The position numbers were made by a program, and so were the translations under genes. This document shows, piece by piece, positions 1 to 32,706 of a stretch of DNA of 32,706 nt; the stretch's first letter is position 1, and each line of letters starts with the position of its first letter. This stretch comes from SAR324 cluster bacterium (GTDB lineage: Bacteria; SAR324; JACQKK01). The DNA is taken from the NCBI GenBank assembly GCA_022573975.1, contig JACZSY010000013.1:1-32706 (forward strand). Reading direction: 5' to 3'. Under the pieces are notes generated by a model. That model made no database searches. It saw nothing but the letters and a program-made list of their open reading frames with translations, and had not been told where the DNA came from.

Positions 1-55
1 GCGCCCCTGATTTTTTTCCGGGCCGATTCCAAGGCCGTGATTCCACCCGGAAGGG

Positions 56-1234
56 TTATTTTTTGCGCACCACGTTGAAGTCATAATTATCCGATTCTTC
101 CTCCACCTTTTGCTTGATTTCATTTTCCAATTTATTGTATTCCTCGGGCGCCTCCTTCATCACCATGGCGGTGTACAAGACATTTTGCTGCATCTCGATC
201 TCGATGGGCTTGATATCCGGATTCCAGTCCTTGAATTGATTGGTGATCTGGTCCGGCCAGGCCACTCGCTGGAATTCCTTTTCATTGAATTTCACTTTTT
301 GCACCGTGTCCTTGCTCTCGTCCCATTTGGCGCCGGACTTGAAAACAATGGGAGAATTGGCGACACCTTTGGAGCTGTTGATCTTCTTCAGCATTTCCTC
401 ATGTTGTTTCCGCAAGCCCTGGTTTTCGGCTTCCATCGCCAGCATCTGTTTCTGCATGGAGTTGCGGGAGGTGCCGAGCTGCTTTTCGTTTTCGGCCAGT
501 TTCGCGTTCAACTTGGCGATTTCCCGATCCCGGCTCCTTAATTCCTTTTCCTGCTCCGCCGACTTGGATTTTGCCTCGGCGAGTTCCTGATTGGCCAGGG
601 TCAGTTGGGCCTGGGATTCCGTGCGCTTTTTTTCCAGTTCGTCATTGGATTTGGCCAATTCGGCGTTGATTTCCTCTCTCTTTTTCAGCAATGCGGCATT
701 TTCCTGTTTCAACCGGGCAGCGGTGGAGCCAGGTTTTTCCAATTGGGCTGTGTTCCTGGCCAGCCGCGCGTCGACAACATTGCGCTGTCTGATCAACGTC
801 TCGGATTTCCCCTTCAACGGGGCCAGGGATTTATCGCGGGCGGCATTGAGCGCTTTGACGATTCCGCTTTTCCGCAGGATGGCGTCCCGGGTTCGGTCCA
901 CCTGTTTTTTCACCAAGGCCCGCAGGCCTTTCATTTCCGTGACCTCCGCCTTGAGGGCTTCCACCTTGCGGGTAATATCCCGCACGGTATTGATGGTTTT
1001 CCTCAACCCCGGCGGAAGCTTGGCCAGAATTTCCTCCCCATATTCCGCCATGGATTCCTTGAGGCTGGCGAATACCGGGCGAAAGAAGAATTTGCTCAGG
1101 ATGAAAAACACCGGATTGGATGCCTCCAGGATGCTGTAGGCGGCACCGAGGGTCGCGCACCCCGGCGATGCCAATGCGGCGAGCATGGCGATGCCGAGGG
1201 CTGTTTTTTTCCAGCTGCGGATGAACTTGATCAT
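56..1234 (-). CDS. Coiled-coil outer-membrane/periplasmic lipoprotein, unknown function
   Basis: A 392-residue protein with a lipoprotein signal: a basic N-terminus, a hydrophobic stretch at residues 12-22 and a lipobox ending at Cys26 (ASPGC). After a short region with hydrophobic stretches (about 30-60), residues 85-285 are rich in Glu, Lys, Gln and Ala with heptad-like spacing, so a long coiled coil is likely. The C-terminal 100 residues are mixed and end in a charged tail. I do not recognise a family. The likely place is the periplasm, anchored in a membrane by lipid, with a structural or tethering role; this is inference from architecture. The start ATG follows a weak GGGG-rich stretch. 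It is transcribed toward the left edge of the window and stands alone. Confidence 0.8.
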   Translation of the reverse strand: MIKFIRSWKKTALGIAMLAALASPGCATLGAAYSILEASNPVFFILSKFFFRPVFASLKESMAEYGEEILAKLPPGLRKTINTVRDITRKVEALKAEVTEMKGLRALVKKQVDRTRDAILRKSGIVKALNAARDKSLAPLKGKSETLIRQRNVVDARLARNTAQLEKPGSTAARLKQENAALLKKREEINAELAKSNDELEKKRTESQAQLTLANQELAEAKSKSAEQEKELRSRDREIAKLNAKLAENEKQLGTSRNSMQKQMLAMEAENQGLRKQHEEMLKKINSSKGVANSPIVFKSGAKWDESKDTVQKVKFNEKEFQRVAWPDQITNQFKDWNPDIKPIEIEMQQNVLYTAMVMKEAPEEYNKLENEIKQKVEEESDNYDFNVVRKK

Positions 1235-1607
1235 TTTTCCCCGTCTTCAGGCTGGGCCGGAAATCCGCCATGCGGACAAGAAGAGACAGCCATTGCCCTT
1301 GCCAGCCGTCACCCGCCCGATGCGCGCGAGATGCGCACAGGGGTCTGGCGGTATGTGGATAAAGGTTCCATAACACGGAGGCATGGAGGATACAATTGTC
1401 CCCATAATCGAGAAGTCGAAGGATGGCTGGAATACGGTTTGTGATGTGATCATGTGACAGCGGGTGCAGTCCGAAGTAAAATAAAAACAGGGAAATCGGC
1501 AGACAGTCTCAAAGCCTCCGGCATCCGTCCCCGCGCCACGACCGCGGAGTGAACTTGAAATCACGGACTATAAATCAAATCCATCCAATCCGAACATGGA
1601 GAAAAAA
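1235..1607. other. Intergenic region between divergent genes
   Basis: This gap lies between the divergently transcribed coiled-coil lipoprotein and the DUF302 gene, so it should hold promoters for both. I see no convincing sigma-70 pair, repeat, RNA gene or conserved small ORF. The open frames crossing it have no recognisable protein character. Confidence 0.4.
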
Positions 1608-2036
1608 ATGACCCCAGCCAAGAAAATCCAATCCATTGAAAGCAAAAGTGGGTACAGCATCTCCCGCGCCGTTGAAATGACCTATGAGGAGGCGGTGGAA
1701 AAGGTGACCGCGACGTTGAAGGAACAGGGTTTCGGCATTCTCACCGAAATCGATGTGCGGGCGACCATGAAAACCAAGCTGGACAAGGAGTTCACCAAGT
1801 ACGTCATCCTTGGCGCCTGCAATCCTGCGCTGGCCTATCGGGCGCTCAACACCGAACTGGATATTGGCCTCCTGCTCCCCTGCAACGTCACCGTCTATGA
1901 GGAACCGGACTCCGGGAAAACCATCATCTCCGCCGTCGACCCGAGTATTCTGGTGCAGGCGACGGGCGTCGAAGCCCTGCAACCCATCGCCGAGGAGGTA
2001 AGCGCCAAGCTGACCGCCGCCCTGCAAGCCGTGTAG
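1608..2036 (+). CDS. DUF302 family protein
   Basis: A protein of 142 residues matching the DUF302 fold, a small alpha/beta domain of unknown biochemical role. Visible family features are the early 'EEAVEKVTATLKEQGFGIL' type helix, the strand 'EIDVRATMK', the 'VILGACNPALAYRAL' segment and the 'LLPCNVTVYEE' strand. The start is chosen at 1608: a GGAG six bases upstream fits ribosome binding, whereas the in-frame ATG at 1596 has no Shine-Dalgarno and itself overlaps that GGAG. The gene is single and ends just before a strong hairpin terminator at 2070-2102. Some DUF302 proteins occur near redox or heme-related genes, but nothing here supports a specific role. Confidence 0.9.
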   Translation: MTPAKKIQSIESKSGYSISRAVEMTYEEAVEKVTATLKEQGFGILTEIDVRATMKTKLDKEFTKYVILGACNPALAYRALNTELDIGLLLPCNVTVYEEPDSGKTIISAVDPSILVQATGVEALQPIAEEVSAKLTAALQAV

Positions 2037-2069
2037 GCATACCCGATCCTCTTCCTTGATATTCGCCAT

Positions 2070-2102
2070 AAAAAAAGCGCTCTTCCATGAAGAGCGCTTT
2101 TT
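2070..2102 (+). terminator. Rho-independent terminator after DUF302 gene
   Basis: A perfect 9-bp GC-rich stem (GCGCTCTTC at 2077-2085 with GAAGAGCGC at 2089-2097) closes a CAT loop. It is flanked by seven A on the left and five T on the right, starting 34 bp after the DUF302 stop codon. The A/T flanks could allow it to act on both strands. Confidence 0.92.
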
Positions 2103-2492
2103 CTTCCAAAGGCATGGCGATGCCGCGCCGCGGCCCGGGGCTATCCTTCCTGGAGCCAAATTCCGGGCTGGCCATGAATGGTTCCGCCGGACCCTGGCGG
2201 ACCCTGGCGCTGTTTTTGACCTCGCCGCCTTTTTGCGGTGCAGGCTGATCCGGTTCCGGCCAGGATTTTTTCCCTTCACTTGCCCGATGATGAAATTTTG
2301 CTCCGCGGCCGGCCTGGTCCCCCCGTCATTTCAGAGAATGGTATATTTTCCATGCTCCCTTTTTGCTGATACACCTCGTAGGTCGAGGATTCCACGATGC
2401 GCAATAAAACGAGCCCGGCACCTGCCCCTTCAATCGAATTCCAGGCCGCCACCCACGGCGGCGCTCCCGACCATCGTCCACCAGGCGCAGCC
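2103..2492. other. Intergenic region before the LOG gene
   Basis: About 390 bp without a supported gene. It contains a doubled 10-bp unit (GGACCCTGGC) near 2190-2210. An in-frame ATG at 2397 preceded by GAGG could extend the downstream LOG protein by 32 residues; the extension is Pro/Ala-rich and not typical of the family. Confidence 0.35.
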
Positions 2493-3173
2493 ATGAGTGA
2501 AAATAAGAACCAATATGAAATCAACAAGCTGGAGAAACAGGACTCCTGGCGCATGTTCAGGATCCTGGGCGAATTCGTGGAAGGGTTCGACGTGCTCCCC
2601 AACTACCTTCCCGCCGTGACGGTTTATGGCTCCGCGCGCATCACCGAGGAAAATCCCTATTACCAGTTGTCCGTGGATTTGGGAAAAGCCTTGGTGCGGG
2701 AGGGTTTCACCGTCATCACGGGAGGCGGCCCGGGCGTGATGGAATCGGCGAACCGGGGCGCCTTCGAGAACGGCGGCCGTTCCATCGGCCTCAATGTGGA
2801 ACTGCCCCAGGAACAAAAGCCCAACCCCTACCTTTCCCTCTCCCTCAGTTTCCGGTATTTCTTCGTGCGCAAGGTGATGCTGGTCAAATACGCCACCGCC
2901 TTCATCCTGCTCCCCGGGGGATACGGCACCATGGATGAGTTCTTTGAAACCCTGACCCTGATCCAAACCAGGAAGATCGCGCCGTTTCCCGTGGTGTTGA
3001 TCGGCCAGGATTATTGGCGGGGGCTGGTGGACTGGATGAAGGAACGCATGGTGGGCGAGGACATGATTTCATCGGAAGACCTGGATCTTTTTCACGTCAC
3101 CGATTCGGTTGAAGAGGCCATCTCCATCGTCAACGAATTCCGCGCCAAAAGCGATACCTCCAGTCCCCCCTGA
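2493..3173 (+). CDS. TIGR00730 / LOG family Rossmann-fold protein (possible cytokinin riboside 5'-monophosphate phosphoribohydrolase)
   Basis: A 226-residue protein of the LOG/lysine-decarboxylase-like family. Seen directly: the N-terminal 'SWRMFRILGEFVEGF' helix typical of the bacterial subgroup, a Rossmann strand with GSAR at 46-49, GGGPGVMESA at 77-86, and the signature PGGYGTMDE at 141-149, which holds the nucleotide-binding loop and catalytic Glu. LOG enzymes release the base from nucleoside 5'-monophosphates; many bacterial members act on AMP-like substrates and are labelled hypothetical. I chose ATG 2493 because the family normally starts about 15-20 residues before the SWR motif. ATG 2397 with a GAGG eight bases upstream is an alternative. 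It is convergent with the Mrp gene. Confidence 0.88.
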   Translation: MSENKNQYEINKLEKQDSWRMFRILGEFVEGFDVLPNYLPAVTVYGSARITEENPYYQLSVDLGKALVREGFTVITGGGPGVMESANRGAFENGGRSIGLNVELPQEQKPNPYLSLSLSFRYFFVRKVMLVKYATAFILLPGGYGTMDEFFETLTLIQTRKIAPFPVVLIGQDYWRGLVDWMKERMVGEDMISSEDLDLFHVTDSVEEAISIVNEFRAKSDTSSPP

Positions 3174-3298
3174 TCCACCTGGCGGGAGAACAAGGGCATC
3201 CCCGCCGGATCGGGATGTGGCAAGGGGGCGGGGAGCCGATTTGCGAGGCTGCCCGAAAGAGACAAACTCCCTCCGCCACTGCGCTCCCCAGCCCTGCG

Positions 3299-4387
3299 TC
3301 AGAGCCGTTCGATTTCCTCGATCATCCGCACCGCGATCTTGCGGAAGGCCTCGGCGGTCGGGCTGTCCTCCGCGGACACGGCGATGGGCGTGCCGAAGTC
3401 CCCGCCTTCGCGGATGGCGGTTTCGAGGGGGATTCGTCCCAGGAAGGGAATGTTGTTCTGCCCGCTGGCCCGCTCCGCGTTGCCCTTGTCGAAAATCTCC
3501 GTTTCAGTATTGCAGTTGGGACACACGAACCCGCTCATGTTTTCCACCATGCCAATTACGGGCACTTCCACTTTGTGGAACATGGAAACCGACTTGATGG
3601 CGTCGAGCAGGGCCACGTCCTGGGGCGTGGAGACGATCACCGCACCGGTGATTTCCAGCACCTGGGACAGGGTCAGTTGCGCGTCGCCGGTGCCCGGGGG
3701 CATGTCGATCACCATGAAATCGCCCCCCGGCCATTGGGTGTCGCGCAACAACTGGTCGATCACCTGATGCACGATCGGCCCGCGCCAGATCGTGGCGGAG
3801 GCTTCTTCCACCACGTTGCCGATGGACATCACGTGCAGGCCGTGCTTGTAGAGCGGGATGATGGTGCTGTCGTCGTTCATGGTGGGGCGCGTGTTGCGCA
3901 GGCCCATCATGATGGGCAGGCTGGGACCGTAGATGTCCGAGTCGAACATGGACACCCTGTGCCCCATTTTGGCCAGGGTCACCGCCAGGTTGATGGCCAC
4001 GGTGGATTTTCCGACCCCGCCCTTGCCGCTCCCCACGGCGATCACCGCCTCGTAATTCTGCAGGTAGGTCTTTTTTTCTGGGCTTTGCGGTGGACGCGGC
4101 TGTGCGTCCGGGGCCGGTGGGGCTTGTCCCTCGGGCGCCTGGGGCGTCTGATCGGACATGCGGATGGTGACGGCGGAAATTCCCGGAATTTTCTTGAGGC
4201 GCACCTCGATTCTGCCGGAAATGTCCTTGCGCAGTTCATCGTCGGGGGGAAGATCGAGTGTGATCGCCACGGACTCGCCATTGACGATGCAATCGGTGAC
4301 CGCCTCGGCCTCCAGCAGATGAGGGCCGGAATCGGAGATAAGGATTTCGGTGAAGACTTGTTCGAACTGTTCTTCCAAAGATGGCAT
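3299..4387 (-). CDS. Mrp/NBP35/ApbC family Fe-S cluster carrier ATPase
   Basis: A 362-residue P-loop protein that carries and transfers [4Fe-4S] clusters to apo-enzymes in the cytoplasm. Domains in order: an N-terminal MIP18/DUF59-type domain (about 4-76), a Pro/Gln-rich linker (80-105) and the deviant Walker A GKGGVGKST at 121-129. Then come DSDIYGPS at about 149-156, the Walker B-like DMPPGTGD near 228-235, and the CPNC pair at 289-292 that binds the bridging cluster. The start at 4387 has AGGAAGGAT about eight bases upstream. Length matches the DUF59-containing subgroup. The gene stands alone, divergent from RqcH and convergent with the LOG gene. Confidence 0.95.
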   Translation of the reverse strand: MPSLEEQFEQVFTEILISDSGPHLLEAEAVTDCIVNGESVAITLDLPPDDELRKDISGRIEVRLKKIPGISAVTIRMSDQTPQAPEGQAPPAPDAQPRPPQSPEKKTYLQNYEAVIAVGSGKGGVGKSTVAINLAVTLAKMGHRVSMFDSDIYGPSLPIMMGLRNTRPTMNDDSTIIPLYKHGLHVMSIGNVVEEASATIWRGPIVHQVIDQLLRDTQWPGGDFMVIDMPPGTGDAQLTLSQVLEITGAVIVSTPQDVALLDAIKSVSMFHKVEVPVIGMVENMSGFVCPNCNTETEIFDKGNAERASGQNNIPFLGRIPLETAIREGGDFGTPIAVSAEDSPTAEAFRKIAVRMIEEIERL

Positions 4388-4508
4388 AATGGGCGATCCT
4401 TCCTGCCTCGATGCGCCTCCAAAAACCATATGGGCGACGGTGAATAAAGGAATTGATTTCTGCGGCCGGAGCCAGATTTTCAATATAGGTCCGATCCGGC
4501 GGCAAGGC

Positions 4509-4548
4509 AATGCCACCGAATGCCACCGAATGCCACCGAATGCCACCG
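4509..4548. repeat. Tandem repeat, 10-bp unit x4
   Basis: Four exact copies of AATGCCACCG followed by a degenerate copy (GCCACCGAAG). It lies in the divergent promoter region between the Mrp gene and rqcH, about 40 bp before the rqcH start. A period close to one DNA helical turn could place repeated protein sites on one face of the helix, but this is speculation. Confidence 0.95.
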
Positions 4549-4589
4549 GCCACCGAAGGCCAGCGAATTCCACAACCCTTGGATTTCCC

Positions 4590-6113
4590 ATGTTCGATGA
4601 TGCCCCCGCCCTGGAATTGGAGCCGGCCCTGGAGGGGGCCCGGGTACGGGGCGTCCGCCAACCGGACGATCGCACCCTCGTTCTCGAAACCTACCGCGCG
4701 GGCGCCGGAGGAGCCTTTTGGATGGCTTCCCTGGATGCGGATTGCGCGCGCTTCGGGCGGGTGTTCCAATCCAGCGGCCGGGGAGGGCCGCCGCCGCTGT
4801 TCTGCCAGTGGCTGCGCACCCGGCTGGTGGGGGGGCGCATCGTCCGCTTGCAGCGCCCCCGGGACCAGGTGCTGGCCATCGTCATCGAGACCCAGCAAGC
4901 GATGTTCCATCTTGTGCTCGAACTCAACCGGCGGGAGAGCAACCTGCTGCTGCTGGATACGGACGGACGGCTCCTGACCGCCATGCGCCGCCCCGGCCTT
5001 CCCGGGCGCCCGCTGACCGCCGGCATGCCCTATCACCCGCCGCCCCGGATGCATAAATTTCATGGCCCACTGCCCTTTGCAGCCCGATTGCCGGCCAGCG
5101 GCGAGGAAGAGGCCCGCCGGTTGGCGCACCAGTGGCTGGAAGCGGGGGCCGCCGCCGAACTGGCCGGGATGCGCAACCCCGCCCTCAAGCAACTGCGCGG
5201 GGAGATCAAACGGCTCAACCGCCGGTTGGGAAAGCTGGAGGCGGATCTGATCGAAACGGCCAACGCGGCGCTGTGGCATCGGCGGGGGGAGTTGCTGCAG
5301 ATTCACCGCCACCTGCTGGGGGTGGGACGGGAATCGGTCTCCGTGCCCGATGTGTTCCAACCCGGCCAGCCCATGGTGGACATCCCTCTGCATCCCCGGG
5401 CCAAGCCGGGGGAGAACATCGAGCGCTGTTTCAAGCGATTCCGCAAACTTCGGGACGGAAAGGCCCATGTGGAAAGGCGGCTGGCGGAAACCCGAGCTGA
5501 ATTGGGTCTGCGTGAAACGTGGCTGGGCAGTGTGGAAACGGCTGAAAATACCGATCGGCTCCGCGCAATGGCCGCCGAACTCCCGGCCCCGGCCGGCCGG
5601 CTGCGCGCCTTGCTGTCGGGAAGCGCGCTGTCCGGAAGGGATGGGAGGAAAGGCCCGCATTCCGATGCCACGGGGCGGCAACCCGTGCGGCAACCCGTGC
5701 GGCAACCCATGCGGCGAATCAGCGCCGACGGGTTCACCATCATGGTGGGCCGGTCTGGCGAAGAAAACGACCGGGTCACCTTCCGGCTGAGCAAAGGACG
5801 GGACTGGTGGTTTCATGCGCAAGGCATCCCCGGCAGCCACGTGATCGTGTCCAACCCGACCGGTTTGGCTCTGCCGCCGGTCACCCTCCGGGAGGCCGCC
5901 TGGCTGGCCGCCTATTATTCAAAGGGAAGGGAGCGGGGGCAGGTGGATGTGGATTACACCCAGCGCAAACATGTGCGCAAGTTGAAAGGCGCGCCGCCCG
6001 GCACGGTCACCATCGCGCACAACCGGACCATCCTGATCGACCTCAACGAGGGTGAAGCGGGAGCGGTGCTGAATCGGGTCGGAGAAAGCGGGGACGCGAA
6101 CCTTCAGGCATAA
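4590..6113 (+). CDS. rqcH: RqcH-like NFACT protein (ribosome quality control, Ala-tailing factor)
   Basis: A 507-residue NFACT protein. Bacterial RqcH binds obstructed 50S subunits carrying peptidyl-tRNA and recruits tRNA-Ala to add C-terminal alanine tails. Domains: NFACT-N (about 5-170, including 'LVLELNRRESNLLLLD'), a helical coiled-coil middle (about 190-345), a low-complexity insert made of a 12-bp DNA repeat (residues 363-374), and the NFACT-R/DUF814 domain (about 378-500) with 'DWWFHAQGIPGSHVIV' and 'RKHVRKLKGAPPGTV'. By eye, the Asp-Arg pair of RqcH that contacts tRNA aligns with Asp92-Gln93, so Arg appears replaced by Gln. The start ATG 4590 follows only a weak GGA. The gene is monocistronic and ends at a perfect terminator. 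Confidence 0.92.
   Translation: MFDDAPALELEPALEGARVRGVRQPDDRTLVLETYRAGAGGAFWMASLDADCARFGRVFQSSGRGGPPPLFCQWLRTRLVGGRIVRLQRPRDQVLAIVIETQQAMFHLVLELNRRESNLLLLDTDGRLLTAMRRPGLPGRPLTAGMPYHPPPRMHKFHGPLPFAARLPASGEEEARRLAHQWLEAGAAAELAGMRNPALKQLRGEIKRLNRRLGKLEADLIETANAALWHRRGELLQIHRHLLGVGRESVSVPDVFQPGQPMVDIPLHPRAKPGENIERCFKRFRKLRDGKAHVERRLAETRAELGLRETWLGSVETAENTDRLRAMAAELPAPAGRLRALLSGSALSGRDGRKGPHSDATGRQPVRQPVRQPMRRISADGFTIMVGRSGEENDRVTFRLSKGRDWWFHAQGIPGSHVIVSNPTGLALPPVTLREAAWLAAYYSKGRERGQVDVDYTQRKHVRKLKGAPPGTVTIAHNRTILIDLNEGEAGAVLNRVGESGDANLQA
5676..5711 (+). repeat. In-frame 12-bp tandem repeat x3 inside rqcH
   Basis: Three copies of CGGCAACCCGTG (the third ends ATG) encode Arg-Gln-Pro-Val, Arg-Gln-Pro-Val, Arg-Gln-Pro-Met. 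It sits in the linker just before the NFACT-R domain, where length change should be tolerated because 12 bp keeps the frame. Confidence 0.95.
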
Positions 6114-6145
6114 AAAAAGGGAAGCCGTGAGGCTTCCCTTTTTTT
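6112..6145. terminator. Bidirectional rho-independent terminator
   Basis: AAAAAAAGGGAAGCC (6112-6126), loop GTGA, then GGCTTCCCTTTTTTT (6131-6145): a perfect 15-bp inverted repeat ending in T7 on either strand. It overlaps the rqcH stop codon and lies between convergent genes, so it can serve both rqcH and the TPR-like gene at 6225-7667. Confidence 0.95.
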
Positions 6146-6224
6146 GTTCCTGCTGAAAACAGCGCACCGGAAGTTCCCGGCGGTTCAGCGAGCTTCCGCA
6201 GCTATGGAATCAATTGCCGCTGTC

Positions 6225-7667
6225 CTAATTTTCGACTTTGTCGAGCTTAATATCGACCTCGGTACTGAATTTTTCAAAATAGGCTTCATGTTCAGTTTTG
6301 AGAGCCTCGGTTTCCTTCTTGAGGCCTTCTTCATCGCCCATCAGGGAATATGCGATGGCCTTGCCGTGGCGGATTTCGGCCGTGTTGGCGCCACCGGTCT
6401 CCCCGGCTTTGGTGAACATTTCCAGGGCCAATTCACCCCCGGTTTCACCGCCGGCCTCCAACTGATCGCTTCCGGCCCTGTAATAGGTTCTTGAAAGCAT
6501 CTCGTCAATTTTTTTCCCGCCGGGGGAGGTGAATTTGGGATTGGATTCCTTGATGGCCTCCAATTGTTCCAAGGCTCCGTAACTGTCTCCACTATCGATC
6601 ATGTGCATGCTGGTGGCGAAACGCACCCCATTGTTCTCCTCCTCCGAGGAGCCTTTGCCGTCGCCCACGGACGCACCGATCTTCGCCAGCAAATCCGCGG
6701 CGCGATCTTTTTCGCCGGAGGAGTGCAGGACGGAGGAGCGGTTGTAGAGGATCCGCGTGACGGCCTGGGAGGCTCTCTCGTTGAAGGGCGGTTTTCCTTC
6801 CTTGGACAGCTTGGAGAGGACTTTCAACCCTTTATTGATGTCCTTGTCGCTGGAGGAGTTGATCAAGATCACCCCCAACAGATACTGGGCTTGGCCGTTT
6901 TCAGGATTGATCTGCACCATCTTCTCCAAAACCAGAACGGCCTCCCCCGAATTGCCGCTTTCCTTCAGGGAGTGGGCCAATCCATAGCGGGCCGTTTCCA
7001 GTTCGGCGGCAATCTCTTTGGAGCCGCCGTTGGCATCTTCAAGGGTCCACACGGCGGCTTGCATCATCTTGGCCGCCCCGGCCGCGTCCAGTTCTCCCAG
7101 CAATTCGTACCCCTCGTTGAATTGGCTGGCGGCCAGGTTCCTGAGGGCGCGGGAGGCTTTGCCGGCATAAGGCGGGCTTCCATCCTCGGTGAGGCCGGCC
7201 AGCAGCTGAGTCCCTTTATTGAAATTTTTACCGGGTTTGCCGGTGAGGATCTTCGCCAGCAGGAATTTCGCCTGGTCCATGATGGGATTGGCCGCGATCA
7301 TCTTCTCCAGCACAATGATCGCCTCGACCGTATTCCCATTCTCATTCATGGCATAGGCCAATCCGTAGCGGGCCCTCTCGAAAACTTCGGAGTCCTCCGA
7401 AATGGCGTCGCCGATATCCTCGTATCCCCACACGGCGGCTTGCATCATCCTGGCCCCCTCCGCGGACATTCCCGCACTCAGCAACCGATGGCCCTCGTTA
7501 TATTGCAGGGCGGCCAAGCGCATCCGGTTCCAAAAACTCGGTTCGGCGGTCAGTTTTACTTTGGCCATTGCAATATCGGCGTCCCCGCCTTGGCCCAAGG
7601 CAGACCCAGCCGGCAGCGAAAAAGCCAATGTCAACAAAACAGCGATCCAAAGGTGGTAAAGTTTCAT
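6225..7667 (-). CDS. Secreted TPR-like repeat protein
   Basis: A 480-residue exported protein. A signal peptide covers residues 1-25 (charged start, hydrophobic core, SALG before the probable cut). The mature part shows two long internal repeats. Each contains 'ARMMQAAVWGYED' or 'AKMMQAAVWTLED', then 'ARYGLAYAMNENGNTVEAIIVLEKM' or its twin, and then 'NKGTQLL' or 'NKGLKVL'. Each reads as paired helices of the TPR/Sel1 kind. The C-terminal third is less repetitive and acidic. It probably acts as a periplasmic scaffold; no catalytic motif is visible. The start at 7667 is supported by GGGAG eight bases upstream. The upstream glycosylase gene is on the same strand 211 bp away. Confidence 0.82.
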   Translation of the reverse strand: MKLYHLWIAVLLTLAFSLPAGSALGQGGDADIAMAKVKLTAEPSFWNRMRLAALQYNEGHRLLSAGMSAEGARMMQAAVWGYEDIGDAISEDSEVFERARYGLAYAMNENGNTVEAIIVLEKMIAANPIMDQAKFLLAKILTGKPGKNFNKGTQLLAGLTEDGSPPYAGKASRALRNLAASQFNEGYELLGELDAAGAAKMMQAAVWTLEDANGGSKEIAAELETARYGLAHSLKESGNSGEAVLVLEKMVQINPENGQAQYLLGVILINSSSDKDINKGLKVLSKLSKEGKPPFNERASQAVTRILYNRSSVLHSSGEKDRAADLLAKIGASVGDGKGSSEEENNGVRFATSMHMIDSGDSYGALEQLEAIKESNPKFTSPGGKKIDEMLSRTYYRAGSDQLEAGGETGGELALEMFTKAGETGGANTAEIRHGKAIAYSLMGDEEGLKKETEALKTEHEAYFEKFSTEVDIKLDKVEN

Positions 7668-7878
7668 GTTCCATTCTCCCTGGAGAGGTACAAAGCGGAA
7701 AACGCCATGGAATATAGGTCGGTTGGCAATATCTCTAACACCGGGCCGGAGACAATGCAACCGTGAATGTCAGCCGTCGATCAGGAATATTCACGCATAT
7801 CCCGGCTTGAACCACAAGTCTCCCCGCTGCCTGCCAGGGAATGACGTTGCGCAGTACTTCCTTTCACCTCGATTGGAA
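7668..7878. other. Intergenic region
   Basis: Between the glycosylase stop and the TPR-protein start on the same strand. No terminator-like hairpin with a T tract and no repeat was seen. It presumably holds the promoter of the secreted TPR gene. Confidence 0.3.
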
Positions 7879-8700
7879 TTATCGCTGCAACAAGTTCGCC
7901 CAATCCACCGTCTCAACCCCTGCTGGCACGGCCAGTTCGCGCGCCTCGCGAGGCAAGGCCTTCCGGGTTTTTCCACCCCTCCCGGGCTGCGGAGAATAAG
8001 GATTCTTGGTGGCTTGCCGGGCGAATGCCGCGTCAACGAACCGATAGGGCAGATGCCCATCCCGATCCTTGGGGATACCCAACCGGGTCGTGCGCACCAC
8101 ACTGGCGGGGCGGTAGCCAACATCCAGCAGGGACAAAGGCGGCGTGCCCACGGCGATACCGCTCCAAATGGGAACGCGCAACCCCAGCGCCCGGCAGAGC
8201 AGTGTCTGGCCGGAGCATAACCGCTCCAAAGGCCGGCGCTTTCCCGAGGGCAGGGGATTCCGCCGCCGCATCTCGGCGATCGCGGCGTTTTCGCCAGAGG
8301 GCGCCGCACCGCTCTCCGCCGCGGCCTCCAAATCAAAGGGAAAAGGAACCCCCGCCTTGACCAGCACGGCGTTCCCCTCACCGGCGCAACTCACGTTGAA
8401 CGAGTCCCCTCCCCGGGCATAATACATGTAGATCGTCCCCGGCGGCATGAACAGGGGTTTGCGTTTTTCCGTGTACCCCAGCGAGGCGTGGCTGGCTTTT
8501 TCTTCCAGGTAATAGGCCTCGGTCTCGACGATGGCGGCCATCAGCACGAATCCCCCCACTTCATGACGGATCACCTTGCCGAGCAGATCGCAGGCGACCA
8601 CTTGGGCGTCGCGGCCGAAAAAAACGGGTGCGATCGGGGCGCCGGGCGGGTTGCCTGAAGAATGGCCGGAAAAGGCCGGGGGTGTGGCGCTATGGGACAT
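7879..8700 (-). CDS. DNA-3-methyladenine glycosylase (AAG/MPG family)
   Basis: A 273-residue base-excision repair enzyme that removes alkylated purines such as 3-methyladenine by flipping the base. Seen: 'FFGRDAQVVACDLLGKV' at the start of the fold, 'IVETEAYYLEEKASHAS' with the expected catalytic Glu at residue 61, 'PGTIYMYYARGG' and 'LCRALGL'. The C-terminal region 'VVRTTRLGIPKDRDGHLPYRFVD' has the usual 'R-G-pKD-LpwRF' form of the family. The family is usually 190-220 residues; extra length comes from an N-terminal Ser/Pro/Gly tail (about 24 residues), a loop near 130-155 and a basic C-terminal tail. The start has no good Shine-Dalgarno, so a later start is possible. Confidence 0.93.
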   Translation of the reverse strand: MSHSATPPAFSGHSSGNPPGAPIAPVFFGRDAQVVACDLLGKVIRHEVGGFVLMAAIVETEAYYLEEKASHASLGYTEKRKPLFMPPGTIYMYYARGGDSFNVSCAGEGNAVLVKAGVPFPFDLEAAAESGAAPSGENAAIAEMRRRNPLPSGKRRPLERLCSGQTLLCRALGLRVPIWSGIAVGTPPLSLLDVGYRPASVVRTTRLGIPKDRDGHLPYRFVDAAFARQATKNPYSPQPGRGGKTRKALPREARELAVPAGVETVDWANLLQR

Positions 8701-8883
8701 GCCGGGCCGCTGGAGTATTCATATCGCTCCGGAATTCCGCCCGCGCCGGAAAAGAAGGGAAGCGGGTCAGGCGTTGGGATTGGAGTGAATGGAGTGGATG
8801 GATTTCCCGTCCCGTGGAGGGGAGGGGAGCGTTTGGGGGCTGGCGGTCTGGGTGTCCGTCACGCGGCAACCGGCCCGGCGCAT

Positions 8884-8970
8884 TCAGGTGGAAATGCCCA
8901 GCCGGGGCAGTATCCATGCTTGCAGGGCGATATGGGCCGCCAGCACGAATAAGACCGTCAGGGCATCCAT
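8884..8970 (-). CDS. Possible single-span membrane microprotein (28 aa)
   Basis: An ATG-started frame of 28 codons encodes a peptide beginning MDALTVLFVLAAHIALQAW and ending in a Pro-Arg-Leu-Gly pattern, which reads as one transmembrane helix with a short polar tail. It lies directly after the 15-bp array at 8989-9033 on this strand. The upstream GAG is a weak ribosome-binding site. It could equally be a chance frame or the tail of a lost membrane gene. Confidence 0.28.
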   Translation of the reverse strand: MDALTVLFVLAAHIALQAWILPRLGIST

Positions 8971-8988
8971 CGCGATTTCTCGATGCTG

Positions 8989-9033
8989 TGCGGGGACCCG
9001 GTGTGCGGGGACCCGGTGTGCGGGGACCCGGTG
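8989..9033. repeat. Tandem repeat, 15-bp unit x3
   Basis: Three exact copies of TGCGGGGACCCGGTG, followed by a degraded fourth (TGTGGGGGATCG). Each unit contains the near-palindrome CGGGGACCCGG. It is intergenic, and its sequence is unrelated to the array 285 bp further on. Confidence 0.95.
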
Positions 9034-9317
9034 TGTGGGGGATCGGATCCCCCACATCCATTCCCGGAGAGGGTCCGCTGTCCGGGCGTGCAATTATACG
9101 TTCCTCCATTCCGGGCGTCCATGCCCTTGGCCGTTCATCGATGATTCTCCCCCCTTGCCGGGCTTTTGCAATTCTGGTTGCCTTCCATGCCATCTTGTCC
9201 TGTTTTTTTTCGCGGAAAGCGGGAATCTCCGCCCTTTTCACCTCATCCTGTTTTCATTCCATGATGCCAAATTCCCGCGACGGTTTCAGTGCTTTGTTCG
9301 CGGCCCCTTTTTCGCCC

Positions 9318-9372
9318 CATTTTTTACGGAGTCATTTTTTACGGAGCCATTTTTTACGGAGCCATTTTTTAC
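9318..9372. repeat. Tandem repeat, 15-bp unit x3.7
   Basis: CATTTTTTACGGAGT/C repeated at 9318, 9333 and 9348, with a partial copy at 9363-9372. It is a T-tract-rich array about 120 bp upstream of the acyl-CoA dehydrogenase start. Phased T6 tracts every 15 bp could affect local bending, and the array could influence the promoter of the downstream gene; this is inference. Confidence 0.95.
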
Positions 9373-9493
9373 AACACGGGCCGGGACGTGCCAGGATGGA
9401 GAGCGCCCCGCCCCATGCCTCGCCCCGGGTGGAAATTGGAAGGGTTTCCCCGCCGGTGGGCCTTTTTAACCAGACAGGGAGAAGAAACGGATC

Positions 9494-10729
9494 ATGCCCT
9501 CCGCGATCGCCACTGCGCCCTCCTCCGCGCCCTCCAAGGCCGCCTCCTCCGTGTCCTCGGCCTTCGACCTTTACGACCCCTCGGAAGAAACCGTATTGCT
9601 GCGCCAGACCGTGCGCCGCTTCGTGGAGCGCGAGGTGGAGCCGCAAGTGCTGGAGCACGAGCGCGAGGAGAAATTCAACCGGGCGCTCTTCAAAAGGCTG
9701 GGCGAGTTGGGATTGCTTGGCATCACGGTGCCCGAAGCCCATGGCGGGGCGGGCATGGACGCCGTCTCGGCGGTGGTGGCGCACGAGGAGTTGGCCGCCA
9801 GCGACCCCGGCCTGACGCTCTCCTACCTGGCCCACGCCATTTTGTTCGTGAACAACTTTTTTCGCAACGCCAACGACGAGCAGCGCGGGCGCTTTCTCGG
9901 GCCGGTGATCTCCGGCGAGTGGGTGGCGGGCATGGGCATGACCGAAGCCGGCGCCGGCACGGACGTGCGGGCCATGACCACCGTGGCCGAACGCGATGGG
10001 GATCGCTACCGCATCACCGGCCGCAAGATGTGGATCACCAACGGCACGGTGGGGGACGGGGAACTGGGAGACATTTTCCTGATCTACGCCAAGACCGGCG
10101 GCCAGATCTCCACTTTCGTGGTGGAAAAAGGAACGCCCGGTTTCACGCTGGGCCAGCAGATCAAGGACAAGCTGGGCACCCGCAGTTCGCCCACGGCGGA
10201 ACTGGTCTTCGATCAGTGCATGGTGCCCGCCTCGAACCGGCTGGGCGAGGAGGGGGACTCGCTGATCCACATGATGCGCAACCTGGAATTGGAACGGCTG
10301 ACCCTGGCCGGCATGTCCCTGGGCATCGCGCGGCGCAGCCTGGAGGTGATGAACCGCTACGCCATGGAGCGCGAGGCTTTCGGCGAGCCCATCAACCGCT
10401 TCGGGCAGATTCAGCGCCATATCGCCGAGTCCTACGCCGAATTCCTGGCCGGCAGGGCCATGGTCTACGACATCGCCCGCCGCATCGACCTGGGCGCGCC
10501 GGGCCACCGCATGGAGACCGACGCGGCCAAGCTCTTCACGGCCACCATGTGCAAAAACGTGTCCGACCGGGCCATCCAGGTGCTGGGGGGGAACGGCTAT
10601 GTGGGGGAGTACGTGGTGGAGCGCATGTGGCGCGCGGCCAAGCTGATGGAAATCGGCGGCGGCACCCTGGAAGCCCACCACAAGAACATCGTCCGCGATC
10701 TGGCCCGCGATCCGTCCTTTTACCGTTGA
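9494..10729 (+). CDS. Acyl-CoA dehydrogenase, isovaleryl-CoA-dehydrogenase-like
   Basis: A 411-residue FAD enzyme that forms a 2,3-double bond in an acyl-CoA and passes electrons to ETF. Seen: an Ala/Ser-rich N-terminal tail (1-22), 'LGITVPEAHGGAGMD', the flavin/substrate segment 'GMGMTEAGAGTDVRAM' (about 147-161), 'KMWITNG', 'GGNGYVGEY' and 'GGGTLEAHHKNI'. The usual catalytic Glu of the C-terminal 'YEGT' motif is replaced by Gly (IGGGT, 387-391), as in isovaleryl-CoA dehydrogenase. Glu267 in 'LELERLTLAG' occupies the place of that enzyme's alternative base. A branched-chain acyl-CoA substrate is therefore likely. No ETF, MCC or HMG-lyase gene adjoins it. Confidence 0.93.
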   Translation: MPSAIATAPSSAPSKAASSVSSAFDLYDPSEETVLLRQTVRRFVEREVEPQVLEHEREEKFNRALFKRLGELGLLGITVPEAHGGAGMDAVSAVVAHEELAASDPGLTLSYLAHAILFVNNFFRNANDEQRGRFLGPVISGEWVAGMGMTEAGAGTDVRAMTTVAERDGDRYRITGRKMWITNGTVGDGELGDIFLIYAKTGGQISTFVVEKGTPGFTLGQQIKDKLGTRSSPTAELVFDQCMVPASNRLGEEGDSLIHMMRNLELERLTLAGMSLGIARRSLEVMNRYAMEREAFGEPINRFGQIQRHIAESYAEFLAGRAMVYDIARRIDLGAPGHRMETDAAKLFTATMCKNVSDRAIQVLGGNGYVGEYVVERMWRAAKLMEIGGGTLEAHHKNIVRDLARDPSFYR

Positions 10730-10761
10730 CCCAAACCTGACCGAACCTTAGGTCCAAACCG

Positions 10762-11868
10762 ATGCGCGAACCGATACCCGGCCCGGGTTCCATCCGGGAC
10801 ACCGCCGCTCAGACAGCCGAATCCGTCTCAACCGCCTGTCCCCCCGACTATTATTACGGCCCCGCCGCCCTGAACCGCCCGCCGGACCTTTCGGCCGAGA
10901 CGCTCTATGTGATTGGCGGGCTGTACGGCAACCCGGAGGCCCTGGCCGCGGTGCTGGCCATGAAGGATCGCGAGGATCGCGCCGGTGCCACGGAGGGTGC
11001 CCAGATGCGCCCCCCGGTGCGATTGGTCTTCAACGGCGATTTCAACTGGTTCAACGTGGACGCGGAGAGCTTCCGGGCAATCAACGCGGCCGTGCTGGAG
11101 CATGTGGCCATTCAGGGCAACGTGGAGGCCGAACTGGCCCGCGAGGGCGCGGCGCTGGACTGCGGCTGCAACTACCCGCCCTATGTGGACCCTGGCACCG
11201 TGGAACGCTCGAACCGCATTTTCGCGCGGCTGAAGGAAACCGCGTCTCATTCTCCCGGCATCGCCTCCCGGCTGGGCGGGATGCCCAAGACCCTGGTGGC
11301 GCGGGTGGGCGCGCACCGGATAGCCATCGTCCATGGCGACCCCGAGGCCCTCTCCGGCTGGCGGCTGGCGGAAGAGGCGCTGAGCGGACCGAACGCCAAG
11401 GAGGACGCTCCACCGGGCGTGCCCCAGACCGGAGAGGAGCGCATCGCGGAATACTTTCGCGCCGCCGGCGTTTCGGCGTTCGCGGCCACCCATACCTGCC
11501 TGCCCTTCGCCCGGGATTTCATGGTGGACGGCATGGCCAGGCTGATCGTCAACAACGGGGCGGCGGGGATGCCCAACTTCCGGGGCGTTGCGGGCGGGCT
11601 GTTGACGCGCATTTCGGTGCATCCGGCCCTTCCCGGCGAAAGCCTCTACGGATGGGCCAGGGATGGGGTGCATTATGACGCCCTTCCCATCGTCTACGAT
11701 CAGGAACGTTGGATGGAGCGGTTCCTGGCCAACTGGCCGGAGGGCACTCCGGCCCATCGCTCCTATTTCGAGCGGTTGACCAAAGGGCCGGCCTACACCC
11801 TGGAACAAGCCATTCGCGGGGAGGTGCGGCGCAAGGCGGCTGGGGGCGGCCCCCGCCGCACCGCTTAG
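10762..11868 (+). CDS. Calcineurin-fold metallophosphatase-like protein with altered metal motif
   Basis: A 368-residue protein of a proteobacterial family related to YfcE/ApaH-like phosphoesterases. Motifs visible in order: GGLYGN (52-57) where the first metal motif D-x-H-G-N is expected, NGDFNWF (91-97), QGN (118-120), HGD (191-193) and ATHT (242-245). The second to fifth motifs look intact, but the Asp and His of motif I are replaced by Gly and Tyr, so one metal site should be weakened or lost. 'NNGAAGMPNFRG' and 'YGWARDGVHYDALP' are also family-like. It starts 32 bp after the dehydrogenase stop with AGG eight bases upstream, so the two may be cotranscribed. Substrate unknown. Confidence 0.8.
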   Translation: MREPIPGPGSIRDTAAQTAESVSTACPPDYYYGPAALNRPPDLSAETLYVIGGLYGNPEALAAVLAMKDREDRAGATEGAQMRPPVRLVFNGDFNWFNVDAESFRAINAAVLEHVAIQGNVEAELAREGAALDCGCNYPPYVDPGTVERSNRIFARLKETASHSPGIASRLGGMPKTLVARVGAHRIAIVHGDPEALSGWRLAEEALSGPNAKEDAPPGVPQTGEERIAEYFRAAGVSAFAATHTCLPFARDFMVDGMARLIVNNGAAGMPNFRGVAGGLLTRISVHPALPGESLYGWARDGVHYDALPIVYDQERWMERFLANWPEGTPAHRSYFERLTKGPAYTLEQAIRGEVRRKAAGGGPRRTA

Positions 11869-12034
11869 GCAAGCCTCACCGCCGGCCTGAAGAGAAACCC
11901 GGAGGGCTTGCTGCTTACAGAACCATCCGGACAGCATGGTCCTGTCACGAAAGGGGACATTCATGGAGCCTTTGCTTCTGCTCCCAAAGGCCTGCATCTC
12001 CGATAATTGACTGGTGATTTCACTTTTTTTTAAC

Positions 12035-12390
12035 TGCCTATCCCCTTTGCTCAGAAAAATTTTATTGGATTGAAGGGCGGAAATGTGTTTTTCCACGGTG
12101 GCACCTCACCCCGCCCCGGCCACAAACATCGTGTCCGGGACTGCCCCTCTCCCGCAGGAGAGGGGCGTTCTTACTGTATATTATTGTTAATACGGTGAAA
12201 TTTCCCCCTCTCCTGCGGGAGAGGGGTGCCCGAAGGGCGGGGTGAGGTGCTGTTTGGGATGATCGCCGCCTCCGGGATGCTGAGGCCGGGCCACCCGTTT
12301 CCTCAGTCTTCGGGCTGGAAGCCAAATTTTCGGCAACTTATTGTTTTCATTAATTATACATCTCTTTTTGCTGAGCCAAAGGGATAGGCA
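12035..12390. mobile_element. Putative 356-bp MITE-like element with 20-bp terminal inverted repeats
   Basis: The left end TGCCTATCCCCTTTGCTCAG (12035-12054) is almost the reverse complement of the right end CTGAGCCAAAGGGATAGGCA (12371-12390); the difference is a C/G count shift within the middle. T/A runs lie beside both ends on the inside and outside. No transposase frame lies between them, so it would be non-autonomous. A second palindromic element is nested inside at 12101-12250. I see no clear target-site duplication. Confidence 0.6.
12101..12250. repeat. 150-bp palindromic (REP/BIME-like) element
   Basis: Outer arms GCACCTCACCCCGCC (12101-12115) and GGCGGGGTGAGGTGC (12236-12250) are a perfect 15-bp inverted repeat. 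Inner blocks at 12144-12165 and 12205-12226 are exact reverse complements of each other over 22 nt, and each also folds on itself (CCCCTCTCC with GGAGAGGGG). The centre is AT-rich. The CCCTCTCC/GGAGAGGG core resembles dispersed intergenic repeats common in proteobacteria. Confidence 0.85.
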
Positions 12391-12523
12391 TGTTTTTTTA
12401 TGAGGACGAAAAAACTAGACCACTCGCCCCCATTGGGCCTTGCTTACGACGAAGTAAAATAACTGAGGGCAGTTCAGTGTGGCGGAAGAAATTGGGGTCA
12501 TCATAGAATTGAATGGGAGGCGC

Positions 12524-12907
12524 TCACTCCGGCAGACCGGCGGCGCGCGGGCGGTCCCTGTAACCTTCCAGGATAGAGGCGTCCCGGAAAGGTTGGGTTT
12601 TGGCAAACTGGGCAACGGAAAAATCCGGGTCGCGCTCCAGCAGTTCTTGCGCGGCCTTTTGGGCCTCTTTCTTCCCCTCAACCGCCTTGCTCCCGTCGGT
12701 CATCACAGTGACGGTGATCACCGCCTTCTCCCGGTTCGCGTAACTCGCTTTGTCCGTGGAGACGGTGACACTGAGAGTGGGTGTGGATGGCGGGATTCCC
12801 ACGGTGAGGCTGATGGAGGCGCTGCCGGATTTGCCGCCGGAACCGGTCACCTCTGCGGTGATCGTGTGGATGCCATCACTCAGCGTCCACTGTGGGCTGC
12901 ACCATCG
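12524..12907 (-). pseudogene. Chimeric fragment: Ig-like domain joined to a cyclase/TPR-like C-terminus
   Basis: An open frame with no proper start; it is cut by an in-frame TAG at 12908-12910. The first 75 residues read as the end of a bacterial Ig-like or PKD-type surface domain ('LSDGIHTITAEV', 'SGSASISLTVG') followed by 'TLSVTVSTDKASYAN...VTDG'. From about position 12676 the character changes to 'AQKAAQELLERDPDFSVAQF' followed by 'FAKTQPFRD' and an AGLPE terminus. That pattern is typical of the C-terminal end of class III adenylate cyclase/TPR proteins. I read it as two unrelated gene remnants joined in frame. No ribosome-binding site or promoter is visible. Confidence 0.6.
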
Positions 12908-13104
12908 CTATACGCGACGCGCTGCTTAAACCTGATCCCAAAATCATCGGTCACGGCCGGGTACCCGCTTCGGAGGACGAGCCTGGCCTATGGGCCCCTC
13001 CCTTTCACCCCCGATCGCCTGTTGCCTACGAAATTGGCAAATTGAAGGCATGGAGCCGCGCTGGACGCCGATGTCAACGATGCAACCTTGGTGGAGAGTT
13101 CCGC
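12908..13104. other. Degenerate sequence between gene remnants
   Basis: About 200 bp between the Ig/cyclase chimera and the IS6 remnant. No recognisable protein in any frame, no hairpin terminator and no repeat. It fits decayed mobile or gene debris. Confidence 0.4.
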
Positions 13105-13290
13105 CTATCGGGTTTTCGCTAGGGACAACCATTGGCGAATTGACTCGTAGGTGAGCCCTACTCCTCGCGCGGCAAGCAATTCTTCTATGTCGCGGAAGCT
13201 CAGACTGAACCGGTAGTAGAGCCAGACGGTATGGGAATTGATCTCAATCGGGTATCGGTGCCCCGCATACGGTGACTTTTTTGCTTTCAT
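13105..13290 (-). pseudogene. IS6-family transposase, N-terminal remnant
   Basis: The first 54 residues match the N-terminus of IS6/IS240-type transposases: 'SPYAGHRYPIEI', 'TVWLYYRFSLSFRDIEELL' and 'LTYESIRQW', which is the helix-turn-helix region. The full enzyme is about 230 residues with a DDE domain; here homology stops near 13129 and is followed by seven unrelated codons and a stop, so the catalytic domain is gone. Upstream, the reverse complement of 13331-13352 (GGTACTGTCAAGTTAGCAG...) looks like the outer terminal repeat, placing one IS end near 13352. The missing other end shows the IS was truncated by a later rearrangement. Confidence 0.85.
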
Positions 13291-13352
13291 CCCTGAAATT
13301 TGCCATCTTGTAGCCTGCGACTGCAACTACGTTCTGCTAACTTGACAGTACC

Positions 13353-13534
13353 GTTCGCCCCCCGCCATGGCATCGTATTTGCGATTACCGATCCGAGTAA
13401 CGCACCGTGGGAAACTAAAACGCTTGGGTATGCTAATCCGCAACTGTGCGGCGATCCGGGTGGGTACGGGCTCCGCATTGCCGTCCACACCCCGCAACGG
13501 CCGCATCGGCACCTAACAAACGACAGGAGTCCTG
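13353..13534. other. Leader region of the protease/ATP-grasp operon
   Basis: 182 bp between the IS6 end and the first gene of the three-gene operon. No gene. It probably holds the operon promoter, but I could not pick a convincing -35/-10 pair. An AGGAG six bases before the GTG at 13535 is the ribosome-binding site. Confidence 0.35.
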
Positions 13535-14107
13535 GTGAAAAGCACACACTTGGGAGGCGGAAGCGACGGCAGGAAAGCGACTGGCCTGAGCGCATGGCGA
13601 CGCTGGCGGCGGGCTGCGTGGGTGGTCGCCCTTGTGCTGTGCGCCGCCGCGCCCAGCGGAGCGTTCGCGCTAGAAAAACAAATCATGGGGTGGGTGGAAC
13701 GGGTCGAATTGCACCCCGGCCGGCTGATGCTCCACGCAAAACTCGATTCCGGGGCGCTGAATTCCTCTCTGCACGCCGTTGACCCTAAGTTCTTCAAGCG
13801 GGCAGGAGTGCGCTGGGTGCGCTTTACCGTGACCAACCGGGAGGGCGAGTTCGTGACTTTCGAGCGGCCAATCGTGCGCATGGCGAGGATCAAGCGCCTT
13901 GGCGGCTCGGTGAGGATCCGTCCGGTGATTAAGTTGGGCATCTGTGTGGGCCGGGTCTACCGGTATGTGCAAGTGAATCTGGAAGACCGCACCCGGTTCA
14001 ACTACAAGCTCCTGATCGGCCGCACGTTCATGGCCGGTCATACCGTCGTCGACCCTTCGGTGCAGTACACCGCCGAGCCAAAATGCGGTGAGGGGGTAAT
14101 GCAATGA
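13535..14107 (+). CDS. Secreted retropepsin-like protease of the RimK-associated family (PF05618, 'ATP-dependent zinc protease')
   Basis: A 190-residue protein with a GTG start supported by AGGAG six bases upstream. The N-terminus has Arg-rich charge followed by a hydrophobic core (about 27-46), so it is exported or anchored. The domain begins 'GWVERVELHPGRLMLHAKLDSGALNSSLHA'-like; DSGA at 71-74 matches the DTGA-type aspartyl-protease motif of the family, with Asp71 as the expected catalytic residue. Despite its common name, zinc or ATP dependence is not evident from sequence. Homologues sit beside ATP-grasp ligases and are thought to process peptide-like products. Its stop overlaps the next start by 4 nt (ATGA), indicating translational coupling. 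Confidence 0.88.
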   Translation: MKSTHLGGGSDGRKATGLSAWRRWRRAAWVVALVLCAAAPSGAFALEKQIMGWVERVELHPGRLMLHAKLDSGALNSSLHAVDPKFFKRAGVRWVRFTVTNREGEFVTFERPIVRMARIKRLGGSVRIRPVIKLGICVGRVYRYVQVNLEDRTRFNYKLLIGRTFMAGHTVVDPSVQYTAEPKCGEGVMQ

Positions 14108-15633
14108 ACAACCGCCATCTCTTCGTGCTGGTCACCGCGCTGACGCTGGCCGGTCTGTCTTTCTTCCTCTACAAAGTATTGATCCTTGAAGTGCCCGTGA
14201 CGCCCGACGCGACGTTGATGCAATGGAACGTGGAAGCCCGCATCAACTTCCAAGGGGTAGGCGACCCGATCAAAGTGGACATGTTCATGCCCCAGAGCCG
14301 TCACCGCTACCCGGTGTTGGACTTCAGTTTCATTTCCCGCGATTACGGGCTCACCAGCGGAAACCGCGACGGCCAGCGGCTCGCGGTGTGGTCGATCCAG
14401 GCTGCACGCGGGCCGCAGACGCTCTACTTCCGATGCCGCATCCGGGACCTTGGCGCACGGTATGTGGAGCCCGGTCCGCCGCCCACCGGCGTGCAGCCCG
14501 TGACCCTGGAAGGACTCGAATTCGAAGCGGCCCAGGCCCACCTGGCGCGCATACGGGCGCGCTCGGCCGACACCGAAACGCTGACCGCACTGCTGCTGAA
14601 GAGCTTCAACAAAACGCCACTTCCGGCAAACCTCGCCCCCCTGTTGGGGCCAAGGCCGACCATAGCCCAAAAGCTGGAGTTGGCGCTCAACCTGTTGGCG
14701 CTGGCCCGGGTGCCCGCGCGCGTCGTGCACGGCGTGGAGCTGGTGGAACAGCGCCGCAGAGCACCTCTGATCAGTTGGCTGGAAGTGTGGAAGAACCCCG
14801 GCTGGGTGGCGTTCAACCCCAAGACGGGCCGGGCCGGGCTGCCCCGCACGTTCATGCCCTGGTATTTCGGCCCGAATCCCATGGTGAAACTGAGCGGCGG
14901 CCACGATCTGGAAGTGAACATCTCGGTGTTGAAGATCCACACCCTGGCCATCACGCAAGCCGGCGACCTGGGGCAGGCCGCCCAGGTTCTGGCGCTCCGT
15001 TTCTCCCTGTTCAGCCTCCCCATCGATTCGCAACTGGTGTACCGGATTCTGCTGTTGGTGCCGGTGGGGGCATTTCTGCTGGTGTTGCTGCGAAACGTAG
15101 TCGGCCTCAAGACCTTCGGAACCTTCATGCCGGTGTTGATCGCGCTGTCGTTTCGCGAAACCAATCTCGGCCGCGGGCTGCTGCTGTTCATCCTGATCGT
15201 GGCGCTGGGGCTGGCGGTGCGGTTCTACCTGGAGCGGCTCAAGCTGCTGATGGTGCCGCGGCTGGCCGCCGTGCTGACCGTGGTGGTGCTGCTGATGGCC
15301 GCATTGAGCATATTGGGGCATCAACTCGGACTGGAGGCCGGGCTTTCGGTGGCGCTGTTTCCCATGGTCGTTCTCACCATGACCATCGAGCGCATGTCGG
15401 TGCTGTGGGACGAGCGCGGCCCTGCCGAAGCCCTCAAGCAAGGTGTGGGCAGCCTCCTGGCCGCGGTGATCGCCTTTGTGGCCATGGTCAACAGTTACCT
15501 GGAGCACCTGGTGTTCACCTTTCCCGAACTGCTGCTGGTGCTGCTTGCCGCCACGCTCTTGCTGGGGCGATACACCGGCTACCGGCTGTTCGAGCTGCCG
15601 CGATTCCGGGCCCTGGCCAGGAAGGATGCCTGA
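14104..15633 (+). CDS. Inactive transglutaminase fused to 7TM domain (UUP1-like membrane protein)
   Basis: A 509-residue membrane protein. An N-terminal signal anchor (about 5-25) precedes a long extracytoplasmic region. This contains a transglutaminase-like fold at about 155-290 ('LARVPARVVHGVELVEQ', 'LISWLEVWKNPGWVAFNP'); the position where active enzymes carry the nucleophilic Cys shows no Cys, fitting the 'inactive transglutaminase' family (PF14400). Roughly residues 310-500 hold about seven hydrophobic helices (PF14402). Genes of this type always travel with an ATP-grasp ligase and the RimK-type protease, as here. The fold may bind a peptide rather than cut it (inference). The stop overlaps the next start by one base (TGATG). 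Confidence 0.9.
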   Translation: MNNRHLFVLVTALTLAGLSFFLYKVLILEVPVTPDATLMQWNVEARINFQGVGDPIKVDMFMPQSRHRYPVLDFSFISRDYGLTSGNRDGQRLAVWSIQAARGPQTLYFRCRIRDLGARYVEPGPPPTGVQPVTLEGLEFEAAQAHLARIRARSADTETLTALLLKSFNKTPLPANLAPLLGPRPTIAQKLELALNLLALARVPARVVHGVELVEQRRRAPLISWLEVWKNPGWVAFNPKTGRAGLPRTFMPWYFGPNPMVKLSGGHDLEVNISVLKIHTLAITQAGDLGQAAQVLALRFSLFSLPIDSQLVYRILLLVPVGAFLLVLLRNVVGLKTFGTFMPVLIALSFRETNLGRGLLLFILIVALGLAVRFYLERLKLLMVPRLAAVLTVVVLLMAALSILGHQLGLEAGLSVALFPMVVLTMTIERMSVLWDERGPAEALKQGVGSLLAAVIAFVAMVNSYLEHLVFTFPELLLVLLAATLLLGRYTGYRLFELPRFRALARKDA

Positions 15634-16607
15634 TGCTGGGCCTCATTCGCCGCCTGTCGCGGGTTGGCCTTTTGGGCATCAACCAGCGCAACGCCGACTA
15701 CATCCTGCCCCGCAACGACCGGGCCAAGTATCCAATGGTGGACGACAAATTGCTCACCAAGCAGTTGGCCGAGCGGCACGGGCTCAGTGTCCCGCCGCTG
15801 TACGGGATGGTGGAGATCTACCGGCAGGTGCGCGATGTGCACAAGCTGCTGGAACAACACGAGGATTTCGTGGTCAAGCCCGCCCACGGCAGCCAGGGGC
15901 ATGGCATCGTGGTAGTGACCGGCCGCGTCGGCACGGGATACCGCCGGGCCAACGGGAGCCTGCTCACGCCGGAGGACATGGGCCACCACATCTCCAATAT
16001 CCTCAGCGGAATCTACAGCCTGGGCGGGCAGCCGGACCAGGCCCTGATCGAATACCGGGTACAGTTCGACCCTGTGTTCGAGAAAATCACCTACCTGGGT
16101 GTGCCCGACGTGCGCATCATCGTCCTCCTCGGTGTCCCGGTGATGGCCATGGTGCGGCTGCCCACTCGGATGTCCGACGGCAAGGCTAACCTCCACCAGG
16201 GCGCCCTCGGCGCCGGTATTGATATGGCCACTGGCCGCACGCTCACCGCCGTCTGGCGCGACAGAATTGTCGAGGAACATCCCGACACCGGTAATAGGGT
16301 GTCCGGTGTGGAAATTCCGCACTGGGGCACAATGCTAGATATTGCGGCACGGACCTACGACATGACCGGGTTGGGATACCAGGGAGTGGACCTGGTGCTG
16401 GACAGCGCGCGCGGACCGCTGATCCTGGAGATCAACGCCCGGCCGGGACTGAACATCCAGATTGCCAACCGTGTCGGCCTGCGCCCCCGCCTGGAACTGG
16501 CGGAGCGCCACTTGGCGCAATTGACCACCGTTGCGGATCGAGTCGCCTTCGCCCGCCTGCATTTTGGCGTCGACACGCCGGCGCCGCGCACTTCCACGAA
16601 GATCTAA
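15633..16607 (+). CDS. ATP-grasp 'alpha-L-glutamate ligase-like' protein
   Basis: A 324-residue ATP-grasp enzyme of the sugar-transfer/RimK-like branch (PF14397). ATP-grasp enzymes form amide or thioester bonds through an acyl-phosphate. Seen: 'INQRNADYILPRNDRAKYP' at the N-terminus, the nucleotide-binding loop 'FVVKPAHGSQGHGIVVV' (Lys82, Gly-rich loop 86-91), a conserved 'DVRIIVLLGVPVMAMVRLPT' strand, and metal ligands in 'LEINARPGLNIQ' (Glu266, Asn268). No signal peptide, so it is cytoplasmic, while its two partners face the periplasm or membrane. The substrate is unknown; a peptide or amino-acid ligation is inferred from the family and the protease partner. GGA lies close upstream of the ATG. 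Confidence 0.92.
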   Translation: MLGLIRRLSRVGLLGINQRNADYILPRNDRAKYPMVDDKLLTKQLAERHGLSVPPLYGMVEIYRQVRDVHKLLEQHEDFVVKPAHGSQGHGIVVVTGRVGTGYRRANGSLLTPEDMGHHISNILSGIYSLGGQPDQALIEYRVQFDPVFEKITYLGVPDVRIIVLLGVPVMAMVRLPTRMSDGKANLHQGALGAGIDMATGRTLTAVWRDRIVEEHPDTGNRVSGVEIPHWGTMLDIAARTYDMTGLGYQGVDLVLDSARGPLILEINARPGLNIQIANRVGLRPRLELAERHLAQLTTVADRVAFARLHFGVDTPAPRTSTKI

Positions 16608-16993
16608 TCCACGAGCGCGGTTAGTGTTCCTCGGGTGAGAGGCATGCCGTTGTAGCGGGCGAATATTCCATCCAAACCGCACCGCGCTGCCGCTTGGTGG
16701 GCATCCGCATCGACCTGAACGTCCAGCAGGCAGCGTGCGGCGGCAGAGTCCACCGTGGTGTCCATTGTCTCGCCTGCCAGAGTGCCCCGAGCGGGGACCC
16801 GCATCAACGTCGCGCAGCCCGCCACGAGCGGCACCATAAAGGCAAGCACTATCGTTGCGGACGGAGGTTGGGGTGCTCTGTGACCACAGCCCGGCACCCC
16901 TGGGCCCAGGAGCGTCGGCGCGAATTCGCCATTGATGGCCCTGTCCAGTTTGACCGGCAAGCGAGGTGCCGGTTCGTATGCGCTTTTTTTCAC
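16604..16993 (-). pseudogene. Truncated lipoprotein, probably the N-terminal part of a larger protein
   Basis: A frame beginning at GTG 16993 with GGGAGG five to six bases upstream encodes 129 residues. Inside it lies a clear lipoprotein signal (hydrophobic 'IVLAFMVPLVAGC' then ATL), so the working start may be the ATG near 16836. Another possibility is that the first 50 residues are a frameshifted leader. The mature part ends abruptly after 'GMPLTRGTLTALVD'. Its TAG overlaps the TAA of the convergent ATP-grasp gene, which suggests the gene was cut where the operon was joined to it. I do not recognise the family with certainty; resemblance to the start of a lipoprotein hydrolase is only an impression. 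Confidence 0.45.
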
Positions 16994-17045
16994 TGCCGCC
17001 TCCCATATTCATCACGCGGTCGGTGGGTTGGAGGAGTTGGGCTCA

Positions 17046-17282
17046 ATGAACCCGCGGGACGGCGCGCCGACAGCGGTTTTGCAACGCTCCGGGTCCCGGG
17101 TGCGGCAGCGCGTCCAGGATTATCTTCAGGCCCCGCGGGATGCGGGATCCCGCCGCAAGGCCCTCAACGCCCTGCTCCAAACCCTGTTCGTTTACAGCCC
17201 CTCCGCCGTCACCTTCCTGGAGGGCGCCGGGGTGGAGCTGGATCGCCTGCGCCAGGACCACGAGACCCTGCCCGAAGGCTGA
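17046..17282 (+). CDS. Small hypothetical protein (78 aa)
   Basis: A short ORF with GGAGG about 11 bases before ATG 17046. The predicted protein is mostly helical: 'RVRQRVQDYLQAP', 'RKALNALLQTLFVYSPSAV' and 'LEGAGVELDRL'. Hydrophobic residues are spaced as in a small helical bundle, which favours real coding over chance. There are no known motifs. It could be a whole small protein or a piece left at the edge of the 12-17 kb disturbed region. It is convergent with the dioxygenase gene. Confidence 0.45.
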   Translation: MNPRDGAPTAVLQRSGSRVRQRVQDYLQAPRDAGSRRKALNALLQTLFVYSPSAVTFLEGAGVELDRLRQDHETLPEG

Positions 17283-17345
17283 AGGCATGCCGGGAAGGCG
17301 CGCCGTCTCCGCTGCCGAGTGGATGAAACCGCTCCCGGCCCATGC

Positions 17346-18230
17346 TCAACCTGACCCGGACACGCCGGGAGTGGGAAATCGCCCGGGAGGAAGGTGCAGC
17401 GTGGTGCGCTTGGCCAGGCGGGGCAGCGAACCGTCGAAGTCGTCGCGCCTGTGCATCAGGCGGGCGTTGTCCCACATGACCACGTCGCCGGGACGCCACT
17501 TGTGTTTGTAGACGAACTCGGGCCGGGTGGCGTGGGCGAACAATTCCCGCACCAGCGCCTCGCTTCGTTCGGGCGGCATCCCGTCGATGCCGGTGGTCTT
17601 GCGGGGGTCGAAATAAAGCGAGCGCCGGCCTGTGACGGGGTGGGTCAGCACCATGGGATGGGTGGCCGGGGGGGTGCGCCGGCGAATTTCCTCCTGTTGT
17701 TCCTTGTCGCGAATGTCCCGCTGAAATCCCCAGGCCTCCCGCACGCCATACTCGCAGGTGGCCCGGTAGCCCGCCAGTTCCGATTGCATCGCCTCGGGCA
17801 AGGCCTCATAGGCGGCTTGCGTATCGCACCACCAGGTGGCCGGGCCGTCCTCGGGCATTTCCACGGCATAAAAAATGGAGCCGGTGGGAGGGCGTTGCCG
17901 ATAGATCTGATCCACATGCCAACTCAACTCGTAGCTGCCCAACCCGCCCAGCCTCTCGCCGGATTCCGCCAGCAAATTCGTGACATAAATTACTTCGGGA
18001 TGAATGGGCGAAAGCATATCGTCCCGCACCAGGATGTCAGGCTCGCCAAACTGGCGGGAAAATTCCACCAGTTCTCCCTCCATGATGGACTGGCGCCGCA
18101 GAAAAAGCAGGGGGTGGGCCTCCCACAATCGCCGCAGGGCGTCGACAACGCCGGGTTCCGGCTGGGCGATATCCACATCCAGCACTTCCAGGGCCAGGCG
18201 CTCTCCGAGGGGCCGCGTGTTCAGTTCCAT
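17346..18230 (-). CDS. TauD/TfdA family Fe(II)/2-oxoglutarate dioxygenase
   Basis: A 294-residue non-heme iron oxygenase. Family members couple oxidation of 2-oxoglutarate to hydroxylation of substrates such as taurine, alkyl sulfates or aryloxyacetates. The iron-binding facial triad is visible: His105 and Asp107 in 'SWHVDQ', and His260 in 'LMHRRDDF', with the 2-oxoglutarate-binding Arg275 in 'KRTTL'. 'YVTNL' and 'GSIFYAVEMPEDG' match the family core. The substrate cannot be named; no sulfonate transporter or sulfatase is nearby. The ribosome-binding site is weak (GAG). The GNAT gene lies on the same strand about 70 bp upstream, so a two-gene transcript is possible. Confidence 0.92.
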   Translation of the reverse strand: MELNTRPLGERLALEVLDVDIAQPEPGVVDALRRLWEAHPLLFLRRQSIMEGELVEFSRQFGEPDILVRDDMLSPIHPEVIYVTNLLAESGERLGGLGSYELSWHVDQIYRQRPPTGSIFYAVEMPEDGPATWWCDTQAAYEALPEAMQSELAGYRATCEYGVREAWGFQRDIRDKEQQEEIRRRTPPATHPMVLTHPVTGRRSLYFDPRKTTGIDGMPPERSEALVRELFAHATRPEFVYKHKWRPGDVVMWDNARLMHRRDDFDGSLPRLAKRTTLHLPPGRFPTPGVSGSG

Positions 18231-18301
18231 TCGAGTCTCATTTCAGGTTCAACGGGAAAATCGGCGCCCCGGTGTCATATGGCTGGTGTTATGTGGCCGG
18301 C

Positions 18302-18799
18302 TTATTTGGCCAGCCTTTCCAGGGCCTCTCCGGTCAATTGATACAGCTCCCATTCGTCCTTCGGCGCCGCGCCAAGCTTTTGGTAAAACCCGATGGCGGA
18401 CTCGTTCCAATTGAGAACGGACCATTCGAAGCGGGCGCAGTTCCGTTCCCGCGCCAGCCTGGCCAGATGCACCATCATCGCGCGTCCATGGGATTTTCCG
18501 CGATGGGCCGGGTCGATGAAGATGTCCTCCAGGTAGAGCCCGGGGCGGCCCAGGAAGGTCGAGAAATTGTGAAAAAACAGGGCGAACCCCACCGCCTCGC
18601 CGTCCGCTTCGCCGATGATCACCTCGGCCATGGGCCGCCCGGCGAACAGCATCTCCCTCAGTTCCGCTTCGGTGGCCAGCACCTCATCGGCCTTGTTCTC
18701 GTATTCGGCCAGCTTGCGGATGAAGTGCAATATCAGCGGCGTGTCGGCTTCCACCGCGGGGCGGATTTTGAAGCCATCGCTCTCGGCGGAATTGGTCAT
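18302..18799 (-). CDS. GNAT N-acetyltransferase, spermidine/spermine acetyltransferase (SSAT)-like
   Basis: A 165-residue GNAT enzyme that moves an acetyl group from acetyl-CoA to an amine. The sequence follows the SSAT pattern: 'IRPAVEADTPLILHFIRKLAEYE' at the N-terminus, then 'LYLEDIFIDPAHRGKSHGRAMM' with the acetyl-CoA loop, 'FEWSVLNWNESAIGFYQKLGA', and a C-terminal 'WELYQLTGEALERLA'. One oddity: the acetyl-CoA loop reads R-G-K-S-H-G where Gly is usual in place of Ser. Polyamines or small amines are the likely substrates, but bacterial relatives act on varied targets. There is no Shine-Dalgarno before ATG 18799, so it may be leaderless or poorly translated. Confidence 0.88.
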   Translation of the reverse strand: MTNSAESDGFKIRPAVEADTPLILHFIRKLAEYENKADEVLATEAELREMLFAGRPMAEVIIGEADGEAVGFALFFHNFSTFLGRPGLYLEDIFIDPAHRGKSHGRAMMVHLARLARERNCARFEWSVLNWNESAIGFYQKLGAAPKDEWELYQLTGEALERLAK

Positions 18800-18890
18800 C
18801 GTAAAATATTGTTCATTGGCTTGGAGGCGGAATTGGCCCTCCGGCGTGTATGGGTGGGGGACTCCCTCCGCCCCTATGGGTGTCCGGCGG

Positions 18891-19109
18891 TCAAATATTT
18901 CTTCGTTCTTTCAATCGGCGCTTCCTCTCCAGCCGCCGTGCGATCAGGCGGCGTGTCTTTTGGCGGCGGTCGGGTATGATTTCACCATATCCGGCCAGAC
19001 GGCGTTCATCGACGCGTTTCTGCCTTTCGCGGCGGTCGGTTTTCTCGCGGCGTTCCTTGTCTTTTTGGTTTTTGTTTTTCCTTCTTTTGTCAATATTGCC
19101 TGTCGCCAT
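18891..19109 (-). CDS. Small, highly basic Arg/Lys-rich protein (72 aa)
   Basis: From ATG 19109 the protein is 72 residues, of which more than 40% are Arg or Lys. 'DRR', 'ERR' and 'KRR' triplets recur throughout. A central segment 'RRLAGYGEIIPDRRQKTRR' is less repetitive. It may bind nucleic acid or an anionic membrane surface; similar DRR/ERR-rich proteins are known in proteobacteria without a firm function. An in-frame longer start at 19211 adds 34 residues of unconvincing sequence. No strong ribosome-binding site is visible. The low-complexity nature means a chance frame cannot be fully excluded. Confidence 0.5.
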   Translation of the reverse strand: MATGNIDKRRKNKNQKDKERREKTDRRERQKRVDERRLAGYGEIIPDRRQKTRRLIARRLERKRRLKERRNI

Positions 19110-19220
19110 CGAATTTGCCCGGTCTTGCGTTTTTGCGTTTCCGCCGAAAATTCTTGAATGTTCACCAGGGCCCGTGTGTTTCAATCGGGGTCCTTCCTCC
19201 ATGCCGGTCAAAACCGCTTC

Positions 19221-19250
19221 AGTTTAAAATGGTTCGGTTTAAAATGGTTC
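19221..19250. repeat. Tandem repeat, 15-bp unit x2
   Basis: AGTTTAAAATGGTTC then GGTTTAAAATGGTTC, followed by GGGTTCC. Intergenic, between the basic small protein and peptide deformylase. It has the same 15-bp period as three other arrays in the window, with unrelated sequence. Confidence 0.85.
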
Positions 19251-19414
19251 GGGTTCCGAACCTTTCCGGCAACCATAACACCATCCTCCGGCCTTTTCCG
19301 CCCTTCTTTTCCAAATTTCGCACCCGGCCGGCGCATGGCCGGCGTCACGCCCTGGTCCGCTCCCCAACCCGTGGGAAGGAGCGGCGGTATCCCAGGCCTT
19401 TTCTTTCCATGGTT

Positions 19415-20020
19415 TTATTCCATCAGCAAAGTCCCCTGGGGCGTATCGCGGGCGCCGGGGGCGGGCCAGTCCCCGGGCCAGTCTTCCCGCGAGTCCAGCG
19501 CTTCGACCGTCACCAGATGTCGCGTGTCGGCGGCCCGGTAGGGGAACAGATTTCCGTCCAGGTGGTCGAACTCATGCTGGAACACCCTCGCGGCCCACCC
19601 CGTGTATTCCACGCCGATGGCCGTGCCCCGGGCATCGTATCCACGCACGCCTACCGTGGCCGGTCGGCGGATCCAGCCCAACAGGCCCGGCACGCTGAGA
19701 CATCCTTCCCAGGCCCAACAGCACATCGGTGAGAAGGAGACGATCTCCGGGTTGATCCAGGCCAACGGTTCGGGGGGTTGGGCGTCTTCATCCTCTCCGG
19801 TTTCCTCCGTCATCAGGAAAAAGCGTTCGAACCACCCAAGCTGCGGCGCGGCGATGCCGATGCCCTCATAGGCCGCCATGGCCCCGGCCAGCGTTTTCAG
19901 CCGCGCCTGAAATTCCGCCGTGGGAATTTCCTCCAGCGGCACCGCCGCCGATGGCCGCGCCAGCCGGGGGTCTCCCAGGGTCACCAGGGGTGGAAGCCGC
20001 GGGGAAATCGTTTCGGTCAT
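19415..20020 (-). CDS. def: Peptide deformylase
   Basis: A 201-residue metalloenzyme that removes the formyl group from the initiator Met of nascent proteins. All three family motifs are present: GIGIAAPQ (53-60), EGCLS (105-109, Cys metal ligand) and QHEFDH (148-153, two His ligands and the catalytic Glu). The acidic insert 'TEETGEDEDAQPPE' (71-84) and the C-terminal extension beyond motif 3 (about 45 residues) make it slightly longer than the common 165-175. The start ATG 20020 lies 8 bp after the tyrosyl-tRNA synthetase stop, so the two are an operon. The usual partner fmt is not next to it; this may be a second deformylase copy. Confidence 0.94.
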   Translation of the reverse strand: MTETISPRLPPLVTLGDPRLARPSAAVPLEEIPTAEFQARLKTLAGAMAAYEGIGIAAPQLGWFERFFLMTEETGEDEDAQPPEPLAWINPEIVSFSPMCCWAWEGCLSVPGLLGWIRRPATVGVRGYDARGTAIGVEYTGWAARVFQHEFDHLDGNLFPYRAADTRHLVTVEALDSREDWPGDWPAPGARDTPQGTLLME

Positions 20021-20028
20021 GCGCGCCT

Positions 20029-21279
20029 TCACCCCACCAGCAGGCGGTGGTACTTCTTCTTGCCCACCCGAAGCAGGATCGCGCCGTCGCGGACATGCTC
20101 GGGCGCCAGGGAAAAGTTTTCCCCGGTGATCCTCTCGGCATTGACGGAGACCCCGCCCTGCTTGATCAGGCGCCGGGCTTCGCCCCGGGACTTGGCCAGA
20201 CCGACCTCGGGCAGAATCTCCCACACCGCCAAACCCCCGGCGAGCCGGTTCGCATCCAGGGTGGTGGTGGGCGCCTCGGACAAATCCCCCTCGCCGGAGC
20301 CTCCGCTGAACAATGCCCGCGCGCCTTTTTCCGCCCTGGCGGCCTCTTCGGCCCCATGCACCAGGGCGGTGGTCTCGTAAGCCAGCTTTTGCTTGGCGGC
20401 GCGGATATCCGCCCCTTGCAGTGTTTCCAGGGCGGCGATTTCCTCTTCGTCAAGCAAGGTGAACAGGCGCAGGCAGCGGCCCACGTCCGCGTCGTCCGCG
20501 TTGACCCAGTATTGATAGTATTCATAGGGGCTGGTTTTGTTCGGGTCCAGCCAGACCGCCCCTTTTTCGGTCTTGCCCATCTTGGCGCCCGAGGCGGTGG
20601 TGTGGAGGGGAAAGGTCCAGCCATACACGGTGGTGCGTTCCAGACGGCGCACCAGGTCCACCCCGGAGATGATGTTGGCCCATTGATCGTCCCCGCCCAT
20701 CTGCAACAAACAGCCATGGCGGCGGTACAATTCCAGGAAGTCGTAGCTTTGCAGCAGGGGATAGTTGAACTCGATGAAGCTGAGCCCCGGGCCATCCAGG
20801 CGCATCTTGAAGGTCTCGAAGGTCAACATGCGGTTGACGGAGAAATGGGGCCCGATTTCCCTCAGGAAATCGAGGTAATTGAGGCCGCGCAGCCAATCGG
20901 CGTTGTTGACCATGATGGCCCCGTTTTCCATCGTGGCCCCGCCTGCAAAATCCAACAGGCGCTCCAACTGGCGCTTCATGCCCTCCAGGTTGTGGGCCAG
21001 TTGCTCCTCGGAGAGCATCTGGCGCATCTCGTTCTTGCCGGTGGGGTCGCCGATCATGGCCGTCCCCACGCCCATCAACGCGATGGGGCGGTGGCCGGCG
21101 CGCTGGAAGCGCACCAGGGACATCAACGGAATCAGGTGCCCGGCGTGAAAGGAATCGGCGGTGGGATCGAATCCGATGTACCCGGTGAGAGGCTTGCCGC
21201 CTCCGGCGCCGGCCAGTCCGGCTTCGTCGGTACACTGCTTGAAAAAACCGCGCTGCTTGAAATCCTGCCAAATGTCCAC
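20029..21279 (-). CDS. tyrS: Tyrosyl-tRNA synthetase
   Basis: A class I synthetase of 416 residues that charges tRNA-Tyr. Seen: 'GYIGFDPTADSFHAGHL' with the HIGH-type motif HAGH (45-48), 'GDDQWANI' in the tyrosine-binding region, KMGKT (233-237) as the KMSKS motif, and a C-terminal S4 RNA-binding domain ('SRGEARRLIKQGGVSVN'). The start is a GTG at 21279 with GGGAG about seven bases upstream; the long in-frame extension further upstream crosses the divergent ankyrin gene and is not real. It leads the tyrS-def operon. The two-residue spacing and bacterial-type KMGKT fit the TyrS rather than TyrZ form. Confidence 0.95.
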   Translation of the reverse strand: MDIWQDFKQRGFFKQCTDEAGLAGAGGGKPLTGYIGFDPTADSFHAGHLIPLMSLVRFQRAGHRPIALMGVGTAMIGDPTGKNEMRQMLSEEQLAHNLEGMKRQLERLLDFAGGATMENGAIMVNNADWLRGLNYLDFLREIGPHFSVNRMLTFETFKMRLDGPGLSFIEFNYPLLQSYDFLELYRRHGCLLQMGGDDQWANIISGVDLVRRLERTTVYGWTFPLHTTASGAKMGKTEKGAVWLDPNKTSPYEYYQYWVNADDADVGRCLRLFTLLDEEEIAALETLQGADIRAAKQKLAYETTALVHGAEEAARAEKGARALFSGGSGEGDLSEAPTTTLDANRLAGGLAVWEILPEVGLAKSRGEARRLIKQGGVSVNAERITGENFSLAPEHVRDGAILLRVGKKKYHRLLVG

Positions 21280-21469
21280 TTGAACGCTCCCGTTAAAATG
21301 CCCTGCATATGATAAGGAGGATTTGAGGCAATGGGAAGATCGGGGCGGCGCTCCCGGGGGAGGGATTGGACATGGCTCACCCTTCCCGATACATAAAGGA
21401 ACAGCGGGATACAACCCTTCGGTGGGTTGCCGGCGGCCCGCCACACGGATAGTGAAGAGGAAAACGGCA

Positions 21470-22810
21470 ATGAATATCCGGGTTTCGCATCGATTTCGGG
21501 GACATTCGATCCAGGCCCTGGCCTGCATCACGCTCATATTTCTGCTGTTGGCTCCTGGCGCCTCTCTGGCCAATCCCCGCCAGCAACTGGCGGAAAAGGG
21601 ATACGCTTTCACCAGCACCGGTTTTGTGAAAAGCGCGGAAAACGGAGACCTGACCGCGGTTGAATTGTTCATTGACGCCGGCATGGGAGTCAACTCGGTC
21701 AGCAACACCAGGGAGACCGCGCTGTTCAAGGCCGATGAAGCCGGGCAGGTCAAGGTGGTCGCCTATCTGCTTGGCCTGGGCGCCAAATCCAGGGACGGTG
21801 AATTTATCGCGGTCACCTTCCTCACCGCCCTGGAGTCGGGCAATACCCGGTTGGAAAATTTTCTCTACACCCATGGCATGAACCGGGATTATGCCCTGAC
21901 ACTGGTCGCCGAACTCAATATGACCAAAGAGGCCATGCGGCTGATGCGGCGAGGAGCCAATCCATTCTCCAAACTCGGACGAAGCGCCCTGGTCTTCGCG
22001 GCCGAACAGGAAAACCTGAAATTGATCCGGTTCATGTTGGAACGGGCCGTTCCAAAGGACCGCGCGGGCGTGTTGAACCCTCCACTGGTGGCGGCCGCCA
22101 GCCTGGGCAATGTGGAGTTGGCCCTGTATTTGATCAACAAAGGGGCGGACGCCAATGATTCGCAGGCCGGAGCGCTGCTCAACGGACCGCCGGCGCTGGG
22201 CGAGGCGGCCGCGGCAGGCAACGCCCGAATGGTGGCGTTCCTGCTCAAACACGGCGCCGACCCGAACATGCGTTGGGAGGTGGAGGACAATAGCGGTACG
22301 CCGTTGATTTTCGCCGCGCGGGAAGGACAAATCAATGTGGTGCGCCTGCTGCTGGACAAGGGCGCGAGGGCAAGGGAGCGGGTAAACACCGTCGATGGGA
22401 AGCAAAGCGCCCTTTCCGTGGCCGAGACCATCGGACATCGGAAAGTGGTGGCGTTGCTCCGCAAGTCCGGAGCGGCAACGCCACGGCCCAGACCGCCACC
22501 CAAACCTCCCGCACCCAAACCTCCGCCCAGGCAGCCGGTGGCCCAAAACCTCCTGAATGGCCGGATCGACGCCCTCAAAAGCCTTCTCAATCGCGACGAT
22601 TTCCAAAAATTGAGCTTCGGCCAGTTGAGAGTCGTCCGCAACACCATTTTCGCCCAGTATGGTTATCCCTTCAAATCGTTCGATTTGCAGCAACACTTCG
22701 CCAAATTTTCCTGGTACCGGCCCGGTGACCGGAGCGTTGCGCTGAGCCGCCTCAATGCGACGGACCGAGAAAACATCGAGATGCTCAAGGCGATGGAAAA
22801 CGAGCGTTGA
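21470..22810 (+). CDS. Secreted ankyrin-repeat protein with C-terminal YARHG domain
   Basis: A 446-residue exported protein. A signal peptide covers residues 1-34 (ASLA before the probable cut). Residues about 45-340 form ankyrin repeats, for example 'NGDLTAVELFIDAGMGVN', 'AGNARMVAFLLKHGADPN' and 'EGQINVVRLLLDKGA'. A Pro-rich linker (about 342-362, alternating Pro/Lys/Arg) follows. The C-terminus (about 385-440) fits a YARHG domain: 'LRVVRNTIFAQYGYPF', 'FSWYRP' and 'LNATDRENIEML'. YARHG domains occur at the ends of extracytoplasmic proteins and probably bind peptidoglycan or another cell-surface ligand. The start has GAGG about eight bases upstream. It is divergent from tyrS. Confidence 0.88.
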   Translation: MNIRVSHRFRGHSIQALACITLIFLLLAPGASLANPRQQLAEKGYAFTSTGFVKSAENGDLTAVELFIDAGMGVNSVSNTRETALFKADEAGQVKVVAYLLGLGAKSRDGEFIAVTFLTALESGNTRLENFLYTHGMNRDYALTLVAELNMTKEAMRLMRRGANPFSKLGRSALVFAAEQENLKLIRFMLERAVPKDRAGVLNPPLVAAASLGNVELALYLINKGADANDSQAGALLNGPPALGEAAAAGNARMVAFLLKHGADPNMRWEVEDNSGTPLIFAAREGQINVVRLLLDKGARARERVNTVDGKQSALSVAETIGHRKVVALLRKSGAATPRPRPPPKPPAPKPPPRQPVAQNLLNGRIDALKSLLNRDDFQKLSFGQLRVVRNTIFAQYGYPFKSFDLQQHFAKFSWYRPGDRSVALSRLNATDRENIEMLKAMENER

Positions 22811-22846
22811 CCTCCGCCAGCATTGCCCCCGTTCCCGCGAAAGACC

Positions 22847-23875
22847 ATGACTTCCGCCACCCTCGCCGACTTGACCGCCCTGGCGGCGCCTGCCCTGGGC
22901 GGCCGGGTGGAGCGGGCTGGGCCCATGCCCGGCGGGGGCTCCCGGCGGGCCTTCCATCGCCTGTCGGGCCCCGCCGGAAGCGCGGTGGGCGTCATTGGAG
23001 AGGATTTGAACGAGGTACGGGCCTTCCTTGATTTCACCCGCCACTTCGCCGCGCGGAATCTTCCCGTGCCCCGAGTGCTGGCGGAGGACGCAACCCGGGG
23101 GATGTACCTGATGGAAGACCTGGGGACAACCACCCTGGCCGAAAGCCTGGCCCAATGGCGGCGGGAGCCCGGCGGCGGGACGCGGGCCGCCGAAGCCCTG
23201 CAAACGGTGGTGCGATGGCTGCCGGCGTTCCAGGTGCGCGGGGCCGATGGGTTGGAACCCCTTCTTCCCCCGGATGGGGCGGCCCTGGACGCGACGGTGT
23301 TCCGGGCGGACATCCAGCGCTTTCTGACCCACTTCCTGCCCCGCTTCGCGACCCGGCCCGCGCCCGTGGACGGCGCGGTGCGCTCCGCCCTGGACGCGGT
23401 GGTGGAAAAGGCCGGCGCCCTGCCCCGGGACTACTTTTGTTACCGGGATTTCCAGGGGCGGAACATCATGTGGGTCACCAGGAACCACCACGCCGGGCCG
23501 GTCTTCCTGGATTATCAGTCCGGACGATGGGGGGCGCTTGCCTACGACCTGGCCTCCCTGCTCTACAGCCCGGACACCGGCGCGGACGAGGCCCTGCGCG
23601 ATTCTTTGATCGAGGTTTACCTGGCGGCCTTGCGGGAGTGCGGGGTGTCCATCCCCCGCGGGGAATTCATGGCCGGGTTTTACCCGCTCCTGCTGCTGCG
23701 GCGTTTGCAGGCGCTGGGGGCCTATGCCGAGCTGGGCCTGTCCCGGAACCGCCCGGCCATGCTGGAACAAATTCCCCCCGCGATGGCCGGCCTGCGTATC
23801 CTGCTGAAAGCCGGGCGCTTCGATTTCGGCCTGCCCGCGCTGGAACGATGGTTGGGGGAGGTGTTGGGGGTCTGA
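22847..23875 (+). CDS. COG3178-like aminoglycoside/choline-kinase-fold phosphotransferase
   Basis: A 342-residue protein kinase-like (APH fold) phosphotransferase. The catalytic loop reads 'YRDFQGRNIMW' (Asp201, Asn206), and the metal-binding Asp222 lies in 'FLDYQSGRWG', followed by 'AYDLASLLY', typical of COG3178. A Gly-rich N-terminal loop 'MPGGGSRRAFHRL' (27-39) corresponds to the nucleotide loop. Relatives include AmgK-type sugar kinases of cell-wall recycling, which usually sit beside a nucleotidyltransferase such as MurU; none is here, so the substrate is uncertain. An in-frame TTG at 22823 could add eight residues; ATG 22847 with GAAAG upstream is preferred. It starts 36 bp after the ankyrin gene stop. 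Confidence 0.88.
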   Translation: MTSATLADLTALAAPALGGRVERAGPMPGGGSRRAFHRLSGPAGSAVGVIGEDLNEVRAFLDFTRHFAARNLPVPRVLAEDATRGMYLMEDLGTTTLAESLAQWRREPGGGTRAAEALQTVVRWLPAFQVRGADGLEPLLPPDGAALDATVFRADIQRFLTHFLPRFATRPAPVDGAVRSALDAVVEKAGALPRDYFCYRDFQGRNIMWVTRNHHAGPVFLDYQSGRWGALAYDLASLLYSPDTGADEALRDSLIEVYLAALRECGVSIPRGEFMAGFYPLLLLRRLQALGAYAELGLSRNRPAMLEQIPPAMAGLRILLKAGRFDFGLPALERWLGEVLGV

Positions 23876-23881
23876 AAGAAA

Positions 23882-24775
23882 TCACCCCTTCGTTTCATTC
23901 TTGAGCCATTCCAGGGCGCCGGGTGTATCACGCCACACATTTCCGAACATTTCGACGAAATGAGCGGCTTCATCCTCCTCTCCAACAGTGGTGTAAGGAG
24001 GGAGTGCTTCTGGTATCGATTTGGCCCCCAATAAAAACCCTGGAACATGTTGATTGAAATTAATAGCTTCCTTTAGGTGTTTCTTGGGTTTTTCCGAAAT
24101 ACCGAATTTCTTAAATGACATCAAAGCGTTAACATAAGTAAATTCAACGGAGTGGTCTTTGCTGTATGACATTAAAATTTCTGTCACCCCTCCATCGTCC
24201 CCATTTTTCAACAATGCCGCCATCAGGAAATGACGAACACCTTGATTGTCATCTGGGTTCAAACGCAACATATCACTAAAATGGTTAATTGCCTGATCCG
24301 TGGCCTCCGCTTCGTCCAGGCAAATCGCCAAACCGAGGCGGGCACGCATGTAGGGTCTTGTCTCACCCAGTCCCCAGAAGTTACCCACCTCCTCTTCGAA
24401 ATAATAATCATCAATCGTACGACGGCCGGCAGCCACTCCCAATGTGTAATAGGACAATCGTTCCTCCCATAAATTGGAATTATCCTCCGCCAACGTCACA
24501 TACGCATCCGCGCAATCGGGTGAAACCGCCAGGGCTTTAAAGGCCATTGAAACACGTTCCTTTGGATCGTCATTTTCCCAGGCGTCATTAATTATTTCCT
24601 GTGCCTGCCAAAGGGGTTCCTCCGAAAGTTCTTCAATAAATTTGGATAAACCTTCTTCGAAATTTATTTTGGAAAAATCTGGGAAAAAGAGATCATGAAG
24701 GCCTGAAGATTTTTTCTTTTTTTTATTCCGTTCGGCTGTTTTTTGCGCCCGTTTGGCTTTCTTCTTGGTAGCCAT
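23882..24775 (-). CDS. Conserved TPR-like protein (hypothetical)
   Basis: A 297-residue protein. A Lys-rich tail (2-24) precedes helices of a TPR-like kind. Signature segments are 'ERVSMAFKALAVSPDCADAY', 'YYTLGVAAGRR', 'GNFWGLGETRPYMRARLGLA' and 'NHFSDMLRLNPDDNQGVRHF'. These mark a widespread conserved hypothetical family, often encoded near SEC-C or pRiA4b ORF-3-type genes; its function is not known to me. The start ATG 24775 has GGGAGGAAA just upstream. The DNA is visibly more AT-rich than both neighbours (many AT-ending codons and A/T runs), which may point to later arrival. It is convergent with the kinase gene, with a gap of only 6 bp. Confidence 0.82.
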   Translation of the reverse strand: MATKKKAKRAQKTAERNKKKKKSSGLHDLFFPDFSKINFEEGLSKFIEELSEEPLWQAQEIINDAWENDDPKERVSMAFKALAVSPDCADAYVTLAEDNSNLWEERLSYYTLGVAAGRRTIDDYYFEEEVGNFWGLGETRPYMRARLGLAICLDEAEATDQAINHFSDMLRLNPDDNQGVRHFLMAALLKNGDDGGVTEILMSYSKDHSVEFTYVNALMSFKKFGISEKPKKHLKEAINFNQHVPGFLLGAKSIPEALPPYTTVGEEDEAAHFVEMFGNVWRDTPGALEWLKNETKG

Positions 24776-25304
24776 CGCATTTCCTCCCTGGTGATGGATT
24801 GGCTGAAGAATTTTTTTCCCACTGTCACCTTGTTTTTTTCCATTCGTCACCCGAAAACGCCAGCATTTTTCACGAAAAAACCACCCTTGGCGTTGATCCG
24901 CCCTCCAAACGCCACCGGGCGCCGCCGGCCGCCGGTGGGGGCGGCCTGTCCGATGGCGCAGGCCGGTGGTCACGGTGGCAATTCCCCCGGCGGCGCTCCG
25001 TGATTTTTCCGTCCACGGGCTGTCCTTCGATCCATCCCTGGCAGGCTCCCCGGAGATGATGGCAACCAACCTGGGCCTTGTTGAGGGCATTGGATTTCCG
25101 CGCGGCGAGGGGTTTTGTTTTCGGCGGGGCGCGAAAAGGGCCTCCCCGCGGATATTGTGTTATGGAAGATCACTTCACTGGCTCCAGGACGTATCCCGAT
25201 TGATTTTCGGCCTTGGCGGGACGGGTGGATTTTTCGGATGGTTTTCCATGGGCCATGAAACCCATGGCGGATCGATGGGAAGCGAAACATGGGAGGCGCG
25301 ACAC
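24776..25304. other. Intergenic region between divergent genes
   Basis: About 530 bp between the TPR-like gene and the CaiB cluster. The CaiB frame stays open upstream to 24966, but that extension has no family similarity and the ribosome-binding site favours 25305. I see no repeat or RNA gene. It should contain the promoter of the CoA-thioester cluster. Confidence 0.4.
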
Positions 25305-26537
25305 ATGAGCGAAGCGAACGGCAGGCCTCAAGGTTCCCTCGCCGGGGTTCGAGTGCTGGATTTGACGCAATTCGAAGCCGGCCCATCCTGCACCGAGGTG
25401 CTGGCCTGGCTCGGCGCCGAGGTGGTCAAGGTGGAGAATCCCAATGGCGGCGATCCCGGACGCTTGACGCCAGGGGCTGACGCCGACAGGGCATCCCCCT
25501 ACTTCCTCTTGTTCAACGCCAACAAGAAGTCGATCACGCTGAACCTGAAAACCCCCCGCGGCCTGGAAATCGCCAAGGAGATGGCATCGCGGGCGGATGT
25601 CTTTATTGAGAATTTCGCGCCCGGCGCCATTGAACGCCTGGGGCTCGGCTACGACGTTGTTCATGGGCTGAATCCCGGCATTGTTTACGCCCAGGTGAAA
25701 GGCTTTGGCGAGGGCAGCCCATACCAGAATTATCTGGCCTTCGACATGATCGCCCAGGCCTGCGGCGGCGTCATGAGCATTACCGGAGACCCCGCCGGAC
25801 CGCCGGTCAAACCGGGGGCGACCCTTGGGGATACGGGCACCGGGATGTTGCTGGCGATCAGCATTCTTGCCGCGCTCTTCCGGCGCAAGGACACCGGGGT
25901 GGGTGAGCGCCTGGACGTGGCCATGCAGGATGCCATGCTGCATTACATTCGCGTGGCTTTTTCCGTGACCGAGAGGAGCGGGGCGCCGGCGCCGCGGGCC
26001 GGGGCCAAGCTGCTTTCCGGGGGGAATGCGCCCTGCGGCATTTTCCCCTGTGCGCCGGGCGGGGCCAACGACTTCATCTACGTCTATACCAGCCGCGCCA
26101 ACCGGGCGCACTGGCACCGTCTGCTGAGAGTCATCGGCCGCGAGGAGCTGATCGGCGATCCGCGTTACGAGGAAGTGGCCGCGCGGGTGGAAAACGAGGC
26201 GGAAGTGGACGAGATGATCGCCAATTGGACCCGGCAGCGCGACAAAAACGAGGCCATGCGCCTGATGGGCGAAGCCGGGATTCCCGCGGGCGCGGTGCGC
26301 GATACCAAGGAGTTGCGGGAGGACCCGGATTTTTTGCGGCGGGGGATGATGCAGGTGGTCGATCATCCGGCCAATGGACCGTTCACCATGCCGGGATGGC
26401 CGGTGCGCCACGATGGCGAAACGTTGCCGATAGAACCGGCGCCCCTGCTTGGCCAGCACAACACCGAGGTGCTGGAGCAATGGTTGGGAATGAATGCGGC
26501 GCAGGTGGCCGCCCTGCGGGAAGAGGGGGTGCTCTAG
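25305..26537 (+). CDS. Family III CoA-transferase (CaiB/BaiF, formyl-CoA transferase-like)
   Basis: A 410-residue enzyme that moves CoA between carboxylic acids through an enzyme-bound aspartyl thioester. Seen: 'LAGVRVLDLTQFEAGPSCTEVLAWLGAEVVKVENP' at the N-terminus, 'RADVFIENFAPGAIERLGLGY', and 'YLAFDMIAQACGGVM', where Asp147 is the expected nucleophile. Also present are 'GERLDVAMQDAMLHY' and the C-terminal 'LGQHNTEVLEQWLG'. Start ATG 25305 has GGGAGG eight bases upstream. The next gene is a ThDP enzyme of the oxalyl-CoA decarboxylase/2-hydroxyacyl-CoA lyase family, the classic partner of Frc-type transferases. A role in activating a 2-hydroxy- or 2-oxo-acid using a short acyl-CoA donor is therefore plausible. 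Confidence 0.93.
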   Translation: MSEANGRPQGSLAGVRVLDLTQFEAGPSCTEVLAWLGAEVVKVENPNGGDPGRLTPGADADRASPYFLLFNANKKSITLNLKTPRGLEIAKEMASRADVFIENFAPGAIERLGLGYDVVHGLNPGIVYAQVKGFGEGSPYQNYLAFDMIAQACGGVMSITGDPAGPPVKPGATLGDTGTGMLLAISILAALFRRKDTGVGERLDVAMQDAMLHYIRVAFSVTERSGAPAPRAGAKLLSGGNAPCGIFPCAPGGANDFIYVYTSRANRAHWHRLLRVIGREELIGDPRYEEVAARVENEAEVDEMIANWTRQRDKNEAMRLMGEAGIPAGAVRDTKELREDPDFLRRGMMQVVDHPANGPFTMPGWPVRHDGETLPIEPAPLLGQHNTEVLEQWLGMNAAQVAALREEGVL

Positions 26538-26622
26538 CCCCCGCTGCCGCATATGTCGATTAGCCAAACCCTGGGGTGGGCGGTATGGGCCACCCACATG
26601 CCGGATATGAGGAGGAATGACC

Positions 26623-28275
26623 ATGGCGGGATTGACAGGCTCGGAGATTCTTGCGCGCTCTTTAAAAAACGAAGGCACCGATGTCCTGTTTTTCCTGATG
26701 GGCGGGCCGATGCTGCTGGCCGAGTCCTGGTGCATCAAGGAGGGAATTCGCCCCATCGACGTCAGGCACGAGCAGGCGGCGGCCTTCATGGGCCAAGCCT
26801 ATTCCCGACTGCTCCAGAAGCCCTCCGTCTGCATGGCGGCAAGCGGTCCCGGCGTGATCAACCTGACCACCGGAATCGCCAACGCCCTGATCGATTGCGC
26901 GCCGGTGGTGGCCATAGGCGGTTCCAGCGCGATTGGCCAGTTTGGCCGCCAGACCTTTCAGGAAATCGACCAACTCGCGATCATGAAAGGGTGCACCAAG
27001 TGGTGCGACCGGGTCTACAACCTGAAAAGGATTCCCGAGCAGGTCAATTTCGCGTTCCAAAAAGCCATGAGCGGCAAGCCGGGGCCTGTCTATCTCGATT
27101 TTCCCGGCGACCTGCTCTATGAGGAGATTCCGGAAGACGAGGTCGATTGGAGCCTGAGCGGCCGGCCGTTGCTGGGCGCGAGGCCCATGGGCGAGCAGAA
27201 AAAAATCGATGAATTGATCGCGGCGCTGGGGCAGTCGAGGCAGCCGATCATCGTCTCGGGCAGTGGCGTGCTGTGGTCACGGGCCTGGAGTGAATTGCAG
27301 GCCTTGGTGGAAAAGGCGGGCATCCCCTTTTACACCACGCCCCAGGGCCGGGGCGTTTTGCCGGACGATCATCCCCTGTCCTATCTCACCATGCGCTCCT
27401 CGGCTTTTCGCGAAGCCGACCTGATCCTCATCGTCGGCACCCGCATGAACTATATCATCGCCCATGCCGCCCCGCCGCGCTTTGGAGCGAACGCCCTGAT
27501 CGCACGGATCGACATCGATCCCGAGGAAATCGCCTCCTCCCCGCGGAAGGTGGACATCGGAATCGTGGGAGACTGCAAGAGCGTGCTCCAGCAGATACTG
27601 GAGGGCTTGCCCGGCCGGGTGGATTCGGATCGATTCGAACCCTGGCGAAAAATGCTGGCCGGCGGCGAGGCGGAGAAGCAGGCCAAGGAAGGGAGAGACC
27701 CGGCAATGGACGCCGTGCCGATACACCCGTTGCGGCTATGCGAGGAAATCAAAAACTTCATGCGGCGCGACGCCATCCTGGTGGTGGACGGACAGGAAAT
27801 CCTCAACTATGGCCGGCAATCGATGCCAACCTTCGCGCCGGGCCATCGCCTCAATTCCGGGCCGTTCGGCACCATGGGCGTGGGTCTGCCTTTCGGGATT
27901 GGGGCCAAGATCGCCAAACCGGACACACAGGTCATCGTGGTCCACGGGGACGGCTCTTTTGGATTGAACGCCATGGAACTGGACACCGCCGTGCGGCATA
28001 ACATTCCGATCCTGGTGGTGATCAGCCTCAACGGCGGCTGGACGGCCGATCCGAAGGGTGAAAAGCCTGGCCGGAACCTGGGCTATACCCGGTTCGACAA
28101 AATGGCCGAGGCGCTGGGCTGCCATGGCGAATACGTGGAGCAGCCGGAAGATATCCGGCCGGCCCTGGAGCGGGCCCAGAAGAAAGTCGACGAAGGGAGG
28201 GTGGCCGTGGTCAATGTGAAAACGGATTTTCGCGCGCGGGCGGGAACCGTGAAGTTTTCATCCTATGCCACCTGA
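26623..28275 (+). CDS. Thiamine-diphosphate enzyme, 2-hydroxyacyl-CoA lyase / oxalyl-CoA decarboxylase family
   Basis: A 550-residue ThDP enzyme with three domains: PYR (about 5-170, cofactor-activating Glu50 in 'DVRHEQAA'), a central Rossmann-like domain (about 190-335) and PP (about 365-530). The PP domain carries GDGSFGLN at 442-449 and the Asn of 'ISLNGGW' closing the Mg/ThDP motif. The segment 'GRQTFQEIDQ' lies where lyases read GAFQEFPQ and oxalyl-CoA decarboxylases GDYEEMDQ, so subfamily choice stays open. Expected reactions: decarboxylation of oxalyl-CoA, or cleavage of a 2-hydroxyacyl-CoA to formyl-CoA and an aldehyde. The start at 26623 has GGAGG seven bases upstream; ATG 26617 is too close to it. 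It lies 85 bp after the CoA-transferase. Confidence 0.9.
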   Translation: MAGLTGSEILARSLKNEGTDVLFFLMGGPMLLAESWCIKEGIRPIDVRHEQAAAFMGQAYSRLLQKPSVCMAASGPGVINLTTGIANALIDCAPVVAIGGSSAIGQFGRQTFQEIDQLAIMKGCTKWCDRVYNLKRIPEQVNFAFQKAMSGKPGPVYLDFPGDLLYEEIPEDEVDWSLSGRPLLGARPMGEQKKIDELIAALGQSRQPIIVSGSGVLWSRAWSELQALVEKAGIPFYTTPQGRGVLPDDHPLSYLTMRSSAFREADLILIVGTRMNYIIAHAAPPRFGANALIARIDIDPEEIASSPRKVDIGIVGDCKSVLQQILEGLPGRVDSDRFEPWRKMLAGGEAEKQAKEGRDPAMDAVPIHPLRLCEEIKNFMRRDAILVVDGQEILNYGRQSMPTFAPGHRLNSGPFGTMGVGLPFGIGAKIAKPDTQVIVVHGDGSFGLNAMELDTAVRHNIPILVVISLNGGWTADPKGEKPGRNLGYTRFDKMAEALGCHGEYVEQPEDIRPALERAQKKVDEGRVAVVNVKTDFRARAGTVKFSSYAT

Positions 28276-28496
28276 CTCCCGCGTTCCCGGGCGGGTAGGC
28301 CTCCCCTCAACGGCCCGGCGTTTCGTGCTCCGTTGGCCGGCCATGCGGCCCACAAAGGCGCCTGCCCGGAAATGGCTCCAGCCCTGAACGCCATGGCCAT
28401 GTTTGCCGTCATCGGCCTGACCTCGAGGCCTATGGAATAACGCCGGTCTCACCGATGAGAGCCGGTTCCACCGACCAGCAGAAAGGACATCCGGAT
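28276..28496. other. Intergenic region
   Basis: 221 bp between the ThDP enzyme and the MaoC-GlcG hybrid. No gene, no T-tailed hairpin and no repeat were seen; GC-rich sequence with short self-complementary stretches only. Confidence 0.3.
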
Positions 28497-29084
28497 ATGG
28501 CGGGCCTCTATTACGAACAATTTACAGTGGGAATGGAGTTCGATCATGCGCTGAGGCGCACGGTGACGGAAACGGACAACATCATGTTTTGCGCCTTGAC
28601 CCACAATCCCCAGCCTTTGCACCTGGACGAGGAATTCGCCAAGCAGACCGAATTCGGCCAGCGCATCGTCAACAGCCTGTTCACCCTCGGCCTGGTGGTG
28701 ACGATGCCATTGAAAGTGGCCGAAGCCATCATCGATTCGGCGATCGAGACCCGGCGGGAAGAAGGGATGCTCCCCTTGACCGTGGCCGTTCTCGATGCCG
28801 GTGGAATCCTGGTTTCCTTGAAACGAGAGGACGGGTGCGGCATCATGCGGGGCGATATCGCCATCGGCAAGGCATGGGGCGCGCTTGGTTTTCACCTATC
28901 TCCAATCAGTTTTCCATTTGGCCAACAATTAGACATTTTCCGGGGTCGCGTCAATATGCGTGAAAATGAATCCAAGGCCCGCTTTCCGGGCGGGTACAGG
29001 ACTCCCCCGGCCATTTCACAGGCTGCGCCTCCACCGCGCAACGTTCCCCGGCGCCAGGTTCGCCCAGGACGAGGCCGGTCATGA
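28497..29084 (+). pseudogene. Hybrid ORF: N-terminal half of MaoC dehydratase joined to N-terminal half of GlcG/HbpS domain
   Basis: The first 69 codons match a MaoC-type hot-dog dehydratase of the mesaconyl-CoA hydratase kind: 'YEQFTVGMEFDHALRRTVTE', then 'FCALTHNPQPLHLDEEFA' with the active-site loop, then 'FGQRIVNSLFTLGLVV'. The match stops there. From ATG 28704 the frame continues as a GlcG/HbpS (DUF336) domain: 'MPLKVAEAIIDSAIETRREE', 'LPLTVAVLDAGGILVSLKRE' and 'DIAIGKAWGALG'. This also stops near 28890, half-way through the family. The last 65 codons are unrelated, Pro/Arg-rich filler. Both domains lack their second halves, so neither should fold normally. ATG 28497 has AAAGGA nine bases upstream. 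This is either a deletion scar or an assembly chimera. Confidence 0.8.
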
Positions 29085-29202
29085 AGCGGATCATGGCCGG
29101 CCCCGGTGAGCTTTGTAAGCTGCAGGGCCGTTTCCGCAAGGCTGGTTTCGGCACCGTTCTTTTCGGCACCGTTCTTTTCGGCTACGGGCGTATGGGCGCG
29201 GG
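29085..29202. other. Short intergenic region with a 15-bp doublet
   Basis: GGCACCGTTCTTTTC occurs twice in tandem at 29150-29179, followed by a partial GGCTACGGG. The region separates the hybrid ORF from the convergent glyoxalase-like gene. No terminator-like T tract was found. Confidence 0.6.
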
Positions 29203-30045
29203 CTATGATTCCCTGATGAACTCCAGCACCGAATCGAAGGTCGAATCGTGGATCACCACGCGATTGGGGCCGCCGGCCATGGTGAACGGGCTGTTGGCCT
29301 GGCCGAGAACCTTTCGAACGGCATCGAGACCGCCGGTTTGAAACACCACGGCGCCGAAGATTGACGGCCGGCCGGCCATGGGCGAGGCCAATGCGCCATA
29401 TCGCTCCTGGTAGGATGCCGGGGAAAGCAGCGCGATCCGCGAACCGGACAAGGGGACGCCCAGGGTTCCGGATTCCCCCTCCACCTCCGAATGCAAAAGT
29501 TTGGCGAAATTTTCAGCCTCGTCCCTCGGACGCTCCGAAACCACCACGACCTCATGGATGGCGGTGGTCCCATTGGCATGGTTTTGCCATTCGGGACGCC
29601 ATACCAGCTGGGGCGTACCGTGTTCGCAAAAATAGACCCGCCCCCCGGGGAATATGTCGGGCCGCACCGTGACCGTCCGGAACCGCGCGGAAAATTCCCC
29701 AGCGGGCAATTTCACCGGCCGGGAAAAGGAATTGGGCGGGTCTCCATCCATGCCCAGCGCTCGCAAATGGGCGTAAACGGAGTCCACGTCCGAAGTTTTG
29801 AAGACCAGGCCATTGATGCCGAAGGGCGCTTCGGCGATATGGGGGCGTTGAGCGTCCGCCCCGGGGGGGAGGCCGATCAATTCCAGGTAGTTGTCGCCGA
29901 ACATCATCAGGTGGTTGATGGACCCCAGGGAGTGGAAACCCCGCCCGGTGAGGCAAAATCCGAAATCCCGATACACCGCCTCGGCCCGGTCCATGTCGAA
30001 TCGGGCGTTGATGACCGTGTGATCCAATTGCGGCGGTTCAGTCAT
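29203..30045 (-). CDS. Glyoxalase-like (VOC fold) domain protein
   Basis: A 280-residue protein of the Glyoxalase_3/VOC superfamily. The N-terminal half starts 'QLDHTVINARFDMDRAEAVYRDFGF', with 'GSINHLMMFGDNYLELIGLP' as the next strand pair. The C-terminal half repeats the fold less clearly ('TTAIHEVVVVSERPRDEAEN', 'RIALLSPASYQERYG'). His9 and Glu55 are candidate metal ligands. VOC enzymes catalyse varied metal-dependent isomerase, lyase and dioxygenase steps, so no reaction can be named; in a CoA-thioester cluster an epimerase-like or detoxification role is possible. Start ATG 30045 has GAGGAG six bases upstream. It is the last gene of a leftward run beginning with the acyl-CoA ligase. Confidence 0.85.
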   Translation of the reverse strand: MTEPPQLDHTVINARFDMDRAEAVYRDFGFCLTGRGFHSLGSINHLMMFGDNYLELIGLPPGADAQRPHIAEAPFGINGLVFKTSDVDSVYAHLRALGMDGDPPNSFSRPVKLPAGEFSARFRTVTVRPDIFPGGRVYFCEHGTPQLVWRPEWQNHANGTTAIHEVVVVSERPRDEAENFAKLLHSEVEGESGTLGVPLSGSRIALLSPASYQERYGALASPMAGRPSIFGAVVFQTGGLDAVRKVLGQANSPFTMAGGPNRVVIHDSTFDSVLEFIRES

Positions 30046-30128
30046 TTATCACTCCTCGCCCCGGCGTTGGATGCGGCCAACCCACGATCGCTTTGAGGGG
30101 CCGGCGCCGCCCAGGCCGGCCCGATCGG

Positions 30129-30557
30129 TCAGCCCGTTTTCGAAGCGTAGGTGCCGCGTCCGATGGCGACCAGGGCGGATTCTTCATTGAAAACCTCGAT
30201 ATCGACCACCGAAACGGTTCGCCCGCCCGAGCGCACCCGCGCCACCGCGGTCAAGGCATCGCCGAAGGCCGGCCGCAGGTAATCGATGCGGAGGTTGATG
30301 GTGGGAACCGGCGCGCCCAGCATCATGCCCACCACGTAATCCCCTACGATGTCGATGAAGGCGGCGATGGGGCCCCCATGAAACTGGCGTGTGCCAGGGC
30401 GTCTTTCCATGGCGGGCTGGAAGGGCATCCTGACTTTGAGTTCCTTGCCCTCATAATCGAGGGAAACCACCTTCAACCCAAGGGCGGAAATGGCCGGGGA
30501 TTGATCGAATCGTTCCTGAATCCGATCCAGGGTCAACGGTTCGAGAGGGGGATTCAT
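30129..30557 (-). CDS. PaaI/YdiI-family hot-dog acyl-CoA thioesterase
   Basis: A 142-residue single hot-dog domain that hydrolyses acyl-CoA to free acid and CoA. The family signature is 'RQFHGGPIAAFIDIVGDYVV' (about 58-77), with the HGG loop and the Asp after it. 'TINLRIDYLRPAFGDALTAVARV' and 'SVVDIEVFNEESALVAIGRG' form the C-terminal sheet. The start is ATG 30557, just 17 bp after the oxidoreductase stop, so the two are cotranscribed. A frame open further upstream overlaps that gene and is not credible. It may release CoA from dead-end intermediates of the cluster, as PaaI does in phenylacetate breakdown; this is inferred. Confidence 0.9.
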   Translation of the reverse strand: MNPPLEPLTLDRIQERFDQSPAISALGLKVVSLDYEGKELKVRMPFQPAMERRPGTRQFHGGPIAAFIDIVGDYVVGMMLGAPVPTINLRIDYLRPAFGDALTAVARVRSGGRTVSVVDIEVFNEESALVAIGRGTYASKTG

Positions 30558-30574
30558 GGCGGCTGGCTCAGGGT

Positions 30575-31585
30575 TCAAGGGAGAAGAACGACCTTGCCGA
30601 AGACTTCGCGGTCCTCGAGCAGGCGAAAGGCCTCGTTGACTTCTTCGAGGGGCAATGTCTTGTGGATGGTGGGAACAAGGCCGCCATCCTGGACCAGTCC
30701 GATCAAGGTTTCCAATTCTTCGCGCATCCAACCATTTGCGCCCAGGATCCTGAGTTCATAGCTCCAAATGTACCGCAGGTCCTCCACGGGGGCGAACCCG
30801 GCGGTGGCCCCGCAGGTGAGCACCTTCCCCGAGCGATGAAGCACCTTCAGGGAGGGCACCCAGGTATCGCCTCCGGTGAAATTCACCACCCCGTCGACCC
30901 CGTTGTCGAAGCGGCGCCGATTCGGCTTTCCGAAGGTGCGATAGACCCATTTGACAAAGTCTTCCTCGATGTAATTGATCAGATGATCGGCGCCCAGGGC
31001 CTTCAGGCGATCGAGCTTTTCCTGGGTCGAGGCGCAGGCGATGACCTCGCACCCGGCCCGTTTGGCGAGTTGCACCGCGCAGGTGCCCACGCCCCCCGAT
31101 GCGCCGAGGATGAGCACTTTGTCCCCTTTTTGTATCTCGCCGATGGTGTACATCATCCGCAGGGCGGTGCCATAGGCCACGGGGAGGCAGGAGGCCTGCT
31201 GGTAGCTCACGGACGGGGGCAATGGCACCAGGTGATGGGCCGGCACCTTGCAATATTCGGCCAGCCCTCCATGCCACATTTCCCCGATCAGCCCGCCGGG
31301 GCCAACGCGATCGACCGGATCGATCAGCACCCGATCCCCCGTTTTCCATCCCGGCACCTCCGCGCCGGTTTCGACGATTTCACCGGCAAAATCCAACCCC
31401 ATGATGCAGGGCATGGGCACCTGGATGCCGGGCATGCCGTTGCGGGTGAAGATGTCGTGATAATTGAGCGAGGTGGCGCCCACCTTGACGACCACATCTT
31501 CCGGCCCCGGCTCGGGGTCGGGAAAGTTCAGCTCGATCCTGATCGATCCCTTACCGCCATGTTCATCGATAACCGCGGCTTTCAA
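30575..31585 (-). CDS. MDR-superfamily alcohol dehydrogenase / quinone oxidoreductase
   Basis: A 336-residue NAD(P)H-dependent medium-chain dehydrogenase/reductase. Seen: the N-terminal GroES-like domain with 'SLNYHDIFTRNG', 'PCIMGLDFAGEIVETG' and 'GDRVLIDPV'. The Rossmann motif is 'VLILGASGGVGTCAVQLAKRAG', and the C-terminal end is 'EEVNEAFRLLEDREVFGKVVL'. The Cys cluster of structural zinc is absent, and catalytic zinc ligands are incomplete, so it may be a zinc-free reductase. The start is TTG 31585: AAGGAGG lies six bases upstream and the codon overlaps the acyl-CoA ligase stop as TTGA, giving translational coupling. The GTG-like frame opening at 31621 lies inside the ligase gene. Confidence 0.9.
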   Translation of the reverse strand: MKAAVIDEHGGKGSIRIELNFPDPEPGPEDVVVKVGATSLNYHDIFTRNGMPGIQVPMPCIMGLDFAGEIVETGAEVPGWKTGDRVLIDPVDRVGPGGLIGEMWHGGLAEYCKVPAHHLVPLPPSVSYQQASCLPVAYGTALRMMYTIGEIQKGDKVLILGASGGVGTCAVQLAKRAGCEVIACASTQEKLDRLKALGADHLINYIEEDFVKWVYRTFGKPNRRRFDNGVDGVVNFTGGDTWVPSLKVLHRSGKVLTCGATAGFAPVEDLRYIWSYELRILGANGWMREELETLIGLVQDGGLVPTIHKTLPLEEVNEAFRLLEDREVFGKVVLLP

Positions 31586-32302
31586 TGCTTGCCTCCTTGG
31601 TTCGCCGTTCGTTCCCGCCATAGATCGCGGGCGCGGACTTTCAGCTCCTTGGTATCCACCTTGCCAGGGCCGGCCAGGGGAAGTTCCTCCACGAACGCCA
31701 CCTGGCGCGGATGCAGATAGGCCGGAGCATTTCGCAGGGCGTGCTGTTTAATATCCTCCTTGGTGAGGATTGAGCCTGCCTGCCTCACGACGAAGGCGAC
31801 CGGCAACTGGCCTTTGATTTCATCGGCCAGGGGCACCACGCAGCACTGCTCGATTCCCTGAAGGGACATTAGCACCCCTTCCACTTCCCCAGGGTGGATA
31901 TTTTCTCCGCCGCAGACGAACATGTCGTCGTCGCGGCCAACGAAATGGAAGGCGCCTTCGCGGTCCCGGCGGAAGACGTCTCCTGAAATATACCACCCGT
32001 CCGGGGTGAAAGATTCAGCGGTTTTTTGGGGCAGGTTCAGGTACCCGGCCGTCGTGGCGGGTGTGCGGTGCCAAAGGACCCCCTCATCGGCTTCTTTTCC
32101 CTGGCCGTCGATCAGCTTCAAGTCCACCCCGGGCATGGGGCGGCCGACGGACAACTTGGGCACGGGAAGCCCATCGGCGGCGCCAAAGACAATGGGCCCC
32201 GCCTCCGTCGTGCCATATCCATTGCGAATGCTGGCTCCGGGAAAAAGCGTCTCCAGTTGGCGCCACAACTTTTGCGAGATCGGCGCCGATCCCATCCGCA
32301 CC
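31582..32302 (-). CDS. Acyl-CoA synthetase (AMP-binding), C-terminal part only
   Basis: About 240 C-terminal residues of an ANL-superfamily ligase that activates a carboxylic acid to acyl-AMP and then acyl-CoA. Motifs kept: 'VRMGSAPIS' (A4-like region), 'YGTTEAGP' (A5), 'GWYISGD' (A7), 'FVGRDDDMFVCGGENIHPGEVE' (A8 hinge) and the catalytic Lys in 'GPGKVDTKEL' (A10). The first half, with the P-loop-like A3 motif, is missing: homology stops at about 32302 and an in-frame TAG follows about 15 bp further. The remaining DNA to the right codes for a TRAP permease on the other strand. It is translationally coupled to the oxidoreductase gene. As it stands it cannot be an active enzyme. Confidence 0.9.
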
Positions 32303-32706
32303 GGGGTCCAGGCCTTCCTCTACAGCATGCGCACCGTGGCGCTGCCCTTCATCTTCATCTTCAACACCCAGCTTCTCCTGATCGGCATCACCAGCTGGTG
32401 GCACCTGGTCCTCACGGTCACCAGCGCCACCCTGGCCATGCTGGTGTTCGCCGCCGCCACCATGGGGTATTTCTTCGCCCGCTCGCGCTTGTATGAGACC
32501 GCGATCCTGTTGGTGGTGGCCTTCGTCCTGTTCCGGCCCGGCTTCGTGTGGGACAACTTCTATCCGCCCTTGGTGGTCAAGGACGCGGGCGCCATCGTGC
32601 TCGGCAAGACGCACGTGAACCGTGTGCTGCTCGCCTTCAAAAACGGCTTTCCCTTCGATCACACCGATCGCGTCAGCCATCGCCTGGGCGTTGGGAGTCC
32701 GTTTCT
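32279..32706 (+). CDS. TRAP transporter fused permease (DUF3394-type), C-terminal part, partial at both ends
   Basis: An open frame of about 142 codons running off the window. It reads as the later part of a TRAP large/fused permease: 'GADPIRTGVQAFLYSMRTV', 'LPFIFIFNTQLLLIGITSWW', a hydrophobic span 'ATLAMLVFAAATMGYF', and 'LLVVAFVLFRPGFVWD'. That arrangement is typical of the C-terminal region of DUF3394-containing TRAP permeases for organic acids. The frame has no start: it appears abruptly where the acyl-CoA ligase ends, within shared bases 32279-32302. No substrate-binding protein is in the window. It is either a truncated gene or another contig joined here. Confidence 0.85.
   Translation, partial: MGADPIRTGVQAFLYSMRTVALPFIFIFNTQLLLIGITSWWHLVLTVTSATLAMLVFAAATMGYFFARSRLYETAILLVVAFVLFRPGFVWDNFYPPLVVKDAGAIVLGKTHVNRVLLAFKNGFPFDHTDRVSHRLGVGSPF

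Follow-up and report, generated by a model that had tools for sequence, protein, structure and literature searches.

The window (the whole 32,706-nucleotide stretch analyzed, from a SAR324 cluster bacterium) carries three overlapping genes for a protease, a membrane protein and an ATP-grasp ligase. What do these proteins do together, and how did their genes come to be in this genome? A first-pass annotation had proposed that they make, bind or move, and cut a product that is unknown for the class. The operon is a complete copy of rloABC, a system already known and not a new one. The rlo operon (retropepsin-like osmotic stress tolerance operon) was named in 2025 in Pseudomonas aeruginosa (PA14_41690, PA14_41710 and PA14_41730) and encodes a secreted retropepsin (RloA), a dead transglutaminase joined to seven helices (RloB) and a RimK-like ATP-grasp protein (RloC) (PMC12239564). 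P. aeruginosa RloA cuts polyglutamate in vitro, in runs of at least eight glutamates (PMC12239564). Mutants that lack all three RloA paralogues (rloA1-3) fail to grow in salt-free medium and die under hypo-osmotic conditions, and they are rescued when rloB or rloC is also lost (PMC12239564). We found in the literature neither a follow-up on RloABC beyond the 2025 papers nor a product of any rloABC member. The annotation's view of the product is partly right: the class has names and phenotypes, the glutamate-cutting activity of RloA, and an RloC whose fold is closest to that of the poly-alpha-glutamate ligase RimK.

The features of the operon and of the DNA upstream of it are as follows:

13129-13290, minus strand: N-terminal remnant of an IS6-family transposase, 54 codons (frame reading; its DNA is 71% identical to that of an annotated IS6 transposase across 133 bp)
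13535-14107, plus strand: rloA, GTG start, 190 aa; retropepsin-like aspartic peptidase with catalytic Asp71 in a DSG motif (PF05618; aligns to PDB 9g58)
13535-13669, plus strand: predicted signal peptide of RloA, with a basic stretch, the hydrophobic core AAWVVALVLCAAA and an AxA motif
14104-15633, plus strand: rloB, ATG start, 509 aa; membrane anchor, periplasmic dead transglutaminase domain and seven-helix membrane domain
14170-14877, plus strand: transglutaminase-like domain of RloB without Cys-His-Asp (PF14400; alignment of the triad columns)
14878-15615, plus strand: 7TM domain of RloB (PF14402 match)
15633-16607, plus strand: rloC, ATG start, 324 aa; ATP-grasp ligase with K82, E140, R161, N186, D253, E266 and N268 conserved (115 rows)

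Reading of the sequence gave overlaps of 4 nt (ATGA) between rloA and rloB and of 1 nt (TGATG) between rloB and rloC, as first annotated. All three frames are open and intact, and 5 nt 5' of the rloA GTG there is an AGGAG ribosome-binding site. The window operon has the testable features of rloABC: the RloA-RloB-RloC order in a single operon, an RloA with an aspartic D-T/S-G motif and a signal peptide (export is a prediction), an RloB in which an inactive transglutaminase is fused to a 7TM domain, and an RloB that groups with the gammaproteobacterial rlo proteins. The exception is the NCBIfam models for RloA (99-111 bits against cut-offs of 210-280) and RloB (NF052267; 460 bits against 900), whose cut-offs fit close relatives only; they are a narrow criterion for naming and do not define rloABC. 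RloC exceeds the cut-off of its family model TIGR02291 (454 bits against 314).

In a family search RloA matched Zn_protease (PF05618, E=7e-33), and its closest solved structures are 9g58, 9g59 and 2pma. The residue numbers of 9g58 and of P. aeruginosa RloA differ by a constant 20; on that basis, alignment mapping showed that K46, D48, R92, R114 and R137 of the P. aeruginosa protein are all kept in the window RloA; K46, R92, R114 and R137 are polyglutamate-contact positions. In the homologue alignment, the arginines R129 and R152, required by RloA for polyglutamate contact, are near-invariant (99%). The catalytic motif is DSG, as in 19 of 73 homologues, while 52 have DTG. Both residues singled out for mutation by the first annotation, Asp71 of RloA and Glu266 of RloC, are conserved catalytic positions (99% of 73 rows and 97% of 115 rows, respectively). 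At the place where other RloA proteins have their signal peptide, the window protein has a 12-residue hydropathy of 2.57, with a putative cleavage site at AFA/LEK; RimB has none there.

The window operon matches that of P. aeruginosa in gene order, domains, dead transglutaminase, RimK-like ATP-grasp ligase, and a secreted retropepsin whose catalytic and polyglutamate-contact residues are the same. It differs in its phylum and in having DSG instead of DTG. Most rlo carriers also have RimB-RimK (PMC12239564). P. aeruginosa has RimB-RimK and three RloA proteins, whereas the window genome has rloA as its single PF05618 gene and no RimK above the cut-off. RimB-RimK likewise pairs an aspartic protease with an ATP-grasp protein, of the same two folds, but RimB is cytoplasmic, has no signal peptide and comes without RloB, whereas the window RloA is predicted to be exported and is not a GWREW-start protease beside a RimK. 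Across the PF05618 proteins compared (L179-L210), the RimB type reads GWREW...LP.LG and lacks a signal peptide, and the RloA type reads GW[IVL]E and has one. Sorting by GWREW versus GW[IVL]E offers a simple annotation rule for this family.

RloB matched 7TM_transglut (PF14402, E=2e-100) and Transglut_i_TM (PF14400, E=2e-37). In the alignment it has I-I-N at the Cys-His-Asp triad columns, all non-catalytic residues, so the membrane protein does carry a dead transglutaminase domain, as had been annotated. The AlphaFold model of the window RloB is only fair (pLDDT 71.7, pTM 0.47); in this model and in that of a relative in which RloB and RloC are fused, the transglutaminase part resembles the cysteine-protease fold 3isr. 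A PDB structure search gave no match for the 7TM part.

RloC matched ATPgrasp_ST (PF14397, E=5e-91), and its sequence relatives in the PDB are RimK. For the ATP-grasp part of the fused relative (pLDDT 81.8, pTM 0.59), RimK was the top ATP-grasp structural match, and by this model RloC is more like RimK than like D-Ala-D-Ala ligase. Its activity is suggested by fold and residues; the substrate choice of an ATP-grasp enzyme cannot be read from sequence. Could RloB then be a signaling or sensing membrane protein whose dead domain senses cell-wall peptides, with RloC acting on another amine substrate, e.g., a peptidoglycan precursor? The cell-shape and beta-lactam-sensitivity phenotypes of rlo mutants (PMC12239564) would fit, but the resemblance of RloC to RimK over D-Ala-D-Ala ligase and the near-invariance of R129 and R152 of RloA argue against it, and we regard this explanation as quite unlikely.

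A survey of the neighbors of homologues had been suggested as a check, and it revealed two main operon types. We compared about 115 related loci, excluding short, weak or broken matches; RloB homologues and their flanks came from a scan of named genomes (39), plasmid records (2) and a gammaproteobacterial sample (about 80). Many of the loci are from fragmentary MAGs. The named-genome scan favors intact triads because its search patterns came from the active-site region, and the gammaproteobacterial sample is free of that bias. RloA was found in the flanks of none of 47 loci with an intact Cys-His-Asp triad in RloB, and in 20 of these 47 RloB and RloC form a single frame. Among the 71 dead-triad loci of the gammaproteobacterial sample, RloA was nearby in 67: directly upstream on the same strand in 60 and nearby on the opposite strand in 7, with none nearby in the remaining 4. 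Within that sample the association between triad state and RloA had a Fisher p of 2e-8, a value that ignores kinship. The seven loci with an opposite-strand RloA form a third, divergent group. Loci L155-L162 represent a deeply diverged third group of dead RloB homologues, mostly with an opposite-strand PF05618 gene and no same-strand RloC. At L031-L047, L051, L054 and L154, a single polypeptide of about 810-830 aa comprises both RloB and RloC, as is the case in many Gammaproteobacteria and Alphaproteobacteria.

The intact type (e.g., L018 in Ghiorsea, L051 in Thalassomonas and L024 in the window's own family) shares RloB and RloC homologues, often fused, with the window operon, but it has a catalytic triad where the window has I-I-N, lacks RloA, and continues with other genes. 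RloC is followed by a TPR protein of about 635 aa and then by an exported protein of about 400 aa (L018:12337-13515, L051:12249-13385, L150:8837-10075 and L014:10641-12020). The latter has a signal peptide, a strand-like pattern and, in 5 of 9 cases, a C-terminal phenylalanine; it had no match in Pfam or the PDB, and by its sequence looks like an outer-membrane beta-barrel. Among 36 intact-triad loci with sufficient sequence downstream, 34 had the TPR gene, the barrel-like gene or both; none of 44 dead-triad loci had either. The alginate and PGA exopolymer systems rely on TPR proteins and barrels; lyases in the periplasm, AlgL among them, guard against trapped polymer. The TPR and barrel-like genes of the intact type look like a route through the envelope.

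PF05618 was absent from 18 of 34 genomes with the intact type, and in the other 16 it was mostly of the cytoplasmic RimB kind or lay in a far longer open frame that is probably a RimB-RimK fusion. The secreted PF05618 proteins of G090 and G358 each adjoin their own dead-type RloB. Two Hyphomonadaceae with an intact triad (L197 and L198) have a secreted RloA elsewhere in the genome. For three main dead-type rloBC loci (G332, G224 and G177), no secreted RloA was found in the available genome sequence. Since the intact/dead split sits on a single branch of the RloB tree, it may reflect one or two evolutionary events rather than many that arose independently. We found no description of the split in the literature. 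An amidoligase survey by Iyer and colleagues (2009), cited by the rlo paper, reportedly contains an earlier prediction of such operons, and parts of the split may already be there.

What product would such a system handle? One possibility is that there is no free polymer, and that one or more envelope proteins receive glutamate tails from RloC, with RloB recruiting the target and RloA removing the tails. RimK and RimB add and remove glutamate on ribosomal protein S6 in this way (PMC12239564; PMC11957791), and RloA cuts glutamate-tailed RpsF (PMC12239564). However, tailing in the cytoplasm and trimming in the periplasm need an exported target, of which none is known, and the barrel-like and TPR genes of the intact type suggest bulk export. 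We consider protein tailing a rather doubtful explanation, though a better one than sensing.

We favor the reading that RloC makes an acidic chain, RloB passes or presents it and RloA trims it, in an operon acquired from a gammaproteobacterial line, and give it a probability of roughly 0.5. RloC, a cytoplasmic RimK-like ligase, would build an acidic amide-linked chain, most likely poly-alpha-glutamate. The RloB-RloC fusions and the 1-nt overlap of the two genes argue that these proteins act as one unit at the membrane, where RloB, coupled to RloC, would pass or present the chain to the periplasm and its dead transglutaminase domain would hold it there. RloA, exported by its signal peptide, would trim the chain, as the cleavage seen with P. 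aeruginosa RloA suggests. In the relatives without RloA, with their intact triad, TPR protein and beta-barrel-like protein, the same synthesis-and-transfer core appears as if feeding an export route. If RloA is lost, product should remain uncut in the periplasm, in line with the hypo-osmotic death of the rloA1-3 mutants and their rescue by loss of rloB or rloC. Synthesis, passage or presentation, and trimming would be the simplest account of the RloA activity, the genetics and the folds. The originally proposed logic of making, binding or moving, and cutting is supported in part, in that it fits the published rloABC genetics and biochemistry and the comparative evidence presented here.

How did the operon reach this genome? 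In our sample of the phylum (52 genomes: the window's and 51 others), dead-type RloB was absent from all 51 others; three of them have RloB relatives, all of which keep the triad and are 30-35% identical across the matching part. Of 369 evenly sampled Gammaproteobacteria, 81 had a match, the best at 54% identity, and the RloB tree places the window protein inside an eight-row set whose other seven members are gammaproteobacterial (support 100). The tetranucleotide distance of the operon from the host mean is at the 98th percentile among 56 host chunks, and it is the most atypical DNA on a contig that is mostly ordinary for the host. Based on the tree, the phylum survey and the composition, the operon was probably acquired horizontally, by gammaproteobacterial descent, into a genuine host contig. 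A contaminant contig is unlikely because the flanks fit the host composition and a relative in the same order shares 51% identity with the gene to the left of the operon (10762-11868). The rlo operon of Legionella adelaidensis (L062) has the same three genes in the same order, with an RloB 43% identical to that of the window; unlike the window operon, it is carried by a 54-kb replicon recorded as a plasmid and is annotated by family names alone.

Acquisition had been suggested at the outset, and the evidence above supports it; the IS6 remnant does not. The supposed IS6 end upstream is just the 54-codon transposase fragment, which has no proven terminus, and the window genome contains no full-length IS6 copy. 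IS6-driven transfer is therefore not supported, there being the remnant alone and no second full copy. The gene downstream of the operon (16604-16993, minus strand) had been called truncated, which was not borne out; it matched no family and no plasmid sequence. Elsewhere in the window, a short fragment at 12524-12850 (minus strand) reads as part of an Ig-like repeat surface protein and has no Pfam match, and an ankyrin-repeat protein with a C-terminal YARHG domain is encoded at 21323-22810 (plus strand). Could the transferred operon be a non-functional passenger, decaying beside an IS remnant? The remnant, the foreign composition and the lack of another dead-type copy in the phylum sample are compatible with this, but all three frames are open, with conserved catalytic residues, a ribosome-binding site and both overlaps retained. 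Moreover, since the closest relative found is just 54% identical, the intact frames would have stayed open through long divergence. We regard a decaying passenger as very improbable, the least probable of these explanations.

In P. aeruginosa the Rlo proteases are important for survival of osmotic stress, for biofilm and for antibiotic tolerance, and the two-type split suggests where to seek their substrate: an acidic chain in the periplasm. We tentatively propose, while thinking it more probably wrong than right, that RloB-RloC forms the heart of a machine that synthesizes and transfers a poly-amino acid and that exists in two forms: one sends the chain out across the envelope (active transglutaminase domain, TPR scaffold and outer-membrane barrel), and in the other (the window and P. 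aeruginosa) the chain remains in the periplasm as a charged osmotic polymer trimmed by RloA. The split leads to the prediction that one step is shared: the transglutaminase domain would perform it in one type and the retropepsin in the other. The intact type represents a second operon type, and its naturally fused RloB-RloC would be useful for biochemistry. The presence of a horizontally transferred copy in a distant phylum suggests that these three genes suffice for a useful function.
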